A DNA stretch of 64,000 nucleotides from an uncultured Paracoccaceae bacterium. GTDB taxonomy: Bacteria; Pseudomonadota; Alphaproteobacteria; Rhodobacterales; Rhodobacteraceae. The translations under genes were made by a program, and so were the position numbers. Numbering within the stretch: the first letter of the stretch is position 1; every line of letters begins with the position of its first letter. Positions 1 to 64,000 of this stretch are shown here, in pieces. The notes under the pieces were generated by a model. That model was not told the DNA's origin, ran no database searches, and saw only the letters and a program-made list of their open reading frames with translations. The stretch is taken from positions 62,001-126,000 of the forward strand of contig CANKVU010000002.1 in NCBI GenBank assembly GCA_947487205.1, read 5' to 3'.

Positions 1-1
1 C

Positions 2-964
2 TATGTCTGGATGGCGACGCTGTGGGGCGGGCGGATCCGGTTCCTGACGCCCATGGTCTACATGACCGGGTTCTTCATCATGTTCGTGATCGGCGGGCTG
101 TCGGGGATCATCCTGGCCAATCCGGCGATCAACTGGCAGGTCCACAACACCCAGTTCATCGTCGCGCATTTCCACAACGTGCTGCTGCCGGGGACGCTGT
201 TCGGCATCCTCGCAGGGGTCCACATCTGGTTTCCCAAGGCGTTCGGGTTCCGGCTGGACGAACGGGCGGGCCGGATCACCGCCTATCTGTGGATCGCGGG
301 GTTCAGCCTGACCTTCCTGCCGCTCTATATCGTGGGGCTCATGGGCTATCCGCGGCGCTCGGCGGCGTGGGACGACCCGACCTTCCTGCCCTACATGATC
401 GTCTGCATGATCGGGGCGATCCTGCTCGCCGCCGCCTTCACGGGCCTCTTCGTGACGCTCTGGATCTCGGTCCGCAACCGCGCGAGCCTGGCGGTGCCGA
501 TGGGCGATCCCTGGGACGGACGGACGCTGGAATGGGCGACGCCCGCGCCGCCGCCGCACTGGAACTTCGCCACCATCCCCTCGATCGCCGAGCGCGACGC
601 CTTCGCCCGCGAGAAGGCGGAGGGCCGGCCCTACGTGATCCCGGCCCAATACCGTGACATCCACCTGCCGCCCGACACGCCCGCCGGCATGATCGTGTTC
701 CTGACCACCACCGCCTTCGGCTTCGCGGCGACGTGGTGGATCTGGTGGCTCGCGATCCTGGCGGCGGTGGTCCTCGTCGGCTGGGTGGTGGTCCATTCCT
801 TCCGCAACCACCCCGAGGTGGTCATCCCCGCCGTCGAGGTGAAGCGCGTGAACAATGCCTGGATCGAGGCGATCGAGCTGGCCCAGGGCGGCATCACCCG
901 CGACGACGAGGACACGCCCCGCAACCGCGGCTATGCCGCAACGGACATGATGGTGGCGTCATGA
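2..964 (+). CDS. cyoB: Cytochrome o ubiquinol oxidase subunit I, C-terminal part (truncated by window start)
   Basis: Frame is open to the window edge. Contains heme-copper oxidase subunit I motifs (NWQVHNTQFIVAHFHNVLLPGTLFGILAGVHIWFPK). Followed by cyoC and cyoD. Confidence 0.93.
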   Translation, partial: YVWMATLWGGRIRFLTPMVYMTGFFIMFVIGGLSGIILANPAINWQVHNTQFIVAHFHNVLLPGTLFGILAGVHIWFPKAFGFRLDERAGRITAYLWIAGFSLTFLPLYIVGLMGYPRRSAAWDDPTFLPYMIVCMIGAILLAAAFTGLFVTLWISVRNRASLAVPMGDPWDGRTLEWATPAPPPHWNFATIPSIAERDAFAREKAEGRPYVIPAQYRDIHLPPDTPAGMIVFLTTTAFGFAATWWIWWLAILAAVVLVGWVVVHSFRNHPEVVIPAVEVKRVNNAWIEAIELAQGGITRDDEDTPRNRGYAATDMMVAS

Positions 965-1578
965 GCGAGGAAAACGTCCATCCGGGGATGAACCTCGGCT
1001 ATCACGGGGGCGAGCACGAGGCGGAGGTGAAGGTCTTCGGCTTCTGGGCGTTCCTGATGTCGGACCTCGTCACCTTCGGCATCGTCTTCGCCGTGTTCGG
1101 GACGATGGTGACGGCCACGGCCGGGGGTCCGGGACCCGAGGAGGTGACGAACCTGCACAGCGTCGCGATCCAGACGGCGCTGCTCCTGGGGTCCTCGTTC
1201 GGGTTCAGCTGGGCCAGCCTGTCGATGAAGTACCATCCCGGCCAGCGCTGGCGGACGCTCGGCTGGCTGGCGGTGGCGGCGACCTCGGCGCTGTGCTTCC
1301 TGATCGTGGAACTGATCGACTTCCACCACTGGACCACGATCGGCGCGGTGCCGCAGCGGTCGGGCTATCTCAGCGCGCTCTGGGCGCTGGTGGGGCTGCA
1401 CGGGCTCCATGTCGCGGGCGGGCTGTTGTGGATGGCGGCGATGACGGGGCAGATCCTCGTCTTCGGGCTCACCGACGACATCAAGAGCCGGGTGACGCGG
1501 ATGGGCCTCTACTGGCACTTCCTGGACGTGGTCTGGGTCGGCATCTTCTCCATGGTCTTTCTCGCGGGGGTCGCATGA
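961..1578 (+). CDS. cyoC: Cytochrome o ubiquinol oxidase subunit III
   Basis: MSEENVHPGMNLGYHG...; multi-TM subunit III pattern (GLHGLHVAGGLLWM, GLYWHFLDVVWVGIFSMVFL). 4-nt overlap with cyoB. Confidence 0.94.
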   Translation: MSEENVHPGMNLGYHGGEHEAEVKVFGFWAFLMSDLVTFGIVFAVFGTMVTATAGGPGPEEVTNLHSVAIQTALLLGSSFGFSWASLSMKYHPGQRWRTLGWLAVAATSALCFLIVELIDFHHWTTIGAVPQRSGYLSALWALVGLHGLHVAGGLLWMAAMTGQILVFGLTDDIKSRVTRMGLYWHFLDVVWVGIFSMVFLAGVA

Positions 1579-1913
1579 GTCTCAAAGAGCGCCTCCTCCT
1601 CGATGCGAAGAACCAGGAGGAGAAGGAGGAACGGCGGTTCTACACGCTGGGCCTCGTTCTCTCGATCGTCCTGACGGTGGCCTCGTTCGGCAGCGTCATG
1701 ACCGGGCTCGTGCCCCATAGCTGGGCGTTCCCGGTGCTGGCGATCCTGGCGCTGGCGCAGATCATCGTCCACCTGCGGATCTTCCTGCATATCGACCTGA
1801 CCCGCCAGAAGCGCGAGGACCTGCAGCTGCTGCTGTTCACGGTCCTGCTCCTGGGGATCATGGCCTTCGGCACGTTGTGGATCCTGGCCGACCTCCAGGC
1901 GCGGATGATGTAG
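1575..1913 (+). CDS. cyoD: Cytochrome o ubiquinol oxidase subunit IV
   Basis: MSLKERLLLDAKNQEEKEE... small 3-TM protein with LAQIIVHLRIFLHIDL. ATGA overlap with cyoC. Confidence 0.92.
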   Translation: MSLKERLLLDAKNQEEKEERRFYTLGLVLSIVLTVASFGSVMTGLVPHSWAFPVLAILALAQIIVHLRIFLHIDLTRQKREDLQLLLFTVLLLGIMAFGTLWILADLQARMM

Positions 1914-1934
1914 GGGCGCGCGGGCGCGCGCCCC
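1913..1934. terminator. Candidate bidirectional stem-loop between cyoD and the convergent TAXI gene
   Basis: GGGGCGCGCG-GG-CGCGCGCCCC, a perfect inverted repeat in the convergent gap. No U-tract. Confidence 0.45.
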
Positions 1935-1937
1935 GCC

Positions 1938-2957
1938 TCAGCAGCCGATCGTCTCGCAGATCCGCTGCCGGTAGATGCTGTTCGCGGCGCTCTCGTCTGC
2001 GGCCGGGGCGGTGCAGCCGGGATCGTAGCCGGGTTGCAGCCCCGCATTGACGCAGGCCCCGATATCCCATCCGGGGGGAATGTCCTCTAGGTCGACCTGG
2101 GACCATTTCGGGTGGCCCGCCTCCTGGAGGTCGTCGAACCGGGTCAGGATCAGGTTGGCGGTATCGGCCACCGCCTTGCAGCTCGCGGCGTGATAGGCGT
2201 TGAGGTCGGGATCGTAATCGTAGGTCATCAGCACCGCCTTGACGGCCACCGATTCCACCGGGCCGGTCTGGAACGGATAGGTGTCCGCGGCGATGGTGGC
2301 AGGGCGGTAGACGGCCTTCAGCACCTCGTCGGTGAGGGGCACGAGGTGGAAGGCCTCGCCGTCGATGCGCGGGTCCTCGAAGAGCGCGGCGGGCGCCCCG
2401 GCGACGTAGAAGAGCGCGTCGATCTCGCCGGCGAGGAGCTGGTCGAGCGAGGCGTCGGGGGCGATCGCCACCCGCTCGGCGGTGACGCCGGCCAGGTCGA
2501 GGGCCAGCGAGGCGGTCAGGAAGGTGCCGCTATCCTCCACCCCCACGGCGACGCGGCCGTCGTCGAGGTCGGAGAGCGCGCCGATCCCGTCGCGCGCCAG
2601 CAGGTGCACCTCCTCGTCGTAGAGCGGGAAGGCGATCCGCACCCCGGCGACGGCGCGGGCGATGTCGGGATCGTCGGCGGCATAGGTCCGCAGGTATTCG
2701 AGCACGTCGCTCTGCACGATGCCGAGCTGGGTGACGGGGCGCTGGCGCACGCCGAGGAAGTTCTCCAAGGATCCCGCGCTTTCGCGCACGTTCAGGGTCT
2801 GGCCGCAGCTCTCCACCAGCCCGGCGATGTCCCGGCCGAACTGGATATAGGTGCCGGTCGGCCCGCCGGTGAGGATGTTGCGCTCGACCTCCTGCGCGGC
2901 GGCGGGGAGCGTGGCGGCGGCGGCGAGGAATGCGGCGAGAAGGGCGGGCGGGATCAT
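1938..2957 (-). CDS. TAXI family TRAP-type solute-binding protein (orphan)
   Basis: MIPPALLAAFLAAAATLPAAAQEVERNILTGGPTGTYIQFGRDIAGLV...; signal peptide and TAXI signature. No permease adjacent. Confidence 0.88.
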   Translation of the reverse strand: MIPPALLAAFLAAAATLPAAAQEVERNILTGGPTGTYIQFGRDIAGLVESCGQTLNVRESAGSLENFLGVRQRPVTQLGIVQSDVLEYLRTYAADDPDIARAVAGVRIAFPLYDEEVHLLARDGIGALSDLDDGRVAVGVEDSGTFLTASLALDLAGVTAERVAIAPDASLDQLLAGEIDALFYVAGAPAALFEDPRIDGEAFHLVPLTDEVLKAVYRPATIAADTYPFQTGPVESVAVKAVLMTYDYDPDLNAYHAASCKAVADTANLILTRFDDLQEAGHPKWSQVDLEDIPPGWDIGACVNAGLQPGYDPGCTAPAADESAANSIYRQRICETIGC

Positions 2958-2979
2958 GGCGGGAACCTTTCGTTCTGAC

Positions 2980-4005
2980 CTAGCAGGGTCCGAGATCGCG
3001 GATGAGGGAGACGAGCGTCTGCCGGTTGATCGATCCGATCGCCTCCTGGAGCGCCTCGGTCGGGCAGGCGCCCCGGCGCAGGCGCGATTCGAGATCCGCG
3101 ACCCGGGCGGGATCGGCCGGCAGGCCCGGCGCCACGCGGAGCGCGGCGGCCACCGCGCCGGCGGAGCGGGCCGCGGGCGCGGGCCCGTCGTCGGCGTCGG
3201 TATCGTCGGCATCCTCGGCCACGGCCTCGGCGGGCTGCGGTTCGGCATTCCCGGCCGCGGCGTCCTCGGGCGGGGCGGCGTCGCGGGCGGCGGCGAGGTC
3301 GGCGCGCGCCTCCTCCACCGATGCGCGCAGGGCGTTGAGCTCGGCGCGCGCCGCCTCGGCCCCGGCGATCTCCTCCGCCAGGGCCGCCAGCCGGTCCTGC
3401 GCGCCGCCGATCTGGCCGCGCAGGTCGTCGAGATCGGCGCGCGCCGTCGCGACCTCCTCCCGCAGCGACGACAGGGTGCGGCGGGCGGCGGCGGCCTCCT
3501 GCTGGACATGGGCGAGGTCGATCCGGGCCACGCCCGCCTCGGCCGCTGCGCCGGTCTGGGCCCGGCGGGCGGAGACGGCGCTGTCGGCCGCGTGCTGGGC
3601 CAGGAAGACGGCGGCGGCGGTGTCGCGTTCGGCCGCCGACAGCCAGTCCCGCGCCGCCGCGATCTCGGCGCGCAAACCGTCGAGCGTGCGGCGCCCCTCG
3701 GCGATGCTGGCGTCGAGTTCGGTGCGATCCGATTGCAGCCGGGCGCGGCGCGCGTTGAGCGCGCGTTCGGCGTTCGTGACCTCGGTGCGCTGGCGCGAAA
3801 ATTCCCCTTGCGCGACGCTCTGGGCCTGGTCGCGCAACACCGACAGCCGCTCGCGCGCGGCGCCGATCCGCTCCTCGATCCCGTCGAGCGCCTCTTGGGC
3901 GGCCGCGGCGCGGGCCTCGAGCTCGGCGACGCGGTCCTCCTGCTGCGCGCCGGCCGGCCAGGCGAGGCCCGCGATCGTCGCCATCGCAATCACGGCGTGC
4001 CGCAT
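2980..4005 (-). CDS. Predicted exported coiled-coil protein
   Basis: MRHAVIAMATIAGLAWPAGAQQEDRVAELEARAAAAQEALDGIEERIG...; signal peptide and long Ala/Glu/Arg heptad-like region. C-terminal CPTEALQEAIGSINRQTLVSLIRDLGPC. Confidence 0.75.
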   Translation of the reverse strand: MRHAVIAMATIAGLAWPAGAQQEDRVAELEARAAAAQEALDGIEERIGAARERLSVLRDQAQSVAQGEFSRQRTEVTNAERALNARRARLQSDRTELDASIAEGRRTLDGLRAEIAAARDWLSAAERDTAAAVFLAQHAADSAVSARRAQTGAAAEAGVARIDLAHVQQEAAAARRTLSSLREEVATARADLDDLRGQIGGAQDRLAALAEEIAGAEAARAELNALRASVEEARADLAAARDAAPPEDAAAGNAEPQPAEAVAEDADDTDADDGPAPAARSAGAVAAALRVAPGLPADPARVADLESRLRRGACPTEALQEAIGSINRQTLVSLIRDLGPC

Positions 4006-4178
4006 CGCGCCCCCCTTCCCCTTAACCTTCGTTAACGAGCATTCCGCCCGGCGCGGCGCAAATCAACCCCGCCGCGAACCGCGCCGCCGGGTGCGGCGCA
4101 ACGGCCACGGGCGGGAGGGGATTGCGCCCGGCGCGGGCCTTCCTAGATCAGGAGCGGGCGCCGCGGGAAGGGCATGCG

Positions 4179-5075
4179 ATGAACTACGTCAAGACCGGAA
4201 TCCTGATGGCGGCGATGACCGCGCTGTTCGGCGGGCTGGGCTATCTTCTGGCCGGCAGCGGCGGCATGCTCGTCGCCCTGGTCGTGGCCGCCGGCATGAA
4301 CGTCGTGACCTGGTGGAATTCCGACAAGATTGTGCTGCGGATGCACAATGCGCGCCCCGTGGGGCCGCAGGACCGGTCGGGGCTGCGCGAGATGGTGGCG
4401 GAGCTGGCGCGGAACGCCGACCTGCCGATGCCGGCTCTCTATGTGGTGGACACGCCGCAGCCCAACGCCTTCGCCACCGGGCGTAACCCCGAGAACGCCG
4501 CCGTCGCGGTGACCACCGGCCTGATGCAGAGCCTCAGCCGCGAGGAACTGGCCGGCGTCGTGGCCCACGAGCTGGCCCATATCCGCAACCGCGACACGCT
4601 GATCATGACTGTGACGGCGACCTTCGCCGGCGCGATCTCGATCCTGGCGAACTTCGCCATGTTCTTCGGCGGCAGCCGCGAGCGGATGGGGATCGCGGGC
4701 ACGCTCGCGATGATGATCCTGGCGCCGCTGGCCGCGAGCCTGGTGCAGATGGCGATCAGCCGGACGCGGGAATACGCCGCCGACCGGGCGGGGGCCGAGA
4801 TCTGCGGCAACCCGCTCTGGCTCTCCTCGGCGCTGGAGCGCATCCAGCAGGGGGCGTCGCGGATCGACAACCACGCCGCGGAGCGCAACCCGGCCACGGC
4901 GCACATGTTCATCATCAACCCGCTCCATGCCCACCGGCACGACAACCTCTTCTCCACCCACCCCGCGACGGGCAACCGGGTGGCCGCGCTCGAGGCGATG
5001 GCGCGGGAGGGGCGGGCGGCCACGCCACGACCCGCGCCCCGGGACGGCCCGGCGGCGGGCGGCCCCTGGGGCTGA
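4179..5075 (+). CDS. htpX: Protease HtpX homolog (M48 metalloprotease)
   Basis: [26 protein letters not shown]..., HEXXH motif [25 protein letters not shown]. Confidence 0.96.
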
Positions 5076-6419
5076 TCAGGCCGCGTCGCGCCGCGCCGCG
5101 CGGGTGGCGCGCTCCACCGCCCGGGACAGCTTGGCGGCCAGCTCGTCGATCTGGCCGGGGGTGATGATGTAGGGCGGTGCCAGCAGGACGTGATCGCCGC
5201 GCCGCCCGTCGACCGTGCCGCCCGCCGGATAGCAGATCAGCCCCTCGGCCATCGCCGCCGACTTGACCCGGGCGTTGACCTTCAGCGCCGGGTCGAAGGG
5301 GTCGGCAGTATCGCGGTCGGCCACCAGCTCCACGCCGCGGAAGAGGCCGCGCCCGCGGATGTCGCCCACATGCGGGTGCTCGCCCAACGCGTCGCGCAGT
5401 GCCGCGTCGAGCCGCTCTCCGCGCTCGCGGACCTGCTCCAGCAGCCCGCGGTCGAGGATCGCGTCGAGCACGGCGCCGGCGGCGGCGGCGGCCAGCGGGT
5501 GGCCGTGATAGGTATGGCCGTGCTGGAAGCTGCCCGAGCCGGCCGCGATGGCGTCGTGTATCGCGCCGGTGCAGAGCATGGCCCCGATCGGCATGTAGCC
5601 GGCCCCGAGACCCTTGGCGATCGTGACGATGTCGGGCGCGACGCCGTCCTGCTCGCAGGCGAAGAGGGTGCCGGTGCGCCCCATGCCGCACATCACCTCG
5701 TCGAGGATCAGGAGCACGCCGTGGCGGTCGCAGATCTCGCGGATGCGGGCGAAATAGCCCGGAACGGGCGGCACGGCCCCGGCGGTGGCGCCCACCACCG
5801 GCTCGGCCACGAAGGCCAGGACCGTCTCGGGGCCGAGGCGCCGGATCTCGGCGTCGAGCTCGTCGGCGACGCGGCGGCCGTAGGCCTCGGCGCTCTCGTC
5901 GGGGCGCCGGTCGCGATATTCGTAGCAGGGCGCGATATGCGAGGTCTCGACCAGGAGGGGGGCGTATTTCTCGCGCCGCCAGGCATTGCCGCCGGCGGCG
6001 AGGGCGCCGAGCGTGTTGCCGTGATAGCTCTGCCGTCGGGCGATCAGGCGGTGGCGGCCGGGCTGGCCGGTTTCGAGGCGATATTGCCGGGCGAGCTTGA
6101 TCGCCGCCTCGACCGCCTCGGACCCGCCCGACAGCAGATAGACGCGGTCGATCCCCGGGGGGGCGTTCGCGGCCAGCCGGTCGGCCAGCGCCTCGGCCGG
6201 GTCGGAGGTGAAGAAGCCGGTATGGGCGAAGGCCAGCCGGTCGAGCTGGGCGTGGATGGCGGCGCGCACACCGGCGTCGGAATGGCCGAGGCAGGACACC
6301 GCCGCCCCGCCCGAGCCGTCCAGATAGGCCGTTCCGTCCGCGTCGTAGAGATAGCACCCCTCGCCGCGCACCGCGGTGGGCCGGGCCGCGGCGCTGCGGG
6401 CGAAGACGTGCCCGCTCAC
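5076..6419 (-). CDS. Class III PLP-dependent aminotransferase
   Basis: [76 protein letters not shown]. Confidence 0.93.
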   Translation of the reverse strand: MSGHVFARSAAARPTAVRGEGCYLYDADGTAYLDGSGGAAVSCLGHSDAGVRAAIHAQLDRLAFAHTGFFTSDPAEALADRLAANAPPGIDRVYLLSGGSEAVEAAIKLARQYRLETGQPGRHRLIARRQSYHGNTLGALAAGGNAWRREKYAPLLVETSHIAPCYEYRDRRPDESAEAYGRRVADELDAEIRRLGPETVLAFVAEPVVGATAGAVPPVPGYFARIREICDRHGVLLILDEVMCGMGRTGTLFACEQDGVAPDIVTIAKGLGAGYMPIGAMLCTGAIHDAIAAGSGSFQHGHTYHGHPLAAAAAGAVLDAILDRGLLEQVRERGERLDAALRDALGEHPHVGDIRGRGLFRGVELVADRDTADPFDPALKVNARVKSAAMAEGLICYPAGGTVDGRRGDHVLLAPPYIITPGQIDELAAKLSRAVERATRAARRDAA

Positions 6420-6847
6420 CCCTCGGGGCCCCGCACGACGAAGACGGATTGCCGGGCGTGGCGCACCACGCGCGCCGCGTTCGGCCCCAGCAGGTAATCC
6501 GTCACGTCGTTGCGGGGGGCGCCCATGACGATGGTCTGGATCCCGAGCCGCTCGGCGGCCGAGATGATCTCGTGGTAGATGCGGCCGTGGACGACATGCG
6601 GGTGCACCTCCTGCACGTCGGGGATGTTCTCGCGCACCCAGTTCGACAATTCCACGCCGACATCGTGCAGGGCCCGTTCGATGAACCCCTCGCCGAAATA
6701 ATTGCCCACCACGGGCATGCCGAAATTGGGGATCACGGTGATGACGTGCAGCTCGCCCCCCCTGGCCATGTCGAGCGCCCGGGGAAGGGCGTGCTGCCAG
6801 GTGGCCGGGGCGGTGAGGTCGACGGGAAAGAGGATCTTGTGTGTCAT
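6416..6847 (-). CDS. Universal stress protein (UspA family)
   Basis: MTHKILFPVDLTAPATWQHALPRALDMA..., GIQTIVMGAPRNDVTDYLLGPNAARVVRHARQSVFVVRG. Confidence 0.92.
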   Translation of the reverse strand: MTHKILFPVDLTAPATWQHALPRALDMARGGELHVITVIPNFGMPVVGNYFGEGFIERALHDVGVELSNWVRENIPDVQEVHPHVVHGRIYHEIISAAERLGIQTIVMGAPRNDVTDYLLGPNAARVVRHARQSVFVVRGPEG

Positions 6848-6848
6848 G

Positions 6849-9491
6849 TCAGAAGGCCGGTTTTGTCTGGCGACGGCGCTGCAGGACGATCACCAGACCG
6901 AGAAGCAGGATCGCGGGGATGTAGAAGATCTGCGCGGGCAGGCGGCTGTCGTTCGGGGCCAGGACCTCGCTGATCCGGACGGGATCGTCCGAGTAGAAGT
7001 CGAAGCTCGACAGGCTTTCCTGCATGTCGGTGCCGAACATCGGCTCTTCGAGCGTGCCCGGCGTCTCGGCGTCGGGGCGCAGCATCAGGCCCGTCTCGTC
7101 GACGCGCGTCTGCGCGTCGCCTTCGGGCACGGTGAGCGACAGGGTGGTCTGGGTGGTGTTGCCGGTGGCGAAGTCCGGCCCCTCGACCCGGAGGCGGATG
7201 CGGCTGTCCACCGGCGCCTGGGCCAGGACCTCGGCGAAGGCGGCCGGGTCCTCCTCGATGAAGCGGGGCTGGACCTGGTTCAGCCAGAAGTTCGGCACGA
7301 AGAAGGTGAAGGCCACGACGAGCAGGGCGATCGATTCGTAGAACTTGGACCGGGCCAGGAAGTAGCCCTGCGTAGCGGCCGCGAAGAGCAGCATCGCGAA
7401 GGTGGCGATGACGAACACGATCACCGCGTGGGCGATCCCCCAGAATGTGGTGAGGTCGACCCCGTAGAGGATCAGCGTGGGGTTGTAGATGAACAGGAAC
7501 GGCAGCGCCACGGTCCGCAGGCTGTAGAAGAACGCGGTGAAGCCGGTCTTGATCGGGTCGCCCCCCGACACGGCGGCGGCGGCGAAGGAGGCCAGTCCCA
7601 CCGGCGGCGTCACGTCCGCCATGATGCCGAAGTAGAAGACGAAGAGGTGGGCCGCGATGAGCGGGACGATCAGCCCCTCCTGCGCGCCGAGCGAGACGAC
7701 CACCGAGGCCATGAGCGAGGAGACCACGATGTAGTTGGCCGTGGTCGGCAGGCCCATGCCCAGCACCAGGCTGAAGAGGCCGATCAGCACCAGCATGACG
7801 AAGAGGACGCCGCCCGAGAGCTGTTCCACGAGGCCCGCGAGCTCGGTGCCGATCGGGGTCCGCGTGACGGTGGCCACGATGATGCCCGCCGCCGCCGTGG
7901 CGACGCCGATGCCGATCATGTTGCGCGCCCCCGCGATCAGACCGTCGACGAGGTCGGCGAACCCTTCCCGCGTCTGCGCGCCGATGCTCTCTCCCTTGCG
8001 GAAGAGGGCCTTGAGCGGCTTCTGCGTGATGATGATGAAGAGCATCAGGGCCGTGGCGTAGAAGGCCGACTTGGCCGGCGATTGCTGCTCGACCATCAGG
8101 AACCAGACGAGGACGAGGATCGGCAGCACGTAATGCAGGCCGGTTTTCCACACGTCCTTGACTTCGGGCAGCTTGATGTCCTCGCCCTCGGCCTCGAGCG
8201 TCTCGGGGTCGAGGTCGGTCTGGTTCGCCGCGATGCGGACCAGCCAGACATAGATCGCGGCCAGCGCGATCATGGCGATCGGCGCGGCCAGGCCCGGCAG
8301 CATCGCGTTCAGCCCGTCGATGATGTAGATGAGCGCGGTGAAGCCGGCGCCGAAGACGGCGAAGCCGATGCCGAAATTCAGCGCCATGCGCCCCAGCGAG
8401 GACCCCTCGCCCAGCGATTTCATGTCCTTCTTCAGGGCCTCGAGATGCACGATGTAGACCAGCGCGATGTAGGAGATCACCGCCGGGACGAAGGCGTGCT
8501 TGATCACCTGCACGTAGGAGATGCCGATGAATTCCACCATCAGGAAGGCGGCGGCGCCCATCACGGGGGGCATGATCTGGCCGTTGACGGAGGAGGCGAC
8601 CTCGACCGAGCCGGCCTGTTCGGAGGTGAAGCCCACCCGCTTCATCAGCGGGATGGTGAAGGTGCCGGTGGTGACCACGTTGGCGATCGAGGAGCCCGAG
8701 ATCAGGCCGGTCATGGCCGAGCCCACGACCGCCGCCTTGGCCGGCCCGCCGCGCAGGTGGCCGAGCCCGGCGAAGGCGAGCTGGATGAAGTAGTTGCCGG
8801 CGCCGGCCTTGTCGAGCAGCGAGCCGAACAGCACGAAGAGGAACACGAAGGCGGTGGAGACGCCGAGCGGGATGCCGAACACCCCCTGGGTGTCGAGCCA
8901 TTGCGCGGTGACGAGCGAGGTGAAGGACAGGCCCTCGTGCTCCAGCAATTCGGGGATCAGCCAGCCGGTGCCGAAATAGGCATAGGCCAGGAAGATCGCC
9001 CCGACGATGGTCAGCGCCGGCCCGAGCGCGCGGCGCGACGCCTCCAGCAGCAGGACGAGGCCGACGGCCCCGATCCAGACCTGGGTGGTCGTCGGCAGGC
9101 CCGAGCGTGCCGTCTGCGCCAGGTGGTCGGCGGCCCAAAAGACGTAGAGCGCCGTGCCCGTGGCCACGATGGCGAGCGCCCAGTCGAGCAGCGGCACGCG
9201 GTCGCGCGGGCTCGACTTGGTCGCGGGATAGCAGAGATAGGCGAGGAAGATCGCGAAGGCGAGGTGGAGGGGGCGCGTCTCGGACGAGTTCAGGACCGGG
9301 AAATAGGCCCCCATCCACAGCATCGGCTGCGCGATCCAGAGCTGGAACAGCGACCACAGCAGCGCGACGCCGCCGATCAGCAGCGCCACCCAGCGCGTGC
9401 TGGGCGTTCGCGCCCCGGCATCGGAGGAGGCGACGAGGTCCTGAAGCTCCTCGTCAGAGAATTGGCGGTTGCCGGACGGTTGGTCGGCCAT
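6849..9491 (-). CDS. TRAP transporter fused 4TM/12TM permease (TAXI type)
   Basis: 880 aa, many TMs. NVVTTGTFTIPLMKRVGFTSEQAGSVEVASSVNGQIMPPVMGAAAFLMVEF and MGLPTTANYIV signatures. Confidence 0.94.
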   Translation of the reverse strand: MADQPSGNRQFSDEELQDLVASSDAGARTPSTRWVALLIGGVALLWSLFQLWIAQPMLWMGAYFPVLNSSETRPLHLAFAIFLAYLCYPATKSSPRDRVPLLDWALAIVATGTALYVFWAADHLAQTARSGLPTTTQVWIGAVGLVLLLEASRRALGPALTIVGAIFLAYAYFGTGWLIPELLEHEGLSFTSLVTAQWLDTQGVFGIPLGVSTAFVFLFVLFGSLLDKAGAGNYFIQLAFAGLGHLRGGPAKAAVVGSAMTGLISGSSIANVVTTGTFTIPLMKRVGFTSEQAGSVEVASSVNGQIMPPVMGAAAFLMVEFIGISYVQVIKHAFVPAVISYIALVYIVHLEALKKDMKSLGEGSSLGRMALNFGIGFAVFGAGFTALIYIIDGLNAMLPGLAAPIAMIALAAIYVWLVRIAANQTDLDPETLEAEGEDIKLPEVKDVWKTGLHYVLPILVLVWFLMVEQQSPAKSAFYATALMLFIIITQKPLKALFRKGESIGAQTREGFADLVDGLIAGARNMIGIGVATAAAGIIVATVTRTPIGTELAGLVEQLSGGVLFVMLVLIGLFSLVLGMGLPTTANYIVVSSLMASVVVSLGAQEGLIVPLIAAHLFVFYFGIMADVTPPVGLASFAAAAVSGGDPIKTGFTAFFYSLRTVALPFLFIYNPTLILYGVDLTTFWGIAHAVIVFVIATFAMLLFAAATQGYFLARSKFYESIALLVVAFTFFVPNFWLNQVQPRFIEEDPAAFAEVLAQAPVDSRIRLRVEGPDFATGNTTQTTLSLTVPEGDAQTRVDETGLMLRPDAETPGTLEEPMFGTDMQESLSSFDFYSDDPVRISEVLAPNDSRLPAQIFYIPAILLLGLVIVLQRRRQTKPAF

Positions 9492-9581
9492 GAAACGGTC
9501 CCCCTGTTGCCGCGGGTCCGGGGTTTTCCCCGGTTCTGTCGGTTCGCCGCGACGGGCGGCGGCACGCGTCACCATACCGTG

Positions 9582-9620
9582 GGGCCGGAGCGATCCGCAC
9601 GGGGCGGACCGCTCCGGTCC
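9582..9620 (-). promoter_or_regulatory. Intercistronic stem-loop between TAXI SBP and TRAP permease
   Basis: GGGCCGGAGCGATCCG ... CGGACCGCTCCGGTCC. 16-nt arms with 2 mismatches and a 7-nt loop, just downstream of the SBP stop codon. Confidence 0.5.
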
Positions 9621-9624
9621 GGCC

Positions 9625-10653
9625 TTACTGGGCGCTTTCGCCCTCGGAGGCGCCACTTTCGGCGCTGTCGCCTTCCGAAGAGCCGCCGAGCAGACCGGCC
9701 TCCTCGAAGTAGCGCTCGGCGCCCGGGTGCAGCGGCGCCGACAGGCCCTCGCTCGCCATCTGTTCCTTCTCGAGGTTCTCGAAGGCGGGGTGCAGGCCCT
9801 TGAACTGGTCGAAATTCTCGAACACCGCCTTGACCACCTGGTAGACGGTCTCCTCGTCCACCTCCTCGGAGGTGACGAGGGTGGCGCCGACGCCGAAGGT
9901 GGTCGTGTCCTCGTCGTTGCCGCGATACATGCCGCCCGGGATCGTCGCCTCGCGGTAATAGTCGTTTTCCGAGATCAGCGTCTGCGCGGCCTCGTTGTCG
10001 ACATCGACGAGCACCGAATCACAGGCCGTCGTCGCCTCCTGGATGGAGCCGGACGGGTGGCCGACCGAATAGACCATCGCGTCGATGTTGTTGTCGCAGA
10101 GCGCCTGGGACTGTTCGGCCGCCTGCAGCTCGGAGGCGAGCGTGAAGCTGTCCATGGTCCAGCCCATCTGGTCCATCAGCCGTTCCATAAGCACCCGCTG
10201 GCCGGAGCCCGGGTTGCCGACATTGACGCGCTTGCCTTCCAGGTCGGCGAAGGTCTCGATCCCCGCATCGGCGCGGGCGACGACCGTGAACGGCTCGGGG
10301 TGGATCGAGAAGACGGCGCGCAGGCCGTCATAGGCGCCCTGCTCCTCGAACTGCTCGGTGCCGTTCAATTTCTGGTACTGCACGTCGGACTGGGCGACGC
10401 CGAATTCCAGCTGCCCCTGTTCGATCGCGTTGACGTTGTAGACCGACCCGCCGGTGGATTCGACGGAGCAGCGGATGCCGTGATCGGAGCGGCCGCGATT
10501 GACGAGCCGGCAGATCGCCCCGCCGGTGGGATAATAGACACCGGTCACGCCGCCGGTGCCGATGGTGATGAACGTTTCTTCCTGCGCCATGGCGCCCGAT
10601 GCGCCGACCGCTGCGGCAAGAGCCAGGAGCGAGACGGTGATGGGTCTTTTCAT
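9625..10653 (-). CDS. TAXI family TRAP transporter solute-binding protein
   Basis: [55 protein letters not shown]...; TAXI signature. Immediately upstream of the permease on the same strand. Confidence 0.95.
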
Positions 10654-10924
10654 GGATATGATCTCCCTGTGAGACGTGGGCGGCAACGCCCAACCCGCAC
10701 AGGAGGGCCCGACCCGGCCCCAAAGGTCAAGCGGCCTCTGCCAGATCGATCCCCCGGCGGGGTTGCGGCGCGGGCGCTCGGGGCGTCCGCCGGGTTGCCG
10801 GATCGTCCACCCGCCGCGCCCGACCCTGCGCCCGGCCGCGCGCCCCCGTCGCCCCCGCATGGAGGTGACGCGCGCGTGCCGGTCGGCGCCCCGGGGGGGC
10901 GCAATCTGGGAAAGGACGCGCGAC

Positions 10925-13327
10925 ATGAAGGTGCCCGAAACCGTTCGAAACCTCCTCCGCTCGGCGGCGCCGACGCTGCTGTCGGCCCTGGCGCTGCCGC
11001 CGCCGCTGAACGGCATCGCGGCGACCGTCGCCGCCCGGGCGCTCGGCGGGACGGAGGCGGACGGGGCCGGGCGCCCGGTTTCCGCGGAGGAGGCGATCCG
11101 GCTGATCCGCCAGCGCGCCGGCGACCCCGAGATCCTGGCCCGCCTGCGCGCCGCCGAGACCGACCTGCAACGCTACGAGGCCGAGGCCGGCATCCGCTTC
11201 GAGGAACTGGCCGTAGAGGACCGCAAGCGGGCGAGCGAGCTGCAGACGGGGGGCCGGATCTCGGAGGTGGCCTACCGGCACGGGATGCGGATCGTGTGGA
11301 TCGCCATGGGCTCGATCCTGCTCATCATCCTGGCCGCGCTGTGGGTGGCGACGGCCGGCGTGCCCGAGGCCGACGCGGAATACATGGTCGCGGCCTTCGG
11401 CCTGATCGGCACGGCGGTGGGCTTCATCAACGGGATCGCCGGTTCGGTCGTGACCTTCTATTACGGGTCGAGCCAGGGCTCGAAGGACAAGACCGACGCG
11501 ATGGCGGATTCGATCCGCCGGTTCGGCGACGAGATCGAGCGGTCCTCGCGCCGCGACCGCGCCGCCGCCGATCGCGCCGAGACCGCGCGCGCCCGGGCCG
11601 AGGCCGCCCGTCCGCCCGCGCCGCCCGCCGCTCCGACCGCCCCGGCCGAGGCGGCCGAGGCGGAGGCCCCCGACCTGTCCCCGGCCGAGGCCTATCCCCC
11701 GCGCGAGGCGCCGGCGAGCCTGTCGCTGGTGTCCGAGATGCTGCCCGACCTGTCGCGGCCGCACCGGCATTTCGCCACCTCGGCGGAATGGCGGATGAGC
11801 GCGGCGGGGATCTCCGTCGACGGGGCGCCGGCGGCGCGCACGCCGGGCAAGCCGCGCAGCGTCGAGCGGATCTGGGAGCGCTACGGCGCGGATTGCGGCG
11901 ACGCCGCGGTGCGGTTCGGGGTCCCGGTGGAGTTGATCGTGGCGACCATCGCCACCGAGAGCGGCGGCGACCCGGAGGCGCGGCGCGCCGAGCCGCGCCT
12001 GAAGACCGAGAGCGTCGGGCTGATGCAGACGCTGGTGACGACCGCGCGCGAGGCGCTCGGCCAGCACGGGCTGACGGGGGACGACCTGCTCGATCCCGCG
12101 ACCTCGATCGCGGCGGGCACCGCCTATATCGCCCAGCAGCGCAAGAGCACCCGGTTCGACCCGCCGCTGGTCGCGGCGGCCTACAACGCGGGATCGCTGC
12201 GGCGCGACCCGGCGCCGCAGAACCGCTGGAACCTCGTCTGCTATCCGAGCGGGACGGGCGCGCATATCGACCGCTTCGTGGCCTGGTTCGGGGACGCGAT
12301 GGCGGTCGCGGGCCCGGCGGATTGGAGCGGCGGCGGCCGGGTGCCGAGCTTCGCCGCGGCCTTCGCGGGCGCGGCGCCGGACGAGGCACCGGGCCGGAGC
12401 GCGGCCGCGCCGGAGGAGGGAGCGGCGGCCTCCGCCACGATCCTGGTGGAGCAGATCACCCGGTCGATGTCGCTGACCGAGATCGCCGGCAATCTGGGCC
12501 TGGCGCAGGAGATGCAGGCGCGGCTGAGCGCGTTCGGCTATCTCGACCCGCCGCCCGACGGACGGTTCGGCCCCATCTCCACCTGGGCGTTGCAGGCCTT
12601 CTGCGCCCACCGCGCGATCGAGATCGGCGACGCGGTCACCCCCGACATGGCCCGCGCGCTGGCCGACCCCGCCAACGCCCTGCCGCGGATCGCCCCCTGC
12701 GAGACGCATCCCTGGATCGAGAAGGTGATCGCCGCCATGCGGGAGCGCGGCCACTGGATCTGCGGCGTGCCCGAATGCCGCAACATCGTCTACCTCGAAG
12801 GGGCCAATCCCGACGGGACGGTGAACGCGGACCGCCCCGACGTGTTCAACGACCTGCGGGTGGTGTTCTGGACCGATGCCGCGGGCGCCACCCAGGTCCG
12901 CGCCTGGGAGGCCACGACCGAGCCCGGCAAGCATTTCACCGATACGCCGCTGAACCCCCTGGGCGCGGCCCGCATCCGGTTCGGCCAGTACAAGGCCTGG
13001 CGCGTGGGCACCCACCGGGCGGGGTCCGACGGCGCGCACGAGGCGCTGGTCCAAGTGTCGGACGTGAGCGTGCACCGCGACCTCGACCGCGATCACGCCC
13101 GCGTCGGCGACCGGGTGGTCACGGGGCTCTTCGGGATCAACCAGCACTGGGGCTACGACGCGCCGCGCGACAATATCGGGCGCACCAGCGCGGGGTGCCT
13201 GGTGGGCCGCACGACGGCGGGGCACCGGGAGTTCATGGCCGAGGTGAAGGCCGATCCCCGCTACCGCGCGAATGCCGATTACCGCTTTGTCACCACGATC
13301 CTGCCGGCCCGCGAGGTGCTGGGCTGA
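10925..13327 (+). CDS. Multidomain fusion: holin-like N-terminus, SLT lytic transglycosylase, PG-binding domain, endolysin-like C-terminal domain
   Basis: 800 aa. N-term [26 protein letters not shown]...[25 protein letters not shown] resembles small phage holins. [18 protein letters not shown]...ESVGLMQTL...AAAYNAGSL is [29 protein letters not shown] is PG-binding. C-term contains [38 protein letters not shown]. Confidence 0.8.
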
Positions 13328-13332
13328 GACGG

Positions 13333-13359
13333 GGGGGCCGCCCGGCCATCGGGCGGCCC
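13333..13359. terminator. Strong GC hairpin between convergent genes
   Basis: GGGGCCGCCCG-GCCAT-CGGGCGGCCCC, perfect 11-bp stem with 5-nt loop. Confidence 0.6.
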
Positions 13360-13367
13360 CGCGCCGG

Positions 13368-14501
<1,134 letters not shown>

Positions 14502-14590
14502 GATGTCCTCCCTATCATTTCTCGCATCTGGCACGATGTTGGCGCTCCCCGCCACCGGGAAAAACCGCCCGGCGGCGGGGCGCCCCCGCG

Positions 14591-15727
14591 TCACTCGCCC
14601 CCGGTCGACCCGGCGCCCGAGATCTGCGCGGGCAGGGCGCCGGCGCGCTGCTTGTCCATCATGAATCCGGCGAAGGTGGATTCGGCCACCTGCTGCCAGA
14701 GGAAATGCTCGGCCTGGAAGGCCATCATGCTGTCGTAGATCGGGCCCCAATCGGGATCGCTCTCGCGCAGTTCGCCATAGAGTTCGAGCGCGGCGTCGTA
14801 GGCGGCGTCGAGGATCTCGTCGGGGAAGGCGCGCAGCTCCGCGCCGCCCTCCACGAGGGTCCGCAGCGCGGCGGGGTTCTTGTAGTCGTATTCGGCCATC
14901 ATGCCGGAATTGGCGGCCCGGCAGGCCGTCTCCAGCAGGCTGCGATAGCTGTCGGGCAGCCCCTCCCATTCGGCGCGGGAGACGAAGACGTTGAGCACGG
15001 TGCTGGGCTCCCACCAGCCGGGATAATAGTAGTACGGCGCCACGTCGGCGAAGCCCAGCCGCTCGTCGTCGTAGGGCCCGATCCATTCCACCGCGTCGAT
15101 GGTCCCGCGTTCGAGCGCGGCATAGATGTCGCCGCCGGCGATCTGCTGGGGCACGACGCCCAGCCGCTCGACGATGCGGCCCGCGAGTCCCGCGATCCGC
15201 ATCTTGAGGCCGTCGAGGTCCGACAGGCCGGTGATCTCGTTGCGGAACCAGCCGCCCATCGTGGTGCCGACATTGCCGGCGGGCAGGTAATGCAGGTCGC
15301 GGGCGTGGAAGAACTCGTTCAGGATCTCCATCCCGCCGCCGTAATAGAGCCAGGCGTTCATGCCGCGATAGTTCAGCCCGAACGGGATCACGGCGCCGAG
15401 CGCCCAGGTCGGTGACTTGCCGACGTAATAATAGGTGCCGGTGTGGCACATCTGCACGGTGCCGTTCTGGACCGCGTCGGCGGCCTGCAGGCCGGGCACG
15501 ATCTCGCCGGCGGCGAAGACCTGGATGTCGAAGGCGCCGTCGGTCGCCTCGCGGACATAGCGGGCCACGTCCGCGGCGCCGCCATAGATCGTTTCGAGGG
15601 ATTGCGGAAAGGACGAGGTGCAGCGCCATTGGACCTGGGGGCGCGACTGCGCCAGCGCCGGGGCGGCGAGCGCGGCGGACCCGGCGGCGCCGAGCGCGGA
15701 GGTGCGGAGGAACTGGCGGCGTTTCAT
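14591..15727 (-). CDS. TRAP transporter substrate-binding protein, DctP family (paralog 2)
   Basis: MKRRQFLRTSALGAAGSAALAAPALAQSRPQVQWRCTSSFPQSLETIYGGAADVARY...; near full-length colinear paralog of the neighbouring gene. Confidence 0.94.
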   Translation of the reverse strand: MKRRQFLRTSALGAAGSAALAAPALAQSRPQVQWRCTSSFPQSLETIYGGAADVARYVREATDGAFDIQVFAAGEIVPGLQAADAVQNGTVQMCHTGTYYYVGKSPTWALGAVIPFGLNYRGMNAWLYYGGGMEILNEFFHARDLHYLPAGNVGTTMGGWFRNEITGLSDLDGLKMRIAGLAGRIVERLGVVPQQIAGGDIYAALERGTIDAVEWIGPYDDERLGFADVAPYYYYPGWWEPSTVLNVFVSRAEWEGLPDSYRSLLETACRAANSGMMAEYDYKNPAALRTLVEGGAELRAFPDEILDAAYDAALELYGELRESDPDWGPIYDSMMAFQAEHFLWQQVAESTFAGFMMDKQRAGALPAQISGAGSTGGE

Positions 15728-15890
15728 GGGCGTCTCCTGCCGTGATGCGTCGGGCGCCATGGTAGGCGCCGTCCCCGCATCGGGGGAAGCCTGCGGAATT
15801 GCCTTTTGCGCCGGTGGCGGCGTATCACGGGGGGGGAACGCCCGGCAGAGGAGCTTCGATGAGTGTCGTGACCCAATTTCCGTGCAATCC

Positions 15891-16451
15891 ATGAGCGCGC
15901 TTCTGGGACTGGCCCGCGCCATCGACCGGGTGAACGGCATCGTCGGGCGCTGGCTTGCCTGGCTAATCCTCGCCGCGGTTCTCGTCAGCGCCGGCAATGC
16001 CGTGATCCGCAAGAGCTTCAACATCTCGTCGAATGCGTGGCTGGAGCTGCAATGGTATCTCTTCGGCGCGGTGTTCATGCTCTGCGCCGCCTGGACGCTG
16101 CGCGAGGACGAGCATGTGCGCGTCGACGTGCTGAGCGGCTGGCTCAGCCCGCGCGGCCGGGTCTGGATCGACCTCGTCTGCCACATCCTGTTCCTGATGC
16201 CCTTCGCAGTGCTGATGATCTGGCTGTCCTGGCCGTTCTTCGTCTCCTCCTACCTGTCGGGCGAGCAATCGAGCAATGCGGGCGGCCTGATCCGCTGGCC
16301 GGCCAAGCTGTGGGTGCTGGTCGGCTTCGTCATGCTCGCGGCGCAGGGCCTGTCCGAGATCGTCAAGCGGGCCGCGATGCTGTCGGGCACCCTGCCGATC
16401 CCCGACGCGGCCGCGCACGAGGACGAGCGCGTCCGGGAGCATGCCGGATGA
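15891..16451 (+). CDS. TRAP transporter small permease, DctQ family
   Basis: MSALLGLARAIDRVNGIVGRWLAWLILAAVLVSAGNAVIRKSFN..SNAWLELQWYLFGAVFMLCAAWTLREDEHVRVDVL. Confidence 0.95.
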   Translation: MSALLGLARAIDRVNGIVGRWLAWLILAAVLVSAGNAVIRKSFNISSNAWLELQWYLFGAVFMLCAAWTLREDEHVRVDVLSGWLSPRGRVWIDLVCHILFLMPFAVLMIWLSWPFFVSSYLSGEQSSNAGGLIRWPAKLWVLVGFVMLAAQGLSEIVKRAAMLSGTLPIPDAAAHEDERVREHAG

Positions 16452-18364
16452 TCGAGCTCATCGCCCACAACCTCGCGCCCATCATGTTCGTCAGCGTGAT
16501 GGGCATGCTGCTCCTGGGCTATCCCGTCGCGCTGACGCTGGCGGCGGGGGGGCTGTTCTATTTCGTCGTCGGCGTCGGCCTGTCGGATTACTCGAACGAG
16601 ATCAACCTGTTCTGGCCCCTCCTTCGGGCGATGCCCGAACGCGTCTTCGGGATCATGTCGAACGACACGCTGCTGGCGATCCCGTTCTTCACCTTCATGG
16701 GGCTGATCCTGGAGCGGTCCGGCATGGCCGAGGACCTGCTCGACACGGTGGGCCAGCTCTTCGGCCCGCTCAGGGGCGGTGTGGCCTTCGCCGTGGTGCT
16801 GGTCGGCGCGCTCCTGGCGGCGACCACGGGCGTGGTGGCGGCGTCGGTGATCGCCATGGGGCTCATCTCGCTGCCGATCATGCAGCGCTACAATTACGAC
16901 CCGTCGGTGGCGATGGGGACCATCGCGGCGGCGGGCACGCTGGCGCAGATCGTGCCGCCGAGCCTGGTGCTGATCGTGATGGCCGACCAGCTGGGCGTGT
17001 CGGTGGGCGACATGTATCTGGGCGCGATCTATCCGGCGCTGATCGTCATCGGGGCGTATTGCCTCTACGTGGTGGGGCTCGCCGTCCTGCGCCCGGGCAC
17101 GGTGCCCGCCCTGCCGCCCGAGGAGCGGCGCCTGGGCGGCGGCGTGTGGTCGCTGGTGGCGATGATCGCGCTGTCGGTCGTGCTGTACCTCGTGGCCGCG
17201 CGCTTCGTCTTCGCCGACCGGATCCCGGCGACGCGGGTGGTCTTCGCCGCCTCCCTGTCGGTGCTGGCCTGCCTGGGCATCGCGCTGGCCAACCGGCATC
17301 TGCGCCTCGGCGTGTTGTCGAAGCTGGCCGAGGAGGTGGTGATCGTCCTGATCCCGCCGCTGGCGCTCATCTTCCTCGTCCTCGGCACGATCTTCCTCGG
17401 CATCGCCACGCCGACCGAGGGCGGCGCCATGGGCGCGGTCGGCGCGCTGATCCTCGCGGTGGCCAAGCGGCGGCTCGACTTCGCGACGCTCCGCTCGGCG
17501 GTCGAGGCGACGGCGAAGCTGTCGGCCTTCGTCCTGTTCATCCTGATCGGGGCGCGGGTGTTCGGGCTGACCTTCTATGGCGTCAACGGCCAGGTCTGGC
17601 TCGAGGAGCTGCTCCTGGCCCTGCCGGGCGGGCAGTTCGGCTTCCTCGTCGTGGTGACGATCGTCATCTTCGTGCTGGGCTGCTTCCTCGACTTCTTCGA
17701 GATCGCCTTCATCCTGGTGCCCCTCCTCGCCCCCGTGGCCGAGACGCTGGGCATCGACCTGATCTGGTTCGGGGTGATCCTGTCGATGAACCTGCAGACC
17801 TCGTTCCTGACGCCGCCCTTCGGGTTCGCGCTGTTCTACCTGCGCTCGGTCGCGCCGCAGCAGGACTGGACCGACGAGGCGACGGGCCGGACGATGCCGC
17901 GCATCCGCACCCAGCAGGTCTATCGCGGCGTGCTGCCCTATATCGCGATGCAGTTCGCCCTGATCATGCTGGTCATCCTGGTGCCGGGACTGGTCACGCA
18001 TTACGACGACGCCCCCGCGCCGTCGCAGGGATCGGGACAGATCTCGGTGCCCGATGGCGGCGGCTCGCAGGGCGGCGGGTTCAATTTCGGCGGCGGCGCG
18101 CCCTCCGGCGGCGGTGAGGGCGACGGCGGCGACGCGGGCGCGCAGGGCGGCGGTTCGGGCGGCTTCAACTTCGGCAGCGGTGGCGGCGATGACGCCCCGG
18201 CGCCCGAGGCGGACGGGTCCGGCCCGGACGCGGCGCCGGCGGGGTCCGACGACGGGGGCGGGTTCAACTTCGGCGGCGCGGCGCCCGGCGGATCGCAGGA
18301 CGACGCCGCCCCGGAGGAGGACGGCGACCCGGGCGGATCGGGGGGGTTCAATTTCGGCCAGTGA
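16448..18364 (+). CDS. TRAP transporter large permease, DctM family, with Gly-rich FNFG-repeat C-terminal tail
   Basis: MIELIAHNLAPIMFVSVMGMLLLGYPVALTLAAGG... typical DctM core; C-terminal ~120 aa low-complexity tail. ATGA overlap with dctQ. Confidence 0.95.
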   Translation: MIELIAHNLAPIMFVSVMGMLLLGYPVALTLAAGGLFYFVVGVGLSDYSNEINLFWPLLRAMPERVFGIMSNDTLLAIPFFTFMGLILERSGMAEDLLDTVGQLFGPLRGGVAFAVVLVGALLAATTGVVAASVIAMGLISLPIMQRYNYDPSVAMGTIAAAGTLAQIVPPSLVLIVMADQLGVSVGDMYLGAIYPALIVIGAYCLYVVGLAVLRPGTVPALPPEERRLGGGVWSLVAMIALSVVLYLVAARFVFADRIPATRVVFAASLSVLACLGIALANRHLRLGVLSKLAEEVVIVLIPPLALIFLVLGTIFLGIATPTEGGAMGAVGALILAVAKRRLDFATLRSAVEATAKLSAFVLFILIGARVFGLTFYGVNGQVWLEELLLALPGGQFGFLVVVTIVIFVLGCFLDFFEIAFILVPLLAPVAETLGIDLIWFGVILSMNLQTSFLTPPFGFALFYLRSVAPQQDWTDEATGRTMPRIRTQQVYRGVLPYIAMQFALIMLVILVPGLVTHYDDAPAPSQGSGQISVPDGGGSQGGGFNFGGGAPSGGGEGDGGDAGAQGGGSGGFNFGSGGGDDAPAPEADGSGPDAAPAGSDDGGGFNFGGAAPGGSQDDAAPEEDGDPGGSGGFNFGQ

Positions 18365-18466
18365 CCGCCGGCCCGCCGCGCGGTGCGGTCCCCCTGCGGG
18401 GCCGGCGCCGCACTGATGCGGGCCGCGCGCCCCCGATCCCTGCGACCACGACAAAGGAACAGCGCG

Positions 18467-19474
18467 ATGCGTGTCCTGATCACCGGCACCGCCGGGTTCA
18501 TCGGCTTTCACCTGGCGCGGCGGCTCCTCGACGAGGGGCATGTCGTCCACGGCTATGACGGGATGACGGATTACTACGACGTGACCCTGAAACGGCGGCG
18601 CCACCAGGCGCTGCTGCAATCGCCCGGCTTCACCGCGACCGAGGGCCTGCTCGAGGATCGGGCGCGGTTCGACCGTGTGGCGGACGCCGCCGCGCCCGAC
18701 GTGATCGTCCACCTCGCCGCCCAGGCGGGCGTGCGCTACAGCCTGGAGCAGCCGCGCGCCTATGTCGACGCCAACGTCGTGGGCACCTTCAACGTGATGG
18801 AGGCGGCGCGGCGGCTCGGGGTGCGCCATTTGCTGATGGCCTCCACCTCGTCGGTCTATGGCGCCAACGCCGAGACCCCCTTCGCCGAGACCGACAAGGC
18901 CGACACCCAGCTGACGATCTATGCCGCGACCAAGAAGGCGACCGAGAGCATGGGCCATGCCTATGCCCATCTCTACGACCTGCCGACGACCATGTTCCGC
19001 TTCTTCACCGTCTACGGGCCCTGGGGGCGGCCGGACATGGCGCTGTTCAAGTTCGTGGACGCGATCCTCGACGGTCGGCCCGTCGACATCTACAACCACG
19101 GCGACATGTCGCGCGATTTCACTTATGTGGACGACCTGGTGCGCGGCATCCGCCTGCTGATCGACGCGGTTCCCGAGCGCCCCCCCGACGGCGTGGTGGA
19201 GGCGGGCGACAGCCTGTCGCCGGTGGCGCCGTGGCGGATCGTCAATATCGGCAATTCGCAGAGCGTGCGGCTGCTCGATTTCGTCGAGGCGATCGAGGAG
19301 GTCCTGGGGCGGCGGGCGATCCGCAACTACATGGACATGCAGCCCGGCGACGTGCACGCGACCTGGGCCGACGCGACGCTGCTGCACCGCCTGACGGGCT
19401 ACCGGCCGCAGACCGGGGTGCACGAGGGGATCGCCGCCTTCGTCGCATGGTTCCGCGACTATTACCGCAAATGA
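18467..19474 (+). CDS. NAD-dependent epimerase (UDP-glucuronate 4-epimerase-like)
   Basis: [46 protein letters not shown]..., YxxxK-type [30 protein letters not shown]. Confidence 0.92.
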
Positions 19475-19532
19475 GACGCCGCCGCGCGCCGGGGCGGGGC
19501 GCGGCGGCGCGACACCAACCAGGGGGCCCGAC

Positions 19533-20756
19533 ATGACCGATCCGGAATTTCTGCACGCGCTCTTCGACGCCGCCGTGGCCGCGGCCGATCCCGCCCGGGC
19601 GCTGCCCCGCGCGCTGCCCGAGCGGCCCCCGGGCCGGGTGGTGGCGCTCGGGGCGGGGAAGGCCTCGGCGCGCATGGCCCAGGCGCTGGAGGCGGCCTGG
19701 GGCCCGGTCGAGGGGCTGGTCGCGGTGCCGCACGGCGCGGCCCTGCCGACCGAGCGAATCGAGCTGGTCGAAACCGCCCATCCCGTCCCCGACGCGGCGA
19801 GCGAACGCGCCGCGCGGCGGATGCTGGAGATCGCGGCGGAACTGGGCGAGGGCGACACGCTGGTGGCGCTCGTCTCGGGCGGGGGCTCGGCGCTGCTCGC
19901 CGCGCCAGCCGAGGGGCTGAGCCTGGCCGACAAGCAGGCGGCGACGAAGGCGCTCCTGCGCTCGGGCGCCCCGATCTCGGAGATGAACGCCGTGCGCCAA
20001 TGCCTGTCGGCGGTCAAGGGCGGGGGGCTGGCCCGCGCCGCCGCGCCGGCGCGCGTCTGGACCTATGTCGTCAGCGACGTGCCGGGCGACGATCCCGCGC
20101 TCGTGGCCTCGGGGCCCACGATCGCGCCGCGGGCGGGCGCCGACCCCGAGGCGATCGTCCGCCGCTGGGGGATCGACCTGCCGGATGCCGCCCGGCGCCG
20201 CCTGTCGGCGCCGCAGGCCGGGGAGGGGCCCGCGGGCGAGGTGCATGTGATCGCCTCGGCCCAGATCGCGCTGGAGGCGGCGGCGGAGGTCTGCCGCGAG
20301 GCCGGGGTGACGCCGCTGATCCTGGGCGACGCGATCGAGGGCGAGGCGCGGGAGGTGGGCCGGGTCATGGCCGGGATCGCCCGCCAGGTGGCCCGCCACG
20401 GCCAGCCCGCCGCCGCGCCGGTCTGCCTGCTGTCGGGGGGCGAGACGACGGTCACCGTGCGGGGGCAGGCGGGCCGCGGGGGGCGGTGCAGCGAGTTCCT
20501 GCTGGCCTTCGCCATCGCCGCCGAGGGGGTGCGGGGCGCCTCGGCCATCGCCTGCGACACCGACGGGCGCGACGGGTCTGAGGAGAATGCCGGCGCGATC
20601 TGGTCGGCGGCCGATCCGTTCGACCGCGCCGAGGCGCTCGCCCGCCTCGACGCCCACGACGCCTGGACGTTCTTCGACGCCACCGGCGGCCTGGTCGAGA
20701 CCGGACCGACGCACACCAATGTCAACGATTTCCGCGCCGTGCTGCTGCGCGGCTGA
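19533..20756 (+). CDS. Glycerate 2-kinase / MOFRL family protein
   Basis: VVALGAGKASARMAQALE, LVALVSGGGSALLAAPAEGLSLADKQAATKALLRSGAPISEMNAVRQCLSAVKGGGLA, CDTDGRDGSEENAGA. Confidence 0.92.
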   Translation: MTDPEFLHALFDAAVAAADPARALPRALPERPPGRVVALGAGKASARMAQALEAAWGPVEGLVAVPHGAALPTERIELVETAHPVPDAASERAARRMLEIAAELGEGDTLVALVSGGGSALLAAPAEGLSLADKQAATKALLRSGAPISEMNAVRQCLSAVKGGGLARAAAPARVWTYVVSDVPGDDPALVASGPTIAPRAGADPEAIVRRWGIDLPDAARRRLSAPQAGEGPAGEVHVIASAQIALEAAAEVCREAGVTPLILGDAIEGEAREVGRVMAGIARQVARHGQPAAAPVCLLSGGETTVTVRGQAGRGGRCSEFLLAFAIAAEGVRGASAIACDTDGRDGSEENAGAIWSAADPFDRAEALARLDAHDAWTFFDATGGLVETGPTHTNVNDFRAVLLRG

Positions 20757-20761
20757 GGCCG

Positions 20762-20793
20762 CCGGGGGCGGGGCGCCGCGCGCCCGCCCCCGG
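20762..20793. terminator. GC hairpin between convergent glycerate kinase and ask
   Basis: CCGGGGGCGGG-gcgccgcgcg-CCCGCCCCCGG, perfect 11-bp stem. Confidence 0.55.
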
Positions 20794-20807
20794 TCGGGGT
20801 GTCGCGC

Positions 20808-22232
20808 TCAGGCGACCTTCAGCACCGATTCGTCCGCTTTCTCGATCAGCGCGGCGTGGAGGGCGGCCACGACCGGCTTCAGGTGGTCCCGTTCCAGGAT
20901 GAACTGGACGTCCACGTTCCGCGGCCCCTGCGAGGCGCCGACGGCGGAATGGCCGGCCTCGGCGATCGCGGTCAGCCCGCGCTGCAGCACCGCCAGGCCG
21001 TTCAGGTCCCGCCCGATCGCCGCCGCCATCGACATCGGCCGCGACGACACGCTGGCGGAGGGATAGATCTTCTCCAGATCCTTCTCGACCCGGCGCATCA
21101 CCCGCAGCGAGGCGTCGACGTAATGGGTGATCGTGTTGGCGTTCGACACCTTGGAGACGATCCGCACGTCGTTGCGCGTCAGCACCTCCAGGATCTTGGC
21201 GTCGTAGCCCTTCACCCCGACCATGTCCTGCTCGAAGAGTTCGAGCGCGACGATGTCGATGCCGGTCACGATCTCGACGCTGGGGCTCTCGGCGGGCTCG
21301 TCGTCGATCAGCGTGCCGGGATCCTCGGGCTCGAAGGCGTTGGTCACGCGCAACGGCACGTTGGCCTGGCGCAGCGTCTTGGCGGCGTCCGGGTGGATCG
21401 CCTCCATGCCCATGTTCGACAATTGGTCGGCCACGTCGTAATTGGTCCGGCCGAGCTTGCGGACCTTGTCCTGCCCGACGGTCTTGGGATCGGCCGAGGA
21501 CAGGTGGTATTCCTTGTGGATGATCGCCTCCCGCGCGCCGGTCAGGGCGGCGAGGCGGGAGAACGTCACCTCGGAATAGCCGCGGTCGAATTCGCGCATC
21601 AGCCCTTCGGCGCATTGGGCATAGCCGGTGACGATCGGCATCTCGGACATCGGGTCGACGCCGTCCAGCCCGTGTTCCAGCCGCTCGTCCAGGCTGCGCT
21701 CGGCCTGGTCGCGCCAGCCCGACAGGTCCACCAGGCGCGCATCGACGCCTGCGCGCTGCAGGCAGAGCGTCGCGACCATGGCCGAATGCGCCTCGCCCAG
21801 CCCCGACAGGAGCTCGCGGATATGCAGCATGTGCTCGGACAGGCGGAAATGCCCGTAGGAGCAGAGGCGCTGCAGGTCGATCAGGCAGTTCCGGGCGCCG
21901 TCGATCCGCTCGCGCACGAAGGCGTTGGCGGTGTCGCGGTCGGCGCCATGGGTCAGCAGGCGGCCATGCGCCTCGACCATCGCCTCCTCGACCTTCTCGA
22001 GCGCCGATTGCCAGCCGGGCCCGCCCGAGGCATGGGCGAACTTGGCATAGACGCCGGGATCGCCGGTCTTCTTGTGCTCGAGCAGGAGGTCGGTGATCCC
22101 CCCGAAGGCCGAGACGACGAAGATCCGGCCATAGAGGTCGTCGCCCGTCCGGCCCCGGACGATCAGGTCGTCACAGAGCTCGTTGAAGCGGGACATGGAG
22201 GTCCCGCCGATCTTCTCGACAGTATGGGACAT
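20808..22232 (-). CDS. ask: Aspartate kinase, ectoine-cluster type
   Basis: MSHTVEKIGGTSMSRFNELCDDLIVRGRTGDDLYGRIFVVSAFGGITDLLLEHKKTG...; located directly after ectC. Confidence 0.93.
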   Translation of the reverse strand: MSHTVEKIGGTSMSRFNELCDDLIVRGRTGDDLYGRIFVVSAFGGITDLLLEHKKTGDPGVYAKFAHASGGPGWQSALEKVEEAMVEAHGRLLTHGADRDTANAFVRERIDGARNCLIDLQRLCSYGHFRLSEHMLHIRELLSGLGEAHSAMVATLCLQRAGVDARLVDLSGWRDQAERSLDERLEHGLDGVDPMSEMPIVTGYAQCAEGLMREFDRGYSEVTFSRLAALTGAREAIIHKEYHLSSADPKTVGQDKVRKLGRTNYDVADQLSNMGMEAIHPDAAKTLRQANVPLRVTNAFEPEDPGTLIDDEPAESPSVEIVTGIDIVALELFEQDMVGVKGYDAKILEVLTRNDVRIVSKVSNANTITHYVDASLRVMRRVEKDLEKIYPSASVSSRPMSMAAAIGRDLNGLAVLQRGLTAIAEAGHSAVGASQGPRNVDVQFILERDHLKPVVAALHAALIEKADESVLKVA

Positions 22233-22235
22233 GGC

Positions 22236-22628
22236 TCACGCCGCCTCGTCCGGGAGGGCGTAGGAGCCGTCGGCGCGGTGCACCTCGGTGCCGGTCACCG
22301 GCGGGTTGAAGCAGCACGCCATCACCAGCTCCTCCTCGGCGCGGAGGATGTGGCGGTCGTGCTCGTTCAGGGCATACATCACGCCCGGCCGGATCTGGTG
22401 CGTCTCGCCGGTGGCGATGTCGGTGATCGAGCCCTTGCCCGACATGCAATACACGCTCTCGAAGTGGTTCTTGTACTCGAATTCGTGCTCGGACCCGGCC
22501 TTGAGGGTGGTGATGTGGAACGAGAACCCCATCCCGTCATCGGCCAGCAGCATCCGCACCGAGGTCCATTCGGCATCCGAGACGGCGCGGTCGGTATCCG
22601 TCAGCTCGTGGAAGTCGCGAACGATCAT
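22236..22628 (-). CDS. ectC: L-ectoine synthase
   Basis: [70 protein letters not shown]. Confidence 0.97.
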
Positions 22629-22633
22629 GTCGG

Positions 22634-23926
22634 TTACTCCGCGGCAAGGTGGTTGGGGGCGGCGGTGCGGACGGCGGCCTCCAGCGTGGCGAGGCCCGCC
22701 TTGAACTGCTCCATCGGGATGGTCAGCGGGGCCAGCACCTTGACGACCTCGTCCATGGCGCCCGAGGTCTCGATGATCAGGCCGTTGCGGAAGCATTCGG
22801 CGCAGATCTCGTCGGCCAGTTCGCCCGAGCCCACGTCGACCCCCTGCATCATGCCGCGTCCCTTCAGGCGGGCGCCCGGGATCGTGTCGGCGATGCGGCT
22901 CAGGCTGTCGTGGAGCACCTCGGCCTTCTCGGCGATCGACGCGGCGAAGGCGTCGTCCGCCCAGAACTTCTCCAGCGCGACGCGCGCGGTGACGAAGGCG
23001 TGGGTGTTGCCGCGGAAGGTGCCGTTATGCTCGGCCGGCTTCCAGATGTCGTCGTCGGGACGCACCAGCAGCAGGGCGAATGGCAGCCCGATGCCCGACA
23101 GCGACTTGGCCAGCGGGATCATGTCGGGCTGGATGTCGAAGGCGTCGAAGCTGAAGAACGATCCGGACCGGCCGATGCCCGCCTGGATGTCGTCGACGAT
23201 CAGCTTGATGCCGTGCTTCTTCGCGATCCGGGCGATGCCCTGGGTCCATTCCTTGGTGGCGGCGTTCAGGCCGCCCTCGCCCTGGATCAGCTCGACGATG
23301 AAGGCCGCCGGCGCGTCGATCCCCGAGGAGGGGTTGTCGAGCATCATCTCGATCTGGCTCAGCGTGTCCACGTCGGGGCCGAACGCGCCCTCGTAGGGCA
23401 TGCGCGAGACGCCGCAGAGCGCGCCGCCGCCCGCGCCCGCGCGCTTGCCGGCATTGCCGGTGCAGGCGAGCGCGCCCAGAGTCATGCCGTGGAACCCGTT
23501 GGTGAAGGCGATCACGTTGCGCCGCCCGGTCGTCTTGCGCGCCAGCTTGATGGCGGCCTCGACGGCATTGGTGCCGGTCGGGCCGGTCATCATCACCTTG
23601 TGGTCCATGCCGCGCGGCTTGAGGATGATGCGCTCGAACGCCTCGAGGAACGCCGCCTTCTCGGTGGTGTACATGTCGAGCCCGTGGGCGATGCCGTCGT
23701 TCGAGATGTGCTCGATCAGCGCCGCCTTCATGTCGGGGTCGTTATGGCCGTAATTCAGCGAGGAGCAGCCGGCGAGGAAGTCGGTGTAGTCGCGGCCCGC
23801 CTCGTCGGTCAGGGTCGCGTTCATGCCCTTGGTGAAGACGGTGTCGAAGCTGCGGCAATAGCTCCGCACGACACTCTCGCGCCGCTCGAAGATCTCGTGG
23901 GTCGTCTTGTCCATATCCTTGGGCAT
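22634..23926 (-). CDS. ectB: Diaminobutyrate-2-oxoglutarate transaminase
   Basis: [59 protein letters not shown]...; EctB signature and cluster context. Confidence 0.97.
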
Positions 23927-23975
23927 GACTGACTCCTTTCAAGTTCGGTGTGGGATGTCGCGCGGCGGGCGTCCC

Positions 23976-24572
23976 TCAGGCGACGACGCGCAGCGCGTCG
24001 CCCGCGCGCGGAATCGAGATCGACACCATGTGCTCGGTCGGGGCGGAGCCGTCGAAGTGGATGTCCTCCTCGAAATGCGGCTCGTCCTCGATCTCGCCGC
24101 CGATGGACTTGGCGAAGCTGCGGAAGAGGCCCCAGGAGGCGTCGTTCGACTTGGTGATCGTGGTCTTGAGGTGGCGCGCCTCGGCACATTCGTCGCGGTC
24201 GATCAGCTCCTGCAGCATCCGCTTGCCGAGCCCGAGGCCCCGCGCGCGCGGGCTGACCGCGACCTGCCAGACGAAGAACGAATCCTCGTTCGGGATCATG
24301 TGGCCCGAGATCCAGCCCAGGATCTCGCCGTCCACCTCGGCGACGACGCAGGTGTCGGAGAAATGGTCGGCCTGGATCAGGTTGCAATACATCGAGTTCT
24401 CGTCGAGGGGCTTGCACTCCTTCACGAGGGTCCAGATCGCCGGGCCGTCCTCGGAGGTCGGCTTGCGGAACGTCACCGCCTGCGCCGCGGGCGCCGTGTC
24501 GTCCGCGGCCGGTCCGGGCGCCGCGCCGTCGGCGGCCGTGTCGTCGGTGGCGAGGGTCATGTCCTTGGGCAT
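23976..24572 (-). CDS. ectA: L-2,4-diaminobutyric acid acetyltransferase
   Basis: VTFRKPTSEDGPAIWTLVKECKPLDENSMYCNLIQADHFSDTCVVAEVDGEILGWISGHMIPNEDSFFVWQVAVS. ~30 aa low-complexity N-terminal extension. Confidence 0.97.
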   Translation of the reverse strand: MPKDMTLATDDTAADGAAPGPAADDTAPAAQAVTFRKPTSEDGPAIWTLVKECKPLDENSMYCNLIQADHFSDTCVVAEVDGEILGWISGHMIPNEDSFFVWQVAVSPRARGLGLGKRMLQELIDRDECAEARHLKTTITKSNDASWGLFRSFAKSIGGEIEDEPHFEEDIHFDGSAPTEHMVSISIPRAGDALRVVA

Positions 24573-24600
24573 TGGCTTGCGCCTCCGTTGTTCTTCGGAT

Positions 24601-24780
24601 GTTGAAGTAACAAACTGGCCGGAAAGTTCAACCGACCAAAGTAACTTTGTGGCGAAGATCGCCCCGACATCCCGGAATTTCCGCCGGAACGGGCGCGAAT
24701 CGGCGGGCGAAGCCCCGGGATAGCCACGATTTTCCGCATCCCGGGCCGGATGCTGAGAAAGTAATTCGGTTATTGAAGTT
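24601..24780. promoter_or_regulatory. ect divergent promoter/operator region with repeated AAGTAA(C) and inverted repeats
   Basis: GTTGAA...TTCAAC (24601-24632), AAAGTT...AACTTT (24623-24648), AAGTAAC at 24605 and 24639, AAGTAAT at 24759. AT-rich island in a GC-rich background. Confidence 0.5.
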
Positions 24781-24808
24781 TCCACATCTGTTGTGGCAAG
24801 CAGCCGGA

Positions 24809-25306
24809 ATGAAATCTTCGATGCCAGACCGGACGGATGCCAGCCTGATCGCGCTGCGGCGGATCCTGCGCGCGACCGAGATCTATGCCCGCGACCTGGC
24901 CCACCAGGCGCAGCTGACGCCGTCGCAGCTGCGGCTGCTGCAGGTGGTGGCCGAGGCCTCGGCCAAGCCGACCGACATCGCGCAGCGGATGGGCGTGAGC
25001 CAGGCCACCGTGACCGCGCTGGTCGACAAGCTCGCCGCCCGGGGCCTGGTCGAGCGCCGCGCCTCGGAGCGCGACCGCCGGCAGAGCTTCGTCTGCGTGA
25101 CCGAGGCCGGGCAGGGCATCGTCGACAACATCCCCGACGCGCTCCAGCAGCGCTACGTGCGCGCCTTCGCCGGCCTGGCGGATTGGGAGCAGGCGCAGCT
25201 CGTCGCCTCGCTCGAACGGGTGGCCGCGATGCTCGACGCCGAGGCGATCGACGCCTCGCCGATCCTGACCTCCGGCGATATCAGCCACGCGCCGCGCTCC
25301 AAGTAG
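24809..25306 (+). CDS. ectR: MarR family transcriptional regulator, EctR-like
   Basis: MKSSMPDRTDASLIALRRILRATEIYARDLAHQAQLTPSQLRLLQVV...TDIAQRMGVSQATVTALVDKLAARGLVERRASERDRRQSFVCVTEAG; divergent from ectABC. Confidence 0.88.
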   Translation: MKSSMPDRTDASLIALRRILRATEIYARDLAHQAQLTPSQLRLLQVVAEASAKPTDIAQRMGVSQATVTALVDKLAARGLVERRASERDRRQSFVCVTEAGQGIVDNIPDALQQRYVRAFAGLADWEQAQLVASLERVAAMLDAEAIDASPILTSGDISHAPRSK

Positions 25307-25335
25307 CGGAGCGGTGGTGGCCCTGTCGCCCCGCC

Positions 25336-26025
25336 TCAGATCCCCAGGTGGCGGGCGGCGCGCCCCGCGGTGATGTCGCCCGGGGGGCCGGTCCACACGT
25401 CCCGCCCGCCATCCAGGATCACCGCCCGGTCGGCCAGGCGGGTCAGCTCGGCCAGCGACTTGTCGACCACCAGGATCGCCATCGCCGCCTCGCGCCGGAG
25501 CGTGTCGAGCGCCGCCCAGATCTCCGCCCGCACGAGCGGGGCCAGCCCCTCGGTCGCCTCGTCGAGGATCAGGAGCCGCGGGTTGGTCATCAGCGCGCGC
25601 CCGATCGCCAGCATCTGCTGCTCGCCCCCCGACAGCGTGCGCGCGGCCTGTCCGTCCCGCTCGGCCAGGCGCGGAAACAGGCGCCGGACCGCCGCGAGGT
25701 CCCAGGGCCCGGGCCGGGCGGCGGCGACGAGGTTCTCGCGCACCGTGAGCCCGGCAAAGAGGCGCCGCCCCTCGGGGGCGAGGCCGATCCCGGCGCGCGC
25801 GATCCGGTGCGCGGGCAGGGCGGCGATGTCGCGCCCGGCGAAGCGGCGGCGACCGCCGGCGGCGACGAGGTTCAGGATGGCGCGGATCGTCGTTGTCTTG
25901 CCCATCCCGTTGCGCCCCATGAGCGCCACGACCTCGCCCTCGGCCACGGCGAGATCGACGCCGAACAGCGCCTGCGCCGGCCCGTGGAAGGCGGTGAGCC
26001 CCTCGACCTGCAGAAGGGGCGTCAC
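25336..26025 (-). CDS. livF: Branched-chain amino acid-type ABC transporter ATP-binding protein LivF
   Basis: Walker A GRNGMGKTT, LSGGEQQMLAIGRALMTNPRLLILDEATEGLAP. Confidence 0.9.
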   Translation of the reverse strand: MTPLLQVEGLTAFHGPAQALFGVDLAVAEGEVVALMGRNGMGKTTTIRAILNLVAAGGRRRFAGRDIAALPAHRIARAGIGLAPEGRRLFAGLTVRENLVAAARPGPWDLAAVRRLFPRLAERDGQAARTLSGGEQQMLAIGRALMTNPRLLILDEATEGLAPLVRAEIWAALDTLRREAAMAILVVDKSLAELTRLADRAVILDGGRDVWTGPPGDITAGRAARHLGI

Positions 26026-26759
26026 GGCGCCTCTCCCAGATAGGCGGCGCGCACCGCCGGATCGGCGCGGATCGTCGCCACCGTCCCGGTGGCGACGACG
26101 CGCCCGGCGACCAGCACCGAGATGCGGTCGGCCAGCGCGAAGACCGCGTCCATGTCGTGCTCGATCAGCAGGATCGGCGCCTCGTGGCGCAGCCCGTCCA
26201 GCAGGCGCGTCAGCTCGGCCGTGCCCTCGGGGCCGAGCCCGGCCATCGGCTCGTCCATGACGAAGGCGCGGGGCGCGAGCGTCAGCGCGATCGCGATCTC
26301 CAGCCGGCGCCGTTCGCCGTGCGACAGCGCCGCGGCGCGGGTATCGGCGAGCGGGGCCAGGCCGATCCGGTCGAGCGCCGCCGCCGCCCGCGCCGCCAAG
26401 TCGCGCCGCGGCCGCAGGCCGAAGGCGGCGCCCGCCGCCCCCACCGCGCCGAGGAGCGCGTTGTCGCGCACCGTGTCGCCGCCGGCGAGCTGCGAGACCT
26501 GGAACGTCCGCGCGAGGCCCCTCCGGGCCCGCGCCGCAACCGGCAGGTCGGTCACGTCCTGCCCGTCGAGCAGGACCCGCCCCGCATCGGGCCGAATCGC
26601 GCCCGAGATCTGCCCCACCAGCGTGGACTTGCCCGCCCCGTTCGGGCCGATCAGGGCGTGGATCTCGCCGGGCCGGAGGTCGAGGCAGACCGCGTCGGAC
26701 ACGGTCAGCGCGCCGTAGCGCTTCGTCACCTCGCGGCAGGACAGGATCGCCTCAGACAT
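26022..26759 (-). CDS. livG: Branched-chain amino acid-type ABC transporter ATP-binding protein LivG
   Basis: IGPNGAGKSTLVGQISG, LSHGERRRLEIAIALTLAPRAFVMDEPMAGLGPEGTAEL. Confidence 0.9.
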   Translation of the reverse strand: MSEAILSCREVTKRYGALTVSDAVCLDLRPGEIHALIGPNGAGKSTLVGQISGAIRPDAGRVLLDGQDVTDLPVAARARRGLARTFQVSQLAGGDTVRDNALLGAVGAAGAAFGLRPRRDLAARAAAALDRIGLAPLADTRAAALSHGERRRLEIAIALTLAPRAFVMDEPMAGLGPEGTAELTRLLDGLRHEAPILLIEHDMDAVFALADRISVLVAGRVVATGTVATIRADPAVRAAYLGEAP

Positions 26760-27729
26760 GGCTGCGCCCGGTCACGAGCCCCGCGATCCCGCCCCGCGCG
26801 AAGAGGACGACGCCGAGCAGCAAGAGCCCCAGCAGGATGTGCCAGTATTCCCAGATCCCGCCCAGCCAGTGCTCCATCGCGACGAAGGCCGCCGCCCCCA
26901 GGACCGGCCCCGACAGCCGCCCGGCGCCGCCCAGGATGACGAAGACCATGATCTCTCCCGACAATTGCCACGAGAACATCGCCGGCGACACGAAGCGGTT
27001 CAGATCGGCGAAGAGCGCGCCCGCGAGGCCGGTGATCGCGCCCGAGACGACGAAGGCCGCCAGGCGCAGGCGCTGCGGCTCGATCCCGGCGGCGCGGACC
27101 CGCTCGGGAGCCTGCCGCGCGGCGTTGAGCGCCAGCCCGAAGGGCGCCCGGCGCAGCCCCGCCACCAGCCCCGTCGCGGCCGCCAGAAGCGCGAAGCACA
27201 GCCCGAAGAACTGGATCGGATCGAGCGTGTTCAGCCCCGGAAAGCCGTTCCGCACATAGATCGACAGGCCATCCTCGCCCCCGTAGGCGGGCCAGGAGAC
27301 GGCGAAGAAATAGAACATCTGCCCGAAGGCGAGCGTGATCATGATGAAATAGACCCCCGCCGTGCGGAGCGCCAGAAGCCCGATCAGCAGCGCCGCGAGG
27401 CCCGAGACGGCGACCGCCACCAGCCAGATCGCCGGCATCGACTGGGTGCCCGCGATCTCCAGCGGGCCGATCCGCATCGGCTGGTACATCTGCGCGTGCC
27501 AGGCCAGGATGCCCATCGCGTAGCCGCCCAGCCCGAAGAAGACCGCATGGCCGAGGCTGACGAGCCCCCCCAGCCCGAGGGCGAGGTTCAGGCCCACCGC
27601 CGCCAGCGCGAAGATCGCCGCGCGGGTGGCGAGCGTGACGGTGAACGGCTCGTCCGCGACATGCGCGGCGAGCGCCACGAGGCCGAGCGCGGCCAGCGCC
27701 CCCAGGGTCAGCACCCGCTCCGTGATCAT
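26752..27729 (-). CDS. livM: Branched-chain amino acid-type ABC transporter permease LivM
   Basis: AVGLNLALGLGGLVSLGHAVFFGLGGYAMGILA; multi-TM. Confidence 0.92.
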   Translation of the reverse strand: MITERVLTLGALAALGLVALAAHVADEPFTVTLATRAAIFALAAVGLNLALGLGGLVSLGHAVFFGLGGYAMGILAWHAQMYQPMRIGPLEIAGTQSMPAIWLVAVAVSGLAALLIGLLALRTAGVYFIMITLAFGQMFYFFAVSWPAYGGEDGLSIYVRNGFPGLNTLDPIQFFGLCFALLAAATGLVAGLRRAPFGLALNAARQAPERVRAAGIEPQRLRLAAFVVSGAITGLAGALFADLNRFVSPAMFSWQLSGEIMVFVILGGAGRLSGPVLGAAAFVAMEHWLGGIWEYWHILLGLLLLGVVLFARGGIAGLVTGRSHV

Positions 27730-28649
27730 GCCGGCCGCGCCCCGAAGAGCCCGGTCGGCCGCCAGACGAGGATCGCCGCCATCAGCGCGTAGATCGCCAT
27801 CGAGGCGAGCGCTGCGCCGGTCGCCGCGGCGGTCGCGGGGTCGGTGACGAGAAGGAGCGCGCGCGGCAGCACGATCCCCCCCAGCGTGTCGGTCAGCCCG
27901 ACCAGCAGCGCGCCGGCCAGCGCGCCGCGGATCGAGCCGATGCCGCCGATGACGATGGTGACGAAGGCCAGGATCAGCACCGGTTCTCCCATCCCGACCT
28001 GCACCGACTGGATCGTGCCGACGAGCGCCCCGGCCAGGCCCGCGAGCCCCGCCCCGAGCGCGAAGACGAGGGTGTAGAGGCGGGCGATGTCGATGCCGAG
28101 CGCGGCGATCATCTCGCGGTCATTCTCGCCGGCGCGGATGCGGATGCCCGTCCGGGTGCGCCCGATCAGCAGGCCCAGCCCCGCCGCCACCGCCAGCCCC
28201 GCGCCGATCAGCGCCAGCCGGTAGCGGGGATAGAGGATGCCGCCCGGCAGCTCCACCGGCCCCGACAGCCACGGCGGCACGTCGAGATAGAGCGGGAACG
28301 AGCCGAAGATCCAGCGCGTCCCCTCGGAGAAGATCAGGATCAGCGCGAAGGTCGCCAGCACCTGGTCCAGGTGGTCGCGGTCGTAGAGGCGGCGGATCAC
28401 CACCCGCTCCACCACCGCGCCGGCGAGCGCCGCGCCCGCCAGCGCGGCGGCCAGCGCCAGCAGGAACGAGCCCGTCGCCGCCGCCACGCTGGCGGCGACG
28501 AAGGCGCCCACCATGTAGAGCGACCCGTGGGCGAGGTTGATCAGCCCCATGACCCCGAAGACGAGCGTCAGGCCGGCGGCCATCAGGAACAGCATCACCC
28601 CCGATTGCAGCCCGTTCAGGACCTGCTCGGCGATCAGCGCGGCGGACAT
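27726..28649 (-). CDS. livH: Branched-chain amino acid-type ABC transporter permease LivH
   Basis: EQVLNGLQSGVMLFLMAAGLTLVFGVMGLINLAHGSLYMVGAF. Confidence 0.93.
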   Translation of the reverse strand: MSAALIAEQVLNGLQSGVMLFLMAAGLTLVFGVMGLINLAHGSLYMVGAFVAASVAAATGSFLLALAAALAGAALAGAVVERVVIRRLYDRDHLDQVLATFALILIFSEGTRWIFGSFPLYLDVPPWLSGPVELPGGILYPRYRLALIGAGLAVAAGLGLLIGRTRTGIRIRAGENDREMIAALGIDIARLYTLVFALGAGLAGLAGALVGTIQSVQVGMGEPVLILAFVTIVIGGIGSIRGALAGALLVGLTDTLGGIVLPRALLLVTDPATAAATGAALASMAIYALMAAILVWRPTGLFGARPA

Positions 28650-28659
28650 GGCGCGCCCG

Positions 28660-29808
28660 TCACTGCGTCATCGTGCAATCGTCGACATAGGCGTTGGCGC
28701 GGTCCTCCATCGCGGTCCCGACGATGCGGTTGGTGAAGACGCCGTCCTCCTCGATCACCTCGCGCACATAGATGTCCTGGACGGGATGCTGGTTCGGGGC
28801 GAAGGTGAAATCGCCCCGGACGCTGTCGAAATCGGCCTCCCGCAGGGCGGCGCGGAAGGCCTCCGGGTCGCCGATATCGGCCTTGTCGAGCGCCGACAGC
28901 AGCAGGTTGGCGGTGTCGAACCCCTGCGCGGCGTAGAGGGAGGGCAGGCGGTCGTATTCCGCCTCGAACGCCGCGACGAAGGCGCGGTTCGCCTCGTTGT
29001 CGAGGTCCTTCGACCATTGCGAGGTGTTGCGGATCCCGAGCGCCGCCGCCCCGATGGCCTGCAGGATGCCCTGGTCGAAGGAGAAGGCGGGGCCGATCAG
29101 CGGCAGGTCCACGCCCGCATCGGCGTATTGCTTGAGAAAGCTGATCCCCATGCCGCCGGGCAGGAAGAAGAACACCGAATCGGCGCCCGAGGCGCGGATC
29201 TCGGCGATCTGGGCCGCGTAATCGGTCTGCCCCAGATCGGTGTAGACCTCGCCGGCCAGGTCCCCCTCGTAGAAGCGCTTGAACCCGGTCAGCGCGTCCT
29301 GGCCCGCGGGATAGTTCGGCGCCATGATGAAGGTGTCGGCATAGCCCGCCTGGTTGGCCCAGGCGCCGGCGGCCTCGTGCAGGTTGTCGTTCTGGTAGGA
29401 GACGGCGAAATAGTTCGGGTGGCAGCCGCGGCCCGCCAGCTGCGCCGGCGCGGCGTTGGTCGACAGGTAGAACTTCCCCTGCGCGGTGCCCGAGGGGACG
29501 ACCGCCATGGCCAGGTTCGACCAGACGATGCCGGTCAGCACGTCGACCCGGTCGGACTGGATCATCCGGTCGGCGATCTGGACGGCGCGGTCGGGGGCGC
29601 GCTCGTCGTCCTCGATCACCACCTCGATGTCGTCGCGCCCCGCCTGCTCGATCGCCAGCATGAAGCCGTCGCGGGTATCGACGCCGAGCGACGCGCCCCC
29701 GCCCGACAGCGTGGTGATCATGCCGACCTTGGTCTGGGCGGCGGCGGTCCCGGCCAGCGCGGCGAGCGCGGCGGCGGCGAACAGCGCGGGTCTCGCGGAT
29801 CTCATCAT
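28660..29808 (-). CDS. ABC transporter substrate-binding protein (LivK-like, periplasmic binding protein type 1)
   Basis: Signal peptide MMRSARPALFAAAALAALAGTAAAQTKVGMITTLSGGGASLGVDTRDGFMLAIEQAG...; immediately upstream of livH. Confidence 0.92.
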   Translation of the reverse strand: MMRSARPALFAAAALAALAGTAAAQTKVGMITTLSGGGASLGVDTRDGFMLAIEQAGRDDIEVVIEDDERAPDRAVQIADRMIQSDRVDVLTGIVWSNLAMAVVPSGTAQGKFYLSTNAAPAQLAGRGCHPNYFAVSYQNDNLHEAAGAWANQAGYADTFIMAPNYPAGQDALTGFKRFYEGDLAGEVYTDLGQTDYAAQIAEIRASGADSVFFFLPGGMGISFLKQYADAGVDLPLIGPAFSFDQGILQAIGAAALGIRNTSQWSKDLDNEANRAFVAAFEAEYDRLPSLYAAQGFDTANLLLSALDKADIGDPEAFRAALREADFDSVRGDFTFAPNQHPVQDIYVREVIEEDGVFTNRIVGTAMEDRANAYVDDCTMTQ

Positions 29809-29939
29809 CGGCCTCTCCGTTGGTCCCGGCTCGTCCCGGCCGGTCGGCTCCTTCGGTAGCGTGTGCGCGAGCGCAAGGGAACCGGGCTTTTCGCGCGCGC
29901 GCCCACGCCCTATCAGGGAGCGACGGAGTCGGAGGCAGG

Positions 29940-31100
29940 ATGCGACGCGACGATCTGGGGGCGCGCCCCGACTGGCGGGAGAAGGCCGAGGCGGCGGGGT
30001 TCACCTTCCACCAGATGGACGGTGCGCTCTACTGGGACGAGGCCAGGGCCTATGCCTTCACCCTGGAGGAGATCGAGCGCGACCTCGAAGGCCCGGCCGA
30101 GGAGCTGCACGGCATGTGCCGCGCCGCGGTGGAGCACGTCCTGGGCTCGGATGAACTGATGGAGCGGCTCTGCATCCCGGCGGCGCATCGCGACCTGGTG
30201 GCGGCGAGCTGGCGGGCCGGCGAGCCCGAGATCTATGGCCGCATGGACCTCGCCTATGGCGGGGACGGGCCGGCGAAGCTTCTGGAATACAACGCCGACA
30301 CGCCCACCACCCTCTACGAGACGAGCGGCTTCCAGTGGCACTGGCTGGAGGACATGATCGCCGCCGGCCGCCTGCCGGAGGGCGCCGACCAGTTCAACGG
30401 CCTCCACGAGGCGCTGGCGGCGCGGTTCCGCGACCTGTTCTACAAGGGCACGAACATCCATTTCGCCGCCTTCGAGGACGCGGTGGAGGATTACGCCACC
30501 GTCGAGACGCTCGGCTGGGCCGCGCGGGAGGCCGGGATGGGCGCCCATTTCGTCGATATCCGCAAGATCGGCCTGACCGAGACGGGCCAGTTCGCCGACG
30601 CCGAGGACCGCGCCATCGGCGTGCTGTTCAAGCTCTACCCCTGGGAGGACATGCTGCGCGACGATTTCGCCGACGCCATCGCCGGGGCGCGCTGCCGGGT
30701 GATCGAGCCGGCCTGGAAGGCGGTCCTGTCGAACAAGGGCATCCTGCCGGTCCTGTGGCGGCTGTTCCCGGGCCATCCGAACCTGCTGCCTTGCGTCTTC
30801 GCCGACGAGGATGCAGGAGATCTGGGCGCCGAGGTGGTGGAGAAGCCGATCTTCTCGCGCGAGGGGGCGGGGGTGCGGATCCGCGCCGCCGGCGCCGAGG
30901 AGGCCTCCGCCGACAGCGCCTACGACGCCCATCCCCGCATCCTGCAGGCCTATGCGCCGCTGCCCGTCTTCGGCGACGACCACGTCGTCTGCGGCCTGTG
31001 GTTGGTGGGCGAGGAGGCGCACGGATTGTCGCTGCGCGAGGATGTGTCGCGGATCACCCAGGACACGTCGCGCTTCCGGCCCCACTACATATTGCCCTAG
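29940..31100 (+). CDS. Glutathionylspermidine synthase-like ATP-grasp family protein (YgiC/YjfC type)
   Basis: RPDWREKAEAAGFTFHQMDGALYWDEARAYAFTLEEIERDLEGPAEELHGMC..., YNADTPTTLYETSGFQWHWLED. Confidence 0.92.
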   Translation: MRRDDLGARPDWREKAEAAGFTFHQMDGALYWDEARAYAFTLEEIERDLEGPAEELHGMCRAAVEHVLGSDELMERLCIPAAHRDLVAASWRAGEPEIYGRMDLAYGGDGPAKLLEYNADTPTTLYETSGFQWHWLEDMIAAGRLPEGADQFNGLHEALAARFRDLFYKGTNIHFAAFEDAVEDYATVETLGWAAREAGMGAHFVDIRKIGLTETGQFADAEDRAIGVLFKLYPWEDMLRDDFADAIAGARCRVIEPAWKAVLSNKGILPVLWRLFPGHPNLLPCVFADEDAGDLGAEVVEKPIFSREGAGVRIRAAGAEEASADSAYDAHPRILQAYAPLPVFGDDHVVCGLWLVGEEAHGLSLREDVSRITQDTSRFRPHYILP

Positions 31101-31101
31101 G

Positions 31102-31704
31102 ATGACGCCCATGATCCATCGCCCCCGCAAGCGCGCCGCCCGCACCCGCTACGTCCTCTTGGGCACGGCCGCCTTCGGCCTGGCCGCCTGCCAGCCCGAG
31201 GAGCAGGTGGAGACGAGCGTCTTTCCGTCGGTGGAGGAATGCCGCGCCGTCGCCGACCTGCCCGAGAACGACTTCACGCCAGAGGATTGCGAGGCGGGCT
31301 TCGCCGAGGCGCAGGCCGTCCACGCCGAGAGCGCGCCGCGCTACGAGGACGCGGCGCTCTGCGAGGAGGAGCATGGCGGCGAATGCGTGGCCGAGCAGCG
31401 CTCGGACGGCAGCTCCATCTTCCTGCCGCTGCTGGCGGGCTACATGATCGGCAACATGATGGGCGGCCGCGGCCTGGGGGCCAAGCCGCTCTATCGCACC
31501 AGCGCGGGGCGCTACGCCACGCCGGGCGGGGGCACGATCCTGTCGGGGCTGCGGGGCAAGACCAATCTGGGCGCGAATTCGTTCGCGGCGGCGCCCAATA
31601 CCCGCACCGCCGCGCCGCTCACCCGCTCGACGGTGCAGAGCCGCGGCGGCTTCGGCGCCGCGCGGACCTCGGGCGGGTTCGGCTCGCGCAGCTTCGGCGG
31701 CTGA
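31102..31704 (+). CDS. DUF1190 family lipoprotein (YgiB-like)
   Basis: Lipobox-like GLAACQPEEQ; FPSVEECRAV...FTPEDCEAGFAEAQAVHAESAPRYED...CEEEHGGECV; C-term Gly/Phe/Arg-rich. Adjacent to ygiC homolog. Confidence 0.85.
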   Translation: MTPMIHRPRKRAARTRYVLLGTAAFGLAACQPEEQVETSVFPSVEECRAVADLPENDFTPEDCEAGFAEAQAVHAESAPRYEDAALCEEEHGGECVAEQRSDGSSIFLPLLAGYMIGNMMGGRGLGAKPLYRTSAGRYATPGGGTILSGLRGKTNLGANSFAAAPNTRTAAPLTRSTVQSRGGFGAARTSGGFGSRSFGG

Positions 31705-32433
31705 TCAGACGGCGGTGAAGCCGCCGTCGATGGGCAGCGTCACGCCCGAGATCATCGACGCGCCCGCCGACAGCAGGAACACGATCGGCGCCGCGATCTC
31801 GGCCTCCGTCGCCCAGCGGCCAAGCGGCATCGTCTCGAGGAACGGCCCCTCGACCTCCGGGCGGCCCCAGTACCAGGCCGACATCGGCGTCATCACCACC
31901 GTCGGGTTCACGCTGTTCACGCGGATGCCGTGGGGGCCCAGCTCCAGCGCCGAGACGCGGGTGATGTTGTCGAGCGCCGCCTTGGACGAGCCGTAGGAGA
32001 CATGCCCCCTGAGCCCGACCAGCGACGCCTGGCTCGAGACGTTGACGATGGCGCCGCCCCGCCCCGCGGCGATCATCGCGCGCGCGGCGTATTTCGTCAC
32101 CAGGAGCGCGCCGCGGGCATTGATCGAGATCACCTTGTCGAAGACCGCGATGTCGGTCTCCATCGGCGTCGCGATCTCGCCGCCGAAGCCGCCGCAATTG
32201 ACCACGCCCCAGAGCTCGACCCCCTCCAGCGCCGCGGCGACGCTGTCCTCGGATTCGAGGTCGAATTCCAGGGTGCGGCAGCCCGTCTCGTCGGCCAAGC
32301 GCGCCAGCGCCCCGGCATCGCGGCCGGCGGCGATCACCGCGGCGCCGGCGGCGACCAGCTGGCGCACGGTCTCGCCGCCGATGCCGCCGCTGGCGCCGGT
32401 GACGAGGATGGGCGCGGGCGAGAAGTCGGTCAT
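31705..32433 (-). CDS. SDR family oxidoreductase (L-xylulose/carbonyl reductase-like)
   Basis: ILVTGASGGIGGETVRQLVAAGAAVIAAGRD, YGSSKAALDN, RVNSVNPTVVMTPMSAWYWGRPEVEGPFLETMPLGRWATEAEIA. Confidence 0.9.
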   Translation of the reverse strand: MTDFSPAPILVTGASGGIGGETVRQLVAAGAAVIAAGRDAGALARLADETGCRTLEFDLESEDSVAAALEGVELWGVVNCGGFGGEIATPMETDIAVFDKVISINARGALLVTKYAARAMIAAGRGGAIVNVSSQASLVGLRGHVSYGSSKAALDNITRVSALELGPHGIRVNSVNPTVVMTPMSAWYWGRPEVEGPFLETMPLGRWATEAEIAAPIVFLLSAGASMISGVTLPIDGGFTAV

Positions 32434-32443
32434 GTTCTGTCCT

Positions 32444-33088
32444 CTAGGGGGTGACGTCGAAGGGAACGATTACGTCCGCGGGCCGGGATTCCGCCAGCAC
32501 CACCAGGCCGTTCGGCAGGTCGTTGGCCTCCACCCGGGCGGGGATCTCGGCCTCGGGGATGCCGTGGCCGCGCCAGCGCGCGACGAGGCGGCGGCGGAGT
32601 TCGCGGGCCGGCACGTCGAGCGCCACGGTCAGGTCGAACCGGGCGGCGAGGTCGCGCCAGACGGGCCGGTCGAGGAGCAGGTAATTGCCCTCCACGATCA
32701 CGGTGCCGATCCCTTGCGGGATCATCCGCGCGGCATTGCGCGAGATCTCCAGCCCGCGGTCGAAGACCGGGACCGCGATCTCGGCCTCGGCATTGGCGCC
32801 GAGCCGGTCGAGCAGATGAACGAGCCCCGCCGCGTCGAAGGTCTCCGGCGCGCCCTTGCGCGGGCGCAACCCGCGCGCCTCCAGGATGGCGTCGTCGTAA
32901 TGGAACCCGTCCATGGGCAGGATCGCCGCCGCGACGCCCCGCGCCTCCAGGCCGTGGCGCAGCGCCTCGGCCAGCGTGGACTTGCCCGATCCGGGGGGGC
33001 CGGCCAGGGCCACCATCCGGCGCGCGCCGCCGTCCAGGGCGGCCACGCGGTCGACGAGCGCGGGCAGGGTCGGAAAGCGGTCGCTCAT
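32444..33088 (-). CDS. P-loop sugar/nucleoside kinase (uridine kinase/FrcK-like)
   Basis: RMVALAGPPGSGKSTLAEALRHGL..., MDGFHYDDAIL, VIVEGNYLLLDRPVWRDLAARFDLTVALDVP. Confidence 0.85.
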   Translation of the reverse strand: MSDRFPTLPALVDRVAALDGGARRMVALAGPPGSGKSTLAEALRHGLEARGVAAAILPMDGFHYDDAILEARGLRPRKGAPETFDAAGLVHLLDRLGANAEAEIAVPVFDRGLEISRNAARMIPQGIGTVIVEGNYLLLDRPVWRDLAARFDLTVALDVPARELRRRLVARWRGHGIPEAEIPARVEANDLPNGLVVLAESRPADVIVPFDVTP

Positions 33089-33097
33089 GGCAGGTCC

Positions 33098-34210
33098 TCA
33101 GGCGATCCGGCGCTCTGTGTCCGGATCGAAGGCCACGGCCTTCTCCATGTCGAAGACGAAGGGCGCGCGGGCGCCGCTTTCGGCCGCGGTATGGGCGCGG
33201 AAGCGGCCGATCGCATCCTTCCCGCCCAGCGAGACGGTGACATAGGTGTCGCTGCCGGCGGGCTCGACCACGTCGACGGGCAGGTCCACCCGGTGCAGCG
33301 CGCCGCTGTCGCGGTCGGCGCCCTCGGGATCGGTCATCGCCTCGGGGCGGATGCCCAGGACGATGGCCTCCCCCTCGCGGGCGTCCAGCCCGGTCGCGCG
33401 GGGGAAGGGCAGCGTCACCGCCTCGCCGCCCGCCAGGTCGAGCCGCACGGCCGGGCCGCCCTCGGCCCGGGCGACGGTCGCGGGCAGCAGGTTCATCGCG
33501 GGCGATCCCATGAAGCCCGCCACGAACATGTTGGCCGGATCGTCGTAGATCTGCTGCGGCGTGCCGATCTGCTGTACGTCCCCGGCATACATCACCGCGA
33601 TCCGCGTCGACAGCGTCAGCGCCTCGATCTGGTCGTGGGTGACATAGACGATGGTGGTGCCGAGCTTCTGGTGCAGCTTCTTGATCTCGGTCCGCATGTC
33701 GACGCGCAGCTTGGCGTCGAGGTTCGACAACGGCTCGTCGAACAGGAACACGTCCGGGTCGCGGGTCAGCGCGCGGCCCATGGCGACGCGCTGGCGCTGC
33801 CCGCCCGACAGCTGGCCGGGCTTGCGGTCCAGAAGGTTGGTGATCTGCAGGAGCTCGGCCACCTGCGCGATCTTCTCCTCGCGCTCGGCCTTGGGGATCT
33901 TGTGCATCTCCATGCCGAACGAGATGTTCCCGCGCACCGTCATGTTGGGATAGAGCGCGTAGGACTGGAACACCATGGCGATGTTGCGCTCGGCGGGGCG
34001 GACGTCGTTCATGCGCGCCCCGTCGATGCGGATCTCGCCCGCGGTGACGCTTTCGAGCCCCGCGATCATGTTCAGGAGCGTGGACTTGCCGCAGCCCGAG
34101 GGGCCGACGAGGACGAGGAACTCGCCCTTCTCGACCGAGATGTCGGTCTCGTTCAGCACCTTCACGGCGCCGAAGGACTTGGTCACGCGGTCGATATCGA
34201 GAAATCCCAT
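33098..34210 (-). CDS. Sugar ABC transporter ATP-binding protein (UgpC/MalK-like)
   Basis: VGPSGCGKSTLLNMIAGLE, MVFQSYALYPNMTVRGNISFG, LSGGQRQRVAMGRAL, TOBE-like C-terminus. AAAGGA SD 8 nt before ATG at 34210. Confidence 0.95.
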   Translation of the reverse strand: MGFLDIDRVTKSFGAVKVLNETDISVEKGEFLVLVGPSGCGKSTLLNMIAGLESVTAGEIRIDGARMNDVRPAERNIAMVFQSYALYPNMTVRGNISFGMEMHKIPKAEREEKIAQVAELLQITNLLDRKPGQLSGGQRQRVAMGRALTRDPDVFLFDEPLSNLDAKLRVDMRTEIKKLHQKLGTTIVYVTHDQIEALTLSTRIAVMYAGDVQQIGTPQQIYDDPANMFVAGFMGSPAMNLLPATVARAEGGPAVRLDLAGGEAVTLPFPRATGLDAREGEAIVLGIRPEAMTDPEGADRDSGALHRVDLPVDVVEPAGSDTYVTVSLGGKDAIGRFRAHTAAESGARAPFVFDMEKAVAFDPDTERRIA

Positions 34211-34215
34211 TGCGG

Positions 34216-35136
34216 TCATCCTTTGACGGAGCCCGACATCAGGCCACGCACGAAGAAGCGCCCGGCGACGATGTAGACGAGGAGGGTGGGCAGGGCGGCC
34301 ATGATCGCGCCGGCGAAGTGGACGTTGTATTCCTTCACGCCCGTGGAGGATTGCACGAGGTTGTTCAGCGCCACCGTCATCGGCTGGCTGTCGTAATCCG
34401 CGAAGGAGGCGCCGAACAGGAAGTCGTTCCAGATATTGGTGAACAGCCAGATGACGCAGACCACCGCGATCGGCCCCGACGAGGGCAGCAGGATGCGGAA
34501 GAAGATCTGGAAGAAGCCCGCCCCGTCGATCTGGGCGGCGCGGATCAGCTCGGTCGGGAAGGCGGCGTAGTAGTTGCGGAAGTAGAGCGTGGCGAAGCTG
34601 ATCCCGTAGACCACGTGGACGAAGACGAGCCCCCGAACCGTCCCCGCCGCGCCGATGAAGCCGAGCGTGCGCGCCATCGGGATCAGGACGATCTGGAACG
34701 GGATGAAGCAGCCGAAGAGGATCAGCCCGAACAGCACGGTCGCCCCGCGAAAGCGCCATTTCGTCAACACGTAGCCGTTCAGCGCCCCGAGCAGCGTGGC
34801 GATCGTCACCGCCGGCACGACCATCAGGAGGGAGTTCAGGAAATAGGGCCGCAGGCCGGTCGGCTGCACGCCGATCTGCGCCTCGGACCAGGCGGTGCGC
34901 CAGGGCGCGCCGGTCCAGCTGCCGGGCAGCGCCATCATCCCGCCCGAGGTGATCTCCTCCAGCGGCTTGAAGGAATTGACCACCATCACGTAGAGCGGCA
35001 GCAGGTAATAGAGGCAGAACGCCCCCAGCAGCGCATAGAGGACGAGGCGCGGCAGCCGCGCCGAGAGCCGCGTGCCCCCGGTGCGGGCCGGGTCGCCCGT
35101 TCCGGCGGTGACGGCGTTCGCGGTGGGCGCGGCCAT
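34216..35136 (-). CDS. Carbohydrate ABC transporter permease (MalG-like)
   Basis: LYYLLPLYVMVVNSFKPLEE..., AAQIDGAGFFQIFFRILLPSSGPIAVVCVIWLFTNIWNDFLF. Confidence 0.94.
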   Translation of the reverse strand: MAAPTANAVTAGTGDPARTGGTRLSARLPRLVLYALLGAFCLYYLLPLYVMVVNSFKPLEEITSGGMMALPGSWTGAPWRTAWSEAQIGVQPTGLRPYFLNSLLMVVPAVTIATLLGALNGYVLTKWRFRGATVLFGLILFGCFIPFQIVLIPMARTLGFIGAAGTVRGLVFVHVVYGISFATLYFRNYYAAFPTELIRAAQIDGAGFFQIFFRILLPSSGPIAVVCVIWLFTNIWNDFLFGASFADYDSQPMTVALNNLVQSSTGVKEYNVHFAGAIMAALPTLLVYIVAGRFFVRGLMSGSVKG

Positions 35137-35993
35137 CAGGATTTCTCCCTCAGCTCGGAATAGAGGTAGGGCACCACGATCGCGGCCACGGTCATCAGCA
35201 TCACGACCGCCGAGGCGGCGCCGATCCCCATCTGGTTGCGCGTGAAGGTATAGGAATACATGAACGTCGCCGGCACCTCGGTCGCGGTTCCGGGGCCGCC
35301 ATTGGTCAGCGCCACCACCAGGTCGTAGGACTTGATCGCCATGTGCGCCAGGACCACGAAGGAGGACAGGGAGGCGGGCCTGAGCTGCGGGATCACGATC
35401 CGGCGGTAGAGCGCGAATGTGGAGGCGCCGTCGATCTGCGCCGCCTTCAGCATCTCGCCGTCGATGCCGCGCAGCCCGGCCAGGAACATCGCCATCACGA
35501 AGCCCGAGGTCTGCCAGACCGCGGCGATCACGATCGTGTAGATCGCCATGTCGCGATCCTTGATCCAGTCGAAGGCGAAGCTTTCCCAGCCCCAGCCCTG
35601 CACCACCGCCTCGATGCCGATGCCGGGGTCGAGGATCCATTTCCACGCCACGCCGGTCACGATGAAGCTCAGCGCCATCGGATAGAGGTAGATCGTGCGG
35701 ATCACCCCCTCGGCGCGGATCTTCTGGTCGAGCAGGATCGCCAGGCCCAGACCCAGCGCGCAGCAGATCGCGATGTAGAGCGTGCCGAAGATGGCGAGGT
35801 TCGTCAGCGCGATGTCCCAGGTCCGCAGGCCGAAGAGCCGGGTGTAATTGCCCGCCCCCACCAGGTCGTAGCTGGGCAGCATGCGGCTGTCGGTGAAGGA
35901 CAGGTAGGTCGTGAAGGCGATGAAGCCGTAGACGAAGATCGCGATCAGGGCGACCGTCGGAGAGAGCACGAGGCGCGGCAGCAGGTCGCGCAT
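35136..35993 (-). CDS. Carbohydrate ABC transporter permease (MalF-like)
   Basis: MRDLLPRLVLSPTVALIAIFVYGFIAFTTYLSFTDSR..., KAAQIDGASTFALYRRIVIPQLRPA. Upstream TTG start possible. Confidence 0.92.
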   Translation of the reverse strand: MRDLLPRLVLSPTVALIAIFVYGFIAFTTYLSFTDSRMLPSYDLVGAGNYTRLFGLRTWDIALTNLAIFGTLYIAICCALGLGLAILLDQKIRAEGVIRTIYLYPMALSFIVTGVAWKWILDPGIGIEAVVQGWGWESFAFDWIKDRDMAIYTIVIAAVWQTSGFVMAMFLAGLRGIDGEMLKAAQIDGASTFALYRRIVIPQLRPASLSSFVVLAHMAIKSYDLVVALTNGGPGTATEVPATFMYSYTFTRNQMGIGAASAVVMLMTVAAIVVPYLYSELREKS

Positions 35994-36052
35994 CGTGTCC
36001 CGGGCGGAGCGGGAGCGGTCCAAGGCAGCCTCCGTCGGAAAGCGGGAACGGG

Positions 36053-36090
36053 GCCGCGCGGGGCCCGGCCGGGCCGGACCCCCGCGCGGC
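36053..36090 (-). promoter_or_regulatory. Intercistronic stem-loop between sugar SBP and permease genes
   Basis: GCCGCGCGGGG ... CCCCGCGCGGC, perfect 11-bp arms with 16-nt loop, downstream of the SBP stop codon. Confidence 0.5.
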
Positions 36091-36129
36091 GTCCGGGCGA
36101 AGCGGCGCGCCGGCCGCTCCGCCCCGGTC

Positions 36130-37383
36130 CTACATCTGCGCCGATTCGACGGCGATCTGCAGCTCCTCGACGGCATCCTCCGAGGACATGTCGGAGTTGA
36201 AATGCTCCGTCACCACGTCGAAGATCGCGCGCTGCACCGCCGAGGTCTGGGCGTGGCCGTGGGCGAGCGATCCCAGCAGGGCGTCGTTCTCCTGCGCCTC
36301 GGCGATATCCTCCATCGCCGTCTGCGCGCAGGCGTCGAAATCGTCGCCGGGAATGTCCGTCCGGGCCGGGATCGAGCCCTTGACCAGGTTGAATTCCTTC
36401 TGGAACTCGGGCGACATCACCGAGCGGGCCAGCTCCTGCTGGGTCTCGCGATTGTCCTCGCTGACATCGAAGAGCGCGAAGAAGTCGGTGTTGAAGAGGT
36501 AGGCGCCGTCGGTGCCGGGGGCGGGCACGCACAGGATGTCCTCGCCGGGCACCATGTCGGCGCGCACGATCTCGCCCTTGGCCCAGTCGCCCATCAATTG
36601 CATCGCCGCCTCGCCGTTCAGCAGCATCGCCGTGGCGAGGTTCCAGTCGCGGCCCGAGAAGTTCTCGTCCACGAAGCCGCGCAGGGTCCGCATCTGGTCG
36701 AAGACCTGCACCATCGTCTCCGAGGACAGCGCCTCGGGGTCGCCCTCGATGATGGCGCTGCGGTAGAAGTCCGGCCCGCCGATGCCCAGCACCACGTCGT
36801 CGAAGACGGTCGTGTCCTGCCAGGGCTGGCCGCCATGGGCGAGGGGGGTGATGCCGGCCTCCTGCAGCTGGGTGGCGGCGGCGTTGAACTCCTCCCAGGT
36901 GGTGGGCGGCTCCAGCCCCTGCTCCTCGAAGATCTTCGCGTTGATCCACAGCCAGTTCGGGCGGTGGATGTTGACCGGCGCGGCGACCCAGGCGCCGTCA
37001 TGGGTGGCGAATTCCTGCACCGCGGCGGGGACCACGTCGCCCCAGCTCTCTTCCTCGGCGACGGAGGTGAGGTCGCCGAGCGCCCCGGCCTCGGCCCATT
37101 CGCGGACCTGCATCCCCAGAAGCTGCGCCGCCGTGGGCGGGTTGCCCGCGGTGACGCGCGCCTTGAGCGCGGTCGAGGCCGCCTCGCCGGCGCCGCCCGC
37201 GACCGGCATGTCCTGCCAGTCGATGTCCTTGGAGGCGAGGTCCTCCTTCAGGACGTTCAGCGCCGCGGCCTCGCCGCCGGCGGTCCACCAATGCAGGACC
37301 TCGACGCTCTGCGCCGAGGCGGCGGTCGCCGCGCAGCCCAGGGCCGCGCCGGTCAGAATCCCGGCCGTCTTCTTGAAAGTCAT
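36130..37383 (-). CDS. Carbohydrate ABC transporter substrate-binding protein
   Basis: MTFKKTAGILTGAALGCAATAASAQSVEVLHWWTAGGEAAALNVLKEDLASKDIDWQDMPVAGGAG... Confidence 0.95.
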   Translation of the reverse strand: MTFKKTAGILTGAALGCAATAASAQSVEVLHWWTAGGEAAALNVLKEDLASKDIDWQDMPVAGGAGEAASTALKARVTAGNPPTAAQLLGMQVREWAEAGALGDLTSVAEEESWGDVVPAAVQEFATHDGAWVAAPVNIHRPNWLWINAKIFEEQGLEPPTTWEEFNAAATQLQEAGITPLAHGGQPWQDTTVFDDVVLGIGGPDFYRSAIIEGDPEALSSETMVQVFDQMRTLRGFVDENFSGRDWNLATAMLLNGEAAMQLMGDWAKGEIVRADMVPGEDILCVPAPGTDGAYLFNTDFFALFDVSEDNRETQQELARSVMSPEFQKEFNLVKGSIPARTDIPGDDFDACAQTAMEDIAEAQENDALLGSLAHGHAQTSAVQRAIFDVVTEHFNSDMSSEDAVEELQIAVESAQM

Positions 37384-37474
37384 GCCATCCTCCCTGTCAT
37401 CGAGCGGCGCCGGTCGCGCCGGAACCGCCGGCATTCGTGTCGGCCGCCGTCCCTCCTCCGGGCGGGGGCCGATT

Positions 37475-37495
37475 TGTTTGTTTGCAAAACAAACA
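37475..37495. promoter_or_regulatory. Candidate ROK regulator operator
   Basis: TGTTTGTTT-GCA-AAACAAACA, perfect 9-3-9 palindrome between divergent SBP and ROK genes. Confidence 0.75.
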
Positions 37496-37555
37496 CGCGG
37501 TCGCGTATGTGTCAACGTGTCTCGGCGCCGGCGGGCGCCCGGGGGGGGATCCGCG

Positions 37556-38758
37556 ATGTCGATGCCGGCCACCGTCAGGCAGATCAACGCCGCCCGCGCG
37601 CTGGAGCGGCTGCTGGTGCGCGGTCCCATGAGCCGGGCCGACCTGGCGCGGGAGCTGGAGCTGACGCGCGCCACCGCGAGCCGCATCGCCGCGGCCCTGA
37701 TCCGCGAGGGCCAGGTCCGCGAGGTCGCCGGCCCCGAGACGGTGCCGCAGCGCACCGGGCGCCCCGCCGTCCGGCTGCAGATCAACGCCGACCACGCCTT
37801 GTTCCTGGGCGCCGACGTGGCGGCGGGGCATCTGCGGCTCTGCGCGGTCGATTTCGTCGGCCGGGTGCGGCACCTGTCCGACCGCCCGGTCGAGAGCACG
37901 CGGCCCGAGGACCTGGCCACGGCGCTGGCCGGGATGATCGCCGGCTACCGCGCCGCCTGTCCGCGGCCCGGCACGATCCGGGGGGTGAACGTGTCCGTGC
38001 CGGGGATCGTCGATCTGCACGGCGAGGTCCTGCGCGCCCCCCCGCTCGGCTGGCGGCGCGTGCCGCTGGCGCGGCTGCTGCGCCAGCGGCTCGACACGGT
38101 GCGGGTCGCCGCGCTCGTCAACGACGCCAACGCCTTCGCCGTCGCCGCGCGCGAGCGCCACGGCCCCGACACCCTGGCCGAGGGGGTGTTCCTGTTCATC
38201 GACGAGGGCGTTGGCGCCTGCCTCGTCAGCGGCGGGCGCATCCTGCTGGGGCGCGACGGCTATGCCGGTGAACTGGGCCACATCCCCATGGGCGAGCCCG
38301 GATTCTGCGCCCATGCCGGCGTCGCGGGCGCCTTCGAGAGCTTCGTCGCCCGGCGCGCGATCCTGGCGCGCAACGCCGCGCTCGGCGGCGGCGAGACGAC
38401 GCTGGCGGGGTTCCTCGACCGCCTCGGGGCGGGCGATCCGCGGGCGCGGCGGGTCGCCGACGACTGGGCGCGGATCTTCGGGCGCGGCGCGGCGATCCTG
38501 ACGGCGATGCTGAACCCCCGCGCCATCCTCATCGGCGGGCGGGTCGCGCCGCTCTTCGGCCATGTCCGCGACCGGGTGCTGGAATCGCTGGAGGCCAACC
38601 TGATGCCCGAGACGCCGGCGCCGGTGCTGGAACTGGCCGATGTCGGGCCCGAGGCGCCCGCTATCGGCGCCGCGCTGATGCTCCAGCGCGGCCATTTCGC
38701 CGCCATGGGCGAGGCCGCCGCCGCCGGCGAGGCCGCGGCGGCCGCGGCCGCCTCCTGA
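37556..38758 (+). CDS. ROK family transcriptional regulator
   Basis: N-term wHTH VRQINAARALERLLVRGPMSRADLARELELTRATASRIAAALIREG plus ROK domain (GEVLRAPPLGWRRVPL, DGYAGELGHIPMG). Confidence 0.93.
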   Translation: MSMPATVRQINAARALERLLVRGPMSRADLARELELTRATASRIAAALIREGQVREVAGPETVPQRTGRPAVRLQINADHALFLGADVAAGHLRLCAVDFVGRVRHLSDRPVESTRPEDLATALAGMIAGYRAACPRPGTIRGVNVSVPGIVDLHGEVLRAPPLGWRRVPLARLLRQRLDTVRVAALVNDANAFAVAARERHGPDTLAEGVFLFIDEGVGACLVSGGRILLGRDGYAGELGHIPMGEPGFCAHAGVAGAFESFVARRAILARNAALGGGETTLAGFLDRLGAGDPRARRVADDWARIFGRGAAILTAMLNPRAILIGGRVAPLFGHVRDRVLESLEANLMPETPAPVLELADVGPEAPAIGAALMLQRGHFAAMGEAAAAGEAAAAAAAS

Positions 38759-38786
38759 CCGGGCGCCGCTCGCGTCGGCACGCGGC

Positions 38787-39311
38787 TCAGAGCGGCGGCC
38801 ACATCCGCGCCACGATGCCGTCGCGGCGCACGATCCCGTGATGGAGCGCCGCGGCCACGTGCAGCGCCACCGCCGCGATCAGCGCCCAGGCGGCGACATA
38901 ATGCACGCTCTGCGCCGCCTCGGCCAGGGCGTCGGAGCGGGGCACCAGCCCCGGCAGGCCCATCGCGTCCAGCGCCTCGATCGGGAACCCCCCGGCGCGG
39001 ACCCGCACATAGCCCGAGACCGGCATCACGACGAGCAGGACATAGAGCGCGGCATGGTTCAGCGTCGCCGCCCGCGCCTGCCAGCGCGGCAGGGCGGGGC
39101 GCGGCGGCGGCGGATGCGCCGCCCGCCAGGCCGCCCGCACCAGCATCGCCAGCAGGATCAGCGTCCCGGTATTCTTGTGGAATATGAACAACGTATCCTG
39201 CAGGCCCCGGGGTATGCCGTCGCGGATCATCACCAGCCCGGCCGGGATCATGGCCAGAACGGCCAGGGCGATGATCCAGTGCAGGGCCCGGGCGGGGCGG
39301 TCGTATCCCAT
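38787..39311 (-). CDS. Cytochrome b561 family protein
   Basis: RPARALHWIIALAVLAMIPAGLVM, FIFHKNTGTLILLAMLVRAAWR, HYVAAWALIAAVALHVAAALHHGIVRRDGIVARM. Confidence 0.92.
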   Translation of the reverse strand: MGYDRPARALHWIIALAVLAMIPAGLVMIRDGIPRGLQDTLFIFHKNTGTLILLAMLVRAAWRAAHPPPPRPALPRWQARAATLNHAALYVLLVVMPVSGYVRVRAGGFPIEALDAMGLPGLVPRSDALAEAAQSVHYVAAWALIAAVALHVAAALHHGIVRRDGIVARMWPPL

Positions 39312-39362
39312 CTCCGTCCTCCTATGCGCGGGGCCGGGCGCGGTCGCCGCGCGCGTCGCGCC

Positions 39363-40943
39363 TCATCCCCCCGTCCGCGCAGCGCCGCAGCCGCCGGTGG
39401 AAAAGCAGGTGGCGAGCATCCCCCGCAGATCCGCCATGCTGCGTTCGGCCAGGTCCGCTTCCGGCAGCATGCCGTCCGACCAGCGCCCCGGCAAGCGGTC
39501 GAGCAGCCGCGCATCGCGCGCGATGACGTGGATCGGCACCGCCGCGCTGACGCTCGTGCCGGCGACGAGCGGCGCGGGCTGGTGGTCGCCCAGGACCACG
39601 ACTAGCGCGTCGCCGGCCGATCGGGCCACCCATTGGGCCACCACCTCGACCGCGTAGTCGAGGGCGCGGGAATAGGCCGCGCGGATCGTGTCGGGCGCCG
39701 ACCACACCTCCGCCGGGGTCGCGCCCGACCGGCGGCGGCCGTCGAAGGCCGCCCCGTCCCCCACCGCCTCCCAGGGCAGGATCTCGGGCAGGGGCGTCCA
39801 CGGCGCGTGCGAGGAGATGAGCGCCGCCTCCACCATCACCGGCGGCCCGCCGCCCGCCCGCGCCAGGCGGTCGAGGGCGGCGAGCGTGTACTGGTCGGGC
39901 ATCGTCACCCAGTCGAAGGGCCGCCCGCGATAGCCGAGCCGGTCGCGGTCGAGCACCACGTCGTAGCCGAACCAGGCCGCCTCCGGCCAGGCGCGGGTGA
40001 TCGCGGGCATCACCGCCACCGTGCGCCACCCCGCCCGCGCGAAGAGGCGGTTGAGCGACGGCCGGCCGGAGGCGACGAGGGCGTCGTACCGGGCCTGGCC
40101 CGCGGTCCAGAGCCCCGACATCGCCGTGCCGTGGGACAGCCAGCTCTGCCCGCCGCGGGTCGGCGCCCGCATCCATCCCGACCGCACCGCGAACCCCGCC
40201 GCGGCGAGCCGCGCCTCGGCGGCGGCGAGCCGCGCCCGTCCGGTGCGGGCATAGGGCTCCGCCTCGAGCCAGGCGCGCCCGTAGCTCTCGACGAAGAGGA
40301 CGATCACGTCGCGCCCGGCGAGGGCGGCGAAATCTGGCGGCGGCAGGCCGTCGCGGGACAGGTCGCGGGCGAAGTCGCGCTCGTCGGCGAGCGCCGCCTG
40401 AAGCCGCCCGGCGCGCTCGGCGACGGCCTGCGGCAGGACCGGCGCCGACCCTGCCGCGAGGAGGAGGAGCGCGGCGGCCCCGGCGGCGGCGGCTGTGGCG
40501 GCGGGTGCGCCCCGCGCCAGCCGGGTCAGCCCGCCGAGCGCCCAGTGGAGCGCCGCGAAGACCGCCCCGAAGGCCAGGATCGCGGCGGCGAGGGCCGCGC
40601 CCGCGGCCGCCGCGCCGAAGGTGCCCGCCGCCAGCGTCCAGCCCGAGGCCACCAGGTGCAGGTCGAGCACCGGGTTGAAGCCGCGGCGAAACGCGACGAC
40701 CATGCCCAGATCCGCAAGCCGCCACAGGCTCAGCGCCGCCAGCGCCGCCACCAGGGCGGCCCGCAGCCACGCCGTGCCCCGCACCGGAAGGCAGAGGACG
40801 AGCACGATGACGGCCAGATCGGCGGGAGGCGGGACGAAGTGGGACAGGCGGTAGGCCTCGGGGCGGCTCGGCAGCGGCAGCAGCACCGCCAGCAGCAGGA
40901 CGGCCAGCGCGGCGCGCAGCGGTGTTGAGATCCGCGCGGTCAT
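39363..40943 (-). CDS. Membrane-anchored sulfatase/alkaline phosphatase-superfamily (LTA synthase-like) protein
   Basis: N-terminal TMs, then DVIVLFVESYGRAWLE, GGQSWLSHGTAMSGLW, ALVVVLGDHQPAPLVAG. Confidence 0.82.
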   Translation of the reverse strand: MTARISTPLRAALAVLLLAVLLPLPSRPEAYRLSHFVPPPADLAVIVLVLCLPVRGTAWLRAALVAALAALSLWRLADLGMVVAFRRGFNPVLDLHLVASGWTLAAGTFGAAAAGAALAAAILAFGAVFAALHWALGGLTRLARGAPAATAAAAGAAALLLLAAGSAPVLPQAVAERAGRLQAALADERDFARDLSRDGLPPPDFAALAGRDVIVLFVESYGRAWLEAEPYARTGRARLAAAEARLAAAGFAVRSGWMRAPTRGGQSWLSHGTAMSGLWTAGQARYDALVASGRPSLNRLFARAGWRTVAVMPAITRAWPEAAWFGYDVVLDRDRLGYRGRPFDWVTMPDQYTLAALDRLARAGGGPPVMVEAALISSHAPWTPLPEILPWEAVGDGAAFDGRRRSGATPAEVWSAPDTIRAAYSRALDYAVEVVAQWVARSAGDALVVVLGDHQPAPLVAGTSVSAAVPIHVIARDARLLDRLPGRWSDGMLPEADLAERSMADLRGMLATCFSTGGCGAARTGG

Positions 40944-41776
40944 GGCTGCGGCTGGTCCTGCCGCTGGCGCTCCTCGCGCTGGTCCTCTGGGCGGTGGAGC
41001 CCGGCGCGGCCTGGGCGCGCCTGCGCGGCGCCCGGGTCGCGCCGCTCCTGGGCGCGCTGGCGCTCGCCCACGTGGTGATCCTCGCCTCGGCGGCCCGCTG
41101 GGCCGACACCGCCGCCCGGCTGGGCCACCCGGTGCCGCGCCGCCGGGCGGTGGCGGAATACTACGCCGCGAGCCTGCTCAACCAGGTCCTTCCGGGGGGC
41201 GTGGCGGGGGATGCAGTGCGGGTCTGGCGCGGCCGATCGCGGGGCGGCGCCGGACCGGTCGCCCGGGGCGTGGTGATCGAGCGGCTGTCGGGGCAGGTCG
41301 CGCTGGCCGGGGCGCTGGGGCTGGGCCTGGCGCTCGGCGGGGTGCCGGGCACGGGACGGCTCGCGGCGCTCTTCGCCGCCGGGCTGGCGGCGGTGCTGGC
41401 CGGGCTGGCGCTGACGCGCGGCTTCGGCGGGGATCTGCGCCGGGCCTGGGCCACGCCCGGCGCGGCGGCGGCGCAAGCGGCGCTGAACGCCGTGGTCGTC
41501 GCGGCGCTGATCGGCGGGTTCTGGCTGTGCGCGCGGGCGGTCGGCACGCCCATGGCTCCGGCAGAGGCGCTCGTCCTGGTGCCCGTGTGCCTCGTCGCGA
41601 TGCTGCTGCCGGCCGGGATCGGCGGCCTCGGCCTGCGCGAGGGCGCCGCGGCCGCGCTCTGGCCGCTGGCCGGCCACCCGGCCGAGGCCGGGGTCGCGGC
41701 CGCGCTGCTCTTCGGGGCGGCGGCGCTCGCCGGCGCGCTGCCGGGGGCGGTGGTGTTGTCGCGTCACCGTTCCTGA
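40922..41776 (+). CDS. Lysylphosphatidylglycerol synthase TM-region/UPF0104-like flippase family protein
   Basis: MLRSARSWLRLVLPLALLALVLWAV..., AEYYAASLLNQVLPGGVAGDAVRVWRGR, LLPAGIGGLGLREGAAAALW. GTG start. Confidence 0.83.
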   Translation: MLRSARSWLRLVLPLALLALVLWAVEPGAAWARLRGARVAPLLGALALAHVVILASAARWADTAARLGHPVPRRRAVAEYYAASLLNQVLPGGVAGDAVRVWRGRSRGGAGPVARGVVIERLSGQVALAGALGLGLALGGVPGTGRLAALFAAGLAAVLAGLALTRGFGGDLRRAWATPGAAAAQAALNAVVVAALIGGFWLCARAVGTPMAPAEALVLVPVCLVAMLLPAGIGGLGLREGAAAALWPLAGHPAEAGVAAALLFGAAALAGALPGAVVLSRHRS

Positions 41777-42402
41777 CCGAGCCGCGCCAGGTCGCGCGCG
41801 AACGAGGCGAGGATCGCGACCAGGCAGGTCCAGACCAGCGCCCGCCCCGCCGCCGCCGGCAGCGGCAGCGCCAGCAGCGCGATCGGCGTGGCCACCTGCA
41901 GCACGCAGACCGCCTTGCGGATGCGGGATGGGGGCAGGGGGCGGCCGAACCGCGGCCGCCACGCCCGCAGCACCGAGAAGGCGTAATAGGGCGCGATCAG
42001 GGCCAGGATCGCGGGCCCGGCCGGCCCCGTCCGCCAGGCCAGGACCGAGAGGACGAGGGTCAGCGCGGCGTCGACCTCCACGTCGAACCGGGCGCCGAAG
42101 GGCGAGGCGAGCCCGGTGCGCCGCGCCGCCGCGCCGTCGATCCCGTCGAGCGCCAGAATCGTCCCCCCGGCCGCGACGGCCACCGTCGGGGTCAGCGCCC
42201 CGAGCGCGGCGGGGTCGAGCGCCAACGCGGCGAGGCCCGCGACCCCCGCCGCCCGCAGCGCCGTCACCGCGTTGGCGGGGCCGAAGCGGGGATGCAGATG
42301 GGCGCGCAGCCCCGCCAGCACCAGCCCCGTCACCACCGCCCAGACGAGCGGCAGGAACGGCGCGGGGACGATCTCGGACCGCGCGGCGATCCCGGCCCCC
42401 AC
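41764..42402 (-). CDS. CDP-alcohol phosphatidyltransferase family protein (5' end uncertain)
   Basis: Matches DGxxARx8GxxxDxxxD: DGAAARRTGLASPFGARFDVEVD. Multi-TM. The frame stays open upstream, so the true start may be further 5'. Confidence 0.85.
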   Translation of the reverse strand: MGAGIAARSEIVPAPFLPLVWAVVTGLVLAGLRAHLHPRFGPANAVTALRAAGVAGLAALALDPAALGALTPTVAVAAGGTILALDGIDGAAARRTGLASPFGARFDVEVDAALTLVLSVLAWRTGPAGPAILALIAPYYAFSVLRAWRPRFGRPLPPSRIRKAVCVLQVATPIALLALPLPAAAGRALVWTCLVAILASFARDLARLGQER

Positions 42403-42606
42403 CGCCCAGAGCCCCAGCCCGAGCGCCGCGCAGCACAGGAGTGCCCCCGGCCGCGCCCGGTCGGCCGCATGCGCAGGACGGGGCGGATCGGTCGCCGAGA
42501 TGGGTCTTCTCCTTCGCGATGTGCGGTCCAGCTATAGCAGTCCCGGCGCCCGGCGATCGAGCCCGGGGCTGCTACATTCTGGCGCAGACAGGCGGAGGGC
42601 TTGGCG

Positions 42607-43350
42607 ATGTGGGCCGAGGGGACGGCGGCGGCGATCGGGCGGTCGATCGACATCTATTACCGCGACGCTCCGCGCGCCGCCGCGATGGAGGCGCTCCTGG
42701 CGCGCTTCGTCGGCCCCGGCGCGCTCGCCTTCGACATCGGCGCCCATCTGGGCGACCGCAGCGCCGCGATGGCGCGGCTCGGCGCCCGGGTCGTCGCGCT
42801 CGAACCCCAGCCGGCGCTCCACCGGGCGCTCCGCGCCCTCCACCGCCGCACCCCGGGGGTGGAGATCCTGGGCGCCGCGGCCGGCGCGCGGGCCGGGCGG
42901 GCCGAGATGTTCCTCAACACCCGCAACCCGACCGTCTCCACCCTGTCGGGCGCGTTCGTGGCGGCGGCGCGGGACGGGCCCGGTTGGCGCGGCGAGGTCT
43001 GGGACCGGCGCGTCCGGGTGCCGGTGATCCCGCTCGACGCGCTGATCGCCCGGTTCGGGGTGCCGGATTTCGTCAAGATCGACGTGGAGGGCCACGAGGC
43101 GGAGGTGCTGGCCGGCCTGTCGCGCCCGCTCCCCGCCCTGTCGTTCGAGATCACCAGCCTGCGCGTCGCGGCGGGGCTCGAATGCCTCGACCGGCTGGCG
43201 GCTTTGGGGGAATACGCCTTCGCCCTCGCCGCGGGAGAGGGGCACGCGTTCCGCCCCCCCGGCTGGATGCCGGGCCCGGCGATGCGGGCCTGCATCGCGG
43301 GGTTCGGCCATGCGGACAATTCCGCCGACATCTACGCCCGGCGGGTCTGA
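42607..43350 (+). CDS. FkbM family methyltransferase
   Basis: LAFDIGAHLGDRSAAMARLGARVVALEPQPALHRAL, VPVIPLDALIARFGVPDFVKIDVEGHEAEVLAGL. Confidence 0.9.
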   Translation: MWAEGTAAAIGRSIDIYYRDAPRAAAMEALLARFVGPGALAFDIGAHLGDRSAAMARLGARVVALEPQPALHRALRALHRRTPGVEILGAAAGARAGRAEMFLNTRNPTVSTLSGAFVAAARDGPGWRGEVWDRRVRVPVIPLDALIARFGVPDFVKIDVEGHEAEVLAGLSRPLPALSFEITSLRVAAGLECLDRLAALGEYAFALAAGEGHAFRPPGWMPGPAMRACIAGFGHADNSADIYARRV

Positions 43351-44333
43351 CCGGCGCTCTCGGCGGCGGCCCGGCGCCACGCTTCGGGCGACATGCCCGC
43401 GCGGCTGCGGAACGTCCGCCCCAGATGGGAGGCGTCGCAGAACCCGGTCTCGGTCGCGATCGCGGTGACGGATTGCGCCGACCCTTCCAGAAGCCGGCGC
43501 ACCCGGGCCAGGCGCAGGCGCAGGAACGCCTCCGCCGGGCTGAGGCCGAGCGCGGCGGCGAAGTGCCGCTCCAGCTTGCGCCGCCCGACGCCGAGCGCGG
43601 CGGCGATGCGGGCGATGCCGGGGGGCGCGTCGAGCCGCTGCTGCATGTGCAGGATCGCCCGGCGCACCAGCGGGTCGCGGGTGGCCAGGTCGGCGGGCAG
43701 CGCCGGCTGCGGCTCGTCGGCGGGCATCGCCTCGTCGATGATCAGGATGTTGAGGCTCTTGCGCGCCGCCGGGGCGCCGACATGGCGCGCCACCAGCCAA
43801 GCCGCCAGATGCGCGGCGCTCGCGCCCCCCGAACAGGTCAGCCGGTCGCGATCGACGACGAAGATGCGGTCCGACACCGGCACGAGCCCGTCGAACCGTT
43901 CCAGGAAATCGTCGTGGTGGAACCAGCTGACGCAGCAGCGATAGCCCTGCATCAGCCCCGCCTCGTGGAGCAGGAACGCCCCCGTGCAGAGGCCGACCAG
44001 CGGCACCCCGGCGGCGGCGGCGGCGCGCAGGAACGCGGCGCTGCGCGGGTCGAGGCGGCCCGCCTCGTCCAGGAGCCCGCCGACCACCGCGACATAGTCG
44101 AACCGGCGCGGATCGCCCGGCCGCTCGCTGGCGCTGACCGACACGCCGCAGCTCGACCGGACCGGGCCCATGTCGGGCGCCAGCACCGACCAGCTGCAGC
44201 GGATCGGGCGCGACCGGTCGCCCTCGTCCGCGGCCAGGCGCAGCACGTCGACGAAGGTCGCGAAGGCCGACAGCGTGAAGCGTTCGGCCAGGATCAGCCC
44301 GACGCGCAGGCTGGGGGGCGATTGGGCGTCCAT
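43332..44333 (-). CDS. GlxA family AraC-type transcriptional regulator
   Basis: DJ-1/PfpI-like N-terminus (LAERFTLSAFATFVDVLRLAAD, LCTGAFLLHEAGLM), C-term AraC HTH (FCDASHLGRTFRSRAGMSPEAWRR). Confidence 0.93.
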   Translation of the reverse strand: MDAQSPPSLRVGLILAERFTLSAFATFVDVLRLAADEGDRSRPIRCSWSVLAPDMGPVRSSCGVSVSASERPGDPRRFDYVAVVGGLLDEAGRLDPRSAAFLRAAAAAGVPLVGLCTGAFLLHEAGLMQGYRCCVSWFHHDDFLERFDGLVPVSDRIFVVDRDRLTCSGGASAAHLAAWLVARHVGAPAARKSLNILIIDEAMPADEPQPALPADLATRDPLVRRAILHMQQRLDAPPGIARIAAALGVGRRKLERHFAAALGLSPAEAFLRLRLARVRRLLEGSAQSVTAIATETGFCDASHLGRTFRSRAGMSPEAWRRAAAESAGQTRRA

Positions 44334-44378
44334 GACGCGGATATACCACATCGGTGACGCGGATCTACTGGTGACGCG
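44333..44378. promoter_or_regulatory. Direct repeats TGACGCGGATMTA in regulator/sox intergenic region
   Basis: TGACGCGGATATA (44333-44345), TGACGCGGATCTA (44355-44367), partial TGACGCG (44372-44378); first two are 22 nt apart. Confidence 0.5.
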
Positions 44379-44436
44379 CCCCCCCGATCTGTCATAGGCG
44401 GGGAACAGACCCTCGTGCCCCGGGAGGTGGTCCGCC

Positions 44437-45690
44437 GTGACCCGATTCTCCGCCTTCGCCCTCGTGAAGAACGCCCTCAACGGCCAGACCGGCTGGAGCG
44501 AGCAATGGCCCGACGCCCAGCCCAAGGCGGAATACGACGTGGTCATCGTCGGCGCCGGCGGCCATGGCCTGGGCGCCGCGCATTACCTCGCCAAGGAACA
44601 CGGCATCACCAATGTCGCGGTGATCGAGAAGGGCTGGCTCGGCGGCGGCAACACGGGCCGCAACACGACGATCATCCGCTCCAACTACCTCTACGACGAG
44701 AGCGCGCGGCTCTACGACCACGCGCTCGACCTCTGGGAGGGGCTGAGCCAGGAGCTGAACTACAACGTCATGTTCTCGCGCCGGGGGGTCCTGATGCTGG
44801 CGCACAACGTCCACGACGTGCAGAGCTTCCAGCGCCACGTCCACGCCAACCGGCTGAACGGGGTCGACAACACATGGCTGACCCCGGAACAGGCCAAGGA
44901 GTACTGCCCGCCGCTCAACATCTCGAAGGATGCCCGTTACCCCGTCCTCGGCGCGGCGCTGCAGAAACGGGCGGGCACCGCGCGCCACGACGCGGTGGCT
45001 TGGGGCTATGCCCGCTCGGCCGCGGCGCGCGGCGTCGACATCGTGCAGAACTGCCCCGTCACCGCCATCCGCCGCGGCCCCTCCGGCGCGGTGGAGGGGG
45101 TGGAGACGGCGCGCGGCTTCATCCGGGCCCGGAAGGTCGCCGTCTCGGCCGCCGGCCATACCAGCGTCATCATGGACAGCGCCGGCGTGCGGATGCCGCT
45201 CGAAAGCTTCCCGCTCCAGGCGCTCGTCTCCGAGCCGGTGAAGCCCTGCTTTCCCTGCGTGGTGATGTCGAATGCGGTCCATGCCTACATGTCGCAATCC
45301 GACAAGGGCGAGCTGGTGATCGGCTCGGGCACGGACCAGTACACGAGCTATTCCCAGCGCGGCGGCCTGCCCCTCATCGAGCATACGCTGGCCGCGATCT
45401 GCGAGATCTTCCCGATCTTCACCCGGATGCGGATGCTGCGGAAATGGGGCGGCACGGTGGACGTGACGCCGGACCGCTCGGCGATCCTGGGCAAGACCCC
45501 GGTCGAGGGGCTCTACGTCAATTGCGGCTGGGGCACCGGCGGGTTCAAGGCGACGCCCGGCGCCGCCCACACCCTCGCCTGGACCGTGGCGAAGGACGAG
45601 CCGCACCGGATCAACGCGCCCTTCACGCTCGACCGCTTCCGCACGGGGCGGCTGATCGACGAGGCCGCCGCGGCCGCCGTCGCGCATTAA
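44437..45690 (+). CDS. soxB: Sarcosine oxidase subunit beta
   Basis: GTG start; [85 protein letters not shown]. Confidence 0.97.
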
Positions 45691-45701
45691 GAGAGGGCAC
45701 C

Positions 45702-46001
45702 ATGCTTCTGATCCACTGTCCCTATTGCGACGAAAGCCTGCCCGAGATGGAATTCGCCTATGCCGGCGAGGCGCATATCGCCCGTCCCGTCGACCCGAAC
45801 GCGGTCTCCGACGACGAATGGCGCGACCACCTCTTCGTCCGGTCCAACGTGCGCGGCCCCCATTACGAGCGCTGGCGCCACGTCCATGGCTGCGCGCGCT
45901 TCTTCAACGCCGTGCGCGACACGGTGAGCGACCGGGTTCTGGGCACCTATGCCGCCGGGGCGCCGCGCCCCTCCCTCGCCGATCTGGGGGTCGAGGAATG
46001 A
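45702..46001 (+). CDS. soxD: Sarcosine oxidase subunit delta
   Basis: MLLIHCPYCDESLPEMEFAYAGEAHIARPVDPNAVSDDEWRDHLFVRSNVRGPHYERWRHVHGCARFFN. Confidence 0.97.
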   Translation: MLLIHCPYCDESLPEMEFAYAGEAHIARPVDPNAVSDDEWRDHLFVRSNVRGPHYERWRHVHGCARFFNAVRDTVSDRVLGTYAAGAPRPSLADLGVEE

Positions 46002-48991
46002 GCCGCTACCGCATTGCCGGAAAGGGCCGGGTCGATTCCGGCCAGCCGATCCAGTTCTCCTTCGACGGGCGGACCTATGACGGCCTGAGGGGCGATACCC
46101 TAGCCTCGGCGCTCCTGTCGCACGGGCTTCATTTGATGGGGCGGTCCTTCAAGTATCACCGGCCGCGCGGCCCGGTCAGCGCCGGCTCCGAGGAGCCGAA
46201 CGCGCTGGTGGGCACCACGCGCGGTCCGGGGCGGTTCGAGCCCAATACCCGCGCCACGATGCAGGAGCTGCGCCACGGCCTCGTCGCCGAAAGCCAGAAC
46301 CGCTGGCCGCATCTGAAATTCGACGCGGGCGCGGTGAACGACGCGCTCTCGCCGCTCTTCTCCGCCGGGTTCTACTACAAGACCTTCATGTGGCCGCGGA
46401 ATTTTTGGGACAAGGTGTACGAGCCGGTGATCCGCGCCGCCGCCGGCCTGGGCCGCGCGCCCGTGGCGGAGGATCCCGACACCTACGCGGCCCGCTACGC
46501 CCATACCGGCGTCCTGGTGATCGGCGCCGGCCCCGCCGGGATCGCCGCCGCCCTGACCGCGGCCCGCGCGGGGTCGGACGTGACGCTGGCGGACGAGGGG
46601 CCCGAGATCGGCGGATCGCTCCTGTCCGACCCCGGCATCTCCATCGACGGGCAGGGCGCCTGGGACTGGCTCGCCGCCCGGCGTGAGGAACTCGACGATC
46701 TGGGCGTCACGATCCTGACCCGCACCACCGCCATCGGCTATTACCACCAGAATTTCCTGGGCCTGGTGGAGAAGCTGACCGACCACCTGGACGAGGCCCC
46801 CGAGGGCGCCCCGCGCGAGCGGATGTGGCGCATCCGCGCCGGCCACGTGGTCCTGTCCCAGGGCGCGCTGGAAAAGCCGCTGATCTTCGACGGCAACGAC
46901 CGCCCCGGCGTGATGCTGGCCGGCGCCGCGCAGACCTACCTCAACCGCTACGGCGTCGCCGTGGGCGAGCGTCCCGTGGTCGTCACCTCGCATGACAGCG
47001 CCTGGTACGCGGCCTTCGACCTGGCCGATGCCGGGGTGCAGGTGCCGGTCATCGTCGATACCCGCGACGAGGTCCGCGACGACCTGCGGCGCGAGGCGCG
47101 CCTGCGCGCCATCGAGGTCCTGACGGGCCAGACCGTCACCGGCACCGCCGGGCGGCTCCGCGTCGCCTCGCTCACCGTGAACCCCGTCGCGGGCGGGACG
47201 GTCGGCGAGGCGCGGACGTTCCGCTGCGATTGTCTCCTGATGTCGGGGGGTTGGACGCCGTCCCTGCACCTCTTCTCGCATACCAAGGCGAGCCTCTCCT
47301 GGGACGACGAGGCCAAGGCGTTCCTGCCCGACAAGTCGATCGAGGCGCTGGAGATCGCGGGCGCCAGCCGCGGCCTCTGGGGCTATGGCGCGGCCCTGAC
47401 CGACGGTGCGGCCGCCGGGCGCGCCGCGGCCGAGGCGCTGGGGCAGGCGGCCGAGACCACGTCCTGGGACGTCTCCGGCGACCGCACCGGCACCGGCCTG
47501 AGCCACGGGCAATTGCCCACCGACCGCGCCCCGTCCCGCGTGCGCGCCTTCGTCGATTACCAGAACGACGTGACCGCCAAGGACATCCGCCTGGCGGTGA
47601 AGGAGGGGATGCGCTCGATCGAGCACGTCAAGCGCTACACCACCACCGGCATGGCCACCGATCAGGGCAAGCTCTCGAACATCAACGCCCTGATGATCGC
47701 CGCCGAGGCGCTGGGGACCACGCCGCCCAGGGTGGGGCTGACGACGTTCCGCCCGCCCTATACGCCGACGACCTTCGGCGCCTTCGCGGGCTACCACCGC
47801 GGCGCCGCCTTCGAGGTGACGCGCAAGACCCCCATCGATGGCTGGGCCGAGGCGCATGGCGCGGTCTGGGAGCCGGTGGGCCAGTGGCGCCGCGCGCGCT
47901 ACTTCCCGCAAGGCGACGAGGACATGGAGGCCGCCGTCGCCCGCGAATGCCGCGCCGTGCGCGCGGGCGTGGGCGCCTTCGACGCCTCGACGCTCGGCAA
48001 GATCGACGTGACGGGGCCGGACGCGGCCGAATTCATGAACCGCATGTACACCAACGCCTGGACGAAGCTGGCCCCCGGCCGCGCCCGCTACGGCCTGCTC
48101 CTGGGCGAGGACGGCTATGTGCGCGACGACGGCGTGGTGGGCCGGATCGGGCCCGACCGCTTCCACGTCACGACCACGACGGGCGGCGCGGCGCGGGTCC
48201 TCAACATGATGGAGGATTACCTCCAGACCGAATGGCCCGACCTCGACGTGTGGCTGACCTCCACCACCGAGCAATGGGCGGTCGTGGCGCTGAACGGCCC
48301 CGAGGCGCGCCGCGTGCTGGAGTCGCTGGTCGCGGGGCTCGACATCTCCGCCGACGCCTTCCCGATGATGTCGGTGGCCGACTGCACCGTCGCGGGATTC
48401 CCCGCCCGGCTCTTCCGCCTCAGCTTCACCGGCGAGCTGGGATTCGAGATCAACGTCCCCGCCCGCCACGGCCGCGCGCTCTGGGAGGCGGTGATGGAGA
48501 GCGGGAAGGCCCACGGAATCACCCCCTACGGGACCGAGGCGATGCACGTGCTGCGCGCCGAGAAGGGCTTCATCATCGTCGGCCAGGACACCGACGGCAC
48601 CGTCACGCCCGAGGATCTCGGCCTCGGCTGGACCATCGGCAAGACCAAGTCAGATTTCGTCGGCAAGCGCTCCCTCGCCCGGCCCGACCTGGTGGCGCGG
48701 GGGCGCAAGCAATTCGTGGGCCTGCTGACCGCGGACGGCGCGACCAGGCTGGAGGAGGGGGCGCAGATCGTCGACGATCCCGACCAGCCGCTGCCGATGC
48801 GGATGATCGGCCATGTCACGTCGAGCTATCACAGCGCCGCGCTGGGACGGTCGATCGCGCTCGCCGTGGTCGAGAACGGGCGCGACCGGATGGGCGAGAC
48901 GGTCCATGTGCCGATGCCCGGCGGCAGCGTCGCGGCCACCATCGCGCCCGGGGTCTTCTACGACCCCGATGGCGGGCGGGCGAAATTGTGA
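45998..48991 (+). CDS. soxA: Sarcosine oxidase subunit alpha
   Basis: MSRYRIAGKGRVDSGQPIQFSFDGRTYDGLRGDTLASALLSHGLHLMGRSFKYHRPRGPVSAGSEEPNALV...; FAD motif VLVIGAGPAGIAAALTAARAG; C-term GCV-T-like. Confidence 0.97.
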   Translation: MSRYRIAGKGRVDSGQPIQFSFDGRTYDGLRGDTLASALLSHGLHLMGRSFKYHRPRGPVSAGSEEPNALVGTTRGPGRFEPNTRATMQELRHGLVAESQNRWPHLKFDAGAVNDALSPLFSAGFYYKTFMWPRNFWDKVYEPVIRAAAGLGRAPVAEDPDTYAARYAHTGVLVIGAGPAGIAAALTAARAGSDVTLADEGPEIGGSLLSDPGISIDGQGAWDWLAARREELDDLGVTILTRTTAIGYYHQNFLGLVEKLTDHLDEAPEGAPRERMWRIRAGHVVLSQGALEKPLIFDGNDRPGVMLAGAAQTYLNRYGVAVGERPVVVTSHDSAWYAAFDLADAGVQVPVIVDTRDEVRDDLRREARLRAIEVLTGQTVTGTAGRLRVASLTVNPVAGGTVGEARTFRCDCLLMSGGWTPSLHLFSHTKASLSWDDEAKAFLPDKSIEALEIAGASRGLWGYGAALTDGAAAGRAAAEALGQAAETTSWDVSGDRTGTGLSHGQLPTDRAPSRVRAFVDYQNDVTAKDIRLAVKEGMRSIEHVKRYTTTGMATDQGKLSNINALMIAAEALGTTPPRVGLTTFRPPYTPTTFGAFAGYHRGAAFEVTRKTPIDGWAEAHGAVWEPVGQWRRARYFPQGDEDMEAAVARECRAVRAGVGAFDASTLGKIDVTGPDAAEFMNRMYTNAWTKLAPGRARYGLLLGEDGYVRDDGVVGRIGPDRFHVTTTTGGAARVLNMMEDYLQTEWPDLDVWLTSTTEQWAVVALNGPEARRVLESLVAGLDISADAFPMMSVADCTVAGFPARLFRLSFTGELGFEINVPARHGRALWEAVMESGKAHGITPYGTEAMHVLRAEKGFIIVGQDTDGTVTPEDLGLGWTIGKTKSDFVGKRSLARPDLVARGRKQFVGLLTADGATRLEEGAQIVDDPDQPLPMRMIGHVTSSYHSAALGRSIALAVVENGRDRMGETVHVPMPGGSVAATIAPGVFYDPDGGRAKL

Positions 48992-49010
48992 CTTCGACGG
49001 AGAAGTGCCC

Positions 49011-49556
49011 ATGACCGACATCCATGCCGCCACCGCCACCGCCGCCGCCGTGCCCGAGGTGACGGAGCTGCCGCCCCGCACCCGGATCGGCCTGCGGGTG
49101 CGCGCCGGGGGGCGCGACGAGCTGGGCGCGGCGCTCGGCGTCGATCTGCCCGCGCGGATCGGCGACCGGGCGCGCGGCCCGGCGGGGTACGAGGCGCTGT
49201 GCCTGAGGCCGGACGAATGGGTGATCGATGCCGAGGACGGCGCCGCCGGCGACATCCTCGCCCGCCTCGCCGACCGCGCCGCGGCGGTGCCCCACGCGGC
49301 CACCGACATCTCCGACCGGGAGGTGGCGTTCCGCATCGCGGGGCCGGGGACGCTGTCGCTCCTGGCGATGGGCTGCCCGCGCGACCTCGGGCGGCTGGAA
49401 CCGGGCCGCGCCGCGCGCACGATCCTGCACGGCGCCTCGGTCGTGATCCGGCGCGAGGCGCCCGACGCGGTGCGGGTCGATGTCTGGCGCTCCTTCGCGC
49501 CGCATCTGCGCGCGCTCCTTGACACCGGATTGACCGAATTGCGCGCCGGCCTCTGA
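49011..49556 (+). CDS. soxG: Sarcosine oxidase subunit gamma
   Basis: RPDEWVIDA, DISDREVAFRIAGPGTLSLLAMGCPRDL; follows soxA. Confidence 0.92.
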   Translation: MTDIHAATATAAAVPEVTELPPRTRIGLRVRAGGRDELGAALGVDLPARIGDRARGPAGYEALCLRPDEWVIDAEDGAAGDILARLADRAAAVPHAATDISDREVAFRIAGPGTLSLLAMGCPRDLGRLEPGRAARTILHGASVVIRREAPDAVRVDVWRSFAPHLRALLDTGLTELRAGL

Positions 49557-49590
49557 CCGGGACGGCGCCCGCCGACAGGAGCCTCGCCCC

Positions 49591-50994
49591 ATGTTCGTCT
49601 CCGTCTTCGACCTCTTCAAGCCCGGGATCGGGCCCTCCTCGTCGCACACGATGGGGCCGATGGTGGCCGCGCGGCGCTTCCTCGCCGACCTGGACGGCGG
49701 GGCCGAGCGCATCCCCGGCGCCAGCGCGCCGGCGGCGCTGCGCGCCTCGCTCCACGGCTCGCTGGCCTTCACCGGCAAGGGCCATGCCAGCGACCGGGCG
49801 GTGATGCTGGGGCTGCTGGGCTTCGACCCTGCCACGGTCGATCCCGACGCGGCCGAGGCCGCGCTGGCCCGGCTCGCCCGGACCCGCCGCCTCGGGCCCG
49901 AGGCGGACGCCCTCGCCTTCGACCCCGCCGCCGATCTCGTCTTCGATTACGGCCCGCCGCTGCCGCTCCACGCCAACGGCATGGTGTTCCGCGCCTTCGA
50001 CCGGCACGGGGCCCCGTCCCTGACGCGGACTTACTATTCCGTCGGCGGCGGCTTCGTGCTGACCGACGACGAATTGCGGCTGGAGCGGGGTCGGGACGGC
50101 GACCGCGCCGGTCCCGACCCCGACGTGCCCTGGCCCTTCGCCACCGCGCGCGAGATGCTGGCCATGGGCCGCGCCTCGGGCCTCTCCGTCGCCGCCATGA
50201 AGCGCGCCAACGAAGAGGCGAAGGCCCCCCGCGCCGAGGTCGATGCCCGGCTCGACGCGATCTCGGGGGCGATGAACGACAGCATCGACCGGGGCCTCGT
50301 GCAGGACGGCGTCCTGCCCGGCGGGCTGAACGTCCGCCGCCGCGCCCGCGACATCCACGAGAAGCTGAAGGCCGAGGCGTTCTCGAACCAGAAGCTGCCC
50401 CATTCGGGCAACGAATGGCTGTCGGTCTATGCCATGGCCGTGAACGAGGAGAACGCCGCCGGCGGCCGCATCGTCACCGCGCCCACCAACGGCGCGGCGG
50501 GCACGGTTCCGGCGGTGCTGCGCTACTGGCAGGACCAGTGCGGGGGCCTCGACGACGCCCGGCGGCGCGACTTCCTGCTGACCGCGGCCGCGATCGGCGG
50601 CATCCTGAAATCCAACGCCTCCATCTCGGGCGCCGAGGTCGGCTGCCAGGGCGAGGTCGGCAGCGCCGCGGCGATGGCCGCCGCCGGGCTCTGCGCGATC
50701 CAGGGCGGCACCAACGAGCAGATCGAGAACGCCGCCGAGATCGCGCTGGAACATCACCTGGGCATGACCTGCGACCCCGCCGCCGGCCTCGTCCAGGTGC
50801 CCTGCATCGAGCGCAACGCCCTCGGCGCGATCAAGGCGGTGTCGGCGGCGGCGCTGGCGCTCCGGGGCGACGGGACGCATTTCATGCCGCTCGACAATTG
50901 CATCCGGGTGATGCTGCAGACCGGCCGCGACATGGACGCGAAATACAAGGAGACCTCCACCGGCGGCATCGCCGTGAACCTGCCCGAATGCTGA
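49591..50994 (+). CDS. sdaA: L-serine ammonia-lyase
   Basis: [31 protein letters not shown]..., [72 protein letters not shown]. Confidence 0.96.
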
Positions 50995-51117
50995 TCCCGG
51001 CCCGCCCCGCCGCGGGCCCCACCGGCCCCCGCGGCGGGCGCGATCGCTGGCAATCGCGGCCGCCGCCGCTAGGGTTCAGGGACGAAGGCACTGGAACCAG
51101 CCTGGGGAGGACACCGG

Positions 51118-51525
51118 ATGTATCGCAGGATTCTCGTCGCCGTCGCGCCGGATCACCCGGAAACCATTGAGGAAATGCTCCAGGTCGCGCGGGGCCTGGC
51201 CGAGCCCGACGCGACCATCGAGGCATTGAGCGTGGTCTCGGCGATCCCGACCTATATCGAGGTCCATATCCCGAAATCGATCTATCAGGCCTCCGCCGAG
51301 GAGGTGCGACAGAAGCTCGAACAGGGATTGGCCGGCCAGGAGGGCGTCGAGCGCGCGGTGGAGGTCGGCAAGCCCTCCGAAGAGATCCTGGCCTATCAGC
51401 AGCGGGGTGGCCACGACCTGATCGTGCTGCGCTCGCACAACCCCACGATCGGCGACATGGTGCTCGGCTCCACCGCCGCCCGCATCGTCCGCAATGCCCG
51501 CTGCTCGGTCCACGTGATCCGCTGA
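51118..51525 (+). CDS. Universal stress protein
   Basis: MYRRILVAVAPDHPETIEEMLQVARGL..., GGHDLIVLRSHNPTIGDMVLGSTAARIVRNARCSVHVIR. Confidence 0.93.
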   Translation: MYRRILVAVAPDHPETIEEMLQVARGLAEPDATIEALSVVSAIPTYIEVHIPKSIYQASAEEVRQKLEQGLAGQEGVERAVEVGKPSEEILAYQQRGGHDLIVLRSHNPTIGDMVLGSTAARIVRNARCSVHVIR

Positions 51526-51538
51526 GGCGCGCGGGCGG

Positions 51539-53287
51539 TCAGGTCGGCGGGGCGTCCGGCCTGCGGCACACCGCGAAGCCGAGGGGCGGGATCTCTAGCC
51601 CGCCGGCCGCCATCGCGGTGGCAAATCCCGGCCCGTCCAGGACCGCCGCCCCGCCGACCCGGTCGCGCGGCACCGTCTGGACCGTGCGGGACAGGTTCGC
51701 GGCGCACAGGAGCCGCTGCTGGCCGCCATGGCGCTCCCATAGGATCAGCGGCGCCAGGTCGGGGGGATGCATGATCTCGCCGCCCCAGCGCAGCAGGTCC
51801 TGCCCCCGCCGCCAGTCGAGCAGGGCGCGCAGGAACGCCATCGGCGCGTCCGGGTCGTCCCGCTGCGCCGCGACGCTCAGGCCGTGATGCTCGGGCGGGA
51901 TGCGGATCCACGGCGTCCCGGTGGTGAAGCCGAAGCCGGGCGCGGTTTCTTCCCAGGGGATCGGCGTGCGGGCCCCGTCCCGGCCCTCGAAATCGGGCCA
52001 GAAATTGATCCCCCAGGGATCGCGCAGATCCTCGAAGTCGAGCGTCGGATGCGGCAGCGCCAGCTCCTCTCCCTGATAGAGGATGCCGCCGCCCTTCAGG
52101 CAGAATTGCAGGAAGAACAGCAATTTCTGCGCCGCGACCTGCTCCTGCCGGGTTTCGGCGAAGCGGGTCAGGTCGCTGACCGCCCGGGCCGTGTCGTGGT
52201 TCGAGAAGACGTTCATCATCCAGCCGGTCCGCAGGAAGTCGCTGCGATAGGTCAGGATCTCGGTCAGCGGGCGCACGTCGCGCGGCCCGTTGATCAGGCT
52301 GAAATCATAGACGGCGTGGAACCCCTCGCCCGAGATCGTGTACTTTTCCGACACGCGGGCGCTGTCCACGTCCGCCAGCTCGCCGATCAGCACCCGTTCG
52401 GGGGTGTAATCCTCCACCGTATGGCGCAACTTCTCGATGATGGGAAAGGCGGCCGGCACGTCCCGGTCGAACATGTGGTTCTGCTTGCGGAACGGGTTGT
52501 TCACCCCCCCGCCCAGCGGGGCGACGGGGCCGCGCGAATCCTCGGGCGGGTTGGACCGCAGGTCCGCGTCGTAGGCCAGGCATTGCACCGCATCGAGGCG
52601 GAAGCCGTCGACGCCGTGATCCAGCCAGAAGCGCATGGCGTCGCGCACCGCCTCGAGCGTCGGGTCGTGCAGCAGGTTCAGCGCCGGCTGGCAGGGCAGG
52701 AACGGGTGGTAATAGTATTGCGAGCGGCGCGGCTCCCAGGTCCAGGCCGGCCCCCCGAACGAGGAGAGCCAGTTGTTGGGCGGGCCGCCGTCGCGCGCCG
52801 CGTCGGCCCAGACATACCATTCCGCATAGGGGCCGTCGGGGTGCGACCGGCTCTCGATGAACCACGGATGCCGGTTCGAGGTGTGGCAGGGGATCAGGTC
52901 GAGCAGGACCTTGAGCTTCCGCTCATGCGCCCCCGCCACCAGGCGGTCGAAGGCGGCCAGGTCGCCGTGGATCGGATCGACGGCGCAGAAATCGGTGATG
53001 TCGTAGCCGAAATCCTTCTGCGGCGAGGGCTGGACGGGGCTGAGCCAGAACCCGTCCACCCCCAGCCCCGCGATATGGTCGAGCCGCGCCGTCACCCCGT
53101 CGAGGTCGCCGATCCCGTCGCCGTCGCTGTCCATGAAGCTGCGGACATAGACCTGGTAGAGCGCCGCGCCGCGCCACCATTCGCGGCGCGTCAGCGGCTG
53201 GACGGGGTCCTGCATCGTGGCCCGGGCGACGATGGTTTCACGCGTGGGACGCATGGCGCCGTCGCGACGGGAATAGATCTCGGTCAT
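51539..53287 (-). CDS. GH13 family alpha-glucosidase/alpha-amylase-like
   Basis: ALYQVYVRSFMDSDGDGIGDLDGVTARLDHIAGLGVDGFWLSPVQPSPQKDFGYDITDF, DHGVDGFRLDAVQ, NVFSNHDTARA. Start could be an internal ATG. Confidence 0.94.
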   Translation of the reverse strand: MTEIYSRRDGAMRPTRETIVARATMQDPVQPLTRREWWRGAALYQVYVRSFMDSDGDGIGDLDGVTARLDHIAGLGVDGFWLSPVQPSPQKDFGYDITDFCAVDPIHGDLAAFDRLVAGAHERKLKVLLDLIPCHTSNRHPWFIESRSHPDGPYAEWYVWADAARDGGPPNNWLSSFGGPAWTWEPRRSQYYYHPFLPCQPALNLLHDPTLEAVRDAMRFWLDHGVDGFRLDAVQCLAYDADLRSNPPEDSRGPVAPLGGGVNNPFRKQNHMFDRDVPAAFPIIEKLRHTVEDYTPERVLIGELADVDSARVSEKYTISGEGFHAVYDFSLINGPRDVRPLTEILTYRSDFLRTGWMMNVFSNHDTARAVSDLTRFAETRQEQVAAQKLLFFLQFCLKGGGILYQGEELALPHPTLDFEDLRDPWGINFWPDFEGRDGARTPIPWEETAPGFGFTTGTPWIRIPPEHHGLSVAAQRDDPDAPMAFLRALLDWRRGQDLLRWGGEIMHPPDLAPLILWERHGGQQRLLCAANLSRTVQTVPRDRVGGAAVLDGPGFATAMAAGGLEIPPLGFAVCRRPDAPPT

Positions 53288-53372
53288 CTCGGCTCGGTCG
53301 GTCCGTTCGCAAGGGATCGTCGCCCCCTCAACCCCGGAGGACGCGATCCAGTCCCCCCGCGGACGGGCCCGT

Positions 53373-54776
53373 TCAGGGCGCCGGGCGGGCCGCGATCCCC
53401 GCCGCCGCGCGCAGCGCCGGCGCGATCGCGCGGTTCTCCAGATACGCGCCGTCGTTGAACCCCAGGACCTCGGCCAGGTGGGGATCGCGGCCCGTGGCGC
53501 GGTCGCTGAGGTGCCGGGCGCCCGCGCCCTGGGCCCGAAGCAGCGTGTTCTCGGCGGTGTGGCCCGCCGCCTGCCAGCTGACGCCGGGCAGGGCGCCCGC
53601 GCCGTTGTTGCGCACGGGCTGGAAGGGGACGGCGTCCGCCTCCGGCCCCATGAGCAGGCCGTTGCCGTGGTCGGTCAGCACCACGACCAGCGTCTCCTCC
53701 CACGAGGAACGGGCCTCCACCCACTCGATGCCGGCCGCGACCGCGCGGTTGAAATCCGTCATCTCCTCGATCAGGCCCGGCAGGTCGTGGGCATGCGCCG
53801 CCCAGTCCACGGCGCCGCCCTCCACCATCAGGAACAGGCCGTCGGGATCCTGCGACAGCACCTGCAGGGCCGCCGTGGTCAGCGTCGCCAGCGACGGAAG
53901 CCCGTCGATCGCGGCCCGCCCCGAGGCGGTGTCGGCCGACCGGCCGACCACCTCCGCCCGGCGGCCGAGCTGCAGCGTCGCGCCGCCCCGGGGCAGCACC
54001 AGAAGGGGGCCGGCCACCTCCAGCCCGCCCGCGGCCAGGTCCGCGATCTCCGCCCCGGATTCGATCAGCCGGCGCGGCGGGTCCTCGCCCCGCAGCGCGG
54101 CCCAGGTCGCCTCGGAGACATAGGTGAAATCGGGGGCCTCCCGGCGCCGGCCGCTGGCGTCGAAGCCGGGATGGCCGCCGCCCATGATCACGTCGAGCGT
54201 CCGGCCGTGGATCATCTCGTCGCCGATCTCGACGTAATTGCCGCGCGACATGTTCCGGGCGCCGAAGGCGGCCGGGGTGGCGTGGTTGTAGGGCACGGTG
54301 GTGACGGTGCCGGTGGCCTTGCCCGCCGCCTTCATCGCCTCGGTGATCAGGCCCAGCGGCGCGCCCTGCGGGTCGAGGCCGATCCGCCCGTTCAGCGTCG
54401 TCTCGCCGGTCGAGAGCGCGGTCGCCGCCGCGGCGCTGTCGGTCGCGCCCCGGGCCAGGTAGTCATAGCCCGCGACCGCGCCGTCCGCATCGCGGTCGCG
54501 CGACCAGGCAAGGCCGGGGTCGTAGGGGGCGCCGGTGCCGGCGGGGCGGGTGGTCATGCCCAGCTTCACCTCGAACCCGTCATAGGGCTGGCGCCCCGTC
54601 TCGCCGTATTCGTGATAGCTCGCCGCGTCCCAGGCCCCCCAGCTGGCCCCGTCCGCGATGAAGAGGAGGATGTTGCGCGCCTCCTCCGCGCTGGCGGCGG
54701 CGGCGGACAGGACGAGCGCGGCGAGCCAGGCGCCGGCCGCGCGGCGCGCGCGGCGGAACGGGAAAACGGGGGGCAT
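53373..54776 (-). CDS. Alkaline phosphatase (PhoA-like)
   Basis: Signal peptide; NILLFIADGASWGAWDAASYHE, ARGATDSAAAATALSTGETTLNGRIG, LMVEGGAVDWAAHAHD, GHTAENTLL. Confidence 0.92.
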   Translation of the reverse strand: MPPVFPFRRARRAAGAWLAALVLSAAAASAEEARNILLFIADGASWGAWDAASYHEYGETGRQPYDGFEVKLGMTTRPAGTGAPYDPGLAWSRDRDADGAVAGYDYLARGATDSAAAATALSTGETTLNGRIGLDPQGAPLGLITEAMKAAGKATGTVTTVPYNHATPAAFGARNMSRGNYVEIGDEMIHGRTLDVIMGGGHPGFDASGRRREAPDFTYVSEATWAALRGEDPPRRLIESGAEIADLAAGGLEVAGPLLVLPRGGATLQLGRRAEVVGRSADTASGRAAIDGLPSLATLTTAALQVLSQDPDGLFLMVEGGAVDWAAHAHDLPGLIEEMTDFNRAVAAGIEWVEARSSWEETLVVVLTDHGNGLLMGPEADAVPFQPVRNNGAGALPGVSWQAAGHTAENTLLRAQGAGARHLSDRATGRDPHLAEVLGFNDGAYLENRAIAPALRAAAGIAARPAP

Positions 54777-55173
54777 GATCGTCCTCGGGCCAGGGGAGCG
54801 CAGGCGGGGCCGGTCGGGCGACCCCCGCGCGACTATCGCATGGCGTGTAGCGGATGAGAAGGTTTCCCCCGGATCGTCGCGCGTCGCACCGGGAATCTGT
54901 CTTATGTAGCAATTCCGTCCGTCCCGCGGCGCCGGGGGGCCGGATTTCCGCCGCTCATCCGGCGCATGCCCTCGCAATCGGGCCGGTTCCGACCAGATTG
55001 GGGCCTGTCACCATTGGAGGGGCCCGGCATGCCGGCCGACGATCCGACGCGCGGCGATCCCGCGCGCCCCGAACGCGCGAAGGCCGCAATCATCCGCCCG
55101 GACGCCCGGACCGGCCCGGGCCCGCCGCCATCCGCGCGCGCCGTCCGCCCCGCGCGCGCGGCGCGCTGATTCC

Positions 55174-55500
55174 ATGGCCGCGCTTGCCACCTACGCCGCC
55201 GCCGCGCTGGCCGAGATCGCCGGCTGCTTCGCCTTCTGGGCGTGGCTCCGTCTGGGGCGCACGGCGCTGTGGTTGGTGCCCGGCATGGCGGCGCTGGCCG
55301 GGTTCGCGTGGCTCCTGGCGCAGAGCCCGGCCGCCCAGGCGGGTCGCGCCTATGCCGCCTATGGCGGCGTCTACATCGCCGCCTCGCTGCTGTGGCTCTG
55401 GCTGGTCGAAAGCCGGCGGCCCGACCCTTGGGACCTCGCCGGCGCGGCGCTCTGCCTCGCCGGCGCGGCGATCATCCTCTGGGCGCCGCGCGGCGGCTGA
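55174..55500 (+). CDS. YnfA/UPF0060 family small membrane protein
   Basis: [62 protein letters not shown]. Confidence 0.94.
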
Positions 55501-55509
55501 GCACCGGGC

Positions 55510-57054
55510 CTATCCGCCGTCGCTCCACCGCGTGCGGTAGAGGTCGAAGCGCCGGTCTCGCAGGTTGCGGACCGACCCGCGGGCGCGCGCCCATTGCACC
55601 GTCGCGAGGTTGAGGTCGGCGACGATGATCATCTCGACGTTCTCGGACGCCTCTGCGGCGATCCCGTCCCGCGCGAAGGGGAAGTCGCAGGGCGTCATGA
55701 TCGCCGATTGCGCGTACTGGATGTCGAGGTTCGACACGTTGTCGAGGTTGCCGACCATGCCCGAGGTGACGACGTAGTACTGGTTCTCGACCGCGCGGGC
55801 CTGGCAGCAATAGCGCACCCGCAGGTGGCCGTGGCGGGTGTCGGTGTTGAAGGGCACGAACAGGATGCGCGCGCCCTCGTCGGCCAGCCGCCGCGCCGCC
55901 TCGGGGAACTCGCTGTCATAGCAGATGAGCACGCCGATGGGGCCGCAATCGGTCTCGATCACCTCGACCGTGTCGCCGCCCCGGATGTTCCAGCTTTCGC
56001 GTTCGTCCGGCGTGGGATGCAGCTTCGCCTGGCGGTGAACGGTGCCGTCGCGCAGGAAGATGTGGCTGACATTGTGGATCTCGTCGCCGACGCGGGTGGC
56101 GTGGCTGCCGCCGATGATGTTGATCGCGCGCGACAGCGCCATCGCCTGCAACCGCTCCACGAAGGTCTCGGTATGTTCGGTGGCCCGCGCGATGGCCTCG
56201 CGCGGGGGCAGCTCGCGATCCTCGCAGGACAGGAGCTGCAGCGTGAAATGCTCGGGAAAGACGACGAAGTCGGACCCGTATTCCGAGGCGATGTTGGTGA
56301 AGTATTCCACCGTCTGGTAGAATTCCTCCTCGTTGCGCAGCGTGCGGGCGTTGAGCTGCACCGAGGCGACGCGGACGACTTCCGGGTTGGCGCGGGTGAT
56401 CGATTGCCGCTCGGCTTCGGGGTCGTAATAGGGGTTCGACCAGACCAGCAGCGCGGCATGCCCGCCCGCCGGGATGTCCTCGGGGGCGTAGTTCGGCAGC
56501 GCCTGAACCAGCTCGAACCCGTTGCGCATCTGGAAGGTGAGCACGTTGTCGCGGATCTCGCCCGAGCGCACCGCGTCGAGATAGGCCGCCGGGTCGGGAT
56601 AGCGGCGGCGGTGGCGGCGGAAGCCCGACATCCGCCCGCCGAACGCGATCCCCTTCAGCTCCTCGTCGACGCAGAGCCGCTCGCGCGCCTGATAGAGCCG
56701 CCGGCCGATCCGGAGCCGCCGCCGCGCGGGATCGACCATCACCTCGACCCCGTAGAGCCAGTCGCCGTTGCCGTTGTGCTGCGAGGAATAGCCCCCCCCG
56801 GTGATCTCGGCCCAGGTATGCGGCGCCATGACCTTGCGCTCGGCGACGATGGTCGAGGCGGCATAGCCCACGACCTCGCCCTCGTAGATCGCCACGAAGG
56901 TCCCCTCGCGGAACGCGTTGATCTGCCCCGAGACCTGGCCGCGGGTATAGGGCACCTCCTCGGGATAGACGCGGCGGGACAGGTCGATGACGGCATCGAC
57001 ATCGCGCAGCGAGGCGTGGCGGATCTCGAGCCGGGGGCTGGTGTCTTTGGCCAT
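55510..57054 (-). CDS. GNAT acetyltransferase-carbon-nitrogen hydrolase fusion
   Basis: N-term GNAT (LEIRHASLRDVDAVIDLSRRVYPEEVPYTRGQVSGQINAF...GVEVMVDPARRRLRIGRRLY) fused to nitrilase domain (DFVVFPEHF, RQAKLHPTPDERESW, GVLICYDSEFPEAARRLADEGA). Confidence 0.92.
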   Translation of the reverse strand: MAKDTSPRLEIRHASLRDVDAVIDLSRRVYPEEVPYTRGQVSGQINAFREGTFVAIYEGEVVGYAASTIVAERKVMAPHTWAEITGGGYSSQHNGNGDWLYGVEVMVDPARRRLRIGRRLYQARERLCVDEELKGIAFGGRMSGFRRHRRRYPDPAAYLDAVRSGEIRDNVLTFQMRNGFELVQALPNYAPEDIPAGGHAALLVWSNPYYDPEAERQSITRANPEVVRVASVQLNARTLRNEEEFYQTVEYFTNIASEYGSDFVVFPEHFTLQLLSCEDRELPPREAIARATEHTETFVERLQAMALSRAINIIGGSHATRVGDEIHNVSHIFLRDGTVHRQAKLHPTPDERESWNIRGGDTVEVIETDCGPIGVLICYDSEFPEAARRLADEGARILFVPFNTDTRHGHLRVRYCCQARAVENQYYVVTSGMVGNLDNVSNLDIQYAQSAIMTPCDFPFARDGIAAEASENVEMIIVADLNLATVQWARARGSVRNLRDRRFDLYRTRWSDGG

Positions 57055-57168
57055 GATGCGTCCTGAGAATCGGGGGCGGCCGCCCGGGATGCGGCCCGCC
57101 CCGCACCTAGGCCGATCGCCGCGCGACGGCAACGCGTCTCGCCCCCCACCCGGCCATGTCAGGCCACC

Positions 57169-57810
57169 TCAGGTCGGCGAGGCGACCGAGCGTCCCAGCT
57201 GCGCGTGCGGCACGTCGTATCCCAGGTTGCGGCGCAGCGCGTTGACCCGCCGGGGGGCCAGGCGCCGCGTGTCCATCGTGTCGGCGTCCAGGTACGGCTC
57301 GCCCTCGTGATAGACGATCCGGTAGGTGCGCCGCACCCCGGTGGCGCGTTCCCGCCGCGCCAGCACCATCAGCTCGAACCGGTCGAGCTCGCTCAGGTCG
57401 GCCATCCCCTCCTGCACGCGGATCCGCTCGAAGATGTTCTGGATCGCCCCCAGGTCGCGGTACTCGCCCGAGCTCAGCGGCCCCTGCAGCGTCGCCGAGA
57501 GCGGCGTCTCGAGGTCGGCATGGGACACCTCGTCGCGCTCGGTGATATTGGCGCTGAACGTCTCGCCGCCCTTGTGGAGCACCGCCAGGATATCGGTGAC
57601 GTAGACCGGCTCGAAGCCCAGGTTGGTCAGGATGATCCGCCCGTCCATCCCGTGCCCGGCGCCGCGGTCGAGGCTCAGGATCGCCCGCTTCTGGCGGCGC
57701 TGGCTGGTAAACAGCAATTGCAGGTAGACGAGCCAGATCAGCGCCGTGACGATGCCGGTCACCATCGACACGAAGGCGGTGTTCTCATGGAGCCAGTGCA
57801 GTATCGACAT
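57169..57810 (-). CDS. Uncharacterised membrane protein, last gene of T1SS cluster
   Basis: MSILHWLHENTAFVSMVTGIVTALIWLVYLQLLFTSQRRQKRAILSLDRGAGHGMDGRIILTNLGFEPVYVTDIL...; one TM, soluble C-term. Confidence 0.75.
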   Translation of the reverse strand: MSILHWLHENTAFVSMVTGIVTALIWLVYLQLLFTSQRRQKRAILSLDRGAGHGMDGRIILTNLGFEPVYVTDILAVLHKGGETFSANITERDEVSHADLETPLSATLQGPLSSGEYRDLGAIQNIFERIRVQEGMADLSELDRFELMVLARRERATGVRRTYRIVYHEGEPYLDADTMDTRRLAPRRVNALRRNLGYDVPHAQLGRSVASPT

Positions 57811-57947
57811 TCTCGGGCCTCGTCCGTCCTTCCACGCGGGATCTGAGGCTGCCACCTGTGGTTTCCGCGGCAGTGCCGCAAGTGGCCGCGCGCGCCGAAA
57901 GATCGCGTTCTTGAAGTACGATGGTCGGCGCGTCCGCGCCGCCCCCC

Positions 57948-59294
57948 TCATTGCTCGCGAAAGGCGCGGCCCATGCTCTCGCGGATCGGCTTGGAGAGGT
58001 AATCGGCGAAGGTCCGTTCGGCGGTGCGGATCATGATCTCGGCCGGCATGCCCGGCGTCGGCGTGAACCCCGCCACCCGGCCGAGCTCGGCCGGCGGGAT
58101 GCGGACCCGCGCCACGTAGACCTCCTGCGGGGCGCCGCCGGCCGAGGGTTCGGGAAGCGAATCGGCCGACACGTAGAACACCTCGCCGTCGAGCACCGGC
58201 GTCGTGCGCCGGTTGAGCGCCGTCAGCCGCACCGTGGCCGGCTGGCCCACCTTGACGCTGTCGATGTCGACGCGGGGGATCTGCACCTCGATGATCAGCG
58301 GCTCGTCCTCGGGCAGGATCTCCAGGATCGGGCGGCCGCTTTCGACGACGCCGCCGGCGGTATGGTAATGCAGCCGCACCACCGTGCCCGCCGCCGGCGC
58401 CGGGATCTCGGCCCGTTCGCTCACGTCCCGCGCCGCGCGGGCCTGTTCGCGGATGCCGTCGAGCTCGCCCTGGATCTTCTGCAGGTCGGCCAGCGCGGTC
58501 TGGCGATAGCGGTCGATGGCCTGCGCGATCTGGGTCTCGTTGCGGCGGCGGACCTGGGCGATCTCCTCCACCTCGGCGCGCAGGCGCCCGATCTGGCCCT
58601 CCGCGTCGATCATCGCCCGTTCGAGCGCGGTCAGCTCCGAGCGCCGCGCCAGGCCCTTGGCCATCAGGCTGCGCTTGCCCTTCAGGTCGTCGAAGAGCAC
58701 CTTGCGCTGGCGCTCGTAGGAATCGAGCTGGGTCGCGTATCCGGCGGCGCGCACGTCGAGCGAGCCGATGTTCTGATGCAGGATCGACAGGTCGTTCTCC
58801 AGCGCGCGGCGCGACACCTCGAAGGCCAGTTCCTGCCCGTCGAGGATCGAGGCGACCTCGAAATCCGCGCGCGCCTCCACCAGGCGGGCGGGGAACGCGA
58901 CCTCCGCCTGCCGGTCGTATTCGGCCCGCAGCCGCGCCTCGGTGGCCTCCAGCCGCATCTGGCGCAGCTGCAGCTCGCGCGCCGCCGCCGCCGCCACCGT
59001 CCGGTCGAGCCGCACCAGGAGCTGGCCCGCGCGCACCCGGTCGCCCTCGGCCACCAGGATCGCGTCGATGATGCCGCCCTCCAAGTGCTGGACGATCTTG
59101 TTGCGCCCCGTCGCGACGAAGCTGCCCTGCGCGATCACCGCCGCGGCCAGCGGCGCCCGGAACGCCCAGACCCCGAACCCGCCGAAGGAGACGGCGAGCA
59201 GCACCAGGCTGAACAGCGTGATCCGCGCGATTGAGCGCGGCACTGCCGCGTACCATTCCTCCACCGCGTCCTTCGGCATCGCCTCACCCCGCAT
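57948..59294 (-). CDS. HlyD family type I secretion periplasmic adaptor
   Basis: GVWAFRAPLAAAVIAQGSFVATGRNKIVQHLEGGIIDAILVAEGDRVRAGQLLVRLD; coiled-coil region; C-terminal MFP domain. Confidence 0.94.
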   Translation of the reverse strand: MRGEAMPKDAVEEWYAAVPRSIARITLFSLVLLAVSFGGFGVWAFRAPLAAAVIAQGSFVATGRNKIVQHLEGGIIDAILVAEGDRVRAGQLLVRLDRTVAAAAARELQLRQMRLEATEARLRAEYDRQAEVAFPARLVEARADFEVASILDGQELAFEVSRRALENDLSILHQNIGSLDVRAAGYATQLDSYERQRKVLFDDLKGKRSLMAKGLARRSELTALERAMIDAEGQIGRLRAEVEEIAQVRRRNETQIAQAIDRYRQTALADLQKIQGELDGIREQARAARDVSERAEIPAPAAGTVVRLHYHTAGGVVESGRPILEILPEDEPLIIEVQIPRVDIDSVKVGQPATVRLTALNRRTTPVLDGEVFYVSADSLPEPSAGGAPQEVYVARVRIPPAELGRVAGFTPTPGMPAEIMIRTAERTFADYLSKPIRESMGRAFREQ

Positions 59295-61377
59295 CGCCCA
59301 GCCGCTCCTTCGGGGGCGCCTTGCGCCCGGCCAGTTTCTCCAGCACCGCCGTGCGCTCGCCGAACAGCTGGATGTTGCCGTCCGCGAGCAGCATGATCTT
59401 GTCGACCGACGACAGCAGCGACGGCTTCTGGGTGATCACGATGGCGGTGATCGCGTTCGTGCGCGCATGGGCCACGGCGCGGGCCAGCGCCCGGTCGCCC
59501 GCCGAATCGAGGTTCGAGTTCGGCTCGTCCAGGACCACGAAGGTCGGGTCGCCGAAGAAGGCCCGCGCCAGGGCGATGCGCTGCTTCTGGCCCCCCGACA
59601 GCGGCGCGCCGTCGGCGGCGACCACCGTCTCGTAGCCCTGTGGCAGGTTGGCGATCATCTCGTGCACGTCGGCCAGCATCGCGGCGCGGTAGATCTGCGC
59701 GTCGGTGGCATCGGCCCGCATCCGGCCGATATTGTCCTTGATGGTGCCGGGAAACAGCTGCACGTCCTGGGGCAGATAGCCGATATTCTCGCCGAACTGG
59801 CGCGGGTCCCAGTTGCGGATGTCCATGAGGTCCAGGCGGACATTGCCGCTGGTGGGCAGGATCGAGCCCACCAGCATCTTGCCGAGCGTGGTCTTGCCGG
59901 CGCCCGAATTGCCGATGATCGCCAGGCTCTCTCCCGGCGCGAGCGAGAAGCTGATCCCGTTCAGGACCACCTGCTTCGTCCCCGCCGGCACATAGAGCAG
60001 CCGCTCCACGTCCAGCCGCCCCTCGGGACGGGGCAGGTTCAGCTTCTCGAATTGCAGCCGGGTCGATGTCAGCAGCCCGCGGATCCGCCCATAGGCCGAG
60101 CGCGACAGCGAGAACGCGTTCCAGCCCTCGATCGACCCCTCGATGGGGGCGAGCGCGCGGCCGGCGATGATCGAGGCGGCGATGACCATGCCGCCGGTGA
60201 TCTGCCCGTCGATGGCGAGCCACGCCCCCCAGCCCAGCATCGACACCTGCGTCAGGAGCCGCACCGCGCGCGACAGCGCCGAGGTGACGATGTTGCGGTC
60301 CTGGGCGCGCACCTGCGCGGTCAGCGAGGCGGCGGTGTCGCGGCCCCAGATCCGCACCGCCTCGGGGATCATCGCCAGCGCGTTGATGATCTGGCTGTTG
60401 CGCGACATCGAATCGAGGTGCAGGTTCGCCCGCGACTGCGCCCGGTTCGCCTCCGCGAACGGGCCCGAGGTGATGCGCTGGTTCAGCGCCGCGATGGCGA
60501 AGAGCAGGATCGCGGTGCAGACCACGATCGTGCCCAGATGCGGGTGCACCAGGTAGATCGCGGCGATGAAGAGCGGCGCGAAGGGCACGTCGAGAAACGA
60601 GATCAGCGTGCCCGAGACCAGGAAGCCGCGCACCTGCTGCAGGTCGCCCAGCGTCTGGTATTCGCGGCCCGTCCCGTGCAGCGACGCTGCCGCGGCGGCG
60701 CTCAGGATCGGCGCGCCCAGCCGCACCGCCGTCTCCACCGCCGTCCGCATCAGCACGAACCGCCGCAGCGCGTCGAAGACCGCCTGCAGGATCACCGCCC
60801 CGGCGATGACCGCGGTCAGCATCACCAGCGTGTCGACCGAGCGGCTGGTCAGCACCCGGTCCGAGATCTGGAACAGGTAGACCGGGATCGCCAGGATCAG
60901 CACGTTCGTGGCGCAGGTCAGCACCAGCACCACGATCATGTTGCGCCGCACCGCCGCGATCCCGGCGGCGAGGCTCGCGGCGTAATCGTCGGGGCCGATC
61001 CGCTTGTGGAATTTCGGCGGCGGCGGCGTGCCCCCGCCGGCGCCCGGCGTCCCGGGCCCCTCGCCGCGCCGGATCGGGCCGGTCTCGCCCTCGATCGTGA
61101 CGCCCGGGGGCGTGGCGCCGGTGTCGCGCGCCGTCTCGGGGCGCCGCTCGGGATCGGCGGCGGGCGCGGCCCGCGCCCGGTCCGGGGTGGTGGTATCGGC
61201 CCCGTTTGCGGCCGGGGCGTCGGCGGCATCGGCGGCATCGACGACCTCGGGGGCGTCGGGCGCGCGCTCGGCGCGGCGGATCGCGTCCGCGGTGCGGGAG
61301 GAGAAGCGGCTGAACGGGCGATCGTCCTCGGCCTGCGGCGCGGATGGCCGGGTGCCGATCGGAGAGAAATGGGTCAC
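59284..61377 (-). CDS. Type I secretion system permease/ATPase with long disordered N-terminal extension
   Basis: TM region AIPVYLFQISDRVLTSRSVDTLVMLTAV, Walker A GNSGAGKTTLGKMLVG, LSGGQKQRIALARAFFGDPTFVVLDEPNSNLD. ~110 aa Pro/Ala/Asp-rich N-term. Confidence 0.94.
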   Translation of the reverse strand: MTHFSPIGTRPSAPQAEDDRPFSRFSSRTADAIRRAERAPDAPEVVDAADAADAPAANGADTTTPDRARAAPAADPERRPETARDTGATPPGVTIEGETGPIRRGEGPGTPGAGGGTPPPPKFHKRIGPDDYAASLAAGIAAVRRNMIVVLVLTCATNVLILAIPVYLFQISDRVLTSRSVDTLVMLTAVIAGAVILQAVFDALRRFVLMRTAVETAVRLGAPILSAAAAASLHGTGREYQTLGDLQQVRGFLVSGTLISFLDVPFAPLFIAAIYLVHPHLGTIVVCTAILLFAIAALNQRITSGPFAEANRAQSRANLHLDSMSRNSQIINALAMIPEAVRIWGRDTAASLTAQVRAQDRNIVTSALSRAVRLLTQVSMLGWGAWLAIDGQITGGMVIAASIIAGRALAPIEGSIEGWNAFSLSRSAYGRIRGLLTSTRLQFEKLNLPRPEGRLDVERLLYVPAGTKQVVLNGISFSLAPGESLAIIGNSGAGKTTLGKMLVGSILPTSGNVRLDLMDIRNWDPRQFGENIGYLPQDVQLFPGTIKDNIGRMRADATDAQIYRAAMLADVHEMIANLPQGYETVVAADGAPLSGGQKQRIALARAFFGDPTFVVLDEPNSNLDSAGDRALARAVAHARTNAITAIVITQKPSLLSSVDKIMLLADGNIQLFGERTAVLEKLAGRKAPPKERLGDAG

Positions 61378-61408
61378 GGGCGTCGCGCCTCCGTACCGGG
61401 CGGGCGGA

Positions 61409-63628
61409 TCATGCCAGCACCGTCTGCATCACGTCGACCTCTCCGGGGGCGCCGGCATCCTGCGCGGCCCCGGCCGGCCCGGCTGCGTCCGACAGGGCGG
61501 GCGCGATCATGCCGTCGACCAGGAAGGCGATCGCCTCGGAGGCCAGCTCCGAGACCGTGGCGCCCGCGGCGGCGGCGGTGTCGACGAAGCCCGCCTGGTG
61601 GATCAGCGCGTCGGAATAGACCTCGCCCCCGGCCATGCGGGTCGAGGCGATGCCGTCGTCCACGATCTCGGCCACGTTGGCGAGCAGGTTCGACCCCGCG
61701 ATCACCGCCACCTCGGCCTGCAGCTCGTCGGCGAAGGCGTCGCGGGCCGCGCGCACCTGGTCGGCATCGCCGACCACGTTGGTCTGGGCGATCCGGTCCA
61801 CGGTCACGAAATCGCCCGCCACATAAAGCACGCGCAACAGGTCCAGCCCCTCGAACAGCGCATGCCCGGCGGTGGCGGCGGCGATGTCGCGGCCGCCATC
61901 GGCCAGCCGCGCGAGCGTCTGCGCGAAGGCCGCGTCGAGGGCGGCATCGACATCCGCGCCGATCGTCTCGATCCGGGCGGCGTTCCAGGCCAGGTTGTCG
62001 CCGCCCGAGATCCCCGCCGGGAACGCGTCCGCCGCCCGTCCCGCATCCGTCCCGACCGCGTCGGGCCGCGCGGGGGCGTCCGCCGGCGCGCCGTCCCGAC
62101 CCTGTCCCGGCAGGCCGGCCATGTCCCGCCCCGCCGCCGCCGCGCCCGGCGTCGCGGCCCCGCCCGGGCCCGCCGCGGCCGCCGCCGCCGGCCCGGCGAA
62201 GCCGGTCTCGACGGTATCGGCGTCGAGAAGGACGTTGGTCTGCTCGATCACGGCGAGGTCGATCATGTCGCCGCCCACCACGATCAGGTCGTAGGCGAAG
62301 CCCAGCTCCCAGAAGCTCGCGGCGTTGACGAGTTCGTTGCCGCCCATCTCGATGCGGGTCTCGCGGCCCGACAGGGTGATCTCGGCCCGGTCGTGGTCGG
62401 TGGCGAAATTGTACTGCTCGACCCAGTTGATCTGGGTCACGTCGCCCTCGATCCGCACCACCGACCAGGCCGCGGGGGCGTCGCCCCCGCCCCCGCCGCC
62501 CGGCGCCGCGCCGGGCCCGGGGGTCTGCGCGATCTCGGCGGCGTTGACCGCGGCGGACGGGCCGGACGGGGCGCCGGCCGGGCCGGGGACGGCGTCGCGG
62601 TCCACCACCACGTTGCGCTGGGTGATCGCGTCGAGCGCGACGATCCGCCCCCCCACCGCGATCACCGGGGCGTCGAGCCAGTTCGATACGATCGCGGCCT
62701 GGTTCACCGCGACATTCGCCCCGGTCCAGATCCCGGGGCCGGAGGAATGCGACGATCCCCCGCCGTCCCCGTCGCCGTCCCCGTCCCCGTCGCCGCCGGG
62801 CAGGCCCGCGAAGGGATCAGGCGGGGCGGCGTCCGATGGCCCCTGCCCGTCCTCCGCGTCCGGGTCCGCCCCCGCTGGCACGGGCAGCGGCAGGTCGCGC
62901 CCGGCCAGGTGATCGGGGCGGAACGCGGCCCAGTCGGGCATCTCGTCCGCGCGCTGGCCGTCGACGCGGATCCCCGCCGCCTCGGGCCCGCGCAGCGTCT
63001 CGATCCGGAGCGGGCCGCTCTCGACGCTGCCGGCGGGCGGCAGGTCCGCGATCGCCGCGACGGCCGCGTCGCCCCAGCCCGCCTCCTCTGTCGGGGGGGC
63101 GAGCGCGACCGGGCCGATCCGCGCCGCCGCGTCGGCCAGCGCCATCAGCGCCTCCGTGGCGGGGGCCACAGGGGCGAAGCCGGCCGCGTCGATATCGCCC
63201 CGATTGTCGTTATCCGTCAGGACGTTGCGCTGCACCGTTACCGCGACGAGGGAAGAGGGCGGCAGGATCAGCACCTCCGCCCGCGACGTCGCCTCCGCGG
63301 CGACGGGCCCCGCGGGGGCGGCGCGATCGGGCGCCATGGCGAAGGAGAGCGGCTCCACCCGGCCCTGGACCGGGCCGGTGTCGACGCGCTGGACGGAATG
63401 GTGAAGGGGATGATGCGCGCCTTCGTAATCGAGCCGGGGCGCCACGCCGGCCAGATCGTGCGGCGCCTCGGCGGCCGCGCGCCCCAGGTCGAGCGGCGGC
63501 CGGGCGGCCGCGTCGGGCTCAGGATCGACGAAGGGGTCGTAGCCGTCGCGCGCGCGCCCCTCCTCGATGGCGAGGGCGAAGAGGCCGGCGAAATGCGCGA
63601 TGGCGTCTGTGGTCGGATCGAGCGGCAT
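61409..63628 (-). CDS. Uncharacterised Ala/Gly/Asp-rich repeat protein, candidate T1SS substrate
   Basis: 739 aa. No recognisable signal peptide. Recurrent I-x-Q-x-N-V-x-x-D-x-D motif, GDGDGDGDG tract. Directly upstream of T1SS ABC gene on the same strand. Confidence 0.72.
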   Translation of the reverse strand: MPLDPTTDAIAHFAGLFALAIEEGRARDGYDPFVDPEPDAAARPPLDLGRAAAEAPHDLAGVAPRLDYEGAHHPLHHSVQRVDTGPVQGRVEPLSFAMAPDRAAPAGPVAAEATSRAEVLILPPSSLVAVTVQRNVLTDNDNRGDIDAAGFAPVAPATEALMALADAAARIGPVALAPPTEEAGWGDAAVAAIADLPPAGSVESGPLRIETLRGPEAAGIRVDGQRADEMPDWAAFRPDHLAGRDLPLPVPAGADPDAEDGQGPSDAAPPDPFAGLPGGDGDGDGDGDGGGSSHSSGPGIWTGANVAVNQAAIVSNWLDAPVIAVGGRIVALDAITQRNVVVDRDAVPGPAGAPSGPSAAVNAAEIAQTPGPGAAPGGGGGGDAPAAWSVVRIEGDVTQINWVEQYNFATDHDRAEITLSGRETRIEMGGNELVNAASFWELGFAYDLIVVGGDMIDLAVIEQTNVLLDADTVETGFAGPAAAAAAGPGGAATPGAAAAGRDMAGLPGQGRDGAPADAPARPDAVGTDAGRAADAFPAGISGGDNLAWNAARIETIGADVDAALDAAFAQTLARLADGGRDIAAATAGHALFEGLDLLRVLYVAGDFVTVDRIAQTNVVGDADQVRAARDAFADELQAEVAVIAGSNLLANVAEIVDDGIASTRMAGGEVYSDALIHQAGFVDTAAAAGATVSELASEAIAFLVDGMIAPALSDAAGPAGAAQDAGAPGEVDVMQTVLA
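62756..62806. repeat. Low-complexity CCCCGT/CGCCGT tandem tract
   Basis: Encodes GGDGDGDGDGDGGG on the minus strand inside the 739-aa ORF. Confidence 0.7.
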
Positions 63629-63755
63629 GGTCCTGTCCCATCGGTCGCGTCAGTCCGGTCGGCGCCGGAGGAGATCGGCCCGCGCGCGAAGGCGCGGGCC
63701 GCCTGCAGAAGGCCCCGGGGCCGGCGCACCGGCCCCGGGGCGCGGGACACGGCGA

Positions 63756-64000
63756 TCAGGCGTCGCCGTCCTCGCCCGTGTAGGCGGAGCTGAACGCGCC
63801 GCCGACCACCGTCATGTCGACGGTGTTGCCGAGCACGTTGGCGCCCATGACGATGTCCTGGTTGAACGCGCCCACATCGAGCTGCGCCGCCGAGGAGGCG
63901 AAGGATTCGCCGGTCACGTAGCCGTCGTCCCCGTTGCCAGAGCCCCACGAGCCGGCATTGCCGCCCATGCCGCCGTCGCCGGTCGAGGCGCTGCCGCCGG
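63756..64000 (-). CDS. Partial Gly/Ser-rich protein continuing past window end
   Basis: The frame ending ...SSAAQLDVGAFNQDIVMGANVLGNTVDMTVVGGAFSSAYTGEDGDA* has no stop through base 64000 and shares vocabulary (NQ/N, VVGG) with the adjacent repeat protein. Confidence 0.55.
   Translation of the reverse strand, partial: GGSASTGDGGMGGNAGSWGSGNGDDGYVTGESFASSAAQLDVGAFNQDIVMGANVLGNTVDMTVVGGAFSSAYTGEDGDA

Follow-up and report, generated by a model that had tools for sequence, protein, structure and literature searches.

The window, a 64,000-nucleotide stretch of a contig from an uncultured Paracoccaceae bacterium, contains on its plus strand a complete gene (10925..13327) for a protein of 800 residues. 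The open reading frame is intact, with an ATG at 10925 and a stop codon at 13325-13327. An alternative, longer frame from a GTG at 10676 is also present; the ATG was selected as the start because all six orthologues begin there in the alignment. The encoded protein consists of a predicted holin-like membrane domain, a linker, an SLT lytic transglycosylase domain, a peptidoglycan (PG)-binding domain and a lysin-like C-terminal domain. The intergenic region before the gene (10657..10924) is shared with a divergent gene for a TAXI-type TRAP binding protein. No CtrA-like TTAA-N7-TTAA site (up to one mismatch) was found in the window, no sigma-70-type match was found near the gene, and LexA-like sites matched at chance level. 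The ten neighbouring frames, between 5.1 and 20.8 kb of the window, are metabolic or belong to TRAP transport (an aminotransferase, Usp, TRAP transporter parts, an epimerase and a glycerate-kinase-type MOFRL protein); no phage genes were seen among them, in agreement with the initial annotation. On the minus strand (13368-16186), a pair of neighbouring genes for DctP-type TRAP binding proteins apparently arose by tandem duplication. PADLOC returned no defence-system match, and a defence system was rejected on that basis.

Six full-length orthologues were identified, including the window protein itself. The congener copy (L027) is 72% identical to the window protein and lies in the same gene neighbourhood; the others come from Rhizobium cauense (L028), the Rhizobium jaguaris plasmid pRCCGE525a (L021), Paracoccus laeviglucosivorans (L030) and a Chromatiaceae MAG (L029). 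Identity to the window protein ranges from 51 to 72%, and the domain order is constant and the motifs invariant across these Alpha- and Gammaproteobacteria. Comparison with the congener gave a dN/dS of 0.38 for the whole gene and 0.32-0.35 for the N-terminal, SLT and C-terminal parts, with higher values in the linkers and PG-binding region and the highest (0.54) in the linker at residues 201-305. The gene is under purifying selection, and the six copies at this level of identity, together with the dN/dS, establish that it is real. Its occurrence is rare and patchy: it is present in 2 of the 15 genomes of the window's genus, and a scan across 85,488 species recovered it from four genomes. The R. 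jaguaris record (L021:9785-12124) is annotated with a GTG start at 9998; conservation places the start at 9785, with which the holin-like domain regains its N-terminal part. In Rhizobium sp. T1473 (L022:5789-8791), a related gene with the PG-binding and C-terminal domains is broken by an apparent transposase gene.

The full-length copies lie outside recognised prophages: no prophage genes were identified around the orthologues and no full-length copy was present among the best viral matches, so that the proviso of the initial annotation, that orthologues might always be encoded inside prophages, can be set aside. Given these results and the metabolic and transport neighbours in the window, a prophage lysis cassette was rejected. 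No conserved partner gene common to all orthologues was found. Both Rhizobium records have, ahead of the gene, a frame for a 1031-residue membrane protein that matches SBP_bac_3 weakly (L021:6589-9684 and L028:4814-7894, 84% identical); it was dismissed as a general partner because it occurs only in these two among the records searched. Three large proteins without a Pfam match are encoded near the Paracoccus copy (L030:17-7826), and a transmembrane (TM) protein and a DUF4231/SLATT-like protein are encoded downstream of it (L030 10352-11751).

Residues 1-200 (10925..11524, plus strand) constitute the membrane domain, which is matched in PHROGs by phrog_1544 over residues 6-194 (E 1.9e-9). Two strong hydrophobic stretches are evident from Kyte-Doolittle analysis at about residues 118-151 and 153-179. 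The first TM segment (about residues 122-145, 11288..11359, plus strand) was delimited by Kyte-Doolittle values above 1.4 and a model helix at residues 112-144, and the second (about residues 153-181, 11381..11467, plus strand) by the same threshold and a model helix at residues 148-204 that is of low confidence at its end. The domain is closed by a charged tail, GSSQGSKDK, of which GSSQGSKxK is invariant in the six orthologues; small size, TM segments and a charged C-terminal tail are features of the holin class. An IMG/VR scan recovered stand-alone homologues on 80 viral contigs, each a whole protein of 164-219 residues that aligns to residues 5-199 of the window protein. An endolysin neighbour is another feature of the holin class. 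Of the 79 testable viral loci, 78 have an endolysin homologue on the same strand, no more than 1.2 kb downstream; the window gene carries its enzyme as part of the same chain. These endolysins belong to three mutually unrelated families, GH108 (44 loci), GH19 (24) and M15 (10), as confirmed by Pfam on representatives. The viral contigs are redundant, forming 18 clusters at 95% identity and 6 at 80%, all but one with an endolysin.

The initial annotation likened this N-terminus, with two TM segments, to small phage holins. Both segments and the phage lysis-cassette origin are borne out, but none of the Pfam holin families matched the protein. PF11351 (GTA_holin_3TM) gave no match up to E 1, one viral homologue matched it at E 0.13, below the curated cut-off, and a profile comparison (hhalign) of the domain with alphaproteobacterial GTA holins was not significant (probability 15%, 11 columns). 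On these profile results, membership of the PF11351 family was rejected; no non-holin family took the N-terminus. The AlphaFold model of the domain is of moderate quality (pLDDT 78.9, pTM 0.50), and its sole significant viral structural match in Foldseek is a 203-residue phage protein annotated as 'Holin of 3TMs, for gene-transfer release' (E 9e-6, probability 1.0, TM 0.53, rmsd 9.8). Based on gene context and this one structural match, rather than on a Pfam holin match, the domain, a phage lysis-cassette membrane protein, is probably holin-like. Additional small membrane genes are often present in the phage cassettes, and these, instead of the phrog_1544 proteins, could be the real holins.

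The membrane domain is followed by a poorly conserved linker (residues 201-305, 11525..11839, plus strand) that is charged at first and then Pro/Ala-rich. The SLT domain (residues 327-426, 11903..12202, plus strand; PF01464, E 1.2e-17) contains the catalytic ES (Glu345-Ser346), GLMQ (from Gly365) and YNAG (residues 420-423) motifs of its class, all of which are invariant in the six orthologues. It is followed, in the order originally annotated, by a PG_binding_1 domain (residues 528-559, 12506..12601, plus strand; PF01471, E 5e-6).

The lysin-like C-terminal domain (residues 596-800, 12710..13324, plus strand) was defined from PHROGs, the predicted model and Foldseek. Its last 180 or so residues match phrog_3000 (E 7e-33) and phrog_33083, an 'endolysin' family (E 6e-16), which upholds the resemblance to parts of phage cell-wall hydrolases noted at the outset. 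His697, His705, Arg718-Asp719, His741 and Cys758 are invariant in the six full-length proteins. The model is confident (pLDDT 95.7); no PDB structure matched it at E ≤ 0.001, and five phage proteins matched it in Foldseek, one of them named 'Lysin' (E 3e-13). The invariant H741-x16-C758 pattern resembles an L,D-transpeptidase motif; a YkuD-type reading was rejected, as neither a Pfam match nor a PDB fold match at this threshold was obtained. Viral copies are fused to Phage_lysozyme (L271, L285) or GH108 (L270) domains, or have a lysozyme (L282) or an SLT-containing protein (L283) as a neighbour. Phages also carry the domain alone, and several viral copies are followed, by eye, by small hydrophobic ORFs. 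In bacterial relatives, it is fused to a phage lysozyme (L034, L045) or GH25 (L100) domain, with PG_binding_1. These fusions, neighbours and structural matches mark it as a lysin-type domain that is widespread, has a confidently predicted fold and lacks a solved relative.

The lysis pair of the Rhodobacter capsulatus gene transfer agent (RcGTA) consists of the endolysin rcc00555 and the holin rcc00556. The distribution of the canonical GTA pair (PF11351 holin and GH108 endolysin) was examined in 15 genomes of the window's genus, all at least 98% complete. The pair is present in 13 genomes and absent from the window genome (G000) and one congener (G155), which are exactly the two genomes with the single-chain gene. 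Both keep GTA_TIM and a syntenic RcGTA-type head-tail cluster from terminase to orf15 (L255, L258), the genes of which were assigned from order, similarity and what we take to be the RcGTA organisation. In three relatives (L259-L261), the canonical pair lies downstream of argC and a conserved 152-residue gene. The two carriers are the closest pair among the genomes compared, and loss of the pair and presence of the gene are therefore probably one event. In the window lineage, the single-chain gene and not the canonical pair accompanies a GTA cluster. This does not hold for Paracoccus, where PF11351 was found in 81 of 81 genomes tested, including the carrier P. laeviglucosivorans; this refutes GTA replacement as a general rule. 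Two other family members (G004, G008) have neither PF11351 nor the single-chain gene. The window genome contains three GTA_TIM-bearing loci (L254, L255 and L256, on contigs C26, C8 and C28); one is the RcGTA-type cluster, another is prophage-like and has, judged by eye, an M15-type peptidase gene, and in the third a stop interrupts the GTA_TIM frame. Inspection by eye places a lysozyme-like gene and some small membrane ORFs among the tail genes of the congener's prophage-like cluster (L257:9470-10839); G067 has none there.

One reading of this distribution is that the single-chain protein took over from the GTA holin and GH108 endolysin in the window lineage, which is conceivable but on balance doubtful. 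It would account for the match between missing pair and carriers that retain the GTA cluster, and GTA lysis modules do vary between lineages: Caulobacter crescentus uses LypABC for GTA lysis, with no holin-endolysin (PMC13236601), and R. capsulatus needs rcc00555 for GTA release (PMC3423380). Against it, the pattern probably reflects a single event, the Paracoccus carrier has both the gene and PF11351, two family members lack the holin without having the gene, no CtrA-like site lies upstream, and the M15-type peptidase of the prophage-like cluster in the window genome could serve instead. We therefore treat GTA release as a hypothesis and not as a result. The fuller scenario, that one Rhodobacteraceae lineage lost the two-gene GTA cassette and passed release to one polypeptide with holin, transglycosylase, wall-binding and lysin domains, as a third way beside holin-endolysin and LypABC, is rather doubtful. 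Alternatively, the N-terminal domain might only be the anchor of a periplasmic transglycosylase that acts in growth or in inserting secretion channels, with no lysis involved. One-chain tethering and ordinary chromosomal contexts suit a housekeeping anchored enzyme; nevertheless, this role is unlikely, since the anchor corresponds to an entire phage lysis-cassette protein, invariant tail included, and is no generic signal anchor, and since the gene is far rarer and patchier than housekeeping transglycosylases.

A role in releasing non-phage cargo, such as contractile injection systems, was considered because a cluster of Pvc16_N, two sheath genes and a tube gene (L028:12245-18325) starts about 1.9 kb downstream of the gene in R. 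cauense, and because genes of this kind also occur in the Chromatiaceae MAG, on a different contig. Neither sheath nor tube genes were found in the window genome, in its congener, in Paracoccus or on the R. jaguaris plasmid, the last of which keeps the same 1031-residue upstream gene without the cluster. With these genes absent from four of the six genomes or records, this was rejected as a general role, and the reading as a whole is improbable. That the gene is a chance fusion or a decaying phage remnant without function would fit its rare, patchy occurrence and its mosaic of phage-type parts; it is hardly credible in view of six full-length copies with constant domain order, invariant motifs and a dN/dS of 0.38.

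Our preferred explanation, which we consider somewhat probable, is a domesticated single-chain lysis protein in which a predicted holin-like domain and a tethered peptidoglycan hydrolase bring about self-lysis for cargo release. Of the domesticated lysis or GTA-release factor suggested by the initial annotation, the lysis part is favoured by the fusion of a phage lysis-cassette protein to lytic domains, and the GTA part retains one suggestive observation in the genus but does not extend to Paracoccus. The architecture is well supported and the assignment as a lysis protein moderately so; the link to loss of the GTA cassette is a single event, but a clean one. Holin activity, topology, enzyme activity and role are as we infer them here. 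The two-TM domain would oligomerise in the inner membrane and disrupt it, and the tethered hydrolase (SLT, PG-binding and lysin-like domains) would reach the wall through the lesion and cut it, so that permeabilisation and wall cleavage would come from a single translation product. Residues before the first TM segment and after the second are basic, and the loop between them (VPEADAE) is acidic; by the positive-inside rule, the enzyme is therefore predicted to start in the cytoplasm, like a free endolysin. It would hang from the membrane hairpin by a linker of about 100 residues. If both termini lie in the cytoplasm, such an enzyme could get to the wall only by way of a large lesion or by flipping; either a holin-type lesion or C-terminal flipping, as proposed for a Clostridium fusion (PMC9527704), could bring it there. 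The protein would probably be used for controlled self-lysis of a few cells that releases a large cargo, for which the GTA particle is one candidate in the window species.

Lysis is canonically split between a holin, which acts as the timer, and an endolysin, the enzyme, on separate chains. The stand-alone phrog_1544 proteins of Vibrio phages and IMG/VR contigs are whole-length homologues of residues 1-200, some of them ending in YYFGSSAGSKEK, but in none of the 80 best viral loci were they part of a fusion. The phrog_3000 and phrog_33083 proteins of phages and cyanobacteria share the C-terminal domain, often with PG_binding_1, but lack the holin-like N-terminus and have, in the place of SLT, a GH24, GH25 or GH108 enzyme or none. 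The RcGTA pair, like the window gene, is a chromosomal, non-prophage, phage-derived lysis function of Rhodobacteraceae that combines a membrane protein with a wall hydrolase; it differs in being two genes, with GH108 and PF11351 domains that were not detected in the window protein, and the pair is absent from the window genome. This mutual exclusion within one genus bears on how GTA release modules swap. LypABC of C. crescentus demonstrates alphaproteobacterial GTA lysis by a module other than holin-endolysin, but is a CARD-NLR-like immune-type system unrelated to the window protein (PMC13236601). A natural holin-endolysin fusion is already known from one published case, WP_163247266.1 of the TpeE family in Clostridium sporogenes (PMC9527704), of which the window protein would be a Gram-negative version. 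In both, one chain holds a holin or holin-like domain whose C-terminal end continues into a wall hydrolase. The Clostridium fusion differs in its Gram-positive host, its single short TM helix with an amphipathic helix and its other holin family; the series of SLT, PG-binding and phrog_3000 domains belongs to the window protein and is not described for that fusion (PMC9527704). The one-chain version bears on the question raised by the Clostridium protein, namely whether a tethered hydrolase suffices and how the enzyme crosses the membrane.
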